Shown here in pieces: positions 1 to 64,000 of a stretch of 64,000 bases of DNA. The position numbers and the translations under genes were made by a program. The DNA is from Roseibium sediminicola (GTDB lineage: Bacteria; Pseudomonadota; Alphaproteobacteria; Rhizobiales; Stappiaceae): NCBI RefSeq assembly GCF_023156505.1, contig NZ_JALNMJ010000026.1, positions 1 to 64,000 on the forward strand. Direction: 5' to 3'. How positions within the stretch are numbered: position 1 is the first letter of the stretch; every line of letters starts with the position of its first letter. Under the pieces are notes generated by a model. It was not told the origin of the DNA. It worked only from the letters and a program-made list of their open reading frames with translations, and made no database searches.

Positions 1-2
1 CC

Positions 3-77
3 TGCACCAGGAAGCTCCTGACCATTCTCAACGCCATGGTCAGAGACGACAAGGAATGGCAGCCTATGATCACATAA
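3..77 (+). CDS. IS110-family transposase, C-terminal fragment (cut by window edge)
   Basis: Reading from base 3 gives 24 residues, CTRKLLTILNAMVRDDKEW and then QPMIT, followed by TAA at 75-77. A C-terminus of the type RKLL-ILNAM-R followed by WQP is typical of IS110/IS116/IS902 transposases, which are DEDD-type recombinases of about 310-400 residues. The rest of the gene lies upstream of the window, so neither intactness nor the left end can be judged. An IS110 element generally has little sequence beyond its transposase, so its right end should lie within the next tens of bases. That places it close to a dispersed-repeat half-element at about 90-123. The assignment rests on a short tail and is moderate. 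Confidence 0.6.
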   Translation, partial: CTRKLLTILNAMVRDDKEWQPMIT

Positions 78-89
78 CAAACACGGTTG

Positions 90-123
90 CTTCGAGACGC
101 CGCTGACGCGGCTCCTCAGGATA
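90..123. repeat. Half of a dispersed inverted-repeat element next to the IS110 end
   Basis: The stretch contains CTTCGAGACG, then a short spacer, then TCCTCAGGAT. This is the same order as the right half of the repeat at 22413-22513, which reads CTTCGAGACGG and then CTCCTCAGGATGACG. No matching left half is visible here. The left half may have been displaced by the insertion sequence that ends just upstream, but that is inference. Confidence 0.45.
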
Positions 124-159
124 ACGCCGCGGATTGGGGCTTCAGGGAATTGCCTGTCC

Positions 160-954
160 TCAATTCAACACCAGCCCGAAGCCGGCCAGAAGCCGGACAA
201 GAGCGGGATCGTCCGGACTGGACGTGAACACGGCCCGGTCAACGGGATGATCCGGCCGCGCCTTCGAGGCGCCCTCCCCCAGCACCCGCACCAGCTGGCG
301 GGCAATGGCTTCCGCCGGGTCGAGCCAATCGACCGGCCAGGGCGCGATCTTGCGGAACCGGTTGGCGAGGAACGGGTAGTGGGTGCAGGCCAAAACGACA
401 ATGTCGGTGCGCCTGCCGTCCTGCTCCAGAAAACAGTCGGAGATTTCGGCGAGAAGCGCGTCGTCGGAAACCGCTTCGCCGCGCAGATGCTTTTCAGCGA
501 GTTCCGCCAGCCTGTCGGAGCCGACCAGACGCACATGGCAGCGGCTGGCGAAACTCTCGATCAGGCTCTTGGTATAGGTGCGCCGCACCGTGCCCGGCGT
601 CGCCAGAACGGAGATCAGACCGGAGGAGGTCCGTTCCGCCGCCGGCTTGATCGCTGGCACCGTTCCGACAAAGGCCACATCCGGATGGGCCTGGCGCAAG
701 GCTTCGCCGGCCAGGGTGAAGGCCGTGTTGCAGGCAATGACGACGGCTTTCGGCCGGTGATCCCTGATCAGCTCGTCGAACAGGTCGAGGATCCGGCGGA
801 TCAGCTCCGCTTCCTGCCAGCGGCCGATCGGAAAGGCGGCATCGTCGGCGACATAGAGGAACTCTTCATAGGGCAGAAGATACCGTGCCTCGCGCAGCAC
901 GGTGAGCCCGCCGAGGCCAGAATCGAAAAAGAGAACCGGTCCCGACGTGTGCAC
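160..954 (-). CDS. murI: Glutamate racemase
   Basis: This cofactor-independent cytoplasmic racemase makes D-glutamate for peptidoglycan. The 264-residue product is of normal family length. It opens with [11 protein letters not shown], which carries the conserved Asp-Ser pair, followed by the first catalytic cysteine in VVIACNTA. The second catalytic cysteine is in [11 protein letters not shown] with its partner His. The usual YPYG-like segment is diverged to AAFPIG. The start is GTG at 954, supported by AGGAG seven bases upstream, which overlaps the stop region of trmJ; the two genes are 9 nt apart and should be co-transcribed with trmJ first. No terminator is evident before the IS110 remnant downstream. 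Confidence 0.93.
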
Positions 955-963
955 GATCCGCTC

Positions 964-1773
964 CTAATCCTCGCTGCTTTCGCCCTTGTCCTTGCGCGGA
1001 CGGGTTTCCCGTTTTTCCAGTGAGGCGACGACGCCGCGCAGGGCGCGCACTTCCTGGTCGGTCAGCTCCGCCTTCTGGAAGATGTTGCGCAAGGTCCGCA
1101 CCATATGTGGACGCCGCTCCGGCGGGCGGAAGAAGGTCGCCTTGTCGAGCGCGCTTTCCAGATGTTCGAAGAAGCGCAGGACGTCGTCCTTTTTCGCCGG
1201 CGGGTGCTCTTCCTCCGACAGGATGAAGGGCAGCGCGCCAGAGGTCGCCGTCTTGCGCCATTCATAGGCGCAGACCAGCACCGCCTGGGCGATGTTCAGC
1301 GAGGCGAAGTCCGGGTCGACCGGCAGCGTGACGATCTCGTCGGCAAGCGCCACTTCCTCGTTGTTGAGGCCCCAGCGTTCCCGGCCGAACAGATAGCCGG
1401 TGGCCGCGTCTTTTACCCCGAGTTCAACGGACTTTTTCGCCGCCTCGTCCGGTCCGCGCACGGGTTTGGGCACTTCGCGCGAGCGTGCCGTGGTGGCGAA
1501 GACGAATTGCAGATCGGCGATCGCCGCCTCGACGCTGTCGAACACCTGCACCTTGTCGATGACATGGTCTGCCCGGCTGGCGGCGGCGCGTGCCTTTTCG
1601 CTCGGCCAGCCGTCGCGCGGATTGACGATCCGAAGGTCGACCAGACCGAAATTCGCCATCGCCCGAGCCGCGGTGCCGATGTTCTCGCCGAGCTGCGGCT
1701 CGCACAGGATCACCGCCGGCGGCCGGGCAGTCACCGCCCGGGCTTCTTCTCTGATATGTGCGTTCTTGCTCAT
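964..1773 (-). CDS. trmJ: tRNA (cytidine/uridine-2'-O-)-methyltransferase TrmJ
   Basis: The product is a SpoU/TrmH-family (SPOUT) methyltransferase, 269 residues, predicted to 2'-O-methylate position 32 of the tRNA anticodon loop using SAM. All three SPOUT motifs are visible: QLGENIGTAARAMANFG near residue 27, the central LFGRERWGLNNEE, and the knot segment LNIAQAVLV. The C-terminal extension (about residues 180-269), with a charged KRETRPRKDKGE end, is typical of TrmJ rather than TrmL. It lies directly upstream of murI in the same orientation, and its stop codon region supplies the murI ribosome-binding site. Confidence 0.88.
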   Translation of the reverse strand: MSKNAHIREEARAVTARPPAVILCEPQLGENIGTAARAMANFGLVDLRIVNPRDGWPSEKARAAASRADHVIDKVQVFDSVEAAIADLQFVFATTARSREVPKPVRGPDEAAKKSVELGVKDAATGYLFGRERWGLNNEEVALADEIVTLPVDPDFASLNIAQAVLVCAYEWRKTATSGALPFILSEEEHPPAKKDDVLRFFEHLESALDKATFFRPPERRPHMVRTLRNIFQKAELTDQEVRALRGVVASLEKRETRPRKDKGESSED

Positions 1774-2205
1774 GAGCCGGGGATGTAGCCGGTTCTGCGG
1801 AAAATGGGAAGTTCGTTCCCGCGGTTTTCCGGCCCTGTCAACGCGTCGGCATCTCCCTTACCAGCACGATCATCTGGCTGCCGTCGAAGCCGGGTCTCCC
1901 GTAGGCGACCAGCGCGGCAAGTGCCGTGGCAAGACCTGCATGGAGTTCCGCGCATCCGCACTTGGCCTTGCGCCGCCCAGCAGACACAAAGGCCGCCGCT
2001 TCTGTTTGCAGCATCGAACGACTTTACCCGTGACATTCTCTGCGACAAGAGCGGCAGGCAGACAGGGCATTGGACGCAGGTAGAACTTGCAAGAAGGGTA
2101 TTCACCACTTCCACGACTTAAGTAATTCTGCCGAAGTAAACATTCCTTCCGATTTAAACAGGTCAATCAATAGTAATTTCATGTTTCAAGGGCCATGCTT
2201 TGCCC
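1774..2205. other. Intergenic stretch with no supported gene
   Basis: This is the divergent region between trmJ and the solute-binding protein. Open frames on both strands here are short, have unlikely composition and lack good ribosome-binding sites. The part from about 2095 to 2185 is AT-richer and is the likely promoter region for the binding-protein gene. I see no tRNA, terminator or strong repeat. Confidence 0.5.
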
Positions 2206-3720
2206 ATGGCGATCGCATTCGGACAACATGGAACTGCTTTGGCGCAGGCGGGTTTTGCCGCCCTGATTGTTCTGTGTCTTGCGGTACTGCCTGTCCCAGC
2301 CTTTGCAGTCGACTGCCCGCGAGACGGTTCCCTGATCGCAGGCGCAGGCGACTACCGTCCCTACAACATCGTCGAAGGCGACAGTGTCAGCGGCATGGAT
2401 TTCGAGGTGATCGAGGCGATCCTGGACAAGATGGGCTGTGGCCTCACCAAGGTGCCCCTGCCCTGGGCGCGCCATCTCAACGCCATGCAGAACGGTCTGG
2501 TGGACATTGCCTCCCCGGTCACAATAACCCCGGAGCGGGAGAGCTTCGCCCGCTTTACAGATCCCTACATTACCGCCAACGAGATCCTGTTCGTGGCAAC
2601 GGACACCGATCCCGCCTATGACAGCCTCCAAAGCTTCTTCGAGGCCGGCAACCGGCTCGGCGTGATCCGAGAATATGCCTATGGCGGCACCTATCCCGCC
2701 TTGAGCGCGGCCTATGCCGGCCAGATCGAGACGACCGACAGTCTTGAGCTCAACCTGAAACAGCTGATGCTCGGCCGGGTCGATGCCATTCTTGGCGAGA
2801 CCTATGTGGTCACCGCGGAGATCAACAAACTGCGCGCCGGCGGCAAGATCAAGCCGACGGAGGTGGTGGTCGCCTCGGAACCCAATTTCATCATGTTCGC
2901 CAAAAAGAGCGTGCCGGCGGACTTCGTCGCCGCCTTCAATACGCAATTGCAGGCAATGAAAAGAACCGGTGAATTCGACCGGATCACCGAGAAATACAGG
3001 TCGACACAGGCAGTGTACTGACACCTGCCTCCGGTCCCAGGTCCGCCCTGTCCCTCGGCAGGTCTTGGGATGGAAATGGCTCTGCGGCAAAAGATCCTCC
3101 TGCCGGAATCCGCCCTCTCCCGCGATCACCTTGCCTCTTGGAACCGTCAGGCTGCGCGCCAAACCGCGGCCTTTCAACAGGCCGCCTCTCTGATCAGGAT
3201 CCGGCTCCTCGTGAGATCCGCCGCCTTCCAGAGTGCAGCTGTCGACGGTGATGCCGCCGAGCAGCTGGCAGCCGTCGCCAAGGCTCGTTTCGCCAAAGAC
3301 AGCGGGATTGTTCAGATACCGCCCGCAATTACCAATCCGGATCAGGGCGCCTTCGCGATTTGCCTTCGCGGTGAACCCGCCTTCGCCGAAACAATTGCCG
3401 CTGCCGACCAGGATATCGCCGTGCGAAGCCTCGAACAGGCAGCCCGCGTGAAGTGTGTTGTTGTCCGCAAATGTCAGGCTGGCGGAGCCGGACGTCTTGA
3501 GGGTCACGCCCGGATAAAGAATGTTGCCCTTGCCCAGAACCACTCCCGGCGACACGAGTGTGGAAAAGGGATCCAGCACATGGTTGCCGTCCAGCACCTC
3601 CATCATCGCGGCGATGGTCAGGAACCCGCAGGCAACACGCGCAGCGTCAGTTTTTTCAAGGAGGCTGTTCATGCTATGGAGATGTCCTGGGGCAAGCGCG
3701 ACTGAGCCGGTATCGATCAT
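2179..3720 (-). CDS. Hexapeptide-like (left-handed beta-helix) protein with abnormal read-through 3' end
   Basis: From ATG 3720 the frame starts MIDTGSVALAPGHLH and then has repeating turns with Gly/Asn/Asp and small hydrophobics, for example FADNNTLHAGCLFEASHGD, ILVGSGNCFGEGGFTAKANR and VFGETSLGDGCQLLGG. This pattern fits a left-handed beta-helix of the kind found in acyltransferases and gamma carbonic anhydrases. A conserved-looking tail, LARSLTVPRGKVIAGEG followed by FRQEDLLPQSHFHPK, ends near 3064, about 220 residues in. The frame has no stop there and stays open to 2179, running antisense through the whole solute-binding protein gene. I read residues 1 to about 220 as the real protein and the rest as fortuitous antisense frame, so the natural stop seems lost or frameshifted. 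Function unknown. Confidence 0.45.
   Translation of the reverse strand: MIDTGSVALAPGHLHSMNSLLEKTDAARVACGFLTIAAMMEVLDGNHVLDPFSTLVSPGVVLGKGNILYPGVTLKTSGSASLTFADNNTLHAGCLFEASHGDILVGSGNCFGEGGFTAKANREGALIRIGNCGRYLNNPAVFGETSLGDGCQLLGGITVDSCTLEGGGSHEEPDPDQRGGLLKGRGLARSLTVPRGKVIAGEGGFRQEDLLPQSHFHPKTCRGTGRTWDRRQVSVHCLCRPVFLGDPVEFTGSFHCLQLRIEGGDEVRRHALFGEHDEIGFRGDHHLRRLDLAAGAQFVDLRGDHIGLAKNGIDPAEHQLFQVELKTVGRLDLAGIGRAQGGIGAAIGIFSDHAEPVAGLEEALEAVIGGIGVRCHEQDLVGGNVGICKAGEALPLRGYCDRGGNVHQTVLHGVEMARPGQGHLGEATAHLVQDRLDHLEIHAADTVAFDDVVGTVVACACDQGTVSRAVDCKGWDRQYRKTQNNQGGKTRLRQSSSMLSECDRHGQSMALET
2206..3021 (+). CDS. Periplasmic solute-binding protein (family 3, amino-acid type)
   Basis: The 271-residue product begins with a Sec signal peptide: a hydrophobic core FAALIVLCLAVLPVPAFA, then cleavage before VDCPR. 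The mature part has the two-lobed family 3 (HisJ/GlnH-like) pattern: YRPYNIVEGDSVSGMDFEVIEA, then LPWARHLNAMQNGLVDIASP, FTDPYITANEILFV, and a second-lobe LMLGRVDAILGE. No permease or ATPase is adjacent, so it is an orphan receptor whose ligand cannot be assigned. A TTG codon six bases upstream (2200) is in frame; ATG 2206 is preferred. A long open frame covers the whole gene on the opposite strand (see the feature at 2179-3720). Confidence 0.8.
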   Translation: MAIAFGQHGTALAQAGFAALIVLCLAVLPVPAFAVDCPRDGSLIAGAGDYRPYNIVEGDSVSGMDFEVIEAILDKMGCGLTKVPLPWARHLNAMQNGLVDIASPVTITPERESFARFTDPYITANEILFVATDTDPAYDSLQSFFEAGNRLGVIREYAYGGTYPALSAAYAGQIETTDSLELNLKQLMLGRVDAILGETYVVTAEINKLRAGGKIKPTEVVVASEPNFIMFAKKSVPADFVAAFNTQLQAMKRTGEFDRITEKYRSTQAVY

Positions 3721-3809
3721 GTTCGAAGCTCCGCTGGCAACAAAAAACTTGGATGAAGGACTGTCACCGCGTCCTGCCGGACCGCCTGCATTTGAAATCT
3801 CGAGACCGC

Positions 3810-4349
3810 ATGACCATCGACCCCAATGAAACCCTCTGCTTCAAGCGCTCCATCGGCAGAACGCTTTTGCTGTTGAGCCTGAGCATTCCTTTCCTGGTCA
3901 TTGGCTATCTCCTTACCACCGGCGTCTTCGACGCGCCCGGCAGCGAGGGCGACGGCCGGATCCTCGGCATCCTCTGCATGGTCTTCTTCGGTGGCCTCGG
4001 CCTTTATGGCGTGATCCGCCTGGCCCTGAAGCCTGACCAAGCCATCGAAATCGGTCCCGAGGGCATCCGGGACCAACGGATTTCAACGGGTTGGCTGCCC
4101 TGGGCTCATATTACCGGGATCTCCACCTGGAAAAGCCGCGGGTCGTCGTTCATCATGCTGGAACTCGACGAGACCTTCGAGGCCGGCCTGAAACAGTCGG
4201 CCGTCTACAAGCTCTTCAAACTGGCGAACGCGCTGGTCGGTGCCAAAGGCCATTGCCTGAATCCGGTCGGGTTTGATGTGTCCTTCAGGGACCTGCGGTC
4301 GGTGATCCTGGCCTACGCCGAGGCACATGGAGCGCCTGCAGTAGAATAA
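3810..4349 (+). CDS. STM3941-like membrane protein (copy 1)
   Basis: This is a 179-residue protein with two N-terminal membrane segments (about residues 18-38, LLLLSLSIPFLVIGYLLTTG, and 53-73, ILGILCMVFFGGLGLYGVIR). A cytoplasmic PH-like region follows, with GPEGIRDQRISTGWLPWAHI and a C-terminal VILAYAEAHGAPAVE. This order matches the STM3941 family, whose function is not established. ATG 3810 begins just before the conserved part; the frame is open further upstream but that extension overlaps the preceding gene and looks non-coding. A diverged paralogue follows 124 nt downstream. Confidence 0.68.
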   Translation: MTIDPNETLCFKRSIGRTLLLLSLSIPFLVIGYLLTTGVFDAPGSEGDGRILGILCMVFFGGLGLYGVIRLALKPDQAIEIGPEGIRDQRISTGWLPWAHITGISTWKSRGSSFIMLELDETFEAGLKQSAVYKLFKLANALVGAKGHCLNPVGFDVSFRDLRSVILAYAEAHGAPAVE

Positions 4350-4473
4350 CGCAGAAGAGCGAACAGGCGAAGGGCCCGTCACACTCAAAAGAACACCACA
4401 TCCTCCTTCACAACCTATTTTTACCGCACTGGTCTATGATCAATTCGCTTTTTCAATATCAGCGACATTTGAT

Positions 4474-5034
4474 ATGGAAATAGATACAAGTATAAAACGA
4501 GAATTCTATCGCCCAGCCGCAAAATTTTCCGTAAATTTCTTAATAGTAATTGCCATGACCTTCGGAATGATACTCGCCACTTACAACGAATACATTGAAG
4601 GAAAGATCTTCGAAGACAAAGGAATATTGGCAATATCTGTCACTATATTTCTCCTTATAGTGGTTTTAGTGACGCTTTATCAATTGACAAATTTTAATGA
4701 AAAACCGTGGCTCGAACTCAGTCCGGATGAGGTGACTTACGTACACCAACACTGGTTCGTCCCCTGGCACGCAGTTACACGCATTCGAGAGCTCTATGTC
4801 GGGCGCGGTCCAGTTAATGCACTCCGCTCAAAGTTTATCGTGCTCTACACAGACGAATTGCACCACACGAAAAACCCTTCAGCATCTGGAAACACCTTGC
4901 ACCAACCAACCAAGGTGTTCACCAAACGCGATGTCTCCATCATGCTTGACGGCTATAAGATCTCCCGCAAACAAGTTGAGCGCATGATCCGCGCCTATGC
5001 CGAGGCGCACGCTGCCCGCGCCACCAAAGACTGA
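4474..5034 (+). CDS. STM3941-like membrane protein (copy 2, AT-rich 5' half)
   Basis: The 186-residue product has the same architecture as the preceding gene: two membrane helices (about residues 20-38 and 50-70), then LELSPDEVTYVHQHWFVPWHAV, which aligns with copy 1's IEIGPEGIRDQRISTGWLPWAHI, and a C-terminal MIRAYAEAHAARA matching VILAYAEAHGAPA. Similarity outside these blocks is low. The first 250 bases or so are strikingly AT-rich compared with the neighbourhood while the last 100 bases return to normal GC. This suggests a mosaic gene or acquisition by transfer. Function unknown. Confidence 0.65.
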   Translation: MEIDTSIKREFYRPAAKFSVNFLIVIAMTFGMILATYNEYIEGKIFEDKGILAISVTIFLLIVVLVTLYQLTNFNEKPWLELSPDEVTYVHQHWFVPWHAVTRIRELYVGRGPVNALRSKFIVLYTDELHHTKNPSASGNTLHQPTKVFTKRDVSIMLDGYKISRKQVERMIRAYAEAHAARATKD

Positions 5035-5124
5035 GACTGGCCCTCCCCAATTGCCTTTTCCAACCCGTTTGCTAGAACTCCCCGGAACAGTTCGCCCTTC
5101 GCCTTCCGGAGGGCTTTCAATTGA

Positions 5125-7437
<2,313 letters not shown>

Positions 7438-7463
7438 GCGGACCTAAGCATCTGACATCAGGC

Positions 7464-7494
7464 AGGGCGGCCTCCAGGCCGCCCTTTCTTGTTT
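7464..7494 (+). terminator. Hairpin terminator after monomeric IDH
   Basis: AGGGCGGCC pairs with GGCCGCCCT across a TCCA loop and is followed by TTCTT and further T-rich bases. It begins 26 bases after the stop codon and lies between two convergent genes. Confidence 0.7.
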
Positions 7495-7516
7495 CCAACC
7501 GAAGATTCCGCTGTGA

Positions 7517-8470
7517 CTAACCGGCCGGAGCGGTGGACCTCACCTCCCGGCGCATCTGGCCAGGCGTCAGGTTGAACTGCCGCTTGAAGGCCCGATTGAA
7601 GGCGGCCTCCGAGCTGTAGCCGATGGTCTCGGCGATATCTATCAGCGGCAGATCCGTTTCGCGCAAGTCGCGCCGGGCTTTTTCCATGCGCCAGTGGGTG
7701 ACATAGGCAAGCGGTGTCATACCGACCAGCCCGCTGAACCGCTCCGCAAAGACGGTTCGCGACATGCCCGCCTCTCTGGCGAGCGCTTCGACCGTCCAGG
7801 ATTTTTCCGGCGCCAGGTGGATCCGCGACATGCTGCGTCCGAGATTCGGGTTGAGCACCGCAGCGAGACAGCCCGCCCTGTCGCCTTCCTGGTCAACAAA
7901 GGTCCGCACAACCTGAATGAAGATGATCTCGGTCAGCCGGTGAACAATTGCGTCGGAACCCGGCAGGCTCGCGCGCACTTCGCTTGCCACAAAACGCATG
8001 ACGGCCTCGAGCCAATGGGCGTTCAGGGTCTGGGTATTGGGCACGTGGATGATATCCGGAAGCGCCTCAAGGATGGGATGTACCGTGCCTTCCTCAAACT
8101 CGAAATGACCGCAAAACAGCTTGCAGCTCTGGTCTTTCTCCGGACCGCCGAAATAAAGCGCGCCCTCGCCGCTGTATCCGCTCTGCTCCAGCACGCGGTC
8201 CACCGACGTCGCCTCCCGTCCGAGTTCATCGCACAGGACATGCGCGGCGCCATGCGGGATGACCGCCAGGTCGCCCGTCGCCAGAAAGACGGGTTTCTCC
8301 CGACCCTTCACCACAAGCCAGCAGGAACCGCGCATGGCCATGTGAAACCGGGCGACACGGCCAAAGGCCGGCACCTCGACCGCCCAGGGCGGTGAAAAGC
8401 TGGTGTGAAAATAGATCGATCCCCGCAGCTTTAACGCATCCAGGATCTGGCTCAAGGCATCATGTTTCAT
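7517..8470 (-). CDS. AraC-family transcriptional regulator with cupin-type sensor
   Basis: The 317-residue product has an N-terminal cupin-like AraC sensor (residues about 10-190), with FSPPWAVEVPAFGRVARFH and LATGDLAVIPHGAAHVLCD. The C-terminal double helix-turn-helix shows VEALAREAGMSRTVFAERF and then IDIAETIGYSSEAAFNRAFK. Start ATG 8470 gives MKHDALSQIL; an in-frame extension to 8524 lacks a good ribosome-binding site. It is divergent from the SPW membrane protein gene, which is a reasonable candidate target. The effector cannot be inferred. Confidence 0.85.
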   Translation of the reverse strand: MKHDALSQILDALKLRGSIYFHTSFSPPWAVEVPAFGRVARFHMAMRGSCWLVVKGREKPVFLATGDLAVIPHGAAHVLCDELGREATSVDRVLEQSGYSGEGALYFGGPEKDQSCKLFCGHFEFEEGTVHPILEALPDIIHVPNTQTLNAHWLEAVMRFVASEVRASLPGSDAIVHRLTEIIFIQVVRTFVDQEGDRAGCLAAVLNPNLGRSMSRIHLAPEKSWTVEALAREAGMSRTVFAERFSGLVGMTPLAYVTHWRMEKARRDLRETDLPLIDIAETIGYSSEAAFNRAFKRQFNLTPGQMRREVRSTAPAG

Positions 8471-8649
8471 GCTGTTCCGTCCATTGAGAACCTGGAGTCC
8501 GATTGTCTGCCATTTCCCCTGCAAGACAAGTCGCCCGGACGATCGATCAATTTTCGAGGACTTTCACGCATGGATCAGACGAAGAAGGCGGAACATCTTT
8601 CTCGTCGAGAGGCAAGTGCCTCCCATCCCCGCCTTCAAGGAGTTGAAAC

Positions 8650-9021
8650 ATGACCCTGCGCTTTGTCACCAAGACCATGCATTCCTACCTCGATTATCCG
8701 GTTGCTCTCGGACTGATCGTCCTGCCGGTCCTGCTCGGCCTCGGCCAGACCAATCCGATTGCCCTGTGGCTTTCCGTCTGCACCGGATTTGCCGCGCTGC
8801 TGCTGACGATCCTGACCGATCACGATACCGGGCTCGTCCGCGTGCTGCCCTATTCCGTCCACCTGGCCGTGGACTTCCTCGTCGGCCTGACCTTCCTGGC
8901 CGCACCGTTCGTGCTCGGTCTGTCCGGACTGGATTTTGCCTATTACCTCGTCAATGCGCTTGCCGTCCTGACCGTCGTTTCCTTGCAGAAGCCGGCGGCA
9001 GGGCAGACACAAGCCGCTTAA
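8650..9021 (+). CDS. SPW-repeat integral membrane protein
   Basis: This 123-residue protein has four predicted transmembrane helices arranged as two hairpins (about 16-33, 36-54, 67-85 and 92-112) and almost no soluble loops. The repeat pattern (YPVALGLIVLPVLLGLG and, one hairpin later, VDFLVGLTFLAAPFVLGLSG) fits the SPW family of small membrane proteins, whose function is unknown. AAGGAG lies nine bases before the ATG. Its neighbour on the opposite strand is an AraC regulator. Confidence 0.7.
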   Translation: MTLRFVTKTMHSYLDYPVALGLIVLPVLLGLGQTNPIALWLSVCTGFAALLLTILTDHDTGLVRVLPYSVHLAVDFLVGLTFLAAPFVLGLSGLDFAYYLVNALAVLTVVSLQKPAAGQTQAA

Positions 9022-9073
9022 GCCCGATCTGCTCCCGGGTACGCTCGCTGCGTTCCCCGGCAAAAGCCCTTTG

Positions 9074-9103
9074 AAACACCGGCCTTGGCCGGTGTTTCTT
9101 TTT
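9074..9103 (+). terminator. Hairpin terminator after the SPW protein
   Basis: AAACACCGGCC pairs perfectly with GGCCGGTGTTT across a TT centre and is followed by CTTTTT, a strong intrinsic terminator. Confidence 0.8.
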
Positions 9104-9237
9104 CGCTCAAATCCGGACGATCGGCAAATTCAGGCGGTGTTTCGCACATGGAGACAACGTTCAATCGGACGCAGAGTTGGCTCAGCCGATGGATCCCCCA
9201 CCGGCGACCACCTTGGAAAGACTGAGGAGCAATCCAG

Positions 9238-9723
9238 ATGAACCTGACCCGTACTCTTCTTGCCGCCGCCTTGCTGGGCGCTGCCGGCCTGACCGTCCCG
9301 GCCCTGGCGGCAGACGAATACAACACCTCGAGCGGCCTCACCGCCGCCGGCGCGCCGCTTGGCCTGCACGGCATCGACCCGGTCGCTTTCGTGGACCTGG
9401 GCAACCGGATCGACGGCACGGCCCGGCACACCGCGGTCCATGACGGCGTCGCCTACTATTTCGGCTCGCAGGAGGCCATGGAAATGTTCAGCGCCAACCC
9501 GGCGGCCTATCTGCCGCAGAACGGCGGCTTTTGTACCTTCGGTGTCTCCGTCGGCAAGAAGTTCGATGGCGATCCGCAATTTGCGGCGGTGATCGACGAC
9601 AAGCTTTACCTGTTCCTCAACGAGGACATCTTCCGCGAATTCCAGAAGGATGAAGCGGGAACCATCGCCAAGGCCGCGGCCAATTGGGACAAGATCCGCA
9701 CAACCCCGGCCGAGAAACTCTAA
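9238..9723 (+). CDS. Secreted YHS-domain protein
   Basis: The 161-residue product has a Sec signal peptide (MNLTRTLLAAALLGAAGLTV followed by PALAADE). A YHS domain follows at about residues 42-95, with GIDPVAFVDLG, an aromatic VAYYFGSQEAMEMFSANPAAYLP and the end GGFCTFGVS. YHS domains occur in metal-handling and unknown periplasmic proteins; this copy keeps one Cys in GGFCTFG. The C-terminal part, KLYLFLNEDIFREFQKD, is typical of the YHS-plus-tail proteins of Proteobacteria. It appears monocistronic. Confidence 0.75.
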   Translation: MNLTRTLLAAALLGAAGLTVPALAADEYNTSSGLTAAGAPLGLHGIDPVAFVDLGNRIDGTARHTAVHDGVAYYFGSQEAMEMFSANPAAYLPQNGGFCTFGVSVGKKFDGDPQFAAVIDDKLYLFLNEDIFREFQKDEAGTIAKAAANWDKIRTTPAEKL

Positions 9724-9808
9724 CGGTTCTTCCCGGACACAGCCTCGAAGGGGTTCGGAATATCGGGAGACGTTCGGGACAAAAGCCAAGACGGATCTCC
9801 CCAGGATT

Positions 9809-9839
9809 GGGGCGGCAACGGAGCCGCCCCTTGCTCTTT
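9809..9839 (+). terminator. Probable terminator after the YHS gene
   Basis: GGGGCGGC pairs with GCCGCCCC across AACGGA and is followed by TTGCTCTTT. The T-tract is imperfect. Confidence 0.5.
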
Positions 9840-10003
9840 GCAGGCCCGGACCCGGCGTTGCACCTTGACAACAGGGCTGCAAGGTTTTTGACGGCAACGT
9901 TCCCCGGCGCTTGAATATCCACTGGTGGCCGCCCATGTCATCGCCAGCTGTAAGAAGCGGCTTCTGATTCTTTTGAAAGCGGGACACCGGACATGACGAA
10001 CAT

Positions 10004-10064
10004 GCACCGCGCGCCCTCAAGGGCGGCAGCCCTCCGTTAAACCCCGTTAGCGGTGCGCCGGAGG
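10004..10064 (+). other. Possible structured leader upstream of rtcB2-prfH
   Basis: GCACCGC (10004-10010) can pair with GCGGTGC (10050-10056). CCTCCG (10031-10036), inside that loop, can pair with CGGAGG (10059-10064) outside it. Together these would form an H-type pseudoknot about 60 bases before the rtcB start codon. The rest of the 402-base gap from 9724 shows only the terminator above and a TTGACA (9865-9870) without a convincing -10. The helices are short and could be chance in GC-rich DNA. Confidence 0.25.
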
Positions 10065-10125
10065 TGGACCAGGACAGGCAAGGCCTGCGCCTGACGATAC
10101 TCCCGTTTTCAAAAAGGTTCCCGAC

Positions 10126-11322
10126 ATGGGCACTTCTGAAAAGGCTGGGGCTGTGCCTGCCAACGGCGCGGCGCCCATCCAACGTTTCTATTCCGACCGG
10201 TCCTGGATCGAGGGGGCGGCGGAAGAGCAACTTACCTTTGTCGCCGGCATGGCCGGCGTTTCCTCCGTGGCCGCTTTTCCGGACCTGCATCCGGGCAAAT
10301 ATGGCCCGGTCGGCAGCGCCATCCTGGCGGACCGGATCTATCCGCAGCTGATCGGCAACGATATCGGCTGCGGCATGAGCCTCTATGCACTCGACCTGCC
10401 TGCCCGCAAGCTGCGGCTGGACAAGGCGGCAGCAAAACTGCGGCAGCTCGAAGGGGTCTGGACCGGCAACGCCGGCGCGCGCCTTGCCGGCGAGGACTTG
10501 CCGACGGATCTCCACAACCAGGCCCTCGGCACCATCGGCGGCGGCAACCACTTCTGCGAGCTGCAGGTGATTGACGAGGTGACAGACGGCGCATTGCTGG
10601 AGGCAGCAGCTCTGCGCAAGGGCGATCTGGTGCTGCTGGTTCATTCCGGATCGCGTTCGCTCGGCACGGCGGTGTTCGGCTCGGTACTGGACCGTTTTGA
10701 CGGTCTCGATCCGAACAGCCCGGACGGCAAGGCCTATCGGGCCGCCCACGACCAGGCCGTCCGGTGGGCGGCACTCAACCGTGAACTGATCGCGGAACGC
10801 GCCGCAAAGGCGCTGCGCTGCGATCTTCGTATCGTTGCCGACGCACCGCACAACCTTGTTGAAGACCATGCAGGCGGCATCCTGCACAGGAAGGGCGCCG
10901 CCCGGGTGGATCAGGCGCTGGTGCCTCTTGCGGGGTCCCGGGACGCGCTCAGTTATCTGCTGGCCCCTTGCCGCGAACAGGCGGAGGCGCTGGCCTCCCT
11001 CGCCCATGGCGCGGGTCGCAAATACGACCGCCGCTCCATGACCGGCCGGGCGGGAGGCACACGGTCCGACCGGGACAGTCTTGGCCGCACGTCCTTTGGA
11101 GGGCTGGTGGTCTGCGAGGACCGGCAGCTCCTGATCGAGGAAGCGCCAGCGGCCTACAAGGATCCGGCCCAGGTGCTGAAAGATCTGCAATCGGCCGGTC
11201 TTGCCGCACCGGTCGCTGCGCTGAAACCCCTGGTGACCTACAAGAAGGCGGTTTCGGACACGCTGGAAAGTGCAAGGCAGGACAAACGCCGGCGCTTGTG
11301 GGACCGGAGGGCAAAGCGATGA
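10126..11322 (+). CDS. rtcB: RNA ligase RtcB, PrfH-associated type (RtcB2)
   Basis: The 398-residue product is a GTP- and Mn-dependent ligase joining RNA 2',3'-cyclic phosphate or 3'-phosphate ends to 5'-OH ends. Conserved metal and catalytic sites are visible: FPDLHPGKYGPVGSA, LIGNDIGCGM with metal-binding Cys82, GGGNHFCEL (His142), LLVHSGSRSLG (His173), and LAHGAGRKYDR with His294 at the position of the guanylylated His. The shorter length and the HPGK-YGPVG variant match the PrfH-linked branch rather than the tRNA-splicing type. It shares an ATGA overlap with prfH. Published work on such pairs supports repair of 16S rRNA cleaved in the decoding centre; applying it here is inference from synteny. 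Confidence 0.88.
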   Translation: MGTSEKAGAVPANGAAPIQRFYSDRSWIEGAAEEQLTFVAGMAGVSSVAAFPDLHPGKYGPVGSAILADRIYPQLIGNDIGCGMSLYALDLPARKLRLDKAAAKLRQLEGVWTGNAGARLAGEDLPTDLHNQALGTIGGGNHFCELQVIDEVTDGALLEAAALRKGDLVLLVHSGSRSLGTAVFGSVLDRFDGLDPNSPDGKAYRAAHDQAVRWAALNRELIAERAAKALRCDLRIVADAPHNLVEDHAGGILHRKGAARVDQALVPLAGSRDALSYLLAPCREQAEALASLAHGAGRKYDRRSMTGRAGGTRSDRDSLGRTSFGGLVVCEDRQLLIEEAPAAYKDPAQVLKDLQSAGLAAPVAALKPLVTYKKAVSDTLESARQDKRRRLWDRRAKR

Positions 11323-11960
11323 GCACTCAGGTCCAACAGCGACTGCTGATCACCAGCGGCGACGGACCGTCCGAATGCCGCAGGGCCGTCGCCCTGGTTC
11401 TGCGCCAGATCGAAAAGGAGGCCATTCAGAAAGGTCTCCGCTTCGATGCCGCGGTTCCGGATCCCGGTCAGAAAGGCGATCCGGCTTCCGCGCTTGTCAC
11501 GCTGACGGGCGCGGAGGCCGAGCGCCTCGCCGGAACCTGGTCGGGCACGATCCAATGGACCTGCAAGAGCCCGTTCCGGCCGCATCACAAGCGGCAGAAC
11601 TGGTTTGTCGGGGTCTTTCCGGTTTCCGGCGCACTGCCGGAGGACATCCGTCTGAAAGCCGAGGATCTTCGGGTGGAAACCTTCCGCTCCGGCGGTCCCG
11701 GCGGCCAGCACCAGAACACCACCGACAGCGGCGTGCGCATCATCCATCTGCCGACCGGGGTGTCGGCCCAGTCGACCGACGAGCGCTCCCAGCACCGCAA
11801 CCGTCAGGTGGCGCTTGACCGGCTGGAGGCGCGGTTTCTGCTGCAACGGGAAGAAAGCCTTGCCCGGAACCGGGCCGACCAGAACCGCTTGCATCGGCAG
11901 TTGGAACGCGGCAATCCGGCCAGGGTGTTCAAGGGCGAGCGGTTCTCCGAAGCAAAATGA
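11319..11960 (+). CDS. prfH: Peptide chain release factor-like protein PrfH
   Basis: The 213-residue protein consists essentially of a class I release-factor domain 3 with flanking helices. Its peptidyl-tRNA hydrolysis loop is RSGGPGGQHQNTTDSGVR with GGQ at 128-130, followed by a family-typical VSAQSTDERSQHRNRQVAL. It lacks the codon-recognition domain 2 of RF1/RF2, as PrfH proteins do. ATG 11319 overlaps the rtcB stop as ATGA, indicating translational coupling. In the described RtcB2-PrfH systems PrfH releases peptide from ribosomes with damaged decoding centres so that RtcB2 can religate the rRNA. That role is taken from the family, not shown here. Confidence 0.9.
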   Translation: MSTQVQQRLLITSGDGPSECRRAVALVLRQIEKEAIQKGLRFDAAVPDPGQKGDPASALVTLTGAEAERLAGTWSGTIQWTCKSPFRPHHKRQNWFVGVFPVSGALPEDIRLKAEDLRVETFRSGGPGGQHQNTTDSGVRIIHLPTGVSAQSTDERSQHRNRQVALDRLEARFLLQREESLARNRADQNRLHRQLERGNPARVFKGERFSEAK

Positions 11961-11961
11961 C

Positions 11962-11990
11962 AAAGGGCGGCCCGGTGTGCCGCCCTTTTT
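11962..11990 (+). terminator. Hairpin terminator between prfH and the convergent hydrolase
   Basis: AAAGGGCGGC pairs with GCCGCCCTTT over a 7-base loop and is followed by T residues. The convergent hydrolase gene ends just beyond, so the hairpin may serve both directions. Confidence 0.75.
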
Positions 11991-12002
11991 CAGGTCGCCA
12001 GG

Positions 12003-12959
12003 TCAGCCCCTGATAAACGCCAGGACGTCCTTGTTGAACGCGTCAGCCTGTAGCTGCGCCAGGCCATGGCCGCTCTCCGGATAGACCTTGAGCTTGGCTC
12101 CGGCGACGATCTCGGCTGCGCGATGGGCGGAAGCCTTGATCGGCACGACCTGGTCGTCACCGCCGTGAACGATCAGGGTCGGCCGCTTGATGGCTTTCAG
12201 ATCATTGGTGTAATCGACCTCCGAAAACTCGGTGATGCAGTCATACTGGCCCTTGATGCCGCCTGACATGCCTTGCAGCCAGAAGCTTTCCCTGAGCCCC
12301 TCATTGATCTCCACACCTTCGCGGTTGAAGCCGTAGAACGGGATCGTCAGATCCTTGTAGAACTGCGACCGGTTGGTGGCGACCTGCTGGCGGATGCCGT
12401 CAAAGACCTCCATCGGCGTGCCATCCGGGTTGCTTGCGGTCTCCAGCATCAGGGGCGGCACCGCGCCGACCAGAACGACTTTTGCAACCCGGTCATTACC
12501 ATGGCGGCCGACATAATGCGCGACTTCACCGCCGCCGGTCGAGTGACCGACCAGGATGACATCCTTGAGGTCGAGCCGGTCGATCAGTTCGGCCAGGTCG
12601 TCCGCATAGCGGTCCATGGTGTTGCCGTCCCAGGGCTGGCTGGAGCGGCCGTGGCCGCGCCGGTCATGTGCGATCACCCGGAAGCCGTTCTGGCCGAAAA
12701 ACAGCATCTGGGCGTCCCAGGCATCGGCGGACAGCGGCCAGCCATGGGAAAACACGATCGGCTGCCCCTGCCCCCAGTCCTTGTAAAAGAGTTCGGCACC
12801 GTCTGAGGTCGTGAAGGTCGTCATTTCCAAAGTCTCCATTGCATGCAGTTGTTTTGTCGTCCCGAAGGTCGAGGCGACCATCAATCCGAGGCCGGCAAGT
12901 CCCCCGCCAATCAACGTCTGGCGGCGGCTGACAGACAGCCCATCACTCTTGTGTTCCAT
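12003..12959 (-). CDS. Tat-exported alpha/beta hydrolase (non-haem chloroperoxidase-like)
   Basis: This is a 318-residue alpha/beta-hydrolase. The N-terminus carries a twin-arginine motif [10 protein letters not shown] (residues 11-20) and a hydrophobic stretch, so it is predicted to be periplasmic. The catalytic triad is visible: Ser140 in VGHSTGGG, Asp268/269 in HGGDDQVVP and His298 in ESGHGLAQ. The oxyanion segment [13 protein letters not shown] and the cap pattern are like cofactor-free haloperoxidases and esterases. ATG 12959 has GGAG eight bases upstream; an in-frame GTG at 12986 is weaker. It is divergent from an OhrR-like regulator with a palindromic operator between them, which suggests inducible expression, possibly by oxidants. 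Confidence 0.82.
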
Positions 12960-12980
12960 CGGATGATCTCCATTTACATC

Positions 12981-13001
12981 GTTCACGATTTAATCGTGTA
13001 C
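12981..13001. promoter_or_regulatory. Palindromic operator between the hydrolase and OhrR-like genes
   Basis: CACGATTTAATCGTG at 12984-12998 is a 7+1+7 palindrome. Including flanks (GTT before, TAC after) gives a 21-base palindrome with one mismatched pair. It lies 22 bases upstream of the hydrolase start and 72 bases before the regulator start, as expected for a MarR/OhrR dimer site controlling both. Confidence 0.6.
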
Positions 13002-13072
13002 GAGTTATTTGGATACGAGCGTCACTCCTGTCAACGCTTGCCAGCGAAAAAAAGGAAGATTAGGAACGGATC

Positions 13073-13570
13073 ATGTCGAACCCTACGGACAGGCCGGGCA
13101 AGTCAGCTCCTGGCGCCAACACCGCAACAGGCCATCACGAGGACCTGGACGATTTTCTGTGCTTCGCAGTCTATGAGGCCAATCTCGCGTTCAACCAGCT
13201 TTACCGGTCTCTGCTCGATGACCTGGGCCTGACCTATCCGCAATACCTGGTGATGACGCTGCTTTGGCGGCGGGACGTGCGCGCGGTCAAGGAGATCGGC
13301 GACGCGCTCAGCCTCGAATACAACACGGTCACCCCCTTGATCAAACGCCTGGAGGCAATGGATCTGGTGTCCCGGGTCCGGGACCTTGAAGATCAGCGGG
13401 TCGTCAAGGTCAGCCTGACCGCCGGGGGCAAGGCCCTGGAGAAACAGGCGCGGCACATACCGCAATGTGTCGCCGACGCCTCCGGCCTGTCCATGAAAGC
13501 CTTCACCGAACTGAAATCGTCCCTGGAAGACCTGCGCAACAATCTGAAATCCCGCGAGGAGCCGTCGTAA
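13073..13570 (+). CDS. MarR-family regulator, OhrR-like thiol sensor
   Basis: This is a 165-residue winged-helix MarR protein. Segment LDDFLCFAVYEANLAFNQLY places Cys30 where OhrR has its peroxide-reactive cysteine, and TYPQYLVMTLLW is an OhrR-subgroup signature. The recognition helix region EYNTVTPLIKRLEAMDLVSR and wing RDLEDQRVVKVSLT follow. A second cysteine, Cys132 in HIPQCVAD, could serve as the resolving partner in a two-Cys mechanism. It probably represses itself and the divergent hydrolase through the palindrome at 12981-13001. No ohr gene is adjacent, which is unusual for a true OhrR, so the sensed compound is uncertain. Confidence 0.8.
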   Translation: MSNPTDRPGKSAPGANTATGHHEDLDDFLCFAVYEANLAFNQLYRSLLDDLGLTYPQYLVMTLLWRRDVRAVKEIGDALSLEYNTVTPLIKRLEAMDLVSRVRDLEDQRVVKVSLTAGGKALEKQARHIPQCVADASGLSMKAFTELKSSLEDLRNNLKSREEPS

Positions 13571-13576
13571 GCCGTC

Positions 13577-14278
13577 ATGACCGCCACAATCAAAGCCGTG
13601 CTCTTCGACAAGGACGGCACCCTGCTCGATTTTGATGCCACCTGGACACCCGCCTATCGCACCACAGCGCTTTATGCCGCTGCTGGCGACCAGACCAAGG
13701 CAGATCTCTTTCTGTCGGAAACCGGCATGAATCTGGCCACCGGTGCCTCGGCCGCAGGCTCACTGCTGGCCGCGGGCAATTCCGCCGAAATCGCCGAAGC
13801 CTGGATCGCTCTCGGAGCCAACTTCGATCACGCCACCCTGACAGCGGAACTGGACCGGATTTTTGTCGGCCGGATGCACGATGCCGCGGCCCTGCCCGGC
13901 ATATGCGAGGCGATTCTGAATCTCCACGGCAATGGTTACACACTCGGTGTTGCCAGCAGCGACAGCGAAGCGGCGATCCGCGCCTTTCTGGCCGGCGCCG
14001 GGCTCACCGATCGCATGAGCTTTGTCACCGGTTACGACACCGGTTTCGGCCCCAAGCCCGAACCGGGCATGGTGCACGGTTTTTCCCAGGCGACCGGCTT
14101 CCCGCCGTCGGAGATCTGCGTCATCGGCGACAACACCCACGACCTGGAAATGGCCCGTGCCGCCGGTGCCGGCCTCAGGGTCGGCGTTCTGACAGGCACC
14201 AGCGATCGTGACGACCTGGAACCGCTCGCCCACATTGTTCTTGACAGTGTCGCGGACCTGCCCGGTCATCTCGCCTGA
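13577..14278 (+). CDS. HAD-superfamily phosphatase (Gph-like)
   Basis: The 233-residue product has the HAD motifs in order: AVLFDKDGTLLDF with nucleophile Asp11 and acid Asp13, LGVASSDSEA (motif II), GPKPEPGM with the motif III Lys, and ICVIGDNTHDLEMARAAG with the metal-binding acidic pair. An alpha-helical cap lies between motifs I and II, as in phosphoglycolate phosphatase and related enzymes; the exact substrate is not evident. It starts 6 bases after the OhrR-like gene, so the two are probably co-transcribed. Confidence 0.82.
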   Translation: MTATIKAVLFDKDGTLLDFDATWTPAYRTTALYAAAGDQTKADLFLSETGMNLATGASAAGSLLAAGNSAEIAEAWIALGANFDHATLTAELDRIFVGRMHDAAALPGICEAILNLHGNGYTLGVASSDSEAAIRAFLAGAGLTDRMSFVTGYDTGFGPKPEPGMVHGFSQATGFPPSEICVIGDNTHDLEMARAAGAGLRVGVLTGTSDRDDLEPLAHIVLDSVADLPGHLA

Positions 14279-14491
14279 ACCACAGACGGCCGCTCGCACC
14301 GCGCAGAAAATCATGGTGTTGAGTCAGCCTCTCCCTGCAATACAAGCTGATGCCGCAAGTTGAAATAAATGAAAAATGGAATTTGTTTTGATTAAACTTT
14401 TCCATATTTAGGGTATTTGAGATTTATACTTGATCTATGCATAACGAAGGGTAACTTCAATAGAATACAGGTGACATCGAGAGACTTCGCA

Positions 14492-14725
14492 ATGCCCTTT
14501 ACGAAATTGGGAACGTTTATCGCCGGGGTGGTGTTTTTCCTTGGCTGTATGCAAGTGGCGCTCGCGATCGGCGTCGGCCTTGGCGTCATTTCCGAACCGA
14601 GCCCCGGCCTCTTTCTCGGCAACATGACGCGCGAACAGGCGATCGACAGCGGCCTTCTCAAGATCATGGCTGCGGTTGCCTTCGGCGTGATCACGGAAAT
14701 CAGCCGTTCGGTGGAAAAGAAATAG
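14492..14725 (+). CDS. Small two-helix membrane protein, unknown
   Basis: This is a 77-residue hydrophobic protein from ATG 14492, with helices at about residues 5-27 (LGTFIAGVVFFLGCMQVALA) and 53-70 (LLKIMAAVAFGVIT). A short loop between them holds a GNMTREQAIDSG segment. The preceding 200 bases are AT-rich and presumably contain its promoter. I do not recognise the family. A longer start at 14417 exists but falls in the AT-rich leader. Confidence 0.5.
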   Translation: MPFTKLGTFIAGVVFFLGCMQVALAIGVGLGVISEPSPGLFLGNMTREQAIDSGLLKIMAAVAFGVITEISRSVEKK

Positions 14726-14788
14726 ACCCTACCAGCAGTCGTATCATTCGCCCTTGCAACGGCCAGCACGCCGTGAAACGGTGCGCGC

Positions 14789-15316
14789 ATGAAAAATCGC
14801 ACCCTGAAATCGACGCTGACCGCATTGTTCTTGATAGCGGTCCCGACAGGCCTACATGCCGAACCCTCCGACCTGTTCGACGCCATCGACAAACGCCTGT
14901 CCTACATGCAGGCTGTCGCCGCCTGGAAAGTCGACAACAACCGGCCCGTTGAAGACCTGGAGCGGGAAAAGGTGGTTTTGGATGCCGCCCGCACCAAGGC
15001 CGGCCAAGTCGGCCTGGCGGGCGACAGCGTCACCGGCTTTTTCCAGGCCCAGATCAACGCGGCCAAGGAAATTCAGACCTGCTGGATCGGCCGCTGGAAC
15101 GATGGCGCCGCAAGGCCAACCGACGTGCCCGACCTTGTCGAGGACGTGCGCCCGGCCCTGCTGACCCTCGGCAACGAGATCCTGCAGCTGATGGCAACGG
15201 AAAAGGTCTCCTCGGAGGACCAGCAGGCTTTCACGGCCGCAATGACCGTCGATTGCCTGTCTTCGCAAGCCAAGGAGGCCCTCTTCGACGGCTTGCTGAG
15301 CGTACAATCGAATTAG
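14789..15316 (+). CDS. Secreted chorismate mutase, AroQ gamma class
   Basis: The 175-residue product begins with a Sec signal peptide (TALFLIAVPTGLHA, cleaved before EPSD). It continues as the all-helical chorismate mutase fold: LFDAIDKRLSYMQAVAAWKV, then NRPVEDLEREKVVLDAARTK, then FFQAQINAAKEIQ. Periplasmic AroQ-gamma enzymes convert chorismate to prephenate outside the cytoplasm and are known in pathogens and symbionts; their role there is uncertain. Two cysteines (in IQTCWIG and VDCLS) could form the disulfide seen in this class. It converges on the GGDEF/EAL gene with only 12 bases between the stops. Confidence 0.8.
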   Translation: MKNRTLKSTLTALFLIAVPTGLHAEPSDLFDAIDKRLSYMQAVAAWKVDNNRPVEDLEREKVVLDAARTKAGQVGLAGDSVTGFFQAQINAAKEIQTCWIGRWNDGAARPTDVPDLVEDVRPALLTLGNEILQLMATEKVSSEDQQAFTAAMTVDCLSSQAKEALFDGLLSVQSN

Positions 15317-15328
15317 AGCATGTCGGGT

Positions 15329-17425
15329 TCAGGACGCCGCCGACCGGCTCTGCTCAGGCAGGCCGGCGGCCTCTTCGAACACCATCTTCGAGAAATCGTT
15401 GAATGGCACCGCGGGGCTCCACAGATAGCCCTGCCCCAGCGTACCACCCCACAGATTGATGTAGTCCATCTGCAACTGCGTTTCGACACCCTCTGACACC
15501 GTGTTCAGGTTGAGTTGGCGTGCGAGCATCAGAATCAGCTCCACGATGGTGCGCCGGTCCTCTGAATTGTCGATACCCATGATGAAAGAGCGGTCGATCT
15601 TGAGTGTGTCGAACGGCATGCTGGCCAGACTGTGCAGCGAGGAATAGCCGGTACCGAAGTCGTCTATGGCGAATTTCACCCCCTCTTTCTTGATCGGCAT
15701 GATCTGATCGAGCAGCGTCTGCGAATAGTCGACCAGACTGGATTCCGTCACCTCCAACTCCAGACGGTCGGTGGCAAAGCCACTCTCCTTGATGATGCCC
15801 AGCGTGCGACCGCAGAAATCGGGAGACTGAAGCTGGACCGGCGCGACGTTGACGGCCACAGAGACATCCGTCCCTCTGTTATTGATGGCTTTCATATCGC
15901 GCAACGCTGTTTCCAGAACGAATTCGCCAATCGGTCCGATCATGCCGCTTTCTTCCGCGACCGGGATGAATTTGTAAGGCGGCACCGAGCCCAATTCGTC
16001 ATCTGTCCAGCGCAGCAGCGCTTCGGAGCCGGCGATCTTGCCGGTCGCAAGGTCTACCTTGGGTTGGTAATGCACCGACAGTGACCTGTTCGTGAGCGCG
16101 CCTTCCAGCCGGTGGCGGATCTGTTCGCGCTCGGTCATGCGCTCGCGGATCTTGTCATTATAGGTCACCGACTGGGCACGCCCCTCCGCCTTGGCCTCAT
16201 ACATGGCCATATTGGCGTTGCGCAGCACGGCCTCCGAAGTCTTGCCATGTTCCGGCCAGCAGGCCACCCCCACACTCACCGTCACCGACAGGGACAGGTT
16301 GCCGATGCGATGGGCGCCGCCGAGACGGTCGACCACGGCATCCGACAGGCGCTCCAGCGCGGCCGCATCGGTGAGCCCAGGAAGCAGCACCACAAATTCA
16401 TCGCCTGAGAAACGGGCAACACAGGGTGATTTGGAGGTCAAGGGCCCGGCCATTTGTTCGACCAGCTGGGCGAGCCGCTTCGAGATCTGACCCAGCAGCT
16501 GATCACCAACCGCATGGCCATGCAGATCATTGATCAGCTTGAACCGGTCCAGACCGATATAAAGCACGCTGCCAGCACTGTTGGGCCGCAAGTCGATCTG
16601 CGTCAGAGCCGAATTGTCGAGCTTCGCCCGATTGGGCAGGCCGGAGATGCGGTCGGTATAGGCCAGTTGCTCGATCTTCACGATGTTCTGGCGCAGATTC
16701 ACCATCATGTCGCGAAACGCGGTCTGCAATTCCCCGACCTCACCGGGTGCATCTGTCGGCATCTTGCAGTCCAGATAGCCGGCGGCGGCCTCGTTGGCGG
16801 CCAGGGTCACCCGGCTGACGCCTGACGTGGCCCGATACATCATCAGCGCCAGCACCGGCACAAAGGCCAGCAACAGCATTCCAAACACCACCGCCACCTG
16901 GGAGATCTTCTCGCGCAGAATGCCCGCCATCTCGTGCTTGGAAATGCGTACAAGCACGCTGCCGACCGCCTCGCCGCCCCGGAAGGCCGGCAACACATAT
17001 TCCAGTGTGTTGGCCGTTTCCCGGAATTGCGACTGACCAAGTTGGGCCGCATTGAGAGCTTCCTCGTTGAAACCGGTCTCGCTGGACGGCGACGCGGAGG
17101 TGAAGTCGCTGGCGAATTCCTGACCGAAGCGGGTATAGACCTTTGCCGCGATGATATAGCGGTCGCCGGCAACCGCATTCAAAACCCGCTCCAGCTCTCC
17201 GTAGTTCTTGGATTCGATATCGCGGGCTGCTGTGTTGGTGATGAACAGCGCCTTGTCATGCGCGGTCCGCGCCAGCCTTTCGCCGATCTTGTCCATTTGC
17301 GTGTAGTAGTCGATGCCAATCAACACGAGAGAAAAAGCCAGCAGCCCGAAGACGCCGTAAAGAGTGGCACGCACAAAAACACGTTTGAAAATTTCATGGG
17401 ACCAGAAACGAATGATTTGCAGCAC
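15329..17425 (-). CDS. Membrane GGDEF/EAL c-di-GMP turnover protein
   Basis: This is a 698-residue sensor protein. A membrane helix at about 21-40 and another at about 176-196 bracket a periplasmic sensor domain of some 135 residues. A HAMP-like linker follows (200-250), then a GGDEF domain and an EAL domain. The diguanylate cyclase signature is SGDEF (340-344), a tolerated variant of GGDEF. The EAL domain has intact SEALLRW (E468) and DDFGTGYSS. It could both make and degrade c-di-GMP, but the net activity cannot be read from sequence. It is monocistronic and convergent with the chorismate mutase. Confidence 0.88.
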   Translation of the reverse strand: MLQIIRFWSHEIFKRVFVRATLYGVFGLLAFSLVLIGIDYYTQMDKIGERLARTAHDKALFITNTAARDIESKNYGELERVLNAVAGDRYIIAAKVYTRFGQEFASDFTSASPSSETGFNEEALNAAQLGQSQFRETANTLEYVLPAFRGGEAVGSVLVRISKHEMAGILREKISQVAVVFGMLLLAFVPVLALMMYRATSGVSRVTLAANEAAAGYLDCKMPTDAPGEVGELQTAFRDMMVNLRQNIVKIEQLAYTDRISGLPNRAKLDNSALTQIDLRPNSAGSVLYIGLDRFKLINDLHGHAVGDQLLGQISKRLAQLVEQMAGPLTSKSPCVARFSGDEFVVLLPGLTDAAALERLSDAVVDRLGGAHRIGNLSLSVTVSVGVACWPEHGKTSEAVLRNANMAMYEAKAEGRAQSVTYNDKIRERMTEREQIRHRLEGALTNRSLSVHYQPKVDLATGKIAGSEALLRWTDDELGSVPPYKFIPVAEESGMIGPIGEFVLETALRDMKAINNRGTDVSVAVNVAPVQLQSPDFCGRTLGIIKESGFATDRLELEVTESSLVDYSQTLLDQIMPIKKEGVKFAIDDFGTGYSSLHSLASMPFDTLKIDRSFIMGIDNSEDRRTIVELILMLARQLNLNTVSEGVETQLQMDYINLWGGTLGQGYLWSPAVPFNDFSKMVFEEAAGLPEQSRSAAS

Positions 17426-17892
17426 GAAAGCAGCTCCCGCGGATCCTCTCAGTTACCGGACCAGCGCAAGGCGGGCCCAAACCTCAGTGTTTCCGGCCGC
17501 CCTCAACAAATACTAAACTCTAAAGTAGAAACCGGGTACATTGCGTAAAGTTTTTCAAAATGTGGAAATAAAATTTCGAGACTAGTCCTTTTTCCCAAGG
17601 AGAAATCTCACAGCAACGTCGAATCCCGCAGCGTCGAAGCGAGGAAAGACCACTGCCGTTCCTTCTCACAAGGTCTTCGCAGATTGCATACTGTTCGCGC
17701 CTAAATTCACTTGCTAAGTCACACTTAACATGGTCAGCATGGAGCATGCATCGATCCGATCCAACCGGAGGGGCTGCCGGGTGAACGGGTTGGCAAGAAA
17801 ATTGGTTTGTATTAGAAGAAAAACAACTTAAAATTGATAATACATGAGAACCGGCAACCGCAGACCGGTGAAATTGGGGCAAAACGCGGGCG
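17426..17892. other. Intergenic region between the c-di-GMP protein and the cyclase-like regulator
   Basis: This is a divergent 467-base region of lower GC than its neighbours, expected to hold promoters for both flanking genes. I see no gene with a plausible ribosome-binding site, no tRNA and no strong inverted repeat. Confidence 0.45.
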
Positions 17893-20800
17893 GTGACGAC
17901 TTCTTCTCCGACCACTTTGACAGTTATTGAAAAAGGCCATGCCGAGGGTGCAGACGGCGTGGCAGCCGACCCCGGGCTGTCGGCTGCCGGCTTCCATGCC
18001 GCGCTCACGGTCGCGGTCATCGGGTTCGATGATCCTGACGGTTTGCGCGAGCAGCTGTCCGCCGAGGAACTCTCTTTCCTGTCCGGCCGCCTTGGAACGG
18101 CCTGCGCTGTGGCGGCGTCGGAATTCGGCGGCAAACTGGTGCACCAGACCGGCGGACCGAGGATCCTGGTCTTCGGCGTCCCCACCTTGCATGAACTGGA
18201 CGCGGAACGCGCCGTGCTTGCGGCGCAGAAGGTGCTCCGCACCTTTGGACGCGACGGGTTCGGCCATCCGGTTCGGCTGCGTTGCGGTGTCGCCAGCGGT
18301 GACGGCACCATCGTTCTTGACCAGGGCCCCAACACGGCCCCCTTTGAAATCACCGGCACCGCGACTGACCAGGCGAAACGGCTGGAAAGCGAGGCACCGC
18401 AAGGTGTGCTGCTGATCTCACCGGAAACCCATGCGCTGTTTCGCAGCGACTTCATGGCCCGGAAGGTCCAATTGCAGAACGGCACGGAGACGGTCTTCGA
18501 AGTCTCCCCGGCGGTGTCGCCGATGGCGCGCAATGACAGCCATGAGGCGGACCGTGCGCCCCCACCCTTTACCGGACGCAGCAATGAACTGGGCACACTC
18601 CGGATCTGCTGGGAGGCGGCCAAACAGGGCACGCCTCAGACGATCATGCTTGTCGGTGAGCCCGGCATCGGCAAATCGAGCCTGATCCGGGCCCTCATGA
18701 AGGAGACACAGGCCGATCATCCCCTTGTGTTGAGCTTTTACGGCTCGGTACATCACCGACGCACCCCCTTCTATCCGATCGCACAGGGGCTCTATACGTT
18801 TCTCGGCCTGAAGGGCCTTCAAAGCCCTACGTTGCTTGCCACCGTGATCCAGCAATTGCTGGACGACCTGGGGCTGGACACCCGCCGGCACCGGGCCAAC
18901 TTAAGTGCGATCCTGAAGGGTGGCGGCCTGGACAGCACACCTCTCCAGCTCAACAAAGACGTTGATGCGCCGAACGAAACGCTTGTAGCCTGCCTCGAAA
19001 GGCTGGCGGCGATCCACCCGGTTCTGCTGGTCTATGAAGATGCCCATTGGATGGATATCAGCACACTGGAATCCGTCTGCCTGCTCCAGCAAAAGCTTGG
19101 CAAAAGCCGCCTGATGACCCTTGTCAGCAGACGTCCGGGCAAGACAGCAGTCGATCTGACCGGCGCCGTGAAACTGACCTGCCGCGTCGGCCAGCTGCGC
19201 GAAGACCAGACCCGCAAACTGGCAGGCCTGCTGCGCCCCGAGACCATGAGCGATGCCCATTTCGAACAAATTGTGCAGCGCTCCGACGGCATTCCGCTGT
19301 TCCTGGAAGAGCTGATGAACAATGCGGCCGAGGACGGCGGCACCGATCCCGCCGTGGCCGCCTCAGCGCGCGTGCCTGCCTCTTTGCGTGAAACACTCGC
19401 CGCCAGGCTGTCCCATCTGGGCAAGGCCCGGGATCTGCTGTTGCAGGCAGCGGTGATCGGCAGGGAGTTCGTGGCGCCGCTGTTGCAGGACATCACCGGC
19501 AAGCCCGCCAACCGGCTGAAAGACCATTTGATGACCCTGCAACGCGCCAACCTGATCTACCGGAAAGGTGCTTTCGAGGAAGGTCTGTTCGAGTTCAAGC
19601 ACAGTCTTGTCCAGGAACTGGCCTATCAGTCGCTCGCCCCGCACAAGCGCAAAAGCTGCCACCGGGCCATCGCGGACGCCTTGACGCAAACGCCCGACCG
19701 CTATCCCCCCGTCGCCGTCGAAGTGATCGCCCGGCATTTCGAGCGCGGCGGCGACGTCACCACGGCACTGGACTATCTCGAGCTTGCCGGCATGGATGCG
19801 GTCCGGGTGGCCGCCCACCGGGATGCGGGGCGCTATTTCGGCAAGGCTCTCGAGCTCGCCCAGGAAATCGACGACACCGCTGAACGGGAACGCACTGTCA
19901 GCCGCTTTCTGTTGCTGCTCGGTCCGCAGCTGATCGCCAAACACGGCTTTGCGTCGAATGAGGTGCGCGAGGTTTACTGCAAAGCCAGGTCACTGAGCTC
20001 GATCGAGACCGGGTCGGCGGAAGTGCTGCAGATGCTCTGGGGATTGTGGGGCGCCCATATGGTCAAGGCCGAGGTCGGCTTTGCCAAACAGCTCAGCGAC
20101 GATTTCCTGCGCCACGCCATGATCCGCCAGGACCCGATCGAGGTGACCGCCGGTCACTACATGTCCGGCGTCGGCGCCTTTTATACCGGCGCGCTGGAAG
20201 ACGCCGAAACATCGATGCTGGCCGCGGTCGAGGCGTCGTCCACGGCCGATTTCGAGGAAATGGTCACCCGATACAGCCTGGATCTCGGCATCCTCGCCCG
20301 ATCCTACTTGAGCTGGTGCTATGCGCTTCTGGACCGGCCCGACGCGCTTCGCGACAATTGCCTGTCGCTCGAAACGGCATCCCTCCTGTCCGATCACGCC
20401 TTTTGCCGGGCGTTTTCCAGCTGCTTCATGGCAACGGCCTTCAACTTCGCCGATGATCGCGCCGAAGCCGAACGCCATGCACTCACGGCCATGGACCTGA
20501 GCCGCCAGGAAGGTTTCGCCCAGCAATTGGCCCAGGCCGAAATCAACCTAGGCCGGGCGCGCTCTGTCCCCGGCGATAAATCCGGGCTGCGTCTCATGGA
20601 AGCGGGACTCAAGGCCTATCTTGCGACCGGTGCGGTGCTGGCGCGCCCCTATGCGGAAGCCTGGATTGCCGAAGCCCGCCTTGTGGACGGCGACCCGCAG
20701 ACGGTTCTTGAGATGCTGACAAACGTCCGCCGGTTCACGCTGCGCTCCGGCGAACGCTATTTCGACGCCGAACTCTACCGCCTGACCGCCCGGGCAGCCG

Positions 20801-20919
20801 GCATGACCCGGCCGGACACACATCCGCTGGTGCGGCAGCTTCTCGCCAAAGCGGAACGCCAAGCCCGGCAAACCGGAAGCCGGCTGCATCTTGCCAGAAC
20901 TTCGAAGGCGGGCGGCTGA
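17893..20919 (+). CDS. Large cyclase-like/ATPase/helical-repeat regulator
   Basis: The 1008-residue product has three parts. Residues about 35-205 resemble a class III nucleotide cyclase homology domain (LTVAVIGFDDPDG, VRLRCGVASGDGTIV, ITGTATDQAKRLES), but metal-binding aspartates are not at obvious positions, so it may be a non-catalytic sensor. Residues about 222-480 are an AAA/STAND ATPase with a FTGRSNELGTL start, Walker A GEPGIGKSS (near 255) and Walker B-like HPVLLVYEDAHWMD. The remainder is helical TPR-like repeats. There is no DNA-binding domain. The start is GTG 17893. It is followed, same strand, by the Tgl-like gene 140 bases on, and a functional link is possible. Confidence 0.75.
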   Translation: MTTSSPTTLTVIEKGHAEGADGVAADPGLSAAGFHAALTVAVIGFDDPDGLREQLSAEELSFLSGRLGTACAVAASEFGGKLVHQTGGPRILVFGVPTLHELDAERAVLAAQKVLRTFGRDGFGHPVRLRCGVASGDGTIVLDQGPNTAPFEITGTATDQAKRLESEAPQGVLLISPETHALFRSDFMARKVQLQNGTETVFEVSPAVSPMARNDSHEADRAPPPFTGRSNELGTLRICWEAAKQGTPQTIMLVGEPGIGKSSLIRALMKETQADHPLVLSFYGSVHHRRTPFYPIAQGLYTFLGLKGLQSPTLLATVIQQLLDDLGLDTRRHRANLSAILKGGGLDSTPLQLNKDVDAPNETLVACLERLAAIHPVLLVYEDAHWMDISTLESVCLLQQKLGKSRLMTLVSRRPGKTAVDLTGAVKLTCRVGQLREDQTRKLAGLLRPETMSDAHFEQIVQRSDGIPLFLEELMNNAAEDGGTDPAVAASARVPASLRETLAARLSHLGKARDLLLQAAVIGREFVAPLLQDITGKPANRLKDHLMTLQRANLIYRKGAFEEGLFEFKHSLVQELAYQSLAPHKRKSCHRAIADALTQTPDRYPPVAVEVIARHFERGGDVTTALDYLELAGMDAVRVAAHRDAGRYFGKALELAQEIDDTAERERTVSRFLLLLGPQLIAKHGFASNEVREVYCKARSLSSIETGSAEVLQMLWGLWGAHMVKAEVGFAKQLSDDFLRHAMIRQDPIEVTAGHYMSGVGAFYTGALEDAETSMLAAVEASSTADFEEMVTRYSLDLGILARSYLSWCYALLDRPDALRDNCLSLETASLLSDHAFCRAFSSCFMATAFNFADDRAEAERHALTAMDLSRQEGFAQQLAQAEINLGRARSVPGDKSGLRLMEAGLKAYLATGAVLARPYAEAWIAEARLVDGDPQTVLEMLTNVRRFTLRSGERYFDAELYRLTARAAGMTRPDTHPLVRQLLAKAERQARQTGSRLHLARTSKAGG

Positions 20920-21059
20920 CTACTGCCGCCGCCTCGCGCCCGCCGGTCACGAAATATAAATCAATAGCTGTATATTTTACCAGAACACCCTTTGGGTGAG
21001 TTTTGGTCGTCCGGTGCTCGCAGATCTGCGCGGCGTCCGACAGTTTTTGATGGGGCAAC

Positions 21060-22295
21060 ATGGCAAACGAAGCGCTTTTGGAGCGCGGTCTCCTGATCGG
21101 AGGCGCGCTGATCCGCGACATTGAGCAATTGAAGAAGGACCTGGTCGATCTGGCCGGCAAGGACCAGGAGGACGTCATCCGGGGAGGCCTGGCGGACGAA
21201 ATCATGATCGCCTCCGTGGCCGCGAGCCAGGCGATCAGCTTCCCCTCGCTGCAGCATTTCTGGGAGAACCTGCTCTTCCGCATCGGCGCCATCGCCTCCA
21301 TGACTGCGCTGACTTCCGGCGTCTACGATTGCGACTATTACGATCCGACAGTCGGTCCCGAGCCAAGGCTCGGCACCACCGGCGATAGCCGGGTCTCCGA
21401 GTACTGGGAATTTATCACGCCGGGCGGCACCGACGCCGAGTGGCAACAGGTCACCGGCGCGGACAGTCTTGCCGCCATCAAACCCGAGGAAGGCCACACG
21501 CTGCCATTTCGCGGCGAATGCGCCGGGGCGTTTCAGCTGACCGTCTTCTGGGGACTTCTGAACGGCCTTGGACCAGACCGTTTCAGCCAGATTGCCGGCC
21601 AGTTCGGCACCATGCTGGTCGGTCCCTGGACGGACAATCCCGCCACCGACTTCATGGCCGAAAAAGCCTCCCTGCAGGATCCGCCGATCCCGGGCGACTA
21701 CATGTATTTCAAGAACAAGGACGACTATCTGGAATGGGCGCCGGACGGCTTCTGGCAGGGGCTCAATGCCATGTATATGGGCAAGGACATGCTCGGCACC
21801 CGGCATTATTCCGGCATGGGCGCCAGCTGGTTGAGCGAACAGAACCTGCGCGCGTCGCTGGTCAATGCCTATTACCACGACTGTTATCCGCACACGGTGA
21901 ATTGCCCGCTGGAGGAGGTCCGGTTTACCATCCGACGTCTGCTGCAGGTTCCGACCGGGATAACCAAACACGCCATGCCGCTCCGCTCCGCCCATCCGTC
22001 CAAGGGCTCCGTGCCGACCACCACCACCCTGCTGGCCCAGGGCTATCAGGCGCTCAGCCGGGGCACCTTCGAAAACCCGCGCACCACGGTCGTGGAATGT
22101 GCCGAACTCTTCGGCATCACCGCGCTTGACCTGCATCAGCAGCAGAGTACCGGGCTGGAGAACCCTGACATGCGCTTCGACGCGCCGGGTGCGAGCATCG
22201 TTCTCACCTACCACGACCCGGAAGACGACCGCCGCAACCCGCAGGCCGTGGTCCGGGTGATCGTACGGCTGAGACCGGAGACTTTCGCGTTTTAG
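21060..22295 (+). CDS. Transglutaminase-like protein related to Bacillus Tgl, atypical active site
   Basis: This is a 411-residue protein. Residues 150-260 match the order seen in the spore-coat transglutaminase Tgl: FRGECAGAFQLTVFWGLL with Glu153-Cys154 where Tgl has its Glu115-Cys116, followed by GPDRFSQIAGQFGTMLVGPW and PGDYMYFKNKDDY. Next comes WQGLNAMYMG, corresponding to Tgl's WRGEN...LG. At the second Tgl catalytic Glu (187) this protein has Leu235. The N-terminal 120 residues and the C-terminal 150 have no recognised domain, and the protein is much longer than Tgl (245). No signal peptide is visible. Protein cross-linking or a related Cys-dependent acyl transfer is possible; the fold assignment is from recalled Tgl sequence, not a search. 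Confidence 0.5.
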   Translation: MANEALLERGLLIGGALIRDIEQLKKDLVDLAGKDQEDVIRGGLADEIMIASVAASQAISFPSLQHFWENLLFRIGAIASMTALTSGVYDCDYYDPTVGPEPRLGTTGDSRVSEYWEFITPGGTDAEWQQVTGADSLAAIKPEEGHTLPFRGECAGAFQLTVFWGLLNGLGPDRFSQIAGQFGTMLVGPWTDNPATDFMAEKASLQDPPIPGDYMYFKNKDDYLEWAPDGFWQGLNAMYMGKDMLGTRHYSGMGASWLSEQNLRASLVNAYYHDCYPHTVNCPLEEVRFTIRRLLQVPTGITKHAMPLRSAHPSKGSVPTTTTLLAQGYQALSRGTFENPRTTVVECAELFGITALDLHQQQSTGLENPDMRFDAPGASIVLTYHDPEDDRRNPQAVVRVIVRLRPETFAF

Positions 22296-22412
22296 AGCGC
22301 CTGAGATCCTCGATTTTGGGGCGACAGCATGCCCCTTTGGCGCCACTACCTCTCTCCCAATGGGAGAGATCCCCGGCAAACTTTGGGCGGGTGGTGGCTA
22401 CAAACTCAACAT

Positions 22413-22513
22413 CATCCTGAAGAGCGTCTTGGCGCGCGTCTCGAAGGAGCGGCTGCTTGTCTCAAGACACGTGGCCGATCCTTCGAGACGGGCCTCCGGC
22501 CCTCCTCAGGATG
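22413..22513. repeat. Dispersed palindromic element (CATCCTGA type)
   Basis: The ends are CATCCTGA and TCAGGATG. Inside, GTCTCGAAGGA (22438-22448) pairs perfectly with TCCTTCGAGAC (22479-22489), so the element can form a long cruciform or hairpin. It lies between the convergent Tgl-like and MFS genes, where it may also act as a transcript end. The half-element at 90-123 belongs to the same type. Confidence 0.65.
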
Positions 22514-22529
22514 ACGGTTTTGATGTGGT

Positions 22530-23957
22530 TTAACCGTGCCAAATGCTTGGCCAAGCCCACCGGACAACGGCCAGGGCGAACAGGCCGGCCAGCACGCCGG
22601 CCGGATAGACCAGTGTTGCCTGCGCTGCCTGCCGATAGGCTGCCTCACCTGCTCCGTTCCCCAGCACCTGAAAGAAGATCTGTCCCTGGACGGCAATGCC
22701 AAACGCCATGCCGATTTGCTGGAAGGCCTGGAGCACGCCCGAGCCGGCACCGGCGTCAACACCTGCGACCCGCGACAGAACCAGCTGGAACAGCGCCGGA
22801 ATGCCGGTGCCGACACCGAGCCCGAGACACAGGAGCGGCAACAGCAAAGCCCAGGGTGCCCAGCCGGAGGAGATCAACAGCCAGACTGCCACCAGCGCCC
22901 CGAGGACGAGAAACGTGCTCAGGACAATCCGTTCCGCCAGCCGGCGTGTGCCGAAGCGGCCCGAGAGCGTCGAGGCCAGAATGACGCCGATGGGATGCGG
23001 GGCCAGTGTCAGCCCGGCGGTGAGCGGTGTCAGACCCAGCCCGGATTGCAGAAAGATCGCCATCATGAAAAACAGGCCGGCCATGGCGGAAAAGAAGACC
23101 GCGATGAACAGCACGCCCGCAACGAAAACGGGATCCCGGGTCAGGGTCACCGGCAACAGCTGCGTCCGGCCCCGCCGGACATTTCGTTTTTGCAGGCCAT
23201 GAAACACCACAGCCAGACCCGCACTCAGTCCGATCAACACGAAACACCAGAGCGGCCAGCCGAATTGCCGGCCTTCCACCAGCGGAAACACCAGAGCAAG
23301 AACAGCAAGCGCGAACAGAAAAGTCCCCACCCAGTCCGGGGCCTGGCGCGTGTCGCCCTTGAGCACCGGCAGGTACCGCAGTGCGCCGAGCACGGAAACA
23401 AGCCCGATCGGCAGATTGATCAGGAAGATCGGCCGCCACCCCAGGCCAAAGAGATCGGCGGAGACCAGCACCCCGCCGACCAGCGGCCCGGCCACAGCCC
23501 CAAGCGCGCTGACGGAGCCGAAGAGGCCAATCGCCCGGCCCTTTTCTTCCTCGGAAAAGATCACATGCACAATCGCCAGCACCTGCGGCACCATCATCGC
23601 CGCGCTGAGCCCCTGCACGCCGCGGCTGGCGATCAGCGTCGGGATATCCGGCGCCAGGCCGCAGGCGAGCGAACTCAAGGTAAAGCCGGCAACACCCCAG
23701 CAGAACAGGCGGCCGCGCCCCAGCACATCACCGAACCGGCCGAAGGGCAGCAACCCGGCCGCGAAAGCCAGCACATAGATGACCAGCACCCATTCCAGCT
23801 CGGTGTCGTTGGCGCCAAGATCCGCCCGGATCGCAGGCAGGGCCAGATTGACCACCGAGATGTCGAGGATGCTCATGAACATGGCCAGATAAAGCGCGGC
23901 CAGCGCCGCCCACCGGTTGCCGGCCTCTCCGGCCGCGCCAGCGCGTGCAATTGACAT
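22530..23957 (-). CDS. MFS drug-efflux transporter, DHA2 (14-helix) family
   Basis: This 475-residue inner-membrane proton antiporter has about 14 hydrophobic helices. DHA2 features are visible: ALYLAMFMSILDISVVNLALPAI in helix 1, LLPFGRFGDVLGRGRLF (motif A), VGGVLVSADLFGLGWRPIFL and INLPIG before helix 6, and a long hydrophilic linker, LQKRNVRRGRTQ, in the middle. The substrate is probably a toxic organic compound, not predictable more closely. The start ATG 23957 has GGAG nine bases upstream. It is divergent, across a repeat-containing 544-base gap, from an Rrf2-type regulator that may control it. Confidence 0.88.
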   Translation of the reverse strand: MSIARAGAAGEAGNRWAALAALYLAMFMSILDISVVNLALPAIRADLGANDTELEWVLVIYVLAFAAGLLPFGRFGDVLGRGRLFCWGVAGFTLSSLACGLAPDIPTLIASRGVQGLSAAMMVPQVLAIVHVIFSEEEKGRAIGLFGSVSALGAVAGPLVGGVLVSADLFGLGWRPIFLINLPIGLVSVLGALRYLPVLKGDTRQAPDWVGTFLFALAVLALVFPLVEGRQFGWPLWCFVLIGLSAGLAVVFHGLQKRNVRRGRTQLLPVTLTRDPVFVAGVLFIAVFFSAMAGLFFMMAIFLQSGLGLTPLTAGLTLAPHPIGVILASTLSGRFGTRRLAERIVLSTFLVLGALVAVWLLISSGWAPWALLLPLLCLGLGVGTGIPALFQLVLSRVAGVDAGAGSGVLQAFQQIGMAFGIAVQGQIFFQVLGNGAGEAAYRQAAQATLVYPAGVLAGLFALAVVRWAWPSIWHG

Positions 23958-24208
23958 TTGAAGGCTCCAGAGATTGAGACTGATATTCTTGTGACTTTTT
24001 AAGTTACGAATCTCGACACGTCAATCTCATGTATCTTTATTTGTCATAGCATTTCTGGCTTGCTAATGTTCTCGCCACTGCCTGCCCACTTGGCGCGTGG
24101 CGTCCGCTCTTGCGCGGTTCGAGCACCAGTTGGATTGGAGCGCGCGCGGAGCACTCCGTCCCGCACCAATATGGGGCAATCCGAATGAGAAATACGCGCT
24201 GCACAATT

Positions 24209-24360
24209 CCGGTGTCACCCCGGGCGAGCGAGGCGAGACCCGGGGCCCACTCGTTTCCAGAGCCTCTGGGCAAAGGAACCCAAAGAAGCGCTATGTGCTA
24301 CGACAAGCGGCTTTGCGAGCAGGCCCCGGCTCGCGCTGCGCTTGGCCGGGGTGACACCGG
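24209..24360. repeat. Dispersed palindromic element with 15-bp perfect ends
   Basis: The left end CCGGTGTCACCCCGG and the right end CCGGGGTGACACCGG are exact inverted copies; the element is 152 bases long. It lies in the 544-base gap between the MFS and Rrf2 genes (23958-24501), which otherwise holds nothing I can support. Internal segments resemble the element at 62198-62346. Confidence 0.75.
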
Positions 24361-24501
24361 GAAATACGGCCATGCATTTGGGTTTGACGACTCTGCAGGC
24401 GACATGCGATTGCCTTCGACCAAGGGTTCTGCGCGGAGTGCGGCCAGACTTGACGTTCGATCCGCTCTGAATTGAAGAGCGGTCTAAAGAAGGAGACGCC
24501 C

Positions 24502-24948
24502 ATGCGCGCCGACAGCCGTCTGCCCCGTGTGCTTCATGTTCTGCTGCATCTTGAGCAGATCGACAAACCGGTCACCTCCGACCAGATCGGCGGGATGCTG
24601 AACACCAACCCGTCCCTCGTCCGCCGCACCATGGCGGGACTCCGGGAAGCCGGCTTCGTCGGCGCCACAAAGGGCCATGGCGGCGGCTGGGTGCTGGAAA
24701 AGCCGCTCTCCGAGATCACCCTTGCCGAAGTCTATGCCGCCCTCGGCTCGCCGCAGCTTTTTGCCGTCGGCCAGTCGGGCGACGCGCCGGATTGTCTGCT
24801 GGAACGGGCTGCCAACGCGGCAACGTCACACGCGCTTAACGCGGCGCGGGCAACATTCGAGGCGGAGCTCCGGAAGGTGACGGTGGCGGATATCGTCGCG
24901 CCCCATGCGGAGGAGATCCGGGCGCATCTGGAGAGCCTGCCGGACTAA
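24502..24948 (+). CDS. Rrf2-family transcriptional regulator
   Basis: This is a 148-residue winged-helix protein. The HTH is in VTSDQIGGMLNTNPSLVRRTMAGLREAGFV, and the wing is GATKGHGGGWVLEKPLSEITLAEVYAAL, a typical Rrf2 signature. It has one cysteine (Cys98 in DAPDCLLERA), so it cannot hold the three-Cys Fe-S cluster of IscR/NsrR and is closer to YwnA-type members. AAGGAG lies six bases before ATG 24502. The likely target is itself and the divergent MFS exporter; the signal is unknown. Confidence 0.85.
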   Translation: MRADSRLPRVLHVLLHLEQIDKPVTSDQIGGMLNTNPSLVRRTMAGLREAGFVGATKGHGGGWVLEKPLSEITLAEVYAALGSPQLFAVGQSGDAPDCLLERAANAATSHALNAARATFEAELRKVTVADIVAPHAEEIRAHLESLPD

Positions 24949-24989
24949 TCGAAATTGTCTGACTTTGCGCCCTTGCCCTGCTCCGCAAG

Positions 24990-25000
24990 ATTGTATACAA
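24990..25000. promoter_or_regulatory. ATTGTATACAA site upstream of dimeric icd
   Basis: TTGTATACAA (24991-25000) is a perfect 10-base palindrome, about 90 bases before the icd start codon. The nonamer ATTGTATAC is shared with the region upstream of the monomeric isocitrate dehydrogenase (5134-5142). A GntR-type regulator would fit the half-site shape, but this is speculative. Confidence 0.35.
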
Positions 25001-25088
25001 GCGCACACAATAGAAATCCGGTACAACTCTGTCCCGTGACTTCCCTTCGCCCGATCCCGTTTTCATAACACCGCGAGGCCGCGTTTCC

Positions 25089-26309
25089 ATGGCAAAGATC
25101 AAAGTCGACAATCCCGTCGTTGAACTCGACGGCGACGAGATGACCCGCATCATCTGGGCCTTCATCAAGGACAAGCTGATCCATCCCTATCTCGACATCG
25201 ACCTGCACTATTACGATCTGTCGATCCAGAAGCGCGACGAGACCGACGACCAGATCACGGTCGACGCGGCCAACGCGATCAAGGAACATGGCGTCGGCAT
25301 CAAATGCGCCACCATTACCCCGGACGAGGCCCGGGTCGAGGAATTCGGTCTGAAGCGCATGTACCGCTCGCCGAACGGCACGATCCGCAACATTCTCGGC
25401 GGTGTGATCTTCCGCGAGCCGATCATCATGCAGAACGTGCCGCGCCTGGTGCCGGGCTGGACCCAGCCGATCATTGTCGGCCGCCACGCCTTCGGCGACC
25501 AGTACCGTGCCACCGACTTCCGCTTTTCGGGCAAGGGCAAGCTGACCATCACCTTTACCGGCGAGGATGGCGAAGTGATCGAGAAGGAAGTCTACGACGC
25601 CCCGTCCGCCGGCGTCGCCATGGCCATGTACAATCTCGACGACAGTATCCGCGACTTCGCCCGGGCCTCATTGAACTATGCCCTGCAGCGCAAGGTGCCC
25701 TGTTACCTCTCCACCAAGAACACCATCCTGAAAGCCTATGACGGCCGCTTCAAGGACATCTTCCAGGAGATCTTCGAGGCCGAGTTCAAGGACCAATATG
25801 CCGAGGCCGGCATCTGGTACGAGCACCGGCTGATCGACGACATGGTCGCCTCCGCCCTGAAATGGTCCGGCGGCTATGTCTGGGCCTGCAAGAACTATGA
25901 TGGCGACGTCCAGTCCGACACGGTCGCCCAGGGCTTCGGCTCGCTCGGCCTGATGACCTCCGTGCTGATGACACCGGACGGCAAGACGGTGGAAGCGGAA
26001 GCGGCCCACGGCACCGTGACCCGCCACTACCGCCAGCACCAGGCGGGCGAAAGCACCTCGACCAACTCGATCGCCTCGATCTTTGCCTGGACAAGAGGCC
26101 TGGCCCACCGGGCCAAGCTCGACGGCAACGATCAGCTGGCGAGCTTTGCCAAGACGCTGGAAGGCGTCTGCATCAAGACGGTGGAATCCGGCTACATGAC
26201 CAAGGATCTGGCTCTGCTGGTCGGCCCGGACCAGGGCTGGCTGACCACCACCGGTTTCCTCGACAAGATCGACGAGAACCTTCAAAAGGCGATGGCGGCG
26301 CAGCAGTAA
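25089..26309 (+). CDS. icd: NADP-dependent isocitrate dehydrogenase, dimeric (eukaryote-like)
   Basis: The 406-residue product oxidatively decarboxylates isocitrate to 2-oxoglutarate and NADPH. Diagnostic segments are [22 protein letters not shown] at the N-terminus, [28 protein letters not shown] with the substrate-binding Ser-Pro-Asn-Gly, [16 protein letters not shown], and [17 protein letters not shown] for NADP specificity. This is the subfamily usual in Rhizobiales, distinct in fold detail from the monomeric enzyme at 5221. A strong terminator follows. Confidence 0.95.
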
Positions 26310-26334
26310 GGCTGCGATGGTTTTCGAAAGTTTC

Positions 26335-26367
26335 AGCGCCCCGGGAAACACTCCGGGGCGCTTTTTT
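26335..26367 (+). terminator. Strong intrinsic terminator after icd
   Basis: AGCGCCCCGG pairs perfectly with CCGGGGCGCT across an 8-base loop and runs into TTTTTT. Confidence 0.88.
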
Positions 26368-26412
26368 GAGCCTGACTGACCCGCAGACCCAGACCTTATG
26401 CTGTCCACCGGT

Positions 26413-26527
26413 TGTCATCCCGGGCGGAGCGCAGCGAAGACCCGGGACCCAGGACTCCCGGGCAAATGCAGTGTGCAAAGCGGTCGCCAATGAAGGTTCC
26501 TAGGTCTCCGCTTTCGCAGAGATGACA
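26413..26527. repeat. Dispersed palindromic element
   Basis: It begins TGTCATCCCGGGC and ends with CGCAGAGATGACA, with internal GACCCGGGACCCAGGACTCC and, on the right, TAGGTCTCCGCT, as in other copies. It occupies most of the 318-base gap between icd and the ABC operon. Confidence 0.6.
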
Positions 26528-26627
26528 GGGAGGTGTGACTTCGTACCTTCCCAATCAAAACCAACGGTCCCCGATTGTCCCGTCCCTTCCTCCGCGCTAG
26601 GCTCGACCCGCCAGGGCCGGAAGGAGC

Positions 26628-27242
26628 ATGGGCGTGCTGGAGATCCGCAAACTGACAACACCCCTGATCGGCCCGATCGATCTGATGCTGGAACCGGGCA
26701 CCTGCTCCGCCATTTCGGGCGCGTCCGGCGCCGGCAAGTCGCTGTTCCTGCGCGCAATTGCCGATCTTGACGACAACAGCGGACAAATCTCTCTTGGCGG
26801 CACGGTGCGCTCGGAAATGCCGGCTCCGGACTGGCGCAGGAAGGTTGCCTATATCCCCGCGGAAAGCGGCTGGTGGGCGGAGCGGGTCGCGGACCACTTC
26901 GACCAGACAACCGGGCTCGGCACGCTGCTGGACGCCGTCGGCCTTGCAGACGCCCTGTCCTGGGAGGTCTCGCGCCTGTCGACCGGCGAACGCCAACGCC
27001 TCGCACTTGTCCGCGCACTGCAGACCGATCCGAAAGTGCTGCTCCTCGATGAGCCGACATCCGCCCTCGATCCGCCTTCGGTCGAACGGGTTGAAGCGCT
27101 GTTGAAGGAACGGCTCGCTTCAGGCAGTGCCCTGTTGCTGGTGACCCATGATCCCGGTCAACCAAAGCGTTTCGCAGCCCGCCGCTATCACATGGCCTCA
27201 GGAAAGCTGTCTCCGCTCGACCAGCCGGAGAAGGCCTCGTGA
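26628..27242 (+). CDS. fetA: ABC transporter ATP-binding protein, FetA-like
   Basis: The 204-residue ATPase has Walker A SGASGAGKSLFLRA, Q-loop region KVAYIPAESGWWAE, signature RLSTGERQRLALVRAL, Walker B VLLLDEPTSALDPPS and an H-loop LLVTHDPGQ. The short length and the partner permease downstream fit the FetA (YbbL) subunit of the FetAB exporter, reported in E. coli to export iron and raise oxidative-stress resistance. Its stop overlaps the GTG start of fetB (GTGA), indicating translational coupling. Confidence 0.82.
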   Translation: MGVLEIRKLTTPLIGPIDLMLEPGTCSAISGASGAGKSLFLRAIADLDDNSGQISLGGTVRSEMPAPDWRRKVAYIPAESGWWAERVADHFDQTTGLGTLLDAVGLADALSWEVSRLSTGERQRLALVRALQTDPKVLLLDEPTSALDPPSVERVEALLKERLASGSALLLVTHDPGQPKRFAARRYHMASGKLSPLDQPEKAS

Positions 27243-28045
27243 CCGGATACTTGCCCCTCACCTATTGGGACCTTGTCGCCGCCTCGGTGTTTCTGATCCT
27301 GAACGCGGTCTTTTCCATCCTGCTCGATCTCGGTCTGACCCGTACGCTGATCGTCTCGGCGCTGCGCATGACCGTGCAGCTGATCCTGGTCGGACTGATC
27401 CTGAAGGCGATCTTCTTCGCCGGCTCGCTGCTCTGGACTATGCTGGCAGCCATCGTGATGCTGGGCTTTGCCGGACGGGAGATCTGGGCGCGGCAGGACC
27501 GCCGCCTGATCGGTGTCTGGGGGCCGGGCCTCGGCGCCGCCGCCATGCTGGTGGCCGGCACCCTGGTGACCCTCTATGCGCTCGCCGGCCTGATCCGGCC
27601 GGACCCGGTCTGGCTGCCGCAATATGCCTTGCCGCTGTTCGGCATGGTGCTCGGCAACACCATGACCGGGGTCAGTCTTGGCCTCGACACGTTGCACACC
27701 GCCCTGGCGCAGGGCCAACGCGCCGTCGAAGCCCAGCTTCTGCTCGGCAGGACCCGTTGGGAAGCAACCCGGCCGTTCGTGCGTCAGGCGCTCCGCTCCG
27801 GCTTTACCCCGATCATCAACGCCATGGCCGCCACCGGCGTGGTCTCGCTGCCCGGCATGATGACCGGTCAGATCCTGTCCGGCGTCGATCCGCGTGAAGC
27901 CGTCAAATACCAGCTCCTGATCATGTTTCTGCTGGGCGGGGCCACCGGTCTCGGGGTCCTCGGCGCGACCTTCGGCAGCGTCTGGCGGCTGACCGATGCC
28001 CGCCATCGCCTGCGCCTCGACCGCTTGACCGGAGGATCCCGATGA
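27239..28045 (+). CDS. fetB: ABC exporter permease, FetB-like
   Basis: This 268-residue membrane protein has about seven helices and belongs to the UPF0014/FetB (YbbM) family. Visible family features include LTRTLIVSALRMTVQLILVGLI near residue 33, PLFGMVLGNTMTGVSLGLDTL, the coupling region LLLGRTRWEATRPFVRQALRSG, and SLPGMMTGQILSGVDPREAVKYQ. It probably exports iron or another metal together with FetA. Both ends are overlapped: GTGA with fetA and ATGA with the following glutathione S-transferase. Confidence 0.85.
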   Translation: MTGYLPLTYWDLVAASVFLILNAVFSILLDLGLTRTLIVSALRMTVQLILVGLILKAIFFAGSLLWTMLAAIVMLGFAGREIWARQDRRLIGVWGPGLGAAAMLVAGTLVTLYALAGLIRPDPVWLPQYALPLFGMVLGNTMTGVSLGLDTLHTALAQGQRAVEAQLLLGRTRWEATRPFVRQALRSGFTPIINAMAATGVVSLPGMMTGQILSGVDPREAVKYQLLIMFLLGGATGLGVLGATFGSVWRLTDARHRLRLDRLTGGSR

Positions 28046-28689
28046 TTGAGCTCTTTGGTGCCGACTATTCCGTCTATGTCCGCTCGGCCCGCCTGGCGCT
28101 GGCGGAAAAGGGCGTTGCCTATAAGCTTGTCCCGGTCGATGTCTTCGCGCCCGGAGGCCCGCCGGCCGAACACCTGGCGCGGCAGCCCTTCGGCAAGATC
28201 CCGGCACTGACCCATGGCGACGTCACGCTCTACGAAACCGTGGCGATCCTGCGCTATATCGACGAAGCCTTCGAAGGCCCGCCCCTCCAGCCGGACGATG
28301 CGCCCGGCCGCGCCCGCATGACGCAGGTCCTGTCGATCCTCGACACCTATGCCTACCGGACGCTGGTTTGGGACATTTTCGTGGAACGCGTGGTCAGGAC
28401 GCGTGGCGGCGCCCCAGCCGACGAAGTCAAGATCTCTTCGGCCATGGGCCAGGCGCGCACTATTGTTTCCGCGCTGGAAGCGCTCTGCGAGGACGGGCCG
28501 TTTCTGCTCGGTGACCGCCCCACCCTCGCCGACTGTCACGCGGCGCCGATGCTGGCCCTGTTCTGGCAAGCCGAGGAAGGCGCAATGCTGCTGAAGGGAG
28601 CGCCCAAACTCGCAGCCTGGCTGGCTCGGTTCGAGGCCCGGCCGAGCTTTGCTGCTACGGGACAAGTGCGCGGCGAAAAGGCCAGCTAA
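28042..28689 (+). CDS. Glutathione S-transferase family protein
   Basis: This 215-residue two-domain protein has an N-terminal thioredoxin-like domain with IELFGADYSVYVRSARLAL, FGKIPALTHGDVTLYETVAI (the cis-Pro and glutathione-contacting Glu-Thr), and a helical C-terminal domain with LLGDRPTLADCHAAPML. The active-site residue is probably Ser/Tyr near SVYVR. The ATGA overlap with fetB makes it the third gene of the fetAB operon. A thiol or oxidative-stress role together with metal export is plausible; the substrate is unknown. Confidence 0.85.
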   Translation: MIELFGADYSVYVRSARLALAEKGVAYKLVPVDVFAPGGPPAEHLARQPFGKIPALTHGDVTLYETVAILRYIDEAFEGPPLQPDDAPGRARMTQVLSILDTYAYRTLVWDIFVERVVRTRGGAPADEVKISSAMGQARTIVSALEALCEDGPFLLGDRPTLADCHAAPMLALFWQAEEGAMLLKGAPKLAAWLARFEARPSFAATGQVRGEKAS

Positions 28690-28718
28690 GGTTTCGGCGG
28701 GTCTCCGAAGTCCCCTCG

Positions 28719-28880
28719 CCCACCGGGGTCATCCCGGCCCTGAGCCGGGATCCAATCCACGTGTCCGAGCACGCGGACAATCGAGTTGGGCAGGGCTTTT
28801 CAATCAGCTCCGCATCACGAAAGCTCCACAGCTCGGGAAACGAGTGGGTCCCGGCCCAGGGCCGGGATGACCCCGGTGGG
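28719..28880. repeat. Dispersed palindromic element with 22-bp perfect ends
   Basis: The left end starts CCCACCGGGGTCATCC and the right end finishes GGATGACCCCGGTGGG. The terminal inverted repeats are 22 bases and exact (28719-28740 and 28859-28880). It is the longest and best preserved copy in the window. The rest of the 309-base gap 28690-28998 contains nothing else I can support. Confidence 0.8.
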
Positions 28881-28998
28881 TGGGGCGACTTGCTTTGTCT
28901 CGACAGTCAACAAGCAGCTCCAACCTCATCTGAGGAGAGAGATAATGCATCTCAAACGACTGCGCGGCTCGTCCACCGCGCAGTTCTCTTCAAGAAAC

Positions 28999-30114
28999 TC
29001 ACTTCAGCTGTTCGGTGAGCAGACGGCTGACTTCCGTGTCGAAGGCCGGCGCAGAGGACGGCTCGTTCTTCTTTGCCTCGGCGACATAATCGTCGCGCTT
29101 GGCGACCAGCTCTTTCATCTGCGCGGAGAGTTTCCGGCGCTCTTCCTGTTTCTGCGTGACATAGGCATCCCGGTCTTCAGCCGACAGGCCGGCAACGGCG
29201 TCTGGCAACTGCTCTTGCGGAACGGCATTCAGTTCCACGCGGCCAGCCGCAAGATCGTCAACGAGATCGCCCCCGCCCGTGGTCACCTTGCCTTTTCCGA
29301 TCAGGTAGCTGGATTCCGCGACCGCGCCGTGATCCTTGGCGTAGGATTTCGAGTCGAGACGCTCCTGCAGCTGTCGTTGCTGCGCGCGCTTGCCATATGG
29401 AATGACTGTCTTGTCGATCCGGCGTTGCAGCTCGAGGATCTCGTCGTCCCACGGGCTGTCATAATGGGTGGTCAGACCGCCGTCCTGGGCAATTGCGATG
29501 TAACGGCCGCCACCCATCCGGGCGATGGTCTGCCAGTATTGCCGGGTCTCACGCCAGTCGCCGGCCTGGACCGTGTTCACAGTGATGTCGTGCTTGCGCG
29601 CCTCTTCCAGAATCTCCGGATAATGCGGCCCCTGATAGTCCATATGCGGCGGCGCGTCGCCGACCAGGAACAGAAGCCGGCGGGTATCCGACGAATGCGA
29701 CCACTGGATTTTCGAGACCCCGGCATCAAGCGCCTCGTTGACCGCCTCCGGACCGTCGCCGCCGCCGGACGCTCGGAATTTCCACAACAGCGCGTTGACC
29801 TCTTGCAGGTCGGGCGTCATCTGAAACGTTCGGACCACATAGTCATCGCCGAAATCGCGATAGGCGACCAGGCCCATACGGACATCCGCATTGGGATTGG
29901 CACGCGAGATGGTGTTGGCGATCGACCAGATCTTGCGGCGGGCATTGTCGATCAGGCCGGACATGGACCCGGTCGTGTCGAGCACAAAGGCAACCTCGAT
30001 CCGGTCCGCCCGGACGACGCCATGCGCCAGCGCCGGAACGGCGGTGGTGGTGGCAAGCATGGTGGCGACGGTGCCCAAGAGAGCTGTTCTGTTCAAAAGG
30101 CGGGAAAACATCAT
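28999..30114 (-). CDS. Secreted von Willebrand factor type A (VWA) domain protein
   Basis: The 371-residue product has a signal peptide (residues 1-30, ending TTTAVPALA). A VWA domain follows with MIDAS start VAFVLDTTGSMSGL (Asp46-Thr-Thr-Gly-Ser50), the MIDAS Thr/Asp region RASGGGDGPEAVNEALD and LLFLVGDAPPHMDY. The C-terminal 130 residues are charged and helical (QKQEERRKLSAQMKELVAKRD) and may mediate partner binding. ATG 30114 has GGAGGAG five bases upstream; longer upstream frames are unlikely. VWA proteins of this kind bind divalent metal and partner proteins in the periplasm; the specific role is unknown. Confidence 0.78.
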   Translation of the reverse strand: MMFSRLLNRTALLGTVATMLATTTAVPALAHGVVRADRIEVAFVLDTTGSMSGLIDNARRKIWSIANTISRANPNADVRMGLVAYRDFGDDYVVRTFQMTPDLQEVNALLWKFRASGGGDGPEAVNEALDAGVSKIQWSHSSDTRRLLFLVGDAPPHMDYQGPHYPEILEEARKHDITVNTVQAGDWRETRQYWQTIARMGGGRYIAIAQDGGLTTHYDSPWDDEILELQRRIDKTVIPYGKRAQQRQLQERLDSKSYAKDHGAVAESSYLIGKGKVTTGGGDLVDDLAAGRVELNAVPQEQLPDAVAGLSAEDRDAYVTQKQEERRKLSAQMKELVAKRDDYVAEAKKNEPSSAPAFDTEVSRLLTEQLK

Positions 30115-30407
30115 CGGACTCCTCCATTCCGAGAGTGGTCCTATGATGAAAACAGGCAAGCGCGCTGAAACTGGGGCCTCCATACGGCAATTTGCGGGCA
30201 GAGCTCTGACCACTGCAAGGCAAGTGTCAGGAACTGGCACGGCGTCGAAGAAGGCTGCAGGCCACCCGTCATGTGTACTCGAAGTCCGGCCAAACAGACA
30301 CTTTCCGCCGCGCGGCAATTCTTTTTCGTGCTAGCGTGACGACCGGGCAAACGGTCCTTTCAAGTTTTGGGATCGCACTTGAATCAGTTTCTGAGGTTAT
30401 GGTTTTC

Positions 30408-30848
30408 ATGTCTTCTTTTCAGCGACTTACCGGAATTCTCTTGAGCGTTTTCATGCTCTTGGCGGCAACGGTCAGCGCCCCGGCACAGGCGGTTCACGAA
30501 CCGGCGCGCGGCACGGCGGAACGCGCGGAGATCCTCAACGCCCTCCGCCCCATGCTTGAGGCTCGGCTTGGACCGCCGGTCGAATTCGTCGTCGACTGGA
30601 TGCGCTCCGGCAATGGCTGGGCCTTCGTTCAGGTCAGCCCACAGCGCCCCGGTGGCGGCGCCATCAATCTCAGGCAGACGACCTATGCCGAGCAGGCAGA
30701 GTATATGGATGGCATTGCGACCTTCGCCCTGCTGCGGCTTCAATATGACCGCTGGAATCTGATCGACTTCGCGGTCGGGCCGACGGATGTATTCTGGCAG
30801 GGCGATCCGCTCTACGCGCAGCTGCCACGCGGCCTGACACCCTACTGA
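30408..30848 (+). CDS. Small secreted protein, unknown function
   Basis: The product is 146 residues with a signal peptide (MSSFQRLTGILLSVFMLLAA, cleavage after APAQA). The mature domain reads ILNALRPMLEARLGPPVEFVVDW, then MRSGNGWAFVQVSPQRPGGG, then a final hydrophobic ATFALLRLQYDRWNLIDFAVGPTD. This is a compact alpha/beta pattern I have seen in uncharacterised exported proteins but cannot name. An ATG nine bases upstream (30399) is an alternative start. It is divergent from the VWA gene and convergent, with a 7-base overlap, with the channel gene. Confidence 0.6.
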   Translation: MSSFQRLTGILLSVFMLLAATVSAPAQAVHEPARGTAERAEILNALRPMLEARLGPPVEFVVDWMRSGNGWAFVQVSPQRPGGGAINLRQTTYAEQAEYMDGIATFALLRLQYDRWNLIDFAVGPTDVFWQGDPLYAQLPRGLTPY

Positions 30849-32140
30849 CGCGGCTCGGGGTCCGTGTCCTCTACCGGCTTGTCGTCTTCCTCGGAAAACA
30901 GCTCTGGCTCGCTCTCGGCGTCCTCGAAGGAACCGAAGACCCCGGCCTGCTCCAGTTCTTCTTCCGCAAGCTCACCAAGAACCTTCTTGCCGGCTTCGGC
31001 GCGTTCGCGTGCCTCATCCGTGATTTTCTTGGCCAGCGCTGCGTCCCGTTCCATAAGGTTGTGCAGCGCCTCAGCCTCCAGCACCAGAAGCTGGCAGTCG
31101 CAATAGGCGATCACCTTGGCTGTGCGGCGGGTCTGGTTGATTAATGCCAACTCGCCGAAAAAACTGCCCTCGCCGAGATAGACCGTTTCGTGCGGCAATC
31201 TGATTTCCACCTCGCCGTCCGAGATGAAATACATTTTGTCGGCCACGTCGCCCCTGTCGGCGATCGTGCCGCCCTTGCGCACACTCTGGGCCTGCAGCAG
31301 CTTGGCGATTTCCGCCACTTCCGCTGCCTTCAGGTCTTCAAACAGCGGCACCCGCGCCACCATCGACCAGGTCACAACGAAATCCCGGCTGTGAATTTCC
31401 CGGGCAAAGGCGGAGGCGATAATGCCGACCGGCAGCGCGATCAGGCCATAGCCCATCAGCATGACGACGCCGCCGATCATCTTGCCCAGGTTGGTAACCG
31501 GCACCACATCGCCATATCCGACTGTTGTCACCGTGGTGATTGCCCAGTAGATCCCGTGCAGGATGCTGCGGAACTTTTCCGGCTGATCGTCGTGTTCCAC
31601 CAGATACATCACGGTCGCGGCCAGAAGAATCACCCCGAAAATGATCATGCTGGAGCCCAGCAGCGCCCGCCTCTCATTCGCGACGGCGGATATGAGCGAG
31701 CGCAGGGCCGGTGAGTAGCGTGCCAGTTTCAGGAACCGCAACAGGCGCAGGATGATGACGACCGTCACTGCCTGATTGGGCAGGAACAGCACGAACAACA
31801 AGGGCAGCGCCCCGATCAGATCGACCACCGCATCGGGCTGCACCGCGTAACGCAGTCGCGACCAGACCGGCCCGTAGCGGCGCAGCGGCGGGTGCAGGTC
31901 GGCAACATAAAGCCTGAGCACATATTCGATCACGAAGACAAAGCCACTGGCCAGCTGAAGCAGGCGCAGGTGTGTGCCCAGAAACTCGCGAATCTCGGGC
32001 ACCGTCTCCAGAATGGCCAGAACGATGTTCACGAGGATCAGGACAATCAGTCCCTGCCGCACGACCCGCGACGCAAGTTTGCGCTTGCCCGTGTCTTCCA
32101 GCACCTCATAAAGCGCCCGTTTGAAACCCTCTTCGTGCAC
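30842..32140 (-). CDS. Cyclic-nucleotide-gated potassium channel
   Basis: The 432-residue six-helix channel has an S4-like segment with spaced basic residues (LRLLRFLKLARYSP, about 131-144), a pore helix and selectivity filter TTVTTVGYGD (ending at 211), and a C-terminal cNMP-binding domain (about 265-375). The phosphate-binding cassette is FFGELALINQTRRTAKV. The organisation is like MlotiK1 of Mesorhizobium but with a longer acidic coiled tail (EELEQAGVFGSFEDAESEPE). GTG 32140 is chosen because GGAG lies seven bases upstream and the conserved region begins there. An in-frame ATG at 32374 would add a non-conserved, Cys-rich extension overlapping the upstream small gene. Confidence 0.85.
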   Translation of the reverse strand: MHEEGFKRALYEVLEDTGKRKLASRVVRQGLIVLILVNIVLAILETVPEIREFLGTHLRLLQLASGFVFVIEYVLRLYVADLHPPLRRYGPVWSRLRYAVQPDAVVDLIGALPLLFVLFLPNQAVTVVIILRLLRFLKLARYSPALRSLISAVANERRALLGSSMIIFGVILLAATVMYLVEHDDQPEKFRSILHGIYWAITTVTTVGYGDVVPVTNLGKMIGGVVMLMGYGLIALPVGIIASAFAREIHSRDFVVTWSMVARVPLFEDLKAAEVAEIAKLLQAQSVRKGGTIADRGDVADKMYFISDGEVEIRLPHETVYLGEGSFFGELALINQTRRTAKVIAYCDCQLLVLEAEALHNLMERDAALAKKITDEARERAEAGKKVLGELAEEELEQAGVFGSFEDAESEPELFSEEDDKPVEDTDPEPRQ

Positions 32141-32323
32141 GGCGCTCTCCGTTCCGAGACAAACTCCTGATTTCAATGAATAACCGAAGAAGGTCGGGTG
32201 ACAAAGCCCGAGTGCCCCCGGGGCAGAGATAAAGAGTGCAACAAAGGTCGCAGCAATGTGATTGGCCAAATCCGTGCAATGCCCCATCTCAAGGTCATAG
32301 CCACACCAAGAATGGAGGAACCC

Positions 32324-32449
32324 ATGAGGATCGACACCAACAAGGTCAGGTCCGCCGAAACAACACCGCATCACATCGTGCTCAAGATGCTGGTCGTCTC
32401 GACTGTCCTGGCCGCAGCGGCCCTGGCAATCTCAGCTGCCCTGCTCTGA
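32324..32449 (+). CDS. Small single-helix membrane protein (41 aa), unknown
   Basis: From ATG 32324, preceded by GGAGGA at good spacing, the frame encodes a basic, soluble N-terminus (MRIDTNKVRSAETTPHHIVL) and one membrane helix of about 20 hydrophobic residues (KMLVVSTVLAAAALAISAAL) ending at the membrane. A terminator follows 14 bases after the stop. Good ribosome-binding site, helix and terminator support a real small protein. It is divergent from the channel gene. I do not recognise the family. Confidence 0.5.
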   Translation: MRIDTNKVRSAETTPHHIVLKMLVVSTVLAAAALAISAALL

Positions 32450-32463
32450 CGGATCGCTACGAA

Positions 32464-32489
32464 AAAAGCGCATCCGGAGATGCGCTTTT
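32464..32489. terminator. Bidirectional terminator between the small membrane protein and alaS
   Basis: GCGCATC pairs with GATGCGC over a CGGA loop, flanked by A6 on the left and TTTT on the right. It can therefore terminate the small gene on the plus strand and alaS on the minus strand. Confidence 0.8.
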
Positions 32490-32519
32490 CAAAAACCCTG
32501 ATACCGAACGGGCCGAGAC

Positions 32520-35177
<2,658 letters not shown>

Positions 35178-35375
35178 TCGGGTCTCGCATCGGTCCTTAG
35201 CCCATCGGATCGGGCCAGTTGAAAATCTGTCGGTGGCCCCGGAAGACGCCTGACGTTCCGGGCCGGAACAGCCTTTTAACTTTGACCTCCAACCCTGTCC
35301 AGCGGTTGCGCAAGCACGCCCTTACGGAAGCGTCGGATTTGTTGCGTCCTGGGGAACAGTGGCTTCCGAAAACGC

Positions 35376-35409
35376 AGAAACCCTCTTCCGCGAAGGAAAG
35401 AGGGTTTCA
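35376..35409 (-). terminator. Hairpin terminator after recA
   Basis: GAAACCCTCTT pairs with AAGAGGGTTTC across a 10- to 12-base loop, about 50 bases downstream of the recA stop. The U-tract is short (the stem's own TTTC). It separates recA from alaS. Exact bases may be off by one. Confidence 0.6.
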
Positions 35410-35456
35410 GGGACGGCCGGACAAACGTCCGGAGCTTAGAAAAGGTTTGCCGGATC

Positions 35457-36527
35457 TCAATCCTCGGCGTCTTCAGCGCCGCCGTCCGGATCGATGATCG
35501 CTTCCGCGATCAGGCCGGCATTCTGGCGGATCGCCAGTTCGATTTCCTCGGCGATCTCCGGATTGTCCCGCAGAAACTGCTTGGAATTCTCGCGGCCCTG
35601 TCCGAGGCGCTGGCTGTTGTAGGAGAACCAGGCACCGGATTTCTCGACAATATTGCCCTTGACGCCCAGATCGATCAACTCGCCGGACTTGGACACGCCT
35701 TCGCCATAGATGATGTCGAACTCGACCTGGCGGAAGGGCGGCGCCAGCTTGTTCTTGACCACCTTGACGCGGGTCTGGTTGCCGACGACCTCATCCCGGT
35801 CCTTGATCGAACCGATGCGGCGGATGTCGAGACGGACGGAGGCATAGAACTTGAGAGCGTTGCCGCCGGTTGTCGTTTCCGGCGAGCCGAACATCACCCC
35901 GATCTTCATACGGATCTGGTTGATGAAGATCACCATGCATTTGGACTTGGAAATCGACGCGGTCAGCTTGCGCAGGGCCTGGCTCATCAGGCGTGCCTGC
36001 ATGCCCGGCAGACTGTCGCCCATCTCGCCTTCCAGCTCGGCCTTCGGCGTCAGGGCGGCGACGGAGTCGATCACCAGAACGTCGATGGCGCCGGAGCGCA
36101 CCAGCGTGTCGGCGATTTCCAGCGCCTGCTCACCGGCATCCGGCTGCGAAATGAGGAGGTCGTCGATGTTGACGCCAAGCTTGCGGGCGTAGATCGGGTC
36201 GAGCGCGTGTTCCGCGTCGATGAAGGCACAGATGCCACCCTCTTTCTGGGCCTCCGCCACCGTGTGCAACGCCAGCGTGGTTTTACCGGACGATTCCGGC
36301 CCGTAGATCTCGACGATGCGGCCGCGCGGCAGACCGCCAATGCCGAGAGCAATATCCAGGCCGAGCGATCCGGTCGAGACGGACTGGATCTCAACGGCCT
36401 GGCCCTGGCCCATCTTCATGATGGAGCCCTTGCCGAAGGCGCGTTCGATTTGGCTGAGCGCTGCATCAAGCGCTTTTGTCTTATCCATCTGGCTGCTTTC
36501 TACGAGACGAAGGGTACTTTGCGACAT
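35457..36527 (-). CDS. recA: Recombinase A
   Basis: The 356-residue ATPase for homologous recombination and the SOS response has Walker [15 protein letters not shown], Walker B region [16 protein letters not shown], the DNA-binding loops [18 protein letters not shown] and [20 protein letters not shown], and an acidic tail [13 protein letters not shown] 36527 gives [16 protein letters not shown] and has AAGGA upstream; earlier in-frame codons lie within the promoter/operator. The promoter and a LexA-type box lie at 36575-36603. Monocistronic, ending at a hairpin before alaS. Confidence 0.97.
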
Positions 36528-36574
36528 GCTCACGATCCTTATTCCACGATGGACGCGATGTTTCAATGCGGGCC

Positions 36575-36603
36575 TTTGTACACATTTTGTTCTCATTTTT
36601 CAA
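36575..36603 (-). promoter_or_regulatory. recA promoter with LexA (SOS) box in the spacer
   Basis: On the minus strand TTGAAA (36598-36603) and TACAAA (36575-36580) are separated by exactly 17 bases. The sequence GAACAAAATGTGTAC (36578-36592) lies inside this promoter and fits the alphaproteobacterial LexA box GAAC-N7-GAAC with one substitution. A second, weaker copy, GAAC-N7-AAAC on the same strand, is at 36645-36659. Repression of recA by LexA is the expected reading. Confidence 0.65.
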
Positions 36604-36860
36604 GCCACCAAAACCGTTTGGTATTTAAATGGAAATGCGTGTTTGTTTCCAATATGTTCTCATGCTGGCACAGAAAAACTACCCCTACGTCAGGCAAAAA
36701 CGGAACATCTCGTGATTCCCGATTTTGGCAGAATCATTGGTGACGGTCAGCCCGCTTGCCGCCCTGGCGCTAATCTGCTAGCCCGCGCTCTTCCAGAAAG
36801 CCCGCCGGCCTGGTCGCCCGACTTGCGCGACCGGCCAGCCCAAAGAGATCTGTTGCGAAC

Positions 36861-37784
36861 GTGACCCCTTCGCCCCCCTGCCCCGTCGTTGCCATCGGCG
36901 CCATCCATTACGACACGATTGCCCATGCGCGCGAACCCATTCGCCCGGAGACCTCGACGCCGGCACGGCTCAGTTCCAAGCCCGGCGGCGTGGCGACAAA
37001 TCTCGCACGCTCGCTGGTCCGGCTGGACGTTCCGGTGCATCTCGTCGGCACGCTGGGCGACGACGGCGCCGCCCGCATGCTTGAAGACCAACTGACCGGT
37101 GAAGGCATTCAGCTTGCCACGGTGCCGCGCGCAGGTTTTGCCACCGGGCAATATTTGGCGCTGCACGATCCATCCGGCGCGCTGACGGCGGCCTGCGTCG
37201 ATGACCGGGTCCTGTCCGAAGCCCCGGCCGATCTGTTCAACGCCCTCGCGTCCAGCTTCGCAGCGAAGATGCCCGAAGACACAATCTGGTTCGTCGATGC
37301 CAATCTGCCGGAGGAGATGCTGGTTCACCTCGCCGGGATCATCGGTCCGGGACGGCTGGTGGCCAATGCGGTGTCCGACGCCAAGGCGCGGCGCCTGCTG
37401 CCGTTGCTGTCGGATCTGGATTGCCTGATGCTGAACCGCGGCGAGGCTGCCGCGCTCACCGGGCTGCAGCGCGATGCCGCTCCGGAGGACCTGGCCAGTG
37501 CGCTCTCCGGAACCGGACTGCGCCGTTTTGTCCTGACCAGCGGCGCCGACACCGTGCTGGTGCGCGACGCGGACAACACCCACCGGTTTTCACCCTCCGT
37601 TGCCGAAATCGTCGACGTCACCGGAGCCGGTGACGCGCTCGCGGCCGGAACGCTCGCGACCATGGCCCGCGGCTTAACGCTCACCGAGGCTGTTCCCTAT
37701 GGCCTTGCCGCCGCCGCGCTGACGCTGGCCAGCACCGGCGCGCTCGCCGAAACGCTTTCCTGGGACGCACTCAACCCGATTTGA
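36861..37784 (+). CDS. psuK: PfkB-family kinase, probable pseudouridine kinase
   Basis: The 307-residue ribokinase-fold protein has VVAIGAIHYDTIAHA at the N-terminus, the substrate/glycine motif SSKPGGVATNLARSLVRLDV and the C-terminal anion hole with catalytic Asp in VDVTGAGDALAAGTLA. It is followed by psuG, so it most likely phosphorylates pseudouridine to pseudouridine 5'-phosphate, which PsuG splits to uracil and ribose 5-phosphate. The start is GTG 36861. The 333-base gap from the recA start contains the recA promoter; I cannot identify the psuK promoter. Confidence 0.82.
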   Translation: MTPSPPCPVVAIGAIHYDTIAHAREPIRPETSTPARLSSKPGGVATNLARSLVRLDVPVHLVGTLGDDGAARMLEDQLTGEGIQLATVPRAGFATGQYLALHDPSGALTAACVDDRVLSEAPADLFNALASSFAAKMPEDTIWFVDANLPEEMLVHLAGIIGPGRLVANAVSDAKARRLLPLLSDLDCLMLNRGEAAALTGLQRDAAPEDLASALSGTGLRRFVLTSGADTVLVRDADNTHRFSPSVAEIVDVTGAGDALAAGTLATMARGLTLTEAVPYGLAAAALTLASTGALAETLSWDALNPI

Positions 37785-37805
37785 CCAATTGGACAAATTC
37801 CATTC

Positions 37806-37834
37806 TTGGCGGCGGGGCCTCCGCCGCCTATAAG
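37806..37834 (+). promoter_or_regulatory. Possible promoter for psuG
   Basis: TTGGCG (37806-37811) and TATAAG (37829-37834) are 17 bases apart, in the 106-base gap between psuK and psuG. The spacer is a GC-rich inverted repeat (GGCGG...CCGCC) that could also form a hairpin in a read-through transcript. Confidence 0.4.
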
Positions 37835-37890
37835 ACCCGCACAATTGTCTGGACAACCCTCCGGACCGCCTCAACAGAAAGGCCCCGACC

Positions 37891-38820
37891 GTGACATCAA
37901 CCGCCCCTGCCGCCCTCAAGGATCTAATCGTCTATTCCGACGAGGTTCTGGACGCCCTTCGGACCGGCAAGCCGCTGGTCGCGCTGGAATCGACCATCAT
38001 CACCCACGGCATGCCGTTTCCGAAGAATGTCGAGACCGCGCGCCAGGTCGAAGACGACATCCGTGCGGAAGGCGCCGTTCCGGCGACCATCGCGCTGATG
38101 GACGGCAAGATTATGGTCGGGCTGTCGGATGCCGATCTCGACCGGCTGGCGCAGGCGAAAGACGTGATGAAGTGCTCGCGCGCCGATCTGACCTTCGCGC
38201 TCGCCACCGGCCGCTATGGTGCGACCACCGTTGCCGCCACCATGATGGCAGCCCATGCGGCGGGCCTGAAGGTGTTCGCCACCGGCGGCATCGGCGGTGT
38301 GCACAAGGGCGCCGAACAGAGCTTCGACATTTCCGCCGACCTCGACGAACTCGGCCGCACCCCGGTCTGTGTCGTCTCGGCCGGCGCCAAGGCCCTGCTC
38401 GACATTCCCAAGACCCTGGAAGTTCTGGAAACCAAGGGCGTTCCGGTGATTGCCTATGGCACGGAAGAGCTGCCGGCTTTCTGGTCGCGCCAGAGCGGTC
38501 TTGCCGCGCCCTACACGCTGAACGCGGCCCGGGAAATCGGCGCGCTTTTGAAGATGCGCGAGGCCTTCCCGGACCATGGCGGCGTGCTGATCGCCAATCC
38601 GGTGCCGCAGGAAAGCGAGATCCCGCGCGACGAGATGACCGGCTACATCGATGCCGCCATCGAGCAGACGGAGAAAGACGGCATCCGCGGCAAGGAGGTC
38701 ACGCCCTACGTGCTCGGCGCCATCCTGAACCTGACCGGCGGCCGGAGCCTCGACACCAATATTGCCCTGGTGCGCAACAATGCGCGCCTGGCGGCGAAGA
38801 TCGCGGCGGAGCTGGTCTGA
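37891..38820 (+). CDS. psuG: Pseudouridine-5'-phosphate glycosidase
   Basis: This 309-residue C-glycosidase cleaves (reversibly) pseudouridine 5'-phosphate to uracil and ribose 5-phosphate. Family signatures include GKPLVALESTIITHGMPFP, GAVPATIALMDGKIMVGL, VMKCSRADL with the likely catalytic Lys nearby, TGGIGGVHKGAE and TGGRSLDTNIALVRNNARLA. The GTG start at 37891 has AAAGG about nine bases upstream. With psuK upstream it forms a pseudouridine salvage pair. The stop is only four bases from the convergent MscK-like gene. Confidence 0.95.
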   Translation: MTSTAPAALKDLIVYSDEVLDALRTGKPLVALESTIITHGMPFPKNVETARQVEDDIRAEGAVPATIALMDGKIMVGLSDADLDRLAQAKDVMKCSRADLTFALATGRYGATTVAATMMAAHAAGLKVFATGGIGGVHKGAEQSFDISADLDELGRTPVCVVSAGAKALLDIPKTLEVLETKGVPVIAYGTEELPAFWSRQSGLAAPYTLNAAREIGALLKMREAFPDHGGVLIANPVPQESEIPRDEMTGYIDAAIEQTEKDGIRGKEVTPYVLGAILNLTGGRSLDTNIALVRNNARLAAKIAAELV

Positions 38821-38824
38821 CTGC

Positions 38825-41275
38825 CTACGAGGCCGGAGGACTTCCGCCCTCTTCCTTCCGATCCAGCGCGGCCACCAGCTTGTCGATGTCCTTGAGATGC
38901 AGGTCGCGCTGGGGGTACGGGATCTCGATCTCCGCCTTGCCGAGTTCGGTGTAGATCCTGAACAGAAGATCCGACTGGGTCGTCAGGATGTTGTTGACGT
39001 CCTTCAGGTAACAGCGCAGCTCGAAATTGAGCGCGCTGTCGCCAAGCCCCATGAACAGCACGAAAGGCGCCGGATAGCGGGCGATCGTGTAATGCCCGCG
39101 GGCCGCGTCCAACAGGATCTGTTTGACCTTTTCCAGATCGCTGCCATAGGCGACCCGCACCGGCAGCAACAGCCGGCCCGACTTGTTGCTCAGGGTCATG
39201 TTGCGCACCGTGCCGGCGATCAGGTCGGAATTCGGAATGATGACGTCATGCCGGTCGAAGGTTTCGATGCGCGTGGAGCGGACCGAAATCTTGCGCACAT
39301 AGCCCGACTGGCCGGACACCTCGATCCAGTCGCCTTCCTTGATCGGCCGCTCGATCAGCAGGATGATTCCGGAGACGAAATTGGAGACGATGGTCTGCAG
39401 GCCGAAACCGATGCCGACGGAGAGCGCCCCGGCGACGACCGCGAGGCTGGAGAGGTTTAGCCCCGCCGTTGACACGGCGATCAGGGAGGCCAGCGTCAGG
39501 CCGACATAACCGGTGCCGGTGACGATGGCGGTCTGCGCCCCGACATCCATGCGTGTCTGCGGCAGGACCGTGCTTTTCAAAAGCGACTGCAGCCATCTCG
39601 TGACCACCACGCCGATACCGAACACGGCCACCAGAACGGCAAAGCTGTCGAGAGACAGGTGAATGTCGCCAAGCTGAACGCCTTCTGTGAACAGGCGCCA
39701 GACTTCCAGAATATCCGTGCCGCGCGCGCCCCAAGTCAGCGCGATCAGGGGCGCGAAGATCAGCGTCAGCACGCAGATCAGCCCCATGGCCACGAAGACC
39801 GGCGCGGGTTCGTCTTCCTTGCGACCGAGCGCCGTTTTCACGATCACCAGCACCAGATGATAGAGCATGAAGCCGATCCCGAGCTGCGCGGCGGTCATGA
39901 TCACCGGGATGATGGCAACACGGGCAAGCTGGACATAGCCGACCAGGGTCACGCAAACCGCCAGAATCGCCGAGGCTCTCATCAGGAGGGACAGAAATAA
40001 CAGGAAACCGGACTCCTGCGGTTTCACATAGGCTTCCTCTGGCTCAGCGTCTTCCTCCTCGGCCTCAGCAGCCGGCGCGGCCTGCTCTTCGGTGACGTCC
40101 TTGGAGCGGATGACGCCCGCCAGAGCCCAAAGCAGGGCAGAGGCCAGCAGGATCGGCGATGCAGACAGCACCGAGATCGTCGCGTCTCTGAAGGTGTTGT
40201 CGCGCTGCAGCGCCTCGACGGCGATTTCAAAGGCCATGAAAACCCCGAGACCCTGGCACAGGCGGAGCCCCCGTCGCGCCTCCTTATCCCCCAGGTCGAG
40301 CAGACGCCAGCGGCTCTGTCCGGGGGAAAACAGCGTGTGGCCAATCCAGTTCGCCACAATCAGGAAAAGGGCCATTGCCGGAACGGCAATGCCGGCTGTC
40401 CGCGCCGAGTTCGGATAAATGTCGAGAATCGGCAACACGCCGATCAGCGCCAGCGCGCCGATGCTCGGCAGCACCAGAAAACTGGCATTGTAAAGCAGCC
40501 CCAGAACCAGCGCCTTGGCCCCGCTGGCCGGTCGATTGCAATACCGCTTGAGCGCCCTCGAAATCGGGTTCTGCAGGGCGGCGAGAAACAGGATGCCGAA
40601 AACGGCCAGACCGATCGCCAGAGGCAGCGTGTCGCTCAGGTTTTTCGACACGCTCGGCCTTGCCAACTCACTGTTGATGTCGCGTTCAAGCCTGCGCTGG
40701 AATTCCGCGATTTCCCGAAATCCTGTCGACCAGGCGGAGGGTGCAAGCGGCGACGGATACCGGGCCAGGAGGGTTTCAAACTGCCTGGACCGGAGCTGCC
40801 GGTCGACCTGCCGGATGTAGAATTCCGCCTCTCCGAGCGTCTCGCCCGCCTGCCTGACCGGTGCATTGGCCGCGGCCAAGGCGTTGGTGAGTTCGGCGCG
40901 TCTTGCGGCGATCTCCTCCGCCTCCTTCTGGCCGTCGGCGGGTGGTGGCCCGAGGCTTTTCAATTGCGCCTCCAGCGCACTGGCGCGGATGTTGACCCGG
41001 TCGACAATCGCCGCATTCCGGTCACGGACCAGCACAAGCTGGCTGCGCAACTGCTCCAGGGTCTTGGGCGAGACGACCCTGTTCTGGAGCGCGATGGTGG
41101 CCCGGTTGAACAGGTCGGCGGCGGAGGAACGCGCGGTGTCCGCGGGTCCGGTCTCGGAGGCCACCGCCGGGGTTTGCGGCACCGGTGCATCGGTGCTCTG
41201 CTGCGCCTTGGCGCCGACGGCCGCAAGACTTGCCGAAAAGACAAAAGCAAACAGAATTTTTTTCAAAAACGTCAT
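38825..41275 (-). CDS. MscS-family mechanosensitive channel, large MscK-like with DUF3772
   Basis: The 816-residue product has a signal peptide (residues 1-24) and a periplasmic coiled-coil domain of about 200 residues (TLEQLRSQLVLVRDRNAAIV, the DUF3772 region). Several membrane helices follow, and then the MscS core near residues 600-700: LSSLAVVAGALSVGIGFGLQ (pore helix with Gly/Ala packing), SGIILLIERPIKEGDWIEV and RSTRIETFDRHDVIIPNSDLI. The C-terminal beta/alpha cap follows. An acidic linker EEEDAEPEEAYV lies between helices. It probably protects against hypo-osmotic shock. Confidence 0.88.
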   Translation of the reverse strand: MTFLKKILFAFVFSASLAAVGAKAQQSTDAPVPQTPAVASETGPADTARSSAADLFNRATIALQNRVVSPKTLEQLRSQLVLVRDRNAAIVDRVNIRASALEAQLKSLGPPPADGQKEAEEIAARRAELTNALAAANAPVRQAGETLGEAEFYIRQVDRQLRSRQFETLLARYPSPLAPSAWSTGFREIAEFQRRLERDINSELARPSVSKNLSDTLPLAIGLAVFGILFLAALQNPISRALKRYCNRPASGAKALVLGLLYNASFLVLPSIGALALIGVLPILDIYPNSARTAGIAVPAMALFLIVANWIGHTLFSPGQSRWRLLDLGDKEARRGLRLCQGLGVFMAFEIAVEALQRDNTFRDATISVLSASPILLASALLWALAGVIRSKDVTEEQAAPAAEAEEEDAEPEEAYVKPQESGFLLFLSLLMRASAILAVCVTLVGYVQLARVAIIPVIMTAAQLGIGFMLYHLVLVIVKTALGRKEDEPAPVFVAMGLICVLTLIFAPLIALTWGARGTDILEVWRLFTEGVQLGDIHLSLDSFAVLVAVFGIGVVVTRWLQSLLKSTVLPQTRMDVGAQTAIVTGTGYVGLTLASLIAVSTAGLNLSSLAVVAGALSVGIGFGLQTIVSNFVSGIILLIERPIKEGDWIEVSGQSGYVRKISVRSTRIETFDRHDVIIPNSDLIAGTVRNMTLSNKSGRLLLPVRVAYGSDLEKVKQILLDAARGHYTIARYPAPFVLFMGLGDSALNFELRCYLKDVNNILTTQSDLLFRIYTELGKAEIEIPYPQRDLHLKDIDKLVAALDRKEEGGSPPAS

Positions 41276-41503
41276 GAAGCGCCGTCGGGTCGATTTTCTT
41301 GATAACAGACTGGCTGGCTTTTCTGTCCAGTCAATCCTCGGAGTGAGGTCAATCCGTTGAAGGCGGATCCAAACTCTGGCTTAAACGCCGAATCCGGCGA
41401 AACTTTTCTCTTCGAAACACACCTGTCGCAAAAGCGGCCTATGGAAAAAAGGTGGCGGACCTGCCCAGCTGCCCGGACTTGGCCCGATTTCGGTGCCAAG
41501 CCG

Positions 41504-41534
41504 TTGACAGAGCGGCGTAAGCCTGCCCTAACAT
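41504..41534 (+). promoter_or_regulatory. Possible promoter of the three-gene coiled-coil operon
   Basis: A perfect TTGACA (41504-41509) lies about 100 bases upstream of the first gene; TAACAT (41529-41534) is a weak -10 at 19 bases. It lies in the 334-base divergent gap after the MscK-like gene, which otherwise shows no feature. Confidence 0.35.
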
Positions 41535-41609
41535 GCGTGAATATTGACGTTAACAGGACGTTGCGGCCGACTTTTAAAAAAATGCCGCCGTCTTTCGAGG
41601 AGGTCAGAC

Positions 41610-42815
41610 ATGACAGACGCGGCAGCCCCAGAAACTCCGGACAATGCGGCGGCTCCGGCCGGCGGTTTTTCTCCGCTTCAATATCTCGACCGCGCCCTGT
41701 CGACGCTCCGTGACATCGGCATCACGCCGGAAAGCGAGGCCGATGCCCCGATCAACGCCCTCCTGGAACAGATTTCCGACCTGTCGCCGGACAAGGTGCT
41801 GGTGATTTCCCGCACGCTTGCCCAGGCTTCAAATTTCAACGAAGTGGTGCGCAACCAGGTCCAGCAGATGGATATCGGCGAGCGCTACGAACAGATCACC
41901 GAAGCCTTCAACACCATTCGCGACGACGCCAAGGCCCTGGTTGACCAGCTGGCGGACGGCAAGATCTCCTTCACCGAGAACCTTGCCAACAAGTGGCGTG
42001 ACATGCGCCGCGGCACCATCTCGGACCGTTTCGACGACATCCGCGGCACCTACAAGGATGTTGCCCGGGCCACCAAGGACCAGATCGAGCGCGAACAGAC
42101 CATCCTGGAAGCCTATCGCGACTTCCGCGGCGCACTGAAACAGGCCGAAGTGACCGCGCTGGAACTACTGAACATGGCGACCGAAAAGCTCTCGGCGGCC
42201 AAGGCGGCGCTCGAAGGCGCCTCCGGCGAGGTTGAGGCCTATGCCGGCGACGACGCGGCCCAGAAAGCCCGCCTGGAGCTGGCGCGAGATGAGAAACTGC
42301 GCGAGATGCAGGACGAGGAAAAGCGCTACCAGATCGCCAAGGACCTCTCCGACAACCTGACCGTCGGCTACAACACATCCGAAGTGATCATGGCGCGGCT
42401 GGTGCAGACCACCAATGCCAAGGAGCGGGTCTATGCCCAGTCGGTCAGCTTCTTTTCCACCAACGAATCCGTTCTGACCGCCCTGAATGCCTCCTTCACC
42501 GGCCTGCAGGGGCTGCATGAGTCCACGGAAACGCTGAATGCCATGAAGGACGGCATCAACAAGAGCCTGGAGACCTTGGCCGAAATCGGCGACACGGTGC
42601 AGCAGGAGGCCCTGAAGGCCGGGTACGGGCCGACGGTTGCGGCCGCCTCGGTCAAGAAGCTGGTCGACAGCGTGGTGAACTTCCAGGTCCAGTCGCGCGA
42701 GATCATCAACGAGATGCGCGACATGTCGACCAAGAACTCGGAAGAAATCCGCAACGCGGTCGAGGACGGCAAACGGCGCCTTGCCAAGCTGACCGCCCAG
42801 GGTCAGGCCCTCTAA
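41610..42815 (+). CDS. Helical coiled-coil protein, first gene of the DUF6384 operon (TelA-like architecture)
   Basis: This 401-residue, almost entirely alpha-helical protein has no signal peptide or membrane segment. Segments such as RGTYKDVARATKDQIEREQ, ILEAYRDFRGALKQAEVTAL and ELLNMATEKLSAAKAALEGA form long heptad-rich helices. The C-terminal half (SFFSTNESVLTALNASFTGL, DTVQQEALKAGYGPTVAAAS, REIINEMRDMSTKNSEEIRN) recalls the helical layout of TelA/KlaA proteins, but this is resemblance of pattern only. ATG 41610 has GAGGAGG upstream. It is followed 57 bases later by the DUF6384 gene. Function unknown. Confidence 0.6.
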   Translation: MTDAAAPETPDNAAAPAGGFSPLQYLDRALSTLRDIGITPESEADAPINALLEQISDLSPDKVLVISRTLAQASNFNEVVRNQVQQMDIGERYEQITEAFNTIRDDAKALVDQLADGKISFTENLANKWRDMRRGTISDRFDDIRGTYKDVARATKDQIEREQTILEAYRDFRGALKQAEVTALELLNMATEKLSAAKAALEGASGEVEAYAGDDAAQKARLELARDEKLREMQDEEKRYQIAKDLSDNLTVGYNTSEVIMARLVQTTNAKERVYAQSVSFFSTNESVLTALNASFTGLQGLHESTETLNAMKDGINKSLETLAEIGDTVQQEALKAGYGPTVAAASVKKLVDSVVNFQVQSREIINEMRDMSTKNSEEIRNAVEDGKRRLAKLTAQGQAL

Positions 42816-42872
42816 CAGGCCAGGTCTGGCGGACCGGCTGGCCGGTCCGCCCGCAGGAGAAGTTACGCGTTT

Positions 42873-43799
42873 ATGGCAAGCAAATCCGACGCCCCGCTCG
42901 ACGATCTCATGATGGCGATGGACGTGGTCGACACGCTGCGCCACGAAGAGGGACAGGTCGCCAGGGAACTGAAGGCCGACGAGCGCGACGCCGCCATGGT
43001 CGAGCGGCTGAGGCAGGTCTATGCCGCCCAGGGCATCGAGGTTCCGGACCATATCCTGAAAGCCGGTGTCGAAGACCTGAAGCGCGACCGTTTCGTTTAT
43101 GCTCCGCCATCGGCCGGTTTTCAGCGCACGCTGGCCATGGTCTATATATCGCGCGGGACCTGGTCCAAGTGGCTGGCCGCGGTCGCCGCAGTGCTCGTGG
43201 TCTGTATTGCAGCCTGGTATTTCATCGTCAAATTGCCGGCGCAGCGGGCCGAGGCCGATCTGCAGGCCAGACTGCAGGCGCTGCCGGCGGCCCTCACCGA
43301 ATTGGTGACCCGGGTCGACGACCTGACCGAAAACGCCGACATCGAGGCGGAAGCGCAACGCCTGGCCGCGGACGGGCGTCTGGCATTGTCGGACGGCAAG
43401 TCGGAGGCCGCCTTCAAGGCGGAAACGGACCTGCGCAAGCTGGCTGCGAACCTTCAGGAAGTCTTCGAGGTGCGCATCATCTCGCGCGAAGGCGTGCCCA
43501 CCGGCGTCGAGCGCATTCCGGACGGCAACAGGAAAACCCAGAACTACTACATCATCGTCGAAGCGGTTGACCCGGACGGCAATGTCCTGGAGCGCGATAT
43601 CGTCTCCGAAGAAAACAGCCAGGCGCAGCGGGTCGACAAATGGGGCCAGCGGGTCTCCGAGACAATCTATGACGCTGTACGCCGGGACAAGATGGAAGAC
43701 GGTATCGTGCAAAAGGGCACGCTCGGCCGCAAAAGGCGGGGCGAACTGGACATCAAATGGCGCAGCGGCGTTCAGGACGGAGCAATCACGACATGGTAA
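42873..43799 (+). CDS. DUF6384-type single-pass membrane protein
   Basis: The 308-residue product has an acidic N-terminal cytoplasmic part with DLMMAMDVVDTLRHEEGQV. One membrane helix follows at about residues 99-120 (KWLAAVAAVLVVCIAAWYFI), then an external helical stretch and a beta-rich domain with EVFEVRIISREGVPTGVERI and NYYIIVEAVDPDGN. It ends in a basic segment, KGTLGRKRRGELDIKWRSG. This matches the order of proteins annotated DUF6384, with no known function. As the middle gene of a three-gene cluster it could anchor the two flanking coiled-coil proteins to the membrane; that is inference. Confidence 0.6.
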   Translation: MASKSDAPLDDLMMAMDVVDTLRHEEGQVARELKADERDAAMVERLRQVYAAQGIEVPDHILKAGVEDLKRDRFVYAPPSAGFQRTLAMVYISRGTWSKWLAAVAAVLVVCIAAWYFIVKLPAQRAEADLQARLQALPAALTELVTRVDDLTENADIEAEAQRLAADGRLALSDGKSEAAFKAETDLRKLAANLQEVFEVRIISREGVPTGVERIPDGNRKTQNYYIIVEAVDPDGNVLERDIVSEENSQAQRVDKWGQRVSETIYDAVRRDKMEDGIVQKGTLGRKRRGELDIKWRSGVQDGAITTW

Positions 43800-43836
43800 A
43801 GGCCGTTAGCGTGATGTCAGACCGGGAGCCGCATGC

Positions 43837-45267
43837 ATGCTGACCGGACGCCAGACCCTCGGTACGATTGAAGAATCGCTTGCGGACCTTCGCCGCGAGG
43901 AAGCCGAACTCAGCAAGCGTATCGAGCGCTCGACACGGGCCCTGACCGACCTGCAGGAACGCCAGAGCGAAGCCTATCGGGATCTCGCCCGTTTCCGCCT
44001 GGACACGGACAGCGCCGGCGCGCTCAACACACGCCTGGACAGCGCCGCCCGGGAAGCCCGCCGCCTCCTGGACAAGCGCAGCTCGGACTACAAGGTTCTG
44101 ACCGACCAGCTGCGGCAATGCGAGAGCGAACGCAGCCAGCTGCAAAAAAAGCGCGCCGATCTCGACGAAAGCCGTGATGCCGCCGAGAATCAGATGGACG
44201 AGCTGATGGAGGTGGTCGACAGCCGGCTGGAAGGCGATGCCGCCTACCAGGCCCAGCACGCGCGCACCGAAGCTGCCCTTGCCACCGCCGAAGCCGCGGC
44301 CTCCAAGGCCAAAACGTCGGACCGGGACCGTCAGGAAAAAGGCAAGGCCTATGAGGCAGACCCGCTGTTTCTCTATCTCTGGCAGCGCGGCTACGGCACG
44401 CCCGACTACAAGCGCCGCGGTCTGGTGCGCTCTCTGGACCATTGGGTTGCCGGTCTGATCCGCTTTCACGATGCCCGCGCCAATTATGCCATGCTGACCA
44501 GCATTCCGGAACGCATGGCGCGTCATGCCGAGCGCTGCAGCGAGATCGCCGAGGAGGAGCAGGCCAAGCTGGCGGAATTCAGCCGCAACGCCATGACCGA
44601 TGCCGCCGGCGCGGATCTGGTCGGCACGATCGAGGATCTCACCGGCACGATCGACCAGATCGACGGCGAGCTCGACAAGCTCGACCGCCAGATCGAGACC
44701 CTGTCGGAGGCGCTGGCGGAATTTTCCAGCGGCGAGGACGCCGATTTCCAGAAGGCCGAGGAGCATCTCGCCGTCTCGCTACAGGCCGACGATCTCGGCG
44801 ACCTGTGGCGGGCTGCGTTGGCGACGCCTTCGCCGGAAGACGAAAAGATCGTGCAACGGATCGAGGACCTGAGGGAACGGATCGAGCAGATCACACGGGA
44901 GATCCGCCAGGACCGGGAACTCCAGCGCGACACCGGCCGCCGCCGCGGTGAACTGGCCGATGTCATCAAGCGCTTCCGTTCCAAGGGCTATGGCAGCTGG
45001 GAATCCACCTTTTCCGACGACAAGCTGACGACCGTGCTGCTGGGCGAGCTGGTCAAGGGCGCGATCACCGGCGCCGATTACTGGTCGCGGGCGGAACGGT
45101 CTCACAAGCGCCGCAAGCCGCGCGGCCGTCAGGTCGCTTTTCCGAAAGGCTCCGGCCTGCCCAAATCCATGGGCGGTCTTGGCGGCAACAAAACCTTCGG
45201 CGGGGGCGGTTTCAAAAGCGGCGGCAGTTTCGGCGGCGGCGGTTTCAAGACGGGCGACAGTTTCTGA
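43837..45267 (+). CDS. Coiled-coil protein with Gly/Phe-rich tail, third gene of the DUF6384 operon
   Basis: The 476-residue product begins with about 130 residues of coiled coil (LADLRREEAELSKRIERSTR, DQLRQCESERSQLQKKRADL). A globular middle follows with FLYLWQRGYGTPDYKRRGLV and RSLDHWVAGLIRFHDARANY, then another coiled coil (EDLTGTIDQIDGELDKLDRQ). The C-terminus reads YGSWESTFSDDKLTTVLLG and ends with a low-complexity repeat of GGGGFKSGGSFGGGGFKTG type. No signal peptide or catalytic motif is visible. CGGGAG lies upstream of ATG 43837. Its conserved-looking middle and unusual tail suggest a structural or scaffold role; function unknown. Confidence 0.6.
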   Translation: MLTGRQTLGTIEESLADLRREEAELSKRIERSTRALTDLQERQSEAYRDLARFRLDTDSAGALNTRLDSAAREARRLLDKRSSDYKVLTDQLRQCESERSQLQKKRADLDESRDAAENQMDELMEVVDSRLEGDAAYQAQHARTEAALATAEAAASKAKTSDRDRQEKGKAYEADPLFLYLWQRGYGTPDYKRRGLVRSLDHWVAGLIRFHDARANYAMLTSIPERMARHAERCSEIAEEEQAKLAEFSRNAMTDAAGADLVGTIEDLTGTIDQIDGELDKLDRQIETLSEALAEFSSGEDADFQKAEEHLAVSLQADDLGDLWRAALATPSPEDEKIVQRIEDLRERIEQITREIRQDRELQRDTGRRRGELADVIKRFRSKGYGSWESTFSDDKLTTVLLGELVKGAITGADYWSRAERSHKRRKPRGRQVAFPKGSGLPKSMGGLGGNKTFGGGGFKSGGSFGGGGFKTGDSF

Positions 45268-45429
45268 GCGTGGCAGGCGATTTGAAGCCTGCCCTGCTCC
45301 TGTCACAAGGCTTCGTTAGGGCTGTCGTGTCAGTATAGTTTGATAAAAGCAGAGCTGATTGTTGTATTTTGACCTTAACCACGTTTAGAACGTGCCTCTT
45401 GGATGACCTTAAGAAACCCGGGACCGCCG

Positions 45430-45924
45430 ATGCGACGCCTTATTTTTCTCAGCCTCAGCGCCATTGCCCTTGCCGCCTGCCAGTCCGGTTCGTCGCAACG
45501 GACCACGCTGCCCGACCAGCCGCAATTGAGCGTTCCGGCCGGTGCCCAGTCGGTTAACATTGCCGCCGATCCGATGACCGTGCGCAGCGCCCTCGTCGCC
45601 AGCGCCCAGGAACGCGGCACCGTCGTCCTTCAGGATCAGCCCAACATGGTGGTGATGGAGCGGGCGATGACCGGCGACAACCCGGCGCTCGATTCCCAGT
45701 TCGGCCCCTCCGACAACGGCCAGCGCGTGATCCGCATTCGCGTGCGCTTCACCGGCACGCCCTGCCAGACCCTTGCCGTGCAGGATCTCGCCGTGATCAA
45801 CAATGTCCGCACGGCGCTGGAGCAGAGCTTCGTGCTGCCGGGCAACCCGAACACCATGCAAAGCCTGCAGGGTCTCAAGTCCCGCGCCGAACAATCCAGC
45901 TCCTGCCCGCCGATCGCGTCCTGA
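45430..45924 (+). CDS. Lipoprotein, unknown function
   Basis: The 164-residue product has a clear type II signal (MRRLIFLSLSAIALAACQSG, lipobox LAAC with lipidated Cys at residue 16 or so). The mature part has SVNIAADPMTVRSALVASAQ, a hydrophobic RVIRIRVRFTGTPC and a second and third Cys (TPCQTL, SSCPPI) that might form a disulfide. ATG 45430 is preferred over 45403 because it starts exactly at the n-region of the signal. It stands alone after the coiled-coil operon, and the family is not recognised. Confidence 0.7.
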   Translation: MRRLIFLSLSAIALAACQSGSSQRTTLPDQPQLSVPAGAQSVNIAADPMTVRSALVASAQERGTVVLQDQPNMVVMERAMTGDNPALDSQFGPSDNGQRVIRIRVRFTGTPCQTLAVQDLAVINNVRTALEQSFVLPGNPNTMQSLQGLKSRAEQSSSCPPIAS

Positions 45925-45966
45925 TTTCCTGCTTCTTGTGGCGCCGGCAGAGCACAATCTCTCCGG

Positions 45967-46096
45967 CGTCATTCCGGACAAGTGCAGCAATGCTGGGACC
46001 AGGGAGCTATGAGCCAAACACCCTTAGTCCCCGTCGTATCGACATGTGAGGGGCTCTCCGATCCCGGGTCTTCGCTCTGCTTCGCCCGGGATGACG
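45967..46096. repeat. Dispersed palindromic element
   Basis: The ends CGTCATTCCGG and CCGGGATGACG are inverted copies with one mismatch. The right half carries CCCGGGTCTTCGCTCTGC, as in the copy at 51422-51524. It lies in the 302-base gap between the lipoprotein and VOC genes, in which nothing else is visible. Confidence 0.65.
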
Positions 46097-46226
46097 AAGT
46101 CAGAGTTAGCCCGCATACCAAAGGCGTGACCGGGACCCCGGCCACGCCCTTGTCTTGCCGTCCCCGCGGCGGATCACAGCAGTGGGAGACCTCCCCCGCC
46201 CCGGGGTCCGGAAAGATCCTTGATCG

Positions 46227-46655
46227 TCAGGCCGGCAGAGCTTCCGGGGCGAACTGTTTCAGAAACTCTTCGCTCGGCGGGATCGGCTTGATGACGTCAA
46301 TCATCACCCCGTTCGGGTCTCGCGTGATGAAATGGCGCTGGCCGAAGGCCTCGTCGCGCAGCTCCTGCAGGATCGGCAGGCCGCTGGTCTTGGCCGCGCC
46401 ATAGACCGCGTCGACATCCTCGACCTCGAAATTGAGCAGCAGGCCGCCCGCCCCCTTGCCCCGGCCGGCTTCCGGAATGGTCTCGTGCGACTGGTCCAGC
46501 ACCGCAAGATTGACCTTGTCATCTTCTTCCGATTGCAGATGCACATACCAGTCCGCCTCGAAGACCGCCTTGAAGCGGAAGTTCTCCCGGTAGAACCGTA
46601 CCGTTGCGGCAACATCCGCGGTCATGAGAACCGGATAATATTGGGTACATTTCAT
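46227..46655 (-). CDS. VOC (glyoxalase-fold) family protein
   Basis: This 142-residue paired beta-alpha-beta-beta-beta protein starts [21 protein letters not shown], has [20 protein letters not shown] and ends [18 protein letters not shown] with a typical C-terminal Asp-Pro-Asn-Gly turn. VOC proteins bind divalent metal and act as lyases, dioxygenases or antibiotic-binding proteins; specificity cannot be assigned. AGGAG lies upstream of ATG 46655. It is divergent from a TetR regulator with two operators between them, so its expression is probably derepressed by a small molecule. Confidence 0.8.
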
Positions 46656-46716
46656 CGCTTTTCTCCTGAAGGGCCCGTGCCGGAGCGCGGCGGGGCTTTG
46701 CAAATCCACAAAAAAG

Positions 46717-46733
46717 ACATACAGTCTGTATGT
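46717..46733. promoter_or_regulatory. TetR operator O1 (perfect palindrome)
   Basis: ACATACAGTCTGTATGT is a perfect 8+1+8 palindrome. On the minus strand it lies just after a TTGAAA hexamer, so it would cover the promoter of the VOC gene. Confidence 0.7.
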
Positions 46734-46746
46734 AATTTTTCAACTA

Positions 46747-46763
46747 ACATACAGGCTGCATGT
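46747..46763. promoter_or_regulatory. TetR operator O2, abutting the regulator start codon
   Basis: ACATACAGGCTGCATGT is the same palindrome with one substitution. It ends exactly at the base before ATG 46764, and its centre is 30 bases (about three helical turns) from that of O1. This suggests cooperative autorepression. Confidence 0.68.
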
Positions 46764-47372
46764 ATGCAAGAGAAAAACGACCGGGAGCCCGGAAGCCGCC
46801 GCACCCAGGCCGAGCGCCGCGCGGAAACCCGCAAGGCGCTCCTGGACGCGGCGCGCGCGCTGATCGTGGACAAGGGCTACGCGGAAACGGCAACGCCGGA
46901 GATCGTCAAGGCGGCCAATGTCACCAGGGGCGCGCTCTATCACCATTTTGCCGACAAGGCGGATCTGATGCGTGCACTGGTGCTTCAGGAATCGGAAGCC
47001 ATCGCCGCCGACATCAACGCGGAGACCAACACCGGTCAGACACCGCTCGATGCTTTCATGGCCGGGGCGCAGGCCTATTTCACCGCCATGTCCGTGCCCG
47101 GCCGCGCAAAGATCATGCTGCTGGAAGGCCCGACGGTGCTTGGTCTTGCAGAGATGGCCGAGATCGACCGCCAGACCGGCGGCGCCACGCTCCTGGAAGG
47201 CCTGCGCCACGCCGCCAATCACGGCGCCCTGAAGGATATCCCCCTGGAACCCCTCGCCGACCTGCTCTCCTCCGCCTTCGACCGGGCTGCGCTGGCGATT
47301 GCCAATGGCGAGGACCGGGCGGCCTATGAGAGGGCAACCCGCAAGCTGCTGGCGGGGATTTTGACGGAGTGA
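46764..47372 (+). CDS. TetR-family transcriptional repressor
   Basis: This is a 202-residue TetR protein. The N-terminal HTH reads RKALLDAARALIVDKGYAET, then ATPEIVKAANVTRGALYHHF and ADKADLMRAL, a standard TetR signature. The ligand-binding domain is helical with KIMLLEGPTVLGLAEMAEID, resembling TetR_C_33/QacR-like members. ATG 46764 directly follows operator O2, so the transcript may be short-leadered. It should repress itself and the divergent VOC gene through O1 and O2; the inducer is unknown. Confidence 0.85.
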   Translation: MQEKNDREPGSRRTQAERRAETRKALLDAARALIVDKGYAETATPEIVKAANVTRGALYHHFADKADLMRALVLQESEAIAADINAETNTGQTPLDAFMAGAQAYFTAMSVPGRAKIMLLEGPTVLGLAEMAEIDRQTGGATLLEGLRHAANHGALKDIPLEPLADLLSSAFDRAALAIANGEDRAAYERATRKLLAGILTE

Positions 47373-47467
47373 GGATGGATGCCGTTTGTGCGCCCTCCCC
47401 CTTCGAGGCGGCGAGAACCGCAAATTGACACTTGTCGTTAGGCTTGAGCAAGCGCGTTTCCTCCGGT

Positions 47468-47612
47468 TGTCATCCCGGCCAAGCGCAGCGCGAGCCGGGA
47501 CCCACTCTCGGTCCCGCTTGTCAAAGCGTGCGCTTTGTTGTCAGCGGGGGCCATACCCATCGCTCTGCAAACGAGTAGGCCCCGGGTCTCCCGTTGGTCG
47601 CCCGGGGTGACA
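47468..47612. repeat. Dispersed palindromic element
   Basis: The ends TGTCATCCCGG and CCGGGGTGACA are inverted copies with one mismatch, and the internal GCCCCGGGTCTCCCGTTGG resembles other copies. It lies in the 519-base gap between the TetR and second VOC genes, which holds no gene I can support. Confidence 0.65.
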
Positions 47613-47645
47613 CCGGTACTTGAGGCAAAGCTTTGCCCCTCCGTC

Positions 47646-47749
47646 GTCATCTCCGCGAAAGCGGAGACCCAGGACTCCATGAGACGGACGGCTGGAACCG
47701 CAAGCACACGGTGCCTGGGCCTCGGGTCTCCCTAAGGTCGCCCTGAATG
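47646..47749. repeat. Degenerate dispersed palindromic element
   Basis: It starts GTCATCTCCGCGAAAGCGGAG with ACCCAGGACTCC as in other copies; the right side, CTCGGGTCTCCCTAAGGTCG, followed by CCCTGAATGA, is diverged. It sits in tandem right after the preceding element. Confidence 0.5.
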
Positions 47750-47891
47750 AAAAAAGGCATAGCTGGCGCGCCCACTCCAGACGGAATTTCCTGCCCTCGA
47801 AGGCAAAAACCCGCTCCCTGTCGCGATCCTTCAAGACAGGCAATACCCCGTCCGCTAGAAGACCGGCAGACCAAGCCTCAAGGAGCCTCAA

Positions 47892-48287
47892 GTGATTTTC
47901 CGCTATTCGATTCTCTATGTCGACGACGTCGCCGCCGCGCTCGATTTCTACGAGCGCGCCCTCGGCCTGACGCGCCTGTTCCTGCATGAAAGCGGCGACT
48001 ATGGCGAGCTGGCGACCGGCGAGACCAAGCTGGCCTTTTCCTCCAGGGCGCTGATGAAACAGCTCGGCAAGACACCCGGAACGCCCGACCCGAAAACCCC
48101 GGTTTTCGAGCTCGCCTTCGAAACCGACGATGTCCCGGCCGCGCTGAAAAAAGCCGTCGAGGCCGGTGCGACGCTGGTCCAGGACGCCCGCGAGGAACCT
48201 TGGGGCCAGACCACCTCCTATGTCAGCGATCCGTTCGGTTATCTGGTGGAAATCTGTTCGCCGGTCCAGTTGCCGAGCGCGGGCTGA
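47892..48287 (+). CDS. VOC (glyoxalase-fold) family protein
   Basis: The 131-residue product reads MIFRYSILYVDDVAAALDFY, then ALGLTRLFLHESGDYGEL, and ends SYVSDPFGYLVEICSPV with metal-site-type His/Glu positions (Glu in LVEIC). The start is GTG 47892 with AAGGAG six bases upstream. The reading frame overlaps the end of the convergent AraC gene by 49 bases. The substrate is unknown; sequence similarity to the other VOC protein in the window is low. Confidence 0.8.
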   Translation: MIFRYSILYVDDVAAALDFYERALGLTRLFLHESGDYGELATGETKLAFSSRALMKQLGKTPGTPDPKTPVFELAFETDDVPAALKKAVEAGATLVQDAREEPWGQTTSYVSDPFGYLVEICSPVQLPSAG

Positions 48288-48913
48288 CACAGAAGCTCAA
48301 GGATATGGGGCGCCCGGCGCAGCTGCGCCGGCGTGCCGCCGAACCAGCTCCGGAAATCCCGCGTCATGTGCGCCTGATCGCTGAAGCCGCAAAGATCCGC
48401 GATTTCCGGTAAGGCGAGCCCGGAGGCCAACAGCCCGGCCGCCCGCCGAGCCCGCGCCAGCAGCCGCCAATAGTCCGGCGCCGGCAACCCGAACGCCTTC
48501 AGCTGCCGCTGCAGCGTACGTTTCGACACGCCGAGATCCGCCGCTACGCTCTCGACACTTGCCCCTGGTGCCACCAGCGCCAGCAGGATCTCATCCGCCG
48601 CGTCCCCTGCCGCATCTGCCGACAACGCATTGCCCAGCACCTCCTCCGCCCGGCCGCAATCCCGCTCAAGCTCCGCCAGGACCTCATCGCCAACCACCGC
48701 CCCCGGCCGCAGCCGATACCCGGTGATTTCCGTGCCTGCAGACAACTCCGCCACCCGCGGCCGCAAATCCAGTACGGTCAGCACGATTTTTTCACGGGTG
48801 CCCGGTTCACGGACGATCAGAACGTCACGGCAGCCGTCGGGGAAGACGGGGGCACGCTCAGTGGTGGTGGTGGTGTGGTGGTGCCAGGGTTGGAAGGGGA
48901 TGGTGCGGGACAT
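48239..48913 (-). CDS. AraC-type HTH regulator (short N-terminal domain)
   Basis: The 224-residue product starts with a His/Thr-rich segment (WHHHTTTTTERAP), then a small sensor-like domain with FPDGCRDVLIV and ELSAGTEITGYRLRPGA. A C-terminal AraC HTH follows with SVESVAADLGVSKRTLQRQL and LPEIADLCGFSDQAHMTRDF. The N-terminal type, with PDGC-D, is common in DUF6597-like AraC regulators. It converges on the VOC gene with a 49-base overlap. It is the first gene beyond qhpE, but it reads in the same direction and there is no evidence that it belongs to the qhp system. Confidence 0.75.
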   Translation of the reverse strand: MSRTIPFQPWHHHTTTTTERAPVFPDGCRDVLIVREPGTREKIVLTVLDLRPRVAELSAGTEITGYRLRPGAVVGDEVLAELERDCGRAEEVLGNALSADAAGDAADEILLALVAPGASVESVAADLGVSKRTLQRQLKAFGLPAPDYWRLLARARRAAGLLASGLALPEIADLCGFSDQAHMTRDFRSWFGGTPAQLRRAPHILELLCQPALGNWTGEQISTR

Positions 48914-48981
48914 AAAGCAGGTCTAGCAGCAGGACTGCATTAGACAAAACATGGTTTTCAATGCTTGCCGTTTTTCCTATC

Positions 48982-49620
48982 TTATCCTACCACCTCCCCA
49001 CGCCGCTCCCTTCCCCGATACCTGACGGCCCCCTCCAGGCACCGCGCGCCCCGTCCCGTCTCCACCTGGCACGCTGCCAGCAGCCCGGCTGCATGCGCAG
49101 CCGCCGGGCTGGCGCCGCGAATCTCGGAGAACCCGACCGCTTCCGGACAGGCCCCGAACACCGCCTGGGGCAGGTCCAGCCGCGAGAGCTCTTGTGGCCC
49201 GCAGCGGGCGTCGCCCTGGACGGAGAGGACGCCGTAAAGACCTGCGGGATAGACCAGCCCGCCGCGGGCCGGGGCCGAGGCGATGAGTATGCTGCCGGCC
49301 CGCTGCAGGCGTGCGACCGCGAGGCCGAGCTCCACCGAGGAGCGGGCCATGCCGAAGGCGCAGAGGAGGATGTCGGGCGGGTCCTTGCAAAACCAGTCCA
49401 GCGCGGCGCAAACCTGAATGTGAGCGGCCGCCAGCCGGCCCGGAAAAACCACCGCGTTGACGAGTTTGATGTCGGGTGCATGGGACTGGATGGTCTTCGC
49501 CATGGCAGCGGCATGCATGCCGGCATGGGGCGTGCTGTCGCTCTCGCAGAACCAGGCCTGATGCTCGAGGCCCGGCCAGTCCTTCGGCAGGGCGCCGTCG
49601 ATGAGGCCGGTGCGGATCAT
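48982..49620 (-). CDS. qhpE: Subtilisin-like protease QhpE (gamma-subunit leader peptidase)
   Basis: This 212-residue minimal S8-fold protein has a triad that can be read as Asp8 (TGLIDGAL), His32 (STPHAGMHAAAMA) and Ser171 (IRGASPAAAHAAGLLAA, the GTSMAAPHVAG-like segment). The region where subtilases have the oxyanion Asn (AAGN) reads ASAPARGGLVYPAG, so that residue appears absent. In QHNDH biogenesis QhpE removes the leader of the cross-linked gamma subunit in the cytoplasm or at the membrane before or during export. ATG 49620 overlaps the qhpF stop (ATGA). It is the last gene of the cluster. Confidence 0.82.
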   Translation of the reverse strand: MIRTGLIDGALPKDWPGLEHQAWFCESDSTPHAGMHAAAMAKTIQSHAPDIKLVNAVVFPGRLAAAHIQVCAALDWFCKDPPDILLCAFGMARSSVELGLAVARLQRAGSILIASAPARGGLVYPAGLYGVLSVQGDARCGPQELSRLDLPQAVFGACPEAVGFSEIRGASPAAAHAAGLLAACQVETGRGARCLEGAVRYRGRERRGEVVG

Positions 49621-51371
49621 GAAGCCCCTCCCCTTATCGAGGCGAAACCGCCGAGATCGATGTGCCGGTCGAAAGCGCCATAGCGGTCGGCCTCGCCATG
49701 GGTGACGACAATCCTCGTGCGGTCCCCAAAAATGCGGTCGATCGCGGCCAGGATCCGTGAAACCCTTTCCCCGTCGACTTCCGACAGGCTTTCGTCCAGC
49801 ACCAGCACCTTGAAGGGCTGCAACAGCGCCCTTGCAAGGCAGAGCCGCTGGCGCTCGCCGCCGGAAAGCTCCAACCCGCCCTCGCCGAGCGGCGTTGCCA
49901 ATCCGTCCCGGACGAAGCGCTCTTCCAGTTCCAAGAGCCGCAGAACCTCCAGCATGTCGCTGTCGGTGGCGCTGGCGCAGCCGAGCCGGAGATTGTCGGA
50001 GAGCGTTCCGGAAAAGACATGGCCCTTCTGCGGCACCAGCGCAACGGCGCCGCGCAAGTCCTTCAGCGCCAGCTTTCTGAGATCGATCCCGTCGAGCAGG
50101 ATCGTACCCTGCCTCGGGTCGTCATGGCGCTGCAGCAGCGACAGGAGCGAGGATTTGCCGATGCCGGAGGGCCCGGACAAGCGCAGCTTGCTGCCCGCCG
50201 GGAGGGTCAGCGAAAGGTCTTCAAAGAGCGGCGGCCCGTCCGCAGGCGCATAGGCAAGGTGGCTCAGCGCCAGCTCCCCACCCCCAGCATCCAACGCAAT
50301 CGGCGTCGCCGGGTCGCGCACTTCGGGTTCGGCGCTCATCACCTGGTCAAGCCGGTCGAGCGCGGCCTTCATGCGCGCCTGACCGTGCCAGAGCGAGATC
50401 AGCGACTGAATCGGCCCAATGAGAAAACCGAGATAGGCGATAAAGGCAATCAGAGACCCGAGCGGCATCGTGCCGTCGATGACGGCGAGCCCGCCGATCA
50501 GAAAGACGGCTCCGCGCAGGATCGCGGTTAGCACCATCGGCACGGCGCGGGTCACCTCGGACCACATCTGCGCCTTCATCAAGGCACCTACGAGAGTGTT
50601 CTGGCGGGTTTCGATCCGGTCGGCAGCCGCCTCCGAGGCGTTGAGGGCGCGAAGCGCCGACAGGCCGGTGATGGTCTCGGCAAGGCTGGAGGCGAGATGT
50701 CCCCGCGCCTGACGCACGTCCCGTGCCTTCTGGTGCGTCACCGGCCGGGCCCGGGCAAAGAACAGCAGCTCGACCGGCGCCAGCGCCAGGGCGAGAAGAG
50801 CCAGCTTCGGCGCCAGCACAAACAACATCACCAACCCGCCGCACAGCCGGAGCAGACTGCCGGCACCGGACACCAGGACGGAAAAGGTGAATTGCTGGAC
50901 CTCGCCTGCATCGCCATCGAGCCGGCTCATCAGCTCGCCTGTTGTCTGGCGCGCCTGCCAGCGGGGCGACTGCTCAAGGATCTTTTGAACCGCCGCGCGG
51001 CGGAGATCCGCCAGAAGCCTTGCGGAAAACCTCAAATGCAGCAGCGAATTCACCGCGCCCAGCGCCAGCGCTGCCAGACCGACGCCGAACAGTGCTGCGG
51101 CGAACATTACCAGCGCCTGCTTGTCGCCCGCCATCAGCCCCTGGTCGATCACCAGCTTTGTAAGATAGGGCGGGATCAGCGCCGCCCCGGCGGTCACCAG
51201 CGACAAGAGGAGCAGCGCCGCCAGCGGCCAGCGGTAGGGCACGACCAGCGGCAGCAGCCAGGCGGCTTCGCGGCGGCCGAACAGGCGAGAGAACAGCGCG
51301 CGCAGGAGGGACTGCCGCGGCGTTTCAACAGCGTCTGGTGTCGCGCCGGTCAGGGGCACGGACTGTCTCAT
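49617..51371 (-). CDS. qhpF: ABC exporter QhpF for the modified gamma subunit
   Basis: The 584-residue half-transporter has an N-terminal six-helix domain (about residues 35-330) and a nucleotide-binding domain. It shows Walker A SGPSGIGKSSLLSLL, Q-loop region VALVPQKGHVFSGTL, signature ELSGGERQRLCLARAL, Walker B VLVLDESLSEVDG with the catalytic Glu, and H-loop IVVTHGEADR. By synteny it is QhpF, which takes the thioether-crosslinked gamma subunit to the periplasm. ATG 51371 starts the conserved part; a longer frame reads into a dispersed repeat and is not coding. The 273 bases between qhpB and qhpF contain that repeat and a hairpin. Confidence 0.85.
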   Translation of the reverse strand: MRQSVPLTGATPDAVETPRQSLLRALFSRLFGRREAAWLLPLVVPYRWPLAALLLLSLVTAGAALIPPYLTKLVIDQGLMAGDKQALVMFAAALFGVGLAALALGAVNSLLHLRFSARLLADLRRAAVQKILEQSPRWQARQTTGELMSRLDGDAGEVQQFTFSVLVSGAGSLLRLCGGLVMLFVLAPKLALLALALAPVELLFFARARPVTHQKARDVRQARGHLASSLAETITGLSALRALNASEAAADRIETRQNTLVGALMKAQMWSEVTRAVPMVLTAILRGAVFLIGGLAVIDGTMPLGSLIAFIAYLGFLIGPIQSLISLWHGQARMKAALDRLDQVMSAEPEVRDPATPIALDAGGGELALSHLAYAPADGPPLFEDLSLTLPAGSKLRLSGPSGIGKSSLLSLLQRHDDPRQGTILLDGIDLRKLALKDLRGAVALVPQKGHVFSGTLSDNLRLGCASATDSDMLEVLRLLELEERFVRDGLATPLGEGGLELSGGERQRLCLARALLQPFKVLVLDESLSEVDGERVSRILAAIDRIFGDRTRIVVTHGEADRYGAFDRHIDLGGFASIRGGAS

Positions 51372-51421
51372 CGTTTCGCCTTCATCTATGCCGCTTTTCC
51401 AATTTCGGCTCCTCCCCCAGC

Positions 51422-51524
51422 TGTCACCCCGCGAAAGCGGGGACCCAGGACGCTGTGAGGCCAGCGGCAAGACCCGTGAGCTCACGGAGTCCTGGGTCTT
51501 CGCGTTGCTCCGCCCGGGATGACA
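51422..51524. repeat. Dispersed palindromic element inside the qhp cluster
   Basis: The ends TGTCACCCCG and CGGGATGACA are near-perfect inverted copies. GACCCAGGACGC and GAGTCCTGGGTCTTCG inside are also arranged as an inverted repeat. It separates qhpB from qhpF. Confidence 0.7.
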
Positions 51525-51575
51525 ACGGAGGGTTTGCCCTCTCATTCCGTCCCACTTCCAATGGCAGAATGAGCT

Positions 51576-51612
51576 AGCCGGGCCGGAAAAAGCTGCGCTT
51601 GCCGGCCCGGCT
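51576..51612 (-). other. Strong hairpin downstream of qhpB
   Basis: AGCCGGGCCGG pairs perfectly with CCGGCCCGGCT over a 15-base loop, beginning about 33 bases after the qhpB stop. There is no T-tract after the stem, so it is more likely an mRNA-stabilising or attenuating structure than a full terminator. Confidence 0.55.
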
Positions 51613-51644
51613 GCGGTCGCCCGGGAGGACGGGCTTGATTTCCC

Positions 51645-52736
51645 CTAACTCCCCGTGCTGATCACATGCATCGTGCCGGCGGCCATGTCGCCGCCCGACG
51701 GCAGCAGGATTTCGCCGATGCGCTCAAGGCTTTCAGCGTCGTAGATGCCGATGTCGTCATTGGTGCCGCCGACATAGATCTCCTTTCCGTCCGAGGAAAT
51801 GTTGATGCAGTAATAGGTGTGCGGCAGGTCGACACGCTTGATCAGCTCCTTCTTGGTAACGTCATGCTTGGAAAGCTGGGTATAGACGCCGTAGAGCTTG
51901 GAGGTGTCGTTCGGATCGCGTACCGCGGAGAACATGATCACCTCCAGGCTGGCGAAGTCCTGGATCGTGCTCTCGCCCGTTGTAAGGTCAATCGACTGGT
52001 AGCCCCAGACGAAATCGGCGATTTCGCTCATCGTCTCGTCGGTGAACTTGGCCGCCGAATAAAGCAGCAGGAACTCGTCCGCCTGGGTACCGATCGGCCA
52101 GAAGGCAAGCACATCCGGCGGCGAATAGGTCGGCCGGTCCCAATTGGCATTGGCGATCTTGACCGTGCGTTCGCCGGTCTTCGGATCGAAAGCATAGACA
52201 TCATGCCCGGCCGCATAAACCTCACCGTTCTTGCCGGTTGCCATGACGGTGATCCGGCGCGGGCTCGGGAAGGTTCGGGCGGGTTGCGCGTCAAGCCCGG
52301 CCGACGTGTCATAGACCGCGAATTCCGGCTCCATCACCTCGTAGCGGTCGGCCAGAAGCCGGACCGGGTTCCGCACGGTGTAAAGCTCCTTGCCATCCTT
52401 GGAGACCGCCAGCGAGGCAATCGTCTTGCGGCGGATGTCGCCTTCCGACTGATGCGCGGAAAACACCGTCTCGCAGGTGGCAAGATCGATGCCGAAGACA
52501 TCTTCCCAGCGGTTGCCGAGGATATAGGCGATGGAATTGTCCGGCGACATGACAATGACGCCGGGCATCAGGTTGAAGTCGAGCTTGCAGTCCGTCTCGA
52601 CGGAGCGCGCCTCGGCGTCGATCACATACAGCCGGTCTGGCTTGGCGACGGTGACGATCAGGTCCCTGGCCATCGCCGGAAGGCCGGTGAGCCCGAGACA
52701 GAACGCGGCCGTTGCCGCTGCTAGAAGCGTTCGCAT
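51645..52736 (-). CDS. qhpB: Quinohemoprotein amine dehydrogenase beta subunit
   Basis: The 363-residue periplasmic subunit has a Sec signal peptide (MRTLLAAATAAFCLGLTGL, ending PAMA before RDLIV). The mature part is a seven-bladed beta-propeller built of repeats such as AKPDRLYVIDAEARSVETDC, SPDNSIAYILGNRWEDVFGI, and SSDGKEIYVGGTNDDIGIYD. In QHNDH this propeller, together with gamma, forms the substrate cavity. ATG 52736 has AAGGAG six bases upstream; it follows qhpC by 31 bases. Confidence 0.9.
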   Translation of the reverse strand: MRTLLAAATAAFCLGLTGLPAMARDLIVTVAKPDRLYVIDAEARSVETDCKLDFNLMPGVIVMSPDNSIAYILGNRWEDVFGIDLATCETVFSAHQSEGDIRRKTIASLAVSKDGKELYTVRNPVRLLADRYEVMEPEFAVYDTSAGLDAQPARTFPSPRRITVMATGKNGEVYAAGHDVYAFDPKTGERTVKIANANWDRPTYSPPDVLAFWPIGTQADEFLLLYSAAKFTDETMSEIADFVWGYQSIDLTTGESTIQDFASLEVIMFSAVRDPNDTSKLYGVYTQLSKHDVTKKELIKRVDLPHTYYCINISSDGKEIYVGGTNDDIGIYDAESLERIGEILLPSGGDMAAGTMHVISTGS

Positions 52737-52767
52737 GGGTTTCTCCTTGAGTTCGGTCGGCAGGCCA

Positions 52768-53100
52768 TCAGGTTTCGCTGTCGGACGGGAACACCGTGCC
52801 GAGCGAACGCCAGTCCTTGCCAGCATTGTCGGCGCCATCATTCCAGTCCTTGTAGGAATTCATTGTGTCGGGCACCTGGGCCGGCCACCAGCACGGGTCG
52901 GAACAGCCGTAAAGGTCGGCTTCCATCGGCTGGCAGAGGGCTGCGACGCCGCCGAACGGGTCAACCTCCCAGCCCGGATCCAGCGTCGAGGCGCAGCCGG
53001 CCACCACCGTCTGCATCGCCCGGACCTCGTCCATCTTGTCGGTCTCGACGGCCGCGACCACCCGGTCGGCCTTCTGGTTCAGGGGTATCAAGTGTCTCAT
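52768..53100 (-). CDS. qhpC: QHNDH gamma subunit precursor (carries the CTQ cofactor)
   Basis: The 110-residue precursor consists of a leader (about 28-29 residues, [20 protein letters not shown] onwards) and a compact Cys-rich core. Relative to published mature numbering (offset 29), the residues Cys7-Glu16, Cys27-Asp33 and Cys41-Asp49 of the three Cys-acid thioethers are present, as is Cys37-Trp43 of cysteine tryptophylquinone. In precursor numbering they are C36/E45, C56/D62, C70/D78 and C66/W72. The catalytic base Asp12 is D41. QhpD makes the thioethers, QhpG hydroxylates the Trp, QhpE removes the leader and QhpF exports it. ATG 53100 overlaps the qhpD stop as ATGA; an extended upstream frame is antisense-like and ignored. 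Confidence 0.95.
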
Positions 53101-54533
53101 TTGCCGTATGCCCTCCGAGGCATGATGTGATCGGAAAAGAAGGCGGGTGCGCCGGCGATCAATTCGCCATAAACGCCGATGCCGAAATCGACCCAGTCGC
53201 GCATCAGGTCGCAATAGTGGTAGGTCGGCTTCATCGGGTCGGAGAAATGGGCGTAGCTCTCGTGGTAGCAGCCGCCGGCGCAGATGTTGCGGATGCGGCA
53301 GGTCGAGCAGCCCTTGTCGGTGCGGTCGGCCCTATCCTCGATGAACCGCGCCAGCTTCTGCTTCTCGATACCGCTGTCCACCGAACCGTAGGTCTCCATG
53401 TCCGAGCCGGTGAAGCGGTGGCAGAGGTTCAGCCCTCCCTCGTGATCGACCGCCAGCATGCCCAGCCCCGCGCCGCAGGGCAGCGCCTTGGAGCGGCCTT
53501 CGTAAAGATCGCTCATCAGCTGGTGCATGTTGGAAAAACCTATATTGCGGCCGAATAGCGCCTCGTCCCGGTAGTGCCGGCCGAGCCGTTTCATCTCCTG
53601 AAACACGGTCACCAGCTCGTCGCCGGTCAGGTTGAACGGGGCGATGGGCCCGGACGTCACCGGCGAAAAGCCGACTTCATGAAAGCCGATCTCGTTTTTC
53701 AGGTGATCCCAGATGTCATAGACCGCCGTGACGCCATGGGTCAGCGTCACCCGCCCGCCGACCGGGCGGGAGGTGTAGCGTTCCAGCAGCATCTTCGTCT
53801 TGCGGGCAACGACGTCATAGGTGCCCTTGCCGCCGACGGTCTTGCGGTTCCTGTCATGCAGCGCCTTGGGCCCGTCCATGGAAACCGTCAGGCCGAAGCG
53901 GTGCGCGTTCAGCCAGTCGACGTTTTCCTCGGTGAGCAGCGTTGCGTTGGTGGTCAGCGAGAAGTCGACCTTCTTGCCGAGAGACCCGAACCGGTCCTCC
54001 GAATAGGCGACCACCTCGCGGATCAGGCCGAGGTTGCTCAAGGGCTCGCCACCGAAAAAAACAACATTGTAGCTGTCCCGGTCCGGGCTTTCGGCAAGCA
54101 ACAGCTCAATGGAACGTTTTGCCGTCTCGAAAGCCATGCGCCGGCTGTTTGTCGGCGTGTCCAGATCCTCCTTGTAACAATAGGTGCAGGAGAGATTGCA
54201 GCCCGTGTTGACGTTGAGAACGATCGTCGTCAGCGGGAAGTTCTGGATATGCACCGGCGGGCGCTCCGCCCTTGGCGGGCCGCCGTCGGTGATGATGTCG
54301 AGGTCGAGCAATGCCTTGAGGCGTTCCGTGACGAGGGCCGGGTCGGCCCGCCCCTCGAACCGGTCCCTGACATCCCCTTCCGAGACCTTTGAGCGGTCCT
54401 GGAAGAGATCGATCACGTCGCTGTCGAGCCGGTCGATCTCGAACAGAGAGGTCGTAGGCACGTGGAACAGGAGCTGCCGTCCGTCAACCTCGACACGGTG
54501 CGCATTCTGCGGCTGAAAAAAGAGATAACCCAT
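53097..54533 (-). CDS. qhpD: Radical SAM/SPASM peptide-modifying enzyme QhpD
   Basis: The 478-residue enzyme has a RiPP-recognition-like N-terminus (about 1-90) and the radical SAM motif [11 protein letters not shown] (Cys112, Cys116, Cys119). The SAM-binding FFGGEPLSN follows, and SPASM auxiliary Fe-S cysteines lie in [27 protein letters not shown] and YHYCDLM. QhpD introduces the three Cys-to-Asp/Glu thioether bonds into the gamma subunit. It shares an ATGA overlap with qhpC downstream. ATG 54533 has AAGGA eight bases upstream. Confidence 0.93.
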
Positions 54534-54549
54534 TATGCTTGTTCCTTCT

Positions 54550-56115
54550 TCAGCGGATCGGAGGATCGTTCCAGCGCTGGACCGTAATGATCAGCTGTCC
54601 CTCACCGGTGACATCGCCGCTTGTGGCCAGAACCTTCAGATTGCCCGCGTTGTTGGTGGAAAACGGCCGCTCCGGATTGGGGCCGGCGACACCCGGTGTG
54701 AAGATGCCGAGTTCGGTGTCCATGACACCGGCATGTTCGACATCCTTCAGGGCTTCCGCTTCCTCGTTGAAGGCCTCGACCGACCACTTGGCGGGCACCA
54801 CGCCGATGCGGATATCGTCTTCCGTGCCGGCTTGCCCGTCCGGACCGTTCCAGTAGCCGACCGCGTCGAAGCGGGCCGGCACCTTGCCGGCGGACCCGCC
54901 GCCGCCGCCAACACGGGCGACCGTATAGGCGGGCTCGACCTTGAGGCTGTCGATGTGGCTGTAGACGGCGAGCACGTTGTCAGCGGACACCCCATCGGAC
55001 GCGACGCTGACCGCGCCATCCGTCGCGGCAACCGGTGTAACGTCAATGGCCGCGCCGTAGGCATTCGCCGTGCCGCCCGTGGCCTCCAGAGCGCCGGACA
55101 GGGCAACGTTTTCCAGACCGGTGCCGACGACCTGAACCGTAGCATTCGAACCGGCCGGAAGGGTTGAAGGCACCACGCCGGCGATCGCCGGCTCACCACC
55201 GGCCTTCACTGCATTGAAGGCCCCGCCGAGACTGTCTTCCGCATGCAGGAACTGACGCCCAGAGAGGCTGCCACCATCCTCGGAGATCGCCAGAATCTGG
55301 CGGTATTTGTCACCGCCGATGTCCAGATTGGCGCGCCATTCATAGCCCGTATAGACATTCAACTTGCCGGAGACGGGCAGTTCCTCGCCTAACGCGGTCA
55401 CCAGTGTTCCGGAAACGGTCAACGGCTGGGCGTCTCCGGTGACTTCCAGGCTGCCATAGGCCTCGCCCTTATCCGGCAGCGTGGTGGTGAAGACCCAGCT
55501 GCCGGTGGCCTCCGGTTTCTGTGCTGCCAGCCAGGCGGTCCAGTCTTCCGTTTCCAGCGGATAACGTTCCGCCAGAAGCGGCACGACTTCTTCGCGGGCA
55601 AGCTTCAGCCATTCCCTGTCGCGGCCGAGCGCCTGATATTCCAGTGTCTGGAACTGGCCGACATGAAAATCGATGTGAAGATCCCACTCCTCCGCCGTGC
55701 GACGTTGAAGTTCGAAGCGCGCGGCGGAGTGGCAGCGCGAGCACATTTCACCGAGCGGCGCGTCCACCTCCTCGACCACGGCCGGTTCCCGCTCCAGAAT
55801 GTAGCGGTGACTAGCCGCTTCGCTCGGCGCGAGGCCCTGCGTATCGGCCAGGTAATGCACCAGCTGGCTCTGCACCTCCGGCGTGATCTCCAGGCCATGG
55901 AAAAGCCGCATGCGCACGATGGTCATCAGCCAGCCTTCCGGCGTCTTGCGCTGGCCGCTGATCCGGCTGAGGGCACCATTTGCATCGGCCGCATGGCAGC
56001 CGCCGCAATTTTCTTCCATGAGCGCCGGGCCGTCCTGCGCCCCGGCGGGCAAAGGCATCAGGAGCAGAAGACCGGCCAGGCCGGCGAGATGCCCCTTTCG
56101 CAATCTTGGTGTCAT
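54550..56115 (-). CDS. qhpA: QHNDH alpha subunit (dihaem cytochrome c)
   Basis: The 521-residue periplasmic subunit has a signal peptide ending LLLLMPLPAGA before QDGP. Two haem c sites follow: ENCGGCHAAD (Cys37/Cys40/His41) and CSRCHSAA (Cys125/Cys128/His129). Further domains are beta-rich and Ig-like (VVPSTLPAGSNATVQVVGTG). In QHNDH the haems carry electrons from the quinone of gamma to an external cytochrome or azurin. ATG 56115 overlaps the qhpG stop (ATGA); a longer frame from 56193 would read the end of qhpG. Confidence 0.92.
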   Translation of the reverse strand: MTPRLRKGHLAGLAGLLLLMPLPAGAQDGPALMEENCGGCHAADANGALSRISGQRKTPEGWLMTIVRMRLFHGLEITPEVQSQLVHYLADTQGLAPSEAASHRYILEREPAVVEEVDAPLGEMCSRCHSAARFELQRRTAEEWDLHIDFHVGQFQTLEYQALGRDREWLKLAREEVVPLLAERYPLETEDWTAWLAAQKPEATGSWVFTTTLPDKGEAYGSLEVTGDAQPLTVSGTLVTALGEELPVSGKLNVYTGYEWRANLDIGGDKYRQILAISEDGGSLSGRQFLHAEDSLGGAFNAVKAGGEPAIAGVVPSTLPAGSNATVQVVGTGLENVALSGALEATGGTANAYGAAIDVTPVAATDGAVSVASDGVSADNVLAVYSHIDSLKVEPAYTVARVGGGGGSAGKVPARFDAVGYWNGPDGQAGTEDDIRIGVVPAKWSVEAFNEEAEALKDVEHAGVMDTELGIFTPGVAGPNPERPFSTNNAGNLKVLATSGDVTGEGQLIITVQRWNDPPIR

Positions 56116-57452
56116 GCTGTTTCCCTCGTTCTGGTCGGTTGGTGTGCGTTGCGGCTCGTCGAGCCGTTGAAAAGACCCCGGCTTGCCAGCCACTGAAACG
56201 CGGCCTGGAATGCGGGAGACGGTGTGTCGGGAATGGGCTTTGCTCTGGTGCCCGAGGCGTCGATCAGATCGCCGACCGGCAAACCGGCGACAAAGGCGAC
56301 CCCGTCCGGGTCCAGCGGCGTGATCAGGACATCACGTTCGACGAGACGGTTGTCTTCGACCACCACCCGCGTCTCCATGCGAACCGAATTCGGCACCGCA
56401 TGAGAAGGCTGGTCGTCAGGCCATGCGGCGCGGCGGCGCCAGAACGGTTCGGCAGCGAGCCTTCGTTCGAGGCGGTAAAAATCTCGGCCGACCCGTGCCT
56501 GGCGCCAGAAGGTTTCGACCACTCTGGCCCGATAGAAGCGGGCCGCGAGATCGACACCCGGCTTCGGATTGTCCAGGACGGTCAGTGCCATCGGCACAGC
56601 GGCCAGGGCCGAGGACAGCGCCCAGAAGAGGCCATGCCCGGAAAGCGGATCGATCGCCACCGCCGCATCGCCGGCCGGGATCACCGGCAGCGTCAGCTCC
56701 GGCGCTGACAACACCAGCCCGGCGGCGCGTGCAAGCAGCTTGTTTTGAACGTTGAGCCCGCCCATGTCTTCCGTCAGGCAGGGCTGGGTCAAAAACCGGT
56801 TCACGCGCTCCTGAAGAGCTGCCTCTCCCGCTCCGCCAAGATCGTCCGCATCGACGGAAATCTGCAGCCAGCGGCCAAAGCCGGGCGCTTCGGCCAGCCA
56901 CAGCCAGCCCTCGGGCGTCGCCGCGACATGAGTTCCCGGCGTGCCGGAGACACTGTCAAGAAGGCCGCTGATGGACAGCGTCTGCGGCCCTTTCAGCCTT
57001 TGTGAAGACGGCGCCTGACGGCCGCGCGCGTCAATCATCAGCCGCGCCGAGACTGCATCACCGCTTGAGAGTTTCAGGACAACGCCCTGTTCCGGATGCG
57101 TTTTTTCAATCCGGCCGATCCGCCCTTCGATCAGTTCCGCGCCGGCATCGACCGCGGCCTGGCGCAGGGCGGCGTCGAAGGCTGGACGTCGCACCAGGCG
57201 TTCGCCATTGGCGCTGCGTTTGAGCCCTGCCCAATCGACGGAACGGGGACAGGGCGCGCTTGCAGTCGCCAGAACGGCCTCAAGCCCACGTGCTTTCAGG
57301 AGCTGCGCCACGCGGGTGCTCAGGCCTTCCAGGCGCGGGCGCCCTGCCGCCGGATCGACGATCAGCACCGTGCAGCCGGCACGCACCAGCTCACGCGCTG
57401 CGAAGGCACCGGCGGGCCCGCCCCCGGCGACGACACAATCGTAATAGGTCAC
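56112..57452 (-). CDS. qhpG: FAD-dependent monooxygenase QhpG
   Basis: This is a 446-residue flavoprotein of the p-hydroxybenzoate hydroxylase/tryptophan halogenase fold. The N-terminal FAD site reads YDCVVAGGGPAGAFAARELV, and the second FAD/ribityl motif is PVIPAGDAAVAIDPLSGHG. QhpG was shown in Paracoccus to dihydroxylate the gamma-subunit Trp during CTQ formation. GTG 57452 is chosen (GAGGGAA eight bases upstream); TTG at 57455 is equally in frame. It is the first gene of the minus-strand qhp operon; divergent from qhpR. Confidence 0.88.
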   Translation of the reverse strand: MTYYDCVVAGGGPAGAFAARELVRAGCTVLIVDPAAGRPRLEGLSTRVAQLLKARGLEAVLATASAPCPRSVDWAGLKRSANGERLVRRPAFDAALRQAAVDAGAELIEGRIGRIEKTHPEQGVVLKLSSGDAVSARLMIDARGRQAPSSQRLKGPQTLSISGLLDSVSGTPGTHVAATPEGWLWLAEAPGFGRWLQISVDADDLGGAGEAALQERVNRFLTQPCLTEDMGGLNVQNKLLARAAGLVLSAPELTLPVIPAGDAAVAIDPLSGHGLFWALSSALAAVPMALTVLDNPKPGVDLAARFYRARVVETFWRQARVGRDFYRLERRLAAEPFWRRRAAWPDDQPSHAVPNSVRMETRVVVEDNRLVERDVLITPLDPDGVAFVAGLPVGDLIDASGTRAKPIPDTPSPAFQAAFQWLASRGLFNGSTSRNAHQPTRTRETA

Positions 57453-57694
57453 CAATACTGTTCCCTCGTCCGGCCGCCCAAGTGTTCAAGGTGCGGAACC
57501 GGATCTCTCTGTGCCCGCCATTAGGGGAGCAGCGGCCGGTGCTTTCCCGACAATTTCGGCCAATCTTTTCCGAAACGGCAAAAACGCGCCGACATCGTTT
57601 GCAACGCCGCGGAATGTTTGATGTAGTTGTGACTTCAGCTTGGCGGTTTCTGCGTCAGGCTGAATTGGAGAGGCTTCGAACCGAAGCGAGGACC

Positions 57695-58723
57695 ATGCCG
57701 AAAAGCGCGACGATCATCTCGGGCGCCCTGAACGGTCTACAGGCAATGCTGACGCAGCAGGGTCTGGAGCCCGAAGCGCTCGGCCGCCAGAGCGGCCTGC
57801 CAGTGACGGTCTGGAAAAATGCCCGTCACGAGATCCCGCTTTACGCTTTTGTCCAGATTTATGAAAACGGCGCCGACCTGCTCGGACAGCCAGGTATCGG
57901 CTGGCAGTCCGGCCCGCTCCTGAACCTTGCAGATCTCGGCGAACTGGGCGACGCGCTTCTGACCGCCTCCTCGGTCGGCTCGGCGCTCAAGACGTTCGAG
58001 CGCTTCATCAAGTTCATCCAGAGCGAGACCGACCTGCAGCTGACCATCGAGGACGGCGTCGCCACCCTTACCTACCGCATTCTCAATCCGGATATCTGGC
58101 CGCGCCGCCAGGATGCCGAATTCACCCTGTCCGTGCTGGTCGAATTGATCCGCCGCGGCGCCGGCAGCTCATGGACGCCCGACCTGGTCTGTTTTGAGCA
58201 CAGCGCGGCCCGGTCCCAGGCAAGTTCCATGGCCGCTGCCGGCAGTCTCTGCCTGTACGACAGCGAGACCAATGCCTTGAGCTTTCCCGAAAGCGTTCTC
58301 GCCCTGCCAATGCCAAGGGACGACAGCGGCCGTCACCGCAGCGTGCTTGCCCATCTCAGCCGGGAACTCGCCGAAAAAGCCCGGGCCCGCTCCCTGACCG
58401 CGCGCACCCGCACGGCGATTTATGAAACCCTCGGCACCGGCCAGGCGGATCAGGAAACCATCGCCCGTCAGCTCGGTCTCTCCCGCCGCTCGCTGCACAG
58501 GCATCTGGGCGAAGAAGGCACGCGCTTTTCCGTCCTGTTGGACGAGTGCCGCTATCGGGTTGCCCGTCACGCCTTGATCGACACGCCGCATTCGCTTGCC
58601 CAGATCGCCTGCGAACTCGACTATTCCGACCAGACCGCCTTTGAGCGCGCCTTCAAGCGCCGCACCGGCGTGACGCCAAAACAGTTCCGTCAGGCGCTGT
58701 TCCGCTGTCCCCTGCGCGATTGA
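57695..58723 (+). CDS. qhpR: AraC-family regulator QhpR
   Basis: The 342-residue protein has an N-terminal arabinose-binding-like domain (GLQAMLTQQGLEPEALGRQS, LYAFVQIYENGADLLGQPGI) and a C-terminal AraC HTH (ETIARQLGLSRRSLHRHLGE and LAQIACELDYSDQTAFERAF). By its divergent position it is the QhpR activator that induces the cluster in response to amine. ATG 57695 has GAGG just upstream; further in-frame starts to 57614 are possible. The 240-base divergent gap contains TTTCGG/CCGAAA (57554-57575, 10-base gap), a candidate but weak site. Confidence 0.85.
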   Translation: MPKSATIISGALNGLQAMLTQQGLEPEALGRQSGLPVTVWKNARHEIPLYAFVQIYENGADLLGQPGIGWQSGPLLNLADLGELGDALLTASSVGSALKTFERFIKFIQSETDLQLTIEDGVATLTYRILNPDIWPRRQDAEFTLSVLVELIRRGAGSSWTPDLVCFEHSAARSQASSMAAAGSLCLYDSETNALSFPESVLALPMPRDDSGRHRSVLAHLSRELAEKARARSLTARTRTAIYETLGTGQADQETIARQLGLSRRSLHRHLGEEGTRFSVLLDECRYRVARHALIDTPHSLAQIACELDYSDQTAFERAFKRRTGVTPKQFRQALFRCPLRD

Positions 58724-58726
58724 AGG

Positions 58727-59770
58727 TTATGCGGGGCCTGCGCCCGCCAGTTCCGGATGCGCATAGGCCTCCGGATAGGCCATCGGCCGCAGCGGCCCGA
58801 GTGGCACAACCCTGTTCCAAGACCGGCCGAAATAGCCCTGACGGCAATGGACCAGCGAATTGCTTGTGGCAACGCCCGGCAGCGCATGCACGCGGCACAG
58901 CCAGCGCCACAGATGCGGATAGTCGAGGATCTTCGCCCCGTTCAGCTTCATGCGCAGGTAATAGACCGGGTCATGCCGGTAAAGCGTCGGAAAGAGCCTG
59001 AGATCCGCCTCGGTGAAGGCCTCGCCGGTCAGGAACGGACGGCCGTCGGAGAGCCTATCCTCCAACGTTCCCAGCATGTCGAAATAGGCCTTGAATGCCG
59101 CCGCATAAACCGCCTGGTCGGATGAGAATCCGGCCTTGTAGGCGCCGTTGTTGATCGCCTGGTAGATGGCCTCGTTGAGCCCGTCGATCTCGGCCTGCAG
59201 CGACTTGTCCGGTGGATAGAGGTCCGCCCGCTCACCCGCTGGGATCGTGCTGCCAAGCGCCTCGGCATGGGCGTTCAGCATGCGCAGGATTTCCGCGCTT
59301 TCGTTGCTGACGATGCGCCGCTGCTTCTTGTCGTAGAGCACCGGGACGGATTTTTCATCGGACCCTTCGGCGCGGTAGATATCGCGCACCAGCCGGTGGC
59401 CCTTCCCCGTGCCGGTCTCGGCTGTGCATTCCGGCAGCGGCGCGCCGGTGAGGCTCGCCGTTTTCTCCGGAGCGAACTGCCACAGGTTCGGACCTGCCGG
59501 ATCGTCTTCCTCTGTCCGCCCGGGAAAGGCGATGTCCATCGTGACGGTGTCCTGAAGCCCCAGGACATTCCGTGCCAGGGTCACCCGATGGCACCACGGG
59601 CAATTGAGCGCCACGAACAGATGATAGCGCCCAGGCTCCGGCGGAAAATCCGGATCGCCTATGGCGGTCCTGAAGCCGCTGACGCCGCGCACGAATTCTC
59701 CCCGTGCGCGGCGCCCGGAGGCGTCAGTCTGGTTTTCCTGAACGGATGCGTCCGGTGTCTTCGAGGCCAT
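58727..59770 (-). CDS. Glutathionyl-hydroquinone reductase (Omega-class GST, YqjG/ECM4 type)
   Basis: The 347-residue product is of the xi-class GST family, which removes glutathione from glutathionyl-hydroquinones. The catalytic motif is ALNCPWCHRV with Cys57. The typical N-terminal SGFRTAIGDPDFPPEPGRYH, KSVPVLYDKKQRRIVSNESA (cis-Pro region) and C-terminal GLNEAIYQAINNGAYKAGFS and GEAFTEADLRLFPTLYRHDP are all present. The start ATG 59770 follows a hemerythrin-domain gene end by 8 bases on the same strand, so the two may form one operon, linking quinone detoxification and oxygen/nitric-oxide stress. Confidence 0.9.
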   Translation of the reverse strand: MASKTPDASVQENQTDASGRRARGEFVRGVSGFRTAIGDPDFPPEPGRYHLFVALNCPWCHRVTLARNVLGLQDTVTMDIAFPGRTEEDDPAGPNLWQFAPEKTASLTGAPLPECTAETGTGKGHRLVRDIYRAEGSDEKSVPVLYDKKQRRIVSNESAEILRMLNAHAEALGSTIPAGERADLYPPDKSLQAEIDGLNEAIYQAINNGAYKAGFSSDQAVYAAAFKAYFDMLGTLEDRLSDGRPFLTGEAFTEADLRLFPTLYRHDPVYYLRMKLNGAKILDYPHLWRWLCRVHALPGVATSNSLVHCRQGYFGRSWNRVVPLGPLRPMAYPEAYAHPELAGAGPA

Positions 59771-59778
59771 TGGTTGTC

Positions 59779-60345
59779 CTATCCGCGCAGGCGATGATGC
59801 AGAATGATCGGCACCGCCAGCTCTTCCTCGTCGCTTAGGTGCCGGTCGAGCAGCTGTTCGATCGCCTCCGTGACCGGATGCAGCTTTCCGGCTTCCTCAT
59901 AGGCCTGCACCTCATCCAGCTGAACCAGCTTGATGGCACGATTGGCGATGCCCGAAAAGTCATGCAGCACGGTGTCGAGCGCCGCATGGTCCTGTTCCAG
60001 GATCTCCAGCCCGCTGTCAAAGCGCGGATCGGCCGCCGAAAGCTCCGGAAAATAACTCCGGTCCTCCCAGGTGTGATGGCCATGGAGATTGCCCACCAGA
60101 ATGTTGCCGAAACGGGAGAGCCGCCCGGCGAAGTCGTCGGGCACCAGGTTCCTGTCGAGATAGGCTTCCGTGTCTTCGCGAAGCAGCCCGGCCAGCCTGC
60201 GGAACGATCGATGCGCGTTCAGCCAGCCTCTGGTCTTTTCCTGAAAGCCCGGATGGCTGTCCCAGCTGTCACGCGGATATTCTGCCAGAAGAAGACGCAT
60301 CTCTGCAGGCATGGCATCGGTTCGAATGGTCAGATCGGCAGTCAT
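59779..60345 (-). CDS. Hemerythrin-domain protein
   Basis: The 188-residue protein is mainly helical with metal-ligand candidates HHTWEDRSYFPEL (His-His and Glu), LEQDHAALD (His) and LDRHLSDEEELAVP (His and Glu). These sit at the spacing of a hemerythrin-type four-helix bundle that binds a diiron centre and dioxygen or related ligands. AAGGAG lies seven bases before ATG 60345. It is 8 bases from the following glutathionyl-hydroquinone reductase, suggesting a stress-related pair. Confidence 0.82.
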   Translation of the reverse strand: MTADLTIRTDAMPAEMRLLLAEYPRDSWDSHPGFQEKTRGWLNAHRSFRRLAGLLREDTEAYLDRNLVPDDFAGRLSRFGNILVGNLHGHHTWEDRSYFPELSAADPRFDSGLEILEQDHAALDTVLHDFSGIANRAIKLVQLDEVQAYEEAGKLHPVTEAIEQLLDRHLSDEEELAVPIILHHRLRG

Positions 60346-60491
60346 GTCGTCTCCTTGTGTCTTGAGGGGGATTGGGGGTCAGGAAGCCTGGATTGGCCTT
60401 GTCCAGACAGATGGGCTACGCGCCGATCCGTTACCAGACCGGGAGTGTCGATCACACTGTTCGATATTCCGAAACGATGAGGGAACTGAGA

Positions 60492-61190
60492 CTAACCGTA
60501 GGCCGTCTGCTTCTCGTCGGCGCAGGCGGCCTCCAGGATCACGTCCGGCGAGAGCACCGGGGTGACGGATGTGGCCAGGGAGAAGTCGTCGCAATAGACG
60601 TTCTCACCGGGAAAGGCGACGGTGGCGATGCCGGCGCCCACGGAGGCCGACAGACTTGCCGCCGTATCCTCGATCGCAATCACCTCACTGGGGGAAAGGT
60701 CCAGCCATGCCAGCGCGTGTCGATAGGCTTCCGGATCCGGTTTCGGCCGTTCTACCAGACCGCCATGGCCAAGATAGTCGAACAACTCCCGCCTGCAATG
60801 CGGCGCCAGTGCCTCAAGCAAGCCTTCGATATTGCCAAGACTTGTGGTGGAGACCAGCCCCAGCTGAATGCCGTTTTCCCGTGCCCAGGCAAGTGTCTCG
60901 GCAACCCCGTCGCGCAGACCGAGGCGCTGCTCTTTCAGAAGCTGATGGTAGATCTGCGTCTTGGCAACATGGATCGCCCGAGCGTCCACCCTTTGGCCAC
61001 GGCTGAGCGCAAAGGCTTCGATCCGGTTGATGCCCCCGGTTGTTTTCAGAAGCGCCTGGTAGAGCGAGCGGTTCCAGCGCCAGCCGAGCCCGGCCAGCGC
61101 AAAGGCCCTGTTGAAGGCTTCCCGCTGCATCTCCGACGTTTCCGCGAGCGTGCCGATGGAGCCGAACAGAACGGCGGCCGGCATTGTCAT
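60492..61190 (-). CDS. HAD-fold protein lacking the catalytic aspartates
   Basis: This is a 232-residue protein of the CbbY/beta-phosphoglucomutase-like HAD group: cap helices after motif I, motif II LGLVSTTSLGN, motif III RPKPDPEAYRHAL and motif IV VIAIEDTAASLSASVGAG. Motif I reads AVLFGSIGTLAETSE: the nucleophile and acid positions of DxDGT are Gly10 and Ile12. It is therefore unlikely to be a phosphatase, though the rest of the site is intact, and I recall similar sequences in other alphaproteobacteria. ATG 61190 has AGGAA upstream. Role unknown; possibly a binding or regulatory protein. Confidence 0.75.
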   Translation of the reverse strand: MTMPAAVLFGSIGTLAETSEMQREAFNRAFALAGLGWRWNRSLYQALLKTTGGINRIEAFALSRGQRVDARAIHVAKTQIYHQLLKEQRLGLRDGVAETLAWARENGIQLGLVSTTSLGNIEGLLEALAPHCRRELFDYLGHGGLVERPKPDPEAYRHALAWLDLSPSEVIAIEDTAASLSASVGAGIATVAFPGENVYCDDFSLATSVTPVLSPDVILEAACADEKQTAYG

Positions 61191-61349
61191 GGCGTTCCTG
61201 CCTCTGCATCAATCCGGCATAATGTATGCGTTAACAGCCGGTCATGCAACCTGAAGGTTTGTTCACCGGCTCAGCAATCAAAACCCGGATAGCACTGCGC
61301 GTCCTGCCGTCCGGAATGACGGTGGTGAAACTGCAGAGAACCGTTTCCC

Positions 61350-62123
61350 CTACCCCCGCCCGACAAACGGCATTTTCGTTGCCATCACGGTCAGCGTCAG
61401 CACGTTGGCGTCGAGCGGCAGCGAGGCCATGTAGACCACCGCGGCGGCGACATGGGCCGGGTCGATGGTCGGCTCCACCGCCGTTTCACCATTCGCCTGG
61501 GGCACCCCCTTGTCCATTTTGGCGGTCATGTCGCTGGCCGCGTTGCCGATGTCGATCTGGCCGCAGGCAATATCATAGGGGCGCCCATCCAGCGCGGTCG
61601 ACTTGGTGAGCCCGGTGATCGCGTGTTTGGTTGCCGTATAGGGCGCTGAGAAGGGCCGCGGCGTCGTTGCCGAGATCGAACCGTTGTTGACGATCCGCCC
61701 GCCTTTCGGCGTCTGCGCCTTCATCAGCCTGAAGGCGCCTTGCGTGCACAGGAACGCGCCGGTCAGGTTGGCCGCCACCACGGCGCTCCATTCGTCGTAG
61801 GAGATCTCCTCCAGCGGCACCGCGGAATTGGAGATCCCGGCATTGTTGACCAGGAGATCCAGCCGCCCGAACCTGTCTTCAATGGCCTTGAACAGCACAC
61901 CGACCGAAACCGGATCACCGACATCGGCCGATATCCCCGTGACCTCGCCGCCGGTATCCCCGGCGATTGCCGCCGCCGCCTCGTCCAGCACCGCCTGCCG
62001 CCGGCCGCTGATCACGACCCGCCAGCCGGCACGGGCAAGCCCTGTCGCCACCGCCTTGCCGACCCCGGTACCGCCGCCGGTCACCAGCGCGATCCGGCCC
62101 CTCACGTCAAATGCCTCGCTCAT
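61350..62123 (-). CDS. Short-chain dehydrogenase/reductase
   Basis: The 257-residue SDR has the NAD(P) site [20 protein letters not shown] (residues 13-32), [12 protein letters not shown], the active-site region [26 protein letters not shown] with Ser and Tyr-x-x-x-Lys, and [11 protein letters not shown]. Arg in SGRRQAV suggests NADP preference. The substrate is unknown. ATG 62123 (MSEAFDVRG) begins the conserved part and has GGGAG upstream; longer in-frame starts read into a dispersed repeat. Confidence 0.88.
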
Positions 62124-62197
62124 ACGTTTCTCCCACTTTCCCAAGGATCTCATAATCCATAACCGGAGTCTTTTGCACCAACCGCCCACACGTTCGG

Positions 62198-62346
62198 TGT
62201 CACCCCGGGCGAGCAACGCGAGACCCGGGGCCTACTCATTTCCAGAGAGTCGGTTGGGTTGGAACAGTTCGAGATCACGTCCCATACTTTGGCAAGCAGC
62301 CTTGCGAGTATGCCCCGGGTCTGCGCTTCGCTTGCCCGGGGTGACA
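62198..62346. repeat. Dispersed palindromic element
   Basis: The ends TGTCACCCCGGGC and GCCCGGGGTGACA are exact 13-base inverted copies. It shares GCGAGACCCGGGGCC and ACTCATTTCCAGAG with the copy at 24209-24360. It lies in the 314-base gap between the SDR and the D-erythronate dehydrogenase, in which nothing else is visible. Confidence 0.75.
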
Positions 62347-62437
62347 CAGGTGTATGCCTCACGATTGTTCCATTGCATGCCAGCTTGTTCGTCTTGAGAT
62401 ATCCGTTTTCGAACTCAAGTTGTTGACCCGATCCCCC

Positions 62438-63403
62438 TCATCCCTCGTCTTCAAGGTGGATACGGATGATATCGTCGAAGCTGCTCTCGGCGGCAAACCC
62501 GAGCGCCGCCGCCCGCCGGGCGTCGAAATTCTTCGGCCAGCCCTCAACGATCTTCTGGATCACCGGGTCGGGCTCGCGCCGGATCAACTTGACCGCCGCC
62601 TCGCCCGCGACGCGCCGCAGCGCCTCGATCTCTTCTGCAACCGTGGCCGACAGGCCCGGCATGGTCAGGCTCCGGCGTGGGCCGATCCGGGCCGTTTCCA
62701 TGCGGGCGGCCTGAACGAAAAAACCGACCGCCGCGCGCGGGCTGGCGAACCAGTGGCGCACGCTGTCCGCCACCGGCAGCACGGCCTCCTCACCCTTGAG
62801 CGGTTCGCGCAGGATGTTGGAAAAGAACCCGGAGGCCGCCTTGTTGGGGGCACCCGGCCGGACGCAGATGGTGGGAAGGCGCAGCCCGATGCCGTCAAAG
62901 ATCCCCTTGCGGGTGTAATCCGCCAGAAGCAGCTCGGTGATCGCCTTCTGCGTGCCATAGCTGGTCAGCGGCGCGGTCAGGAAGTCGTCTTCGATCCGCT
63001 CCGGAAACGGCTCACCGAACACCGCCAGCGAAGACGCGAACACCAGCCTCGGACAATAGGGCTCCCGCATCGCTTCCCGCCGGATCGCTTCGAAAAGGGC
63101 CCTTGTGCCGTCCAGATTGACCGCATAGCCCTTTTCGAAATCCGCTTCCGCCTCGCCCGAGACCACCGCCGCCAGATGAAAGATCAGATCCGGCCGTTCC
63201 TCAATCAGCTTTTCCGCATTGCCCGGCTCGGACAGATCCACCGTCATCCGCCGCGCCACAAGACCTTCGGGTACTGCCGGCGCAATCGCATCGGCCAGCG
63301 TCAGCTCGGTCACCTCGAAGCCGAACACCTCCGGCTCCTTCGCAAGCCTCTGCAGCAGCTTGCGCCCGACCATGCCGGCGGCGCCGATGACGAGAATATG
63401 CAT
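62438..63403 (-). CDS. denD: NAD-dependent epimerase/dehydratase, D-erythronate dehydrogenase-like
   Basis: The 321-residue extended SDR has MHILVIGAAGMVGRKLLQRL (NAD site), LIFHLAAVVSGEAEADFEKG, the catalytic SYGTQKAITELLLADYTRKG (Tyr and Lys), LRLPTICVRPGAPNKAASGF and VRHWFASPRAAVGFF. The overall pattern is that of D-erythronate dehydrogenases (DenD), which oxidise D-erythronate at C2 in a four-carbon sugar-acid pathway. Partner kinase and isomerase genes (DenK, DenI) are not in the window, so substrate assignment stays tentative. Confidence 0.78.
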   Translation of the reverse strand: MHILVIGAAGMVGRKLLQRLAKEPEVFGFEVTELTLADAIAPAVPEGLVARRMTVDLSEPGNAEKLIEERPDLIFHLAAVVSGEAEADFEKGYAVNLDGTRALFEAIRREAMREPYCPRLVFASSLAVFGEPFPERIEDDFLTAPLTSYGTQKAITELLLADYTRKGIFDGIGLRLPTICVRPGAPNKAASGFFSNILREPLKGEEAVLPVADSVRHWFASPRAAVGFFVQAARMETARIGPRRSLTMPGLSATVAEEIEALRRVAGEAAVKLIRREPDPVIQKIVEGWPKNFDARRAAALGFAAESSFDDIIRIHLEDEG

Positions 63404-63486
63404 GTGGGGGTCTCCCGGGGCTGACGATCTTGCATTGAAGACAACCGGATAAAGGCGCCAAGAGCAAGCGTTGCTATCAGAGGTGC

Positions 63487-64000
63487 CTAGGCCGGGCTGC
63501 CCGGGCTGTCGAAAAGGATCCGGCTGGAACGGCGTGCGTGTGCCTGAGACTCTTCTTTCAGAAGCCCTTGCCGCAACCGTCCCTCGCCATCCGTCAGCAG
63601 CAGCGGCTCGAACTCCGGCATAAACCGTTCTTCCATCCGCATCATTGGCCGGTAGGCCGCGCTCAAGCCATCCGTCATCGCGCAGAAGGTCCGCCGGGGC
63701 TCACGCCAGCTCTGAAGCATCTGGCGCGGACTGCCGATGCGCACACCGCCGCCGTAGCGAACCAGGGGGCCGATCAGGCTGATGAGGGATTGCGACACGT
63801 CGAAGGCAGCCCGGCGGGACCAGGCGTGGCGGATGGCGTGACGGGTCAAGGCAAGTTTCCGGCCACGGAACTGCAGCAGATTTTTCAAATACGGCACGAC
63901 CGTGTCGAGCGGTTCCTTCGGCCATTCGACCAGTTTCTGGCCGTCGAGATCGGCGAGCCTCAGATGGGGCATCAGCCGGCCGGCGCTGGCGCTGTCGGCA
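63487..64000 (-). CDS. Unidentified protein, C-terminal part (cut by window edge)
   Basis: The open frame reaches the end of the window, so the start lies beyond it; an internal ATG at 63972 is not necessarily the true start. The visible 170 residues or so include RLADLDGQKLVEWPKEPLDT, YLKNLLQFRGRKLALTRHAI, RTFCAMTDGLSAAYRPMMRM and EERFMPEFEPLLLTDGEGR, a basic, Trp- and Arg-rich helical protein without visible membrane segments or known motifs. I do not recognise the family. The gap to the preceding gene is 83 bases. Confidence 0.5.
   Translation of the reverse strand, partial: ADSASAGRLMPHLRLADLDGQKLVEWPKEPLDTVVPYLKNLLQFRGRKLALTRHAIRHAWSRRAAFDVSQSLISLIGPLVRYGGGVRIGSPRQMLQSWREPRRTFCAMTDGLSAAYRPMMRMEERFMPEFEPLLLTDGEGRLRQGLLKEESQAHARRSSRILFDSPGSPA

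What the first reader, a model, noticed from the sequence alone, without database searches (positions are those of the whole stretch)
48982..58723. Complete quinohemoprotein amine dehydrogenase cluster with full cofactor-maturation line
Seven minus-strand genes (qhpG-A-D-C-B-F-E) plus divergent qhpR encode all three enzyme subunits, the thioether-forming radical SAM enzyme, the Trp-hydroxylating flavoprotein, the exporter, the leader protease and the regulator. The junctions G/A, D/C and F/E are ATGA overlaps. The system is known from Paracoccus and Pseudomonas, but a complete, apparently intact set here predicts growth on primary amines.
Basis: partly seen in the sequence, partly recalled or inferred. 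Interest (0 to 1): 0.75.

Follow-up and report, generated by a model that had tools for sequence, protein, structure and literature searches.

The report
Ordinary complete amine dehydrogenase gene cluster
A bacterium of the marine Roseibium group carries an intact, correctly identified set of genes for a well-known enzyme that oxidises simple amines, together with the tools that build its unusual built-in cofactor; the same set is reported from more than a thousand species, so it is ordinary.

Summary
Observation and interpretation are both right. Window 48982-58723 holds seven open minus-strand genes, qhpG-A-D-C-B-F-E, and a divergent qhpR. Alpha, beta, gamma, QhpD, QhpG and QhpR exceed their curated NCBIfam cut-offs. 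QhpE falls short (150 against 165 bits), as do 8 of 10 relatives tested, but keeps the Asp/His/Ser triad. QhpF is assigned by position and ABC-exporter type. The CTQ and thioether residues of gamma and both CXXCH sites of alpha are present. The three ATGA overlaps are real. The genome is of the Roseibium group; 10 of 45 genomes of the genus, own included, carry QhpD. PMC7876137 puts the operon in more than 1300 species with variable order, so 'known from Paracoccus and Pseudomonas' undersells it. The window's order occurs in 33 of 80 related loci, 25 with divergent qhpR. Small additions: a 20-bp box between qhpR and qhpG shared by close relatives, plausibly the regulator's site; a shared TTG start of qhpG; structured qhpB-qhpF gaps; and a relative with unrelated genes at the same chromosomal spot. 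New member of a known kind; low interest.

The parts
48982..49620 (-). qhpE, subtilisin-like leader protease (triad D8, H36, S171)
   Evidence: NF049966 150.2 bits, below the 165 cut-off; triad columns 63/63, 63/63, 62/63; weak subtilisin alignment (E 0.043) places the same residues
49617..51371 (-). qhpF, ABC exporter (start inferred)
   Evidence: PF00664 and PF00005; place in the operon; 63 of 80 loci gave a relative for the alignment of 64
51372..51644 (-). qhpB-qhpF gap with a dispersed palindromic repeat and strong hairpins
   Evidence: 24 matches in the genome, itself included, most partial; inverted repeats; MFE z -4.5 against mononucleotide shuffles
51645..52736 (-). qhpB, beta subunit (start inferred)
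   Evidence: TIGR03907 407.1 bits; 1jmx_B 6.9e-88
52768..53100 (-). qhpC, gamma subunit precursor with a leader of about 29 residues and the CTQ residues
   Evidence: PF08992, NF037958; 1jmx_G 2.1e-40; cross-link columns 81/81
53097..54533 (-). qhpD, radical SAM/SPASM thioether-forming enzyme
   Evidence: TIGR03906 738.1 bits
54550..56115 (-). qhpA, alpha subunit, signal peptide (by eye), two CXXCH sites
   Evidence: TIGR03908 554.9 bits; 1jmx_A 1.5e-121; CGGCH and CSRCH in the translation
56112..57455 (-). qhpG, peptidyl-Trp dihydroxylase (FAD); TTG start
   Evidence: NF049967 445.7 bits; 7ctq_A 7.4e-59; start codons compared
57544..57563 (-). conserved box TTGGCCGAAATTGTCGGGAA between qhpR and qhpG; candidate QhpR site (inference)
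57695..58723 (+). qhpR, AraC-family regulator (start inferred)
   Evidence: NF049968 333.2 bits over its 250 cut-off

Best explanation
This is a complete, apparently functional qhp cluster. QhpR, responding to a primary amine, switches on the divergent operon. [quoted passage not shown] QhpG dihydroxylates the CTQ tryptophan; QhpE cuts the leader; QhpF exports the peptide; in the periplasm it joins the dihaem alpha and the beta subunit (each with a signal peptide) to give quinohemoprotein amine dehydrogenase, which oxidises primary amines to aldehydes and passes the electrons to a periplasmic carrier. Shown here: presence and integrity of the genes, their family identity and the key residues. 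Inferred from characterised homologues: every enzymatic step, the order of steps, regulation, and growth on amines.
For: Curated equivalog models over cut-off for six of eight proteins; solved homologues for alpha, beta, gamma and QhpG; cross-link and CTQ columns of gamma the same in 81 of 81 aligned sequences; same gene set and order in 33 of 80 related loci; roles of the homologues in PMC7876137 (abstract, introduction, first results sections and found passages read).
Against: QhpE is below its curated cut-off, though so are 8 of 10 relatives tested. QhpF has no dedicated model here. No electron acceptor or aldehyde dehydrogenase was seen among the 12 flanking frames scanned with Pfam; elsewhere the genome has 27 matched places for PF00171 and one for PF00127. 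The 80 loci were picked by similarity to QhpC, so the invariant gamma columns show that the window fits the set, not an independent test.
Confidence: 0.95

Rival explanations
1. The set is intact in frame but silent or partly decayed, for example because QhpE is no longer active or qhpF and qhpE are poorly expressed behind the repeat between qhpB and qhpF.
For: QhpE below its cut-off and less conserved than QhpD (52-76% against 87-94% in the near relatives); a repeat lies between qhpB and qhpF.
Against: Triad residues intact; 8 of 10 relatives' QhpE also score below the cut-off; the 10 near relatives folded all have a structured qhpB-qhpF gap of 96 to 634 bases; all frames open.
Confidence: 0.04
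2. A related cross-linked-peptide system with a target other than amine dehydrogenase.
For: QhpD also matches other SPASM peptide maturase models, at lower scores and below their cut-offs.
Against: Alpha, beta and gamma subunits are all present and over their equivalog cut-offs.
Confidence: 0.01

Closest known systems
qhp operon / quinohemoprotein amine dehydrogenase of Pseudomonas putida (1jmx, 1jmz; QhpG 7ctq)
   Same: All three subunits and QhpG match: E 1.5e-121, 6.9e-88, 2.1e-40, 7.4e-59.
   Different: Gene order: in the Pseudomonas loci fetched, qhpF-E-G lie upstream of qhpA-D-C-B where they are seen at all; here the order is G-A-D-C-B-F-E.
qhp operon of Paracoccus denitrificans (1jju, 1pby)
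   Same: Same gene set as described in PMC7876137; subunits match. That 1jju/1pby are the Paracoccus enzyme is recalled.
   Different: Its gene order was not compared here; the leader is about 29 residues here by alignment, 28 in the paper.
qhp clusters of Roseibium, Stappia sp. BW2, Breoghania, Leisingera and Ruegeria marina
   Different: Nothing of substance; spacing and flanking genes vary.

Membership tests
Quinohemoprotein amine dehydrogenase (qhp system) | Alpha, beta and gamma subunits together | tested here: met
   All three over equivalog cut-offs and matching solved chains
Quinohemoprotein amine dehydrogenase (qhp system) | CTQ residues (Cys37, Trp43) and three Cys-Asp/Glu thioether pairs in gamma | tested here: met
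   All eight columns the same in 81 of 81; Cys37/Trp43 and Asp33 read in PMC7876137, the other pairings recalled from the structures
Quinohemoprotein amine dehydrogenase (qhp system) | Two c-type haem motifs in alpha | tested here: met
   CGGCH and CSRCH in the translation; their Cys/His columns 77-78 of 79
Quinohemoprotein amine dehydrogenase (qhp system) | QhpD with radical SAM CX3CX2C motif | tested here: met
   TIGR03906 over cut-off; C112/C116/C119 in 79 of 81
Quinohemoprotein amine dehydrogenase (qhp system) | QhpG flavoprotein | tested here: met
   NF049967 over cut-off; 7ctq_A match
Quinohemoprotein amine dehydrogenase (qhp system) | AraC-type regulator QhpR | tested here: met
   NF049968 over cut-off
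Quinohemoprotein amine dehydrogenase (qhp system) | QhpE protease with catalytic triad | tested here: inconclusive
   Equivalog model below cut-off, 150.2 against 165; triad present
Quinohemoprotein amine dehydrogenase (qhp system) | QhpF exporter | tested here: inconclusive
   General ABC exporter match and operon position; no dedicated model seen
Quinohemoprotein amine dehydrogenase (qhp system) | Amine-induced periplasmic activity | not testable with these tools
   Needs cells

The most novel reading that the evidence does not exclude
In these bacteria (ten qhp-bearing genomes of the genus, and Breoghania) the qhp operon carries a fixed dosage programme: QhpR binds the conserved 20-bp box, qhpG starts from an inefficient UUG, and lineage-specific palindromes between qhpB and qhpF hold the level of the export and protease genes below that of the subunits.
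Probability: 0.2. Interest if true: 0.3.

Novelty: new member of a known kind. Interest (0 to 1): 0.12.

Why it matters
It gives a confident annotation (periplasmic amine oxidation in a Roseibium-group bacterium) and a candidate operator for the amine-responsive regulator, but changes no understanding of the system. The cluster is patchy in the genus (QhpD in 10 of 45 genomes).

Tried and rejected
QhpE below its cut-off raised the question of a decayed protease. Rejected as the likeliest reading: the triad is intact, and of ten relatives' QhpE scanned, 8 are below the cut-off (L098, L003, L006, L002, L004, L020, L010, L013) and 2 above (L007, L005). The L098 frame given there was cut by eye from a tblastn hit and may not be its full length. 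These ten are a chosen part of the loci held.

The downstream AraC-type gene (48239-48913) was considered as a second qhp regulator: it matches the QhpR model only over the last hundred positions, at 55.1 bits against a cut-off of 250, and is also kept by a relative that lacks qhp, so I take it for a neighbour.

Rfam over 46000-60000 gave no match. For the box: a search for QhpR/AraC/n-butylamine listed 20 of 29 papers, none of the 20 holding QhpR; Labrenzia/Roseibium/amine dehydrogenase listed 20 of 63, the only one with 'amine dehydrogenase' being about an engineered NADH enzyme. Subscription papers are mostly not held, so I do not claim that the box is unpublished.

The hairpin z-scores use mononucleotide shuffles in a genome with many such palindromes; gaps over 450 bases were folded over their first 450 only. 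They show structure, not selection. That call took a chosen 25 loci plus the window: L054 was skipped because that script's tblastn had not included it, and L013, L014 and L018 have gaps too short to fold. Outside the near relatives 11 of 14 were folded, z from 1.1 to -4.1 (the strongest, L008, is Pseudovibrio).

Full report
Observation. In order of transcription on the minus strand: qhpG (56112-57455), qhpA (54550-56115), qhpD (53097-54533), qhpC (52768-53100), qhpB (51645 to about 52736), qhpF (49617 to about 51371), qhpE (48982-49620); qhpR is divergent (about 57695-58723, plus strand). The overlaps G/A, D/C and F/E read ATGA. In ten other loci looked at there (nine of the genus and one of Breoghania), the stop of qhpG and the stop of qhpD sit in an ATGA in 10 of 10; the stop of qhpF does in 7 of 10, the other three reading GTGA (one) or TTGA (two).

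Identity. Pfam and NCBIfam name alpha, beta, gamma, QhpD, QhpG and QhpR over curated cut-offs (Pfam has no QhpR, QhpG or QhpD model by name; NCBIfam has). QhpE reaches 150.2 bits against 165; of ten relatives' QhpE scanned in the same way 8 are below and 2 above, so the shortfall is usual. QhpF has general ABC exporter matches only. Alpha, beta and gamma match 1jmx/1jmz and 1jju/1pby, and QhpG matches 7ctq, 'peptidyl tryptophan dihydroxylase'. QhpE gave only weak subtilisin matches (best E 0.043).

Key residues. The gamma precursor aligns so that its first Cys falls on position 7 of the solved chains, which puts the leader at about 29 residues. The columns of the three thioethers and of CTQ are the same in 81 of 81 aligned sequences (80 loci plus the window, loci picked by QhpC similarity). 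Cys37 and Trp43 as the CTQ pair, and Asp33, were read in PMC7876137; the other pairings are recalled from the structures. Alpha has CGGCH and CSRCH. QhpD keeps C112, C116 and C119 (79 of 81). QhpE keeps D8, H36 and S171 (63, 63 and 62 of 63), which the subtilisin alignment places on the subtilisin triad.

Host and spread. The nearest named QhpC sequences are from Roseibium aggregatum (94 and 93%), 'Rhodobacterales bacterium BW5' (92%), Breoghania (90%) and Stappia sp. BW2 (89%). Two genomes of the window's genus have contigs as long as published chromosomes: G003 as Labrenzia sp. PHM005 (6,167,349) and G017 as Roseibium sp. Sym1 (6,694,563) (abstracts seen in the listing, PMC6855096 and PMC10019159). 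QhpD is found in 10 of 45 genomes of the genus, own included; the gamma family in 10 of 61 relatives, own included: 9 of 37 of the genus and 1 of 24 others of the order. Of 397 confirmed relatives of QhpC in the genome collection the best 80 were kept. Among these 80, 76 show A-D-C-B in a row, 49 have all seven of G, A, D, C, B, F and E within the fetched DNA, 33 have exactly G-A-D-C-B-F-E on one strand, and 25 of these also have a divergent qhpR-like gene upstream. Many loci are cut by contig ends or the 10-kb flank, so completeness counts are lower bounds.

Known state. PMC7876137 (outline, abstract, introduction, first results sections and found passages read) describes the operon qhpABCDEFGR, its variable order, its presence in more than 1300 species, and the work of QhpD, QhpE, QhpF and QhpG. 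The window adds one member.

Extras. (1) Between qhpR and qhpG a 20-bp box (TTGGCCRAAAWTGTCGRGAA) is conserved. It was written from seven aligned sequences, which match by construction. Of nine stretches of the genus fetched later, five have the contig lengths of records already used; the four others (L098, L102, L103, L104) are independent, and 4 of 4 match exactly between qhpR and qhpG. In the window's genome there is one exact place and 12 with three mismatches, against 2 for the reversed control pattern. 91 of 106 loci held have no exact match; 17 of these 91 are short single-gene stretches that do not span the region (L001, L082-L097), and the rest include Leisingera and Pseudomonas clusters. 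A QhpR site is an inference. (2) An in-frame TTG stands at the presumed start of qhpG in 10 of 10 loci compared; 4 of 10, like the window, have a GTG one codon on. (3) The qhpB-qhpF gap is structured in the window (z -4.5) and in 10 of 10 near relatives folded (z -3.2 to -8.1), less regularly in the 11 others folded (1.1 to -4.1) (mononucleotide shuffles, chosen loci). In the window it holds a dispersed palindromic repeat with 24 matches in the genome, itself included, most of them partial (40 of 73 candidates scored). (4) In G017, which has no QhpD or gamma match, the flanking genes are kept (GST 87%, AraC-type gene 77%), but between them lie about 13.7 kb with MoxR, DUF58 and VWA genes (Bat-like) and sulfatase- and phosphodiesterase-type genes: a spot with exchanged gene blocks.

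Verdict. It is ordinary; interest 0.12.

Noticed in passing
window 57544-57563 (-): Conserved 20-bp box in the qhpR-qhpG intergenic region, one exact copy in the genome; possible QhpR operator.
   Followed up: partly
window 51410-51530: Dispersed palindromic repeat inside the operon between qhpB and qhpF; 24 matches in the genome, itself included, three more in this window (26411, 46053, 47653).
   Followed up: partly
window 57453-57455 (-): qhpG, first gene of the operon, seems to start with TTG; an in-frame TTG stands there in 10 of 10 relatives compared.
   Followed up: partly
L107 3104-16671 (G017): A relative without qhp carries MoxR/VWA genes and sulfatase-type genes at the same chromosomal spot.
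   Followed up: partly
window 48239-48913 (-): AraC-type regulator next to qhpE, found in 6 of 45 genus genomes at E <= 1e-40, one of them without qhp.
   Followed up: partly
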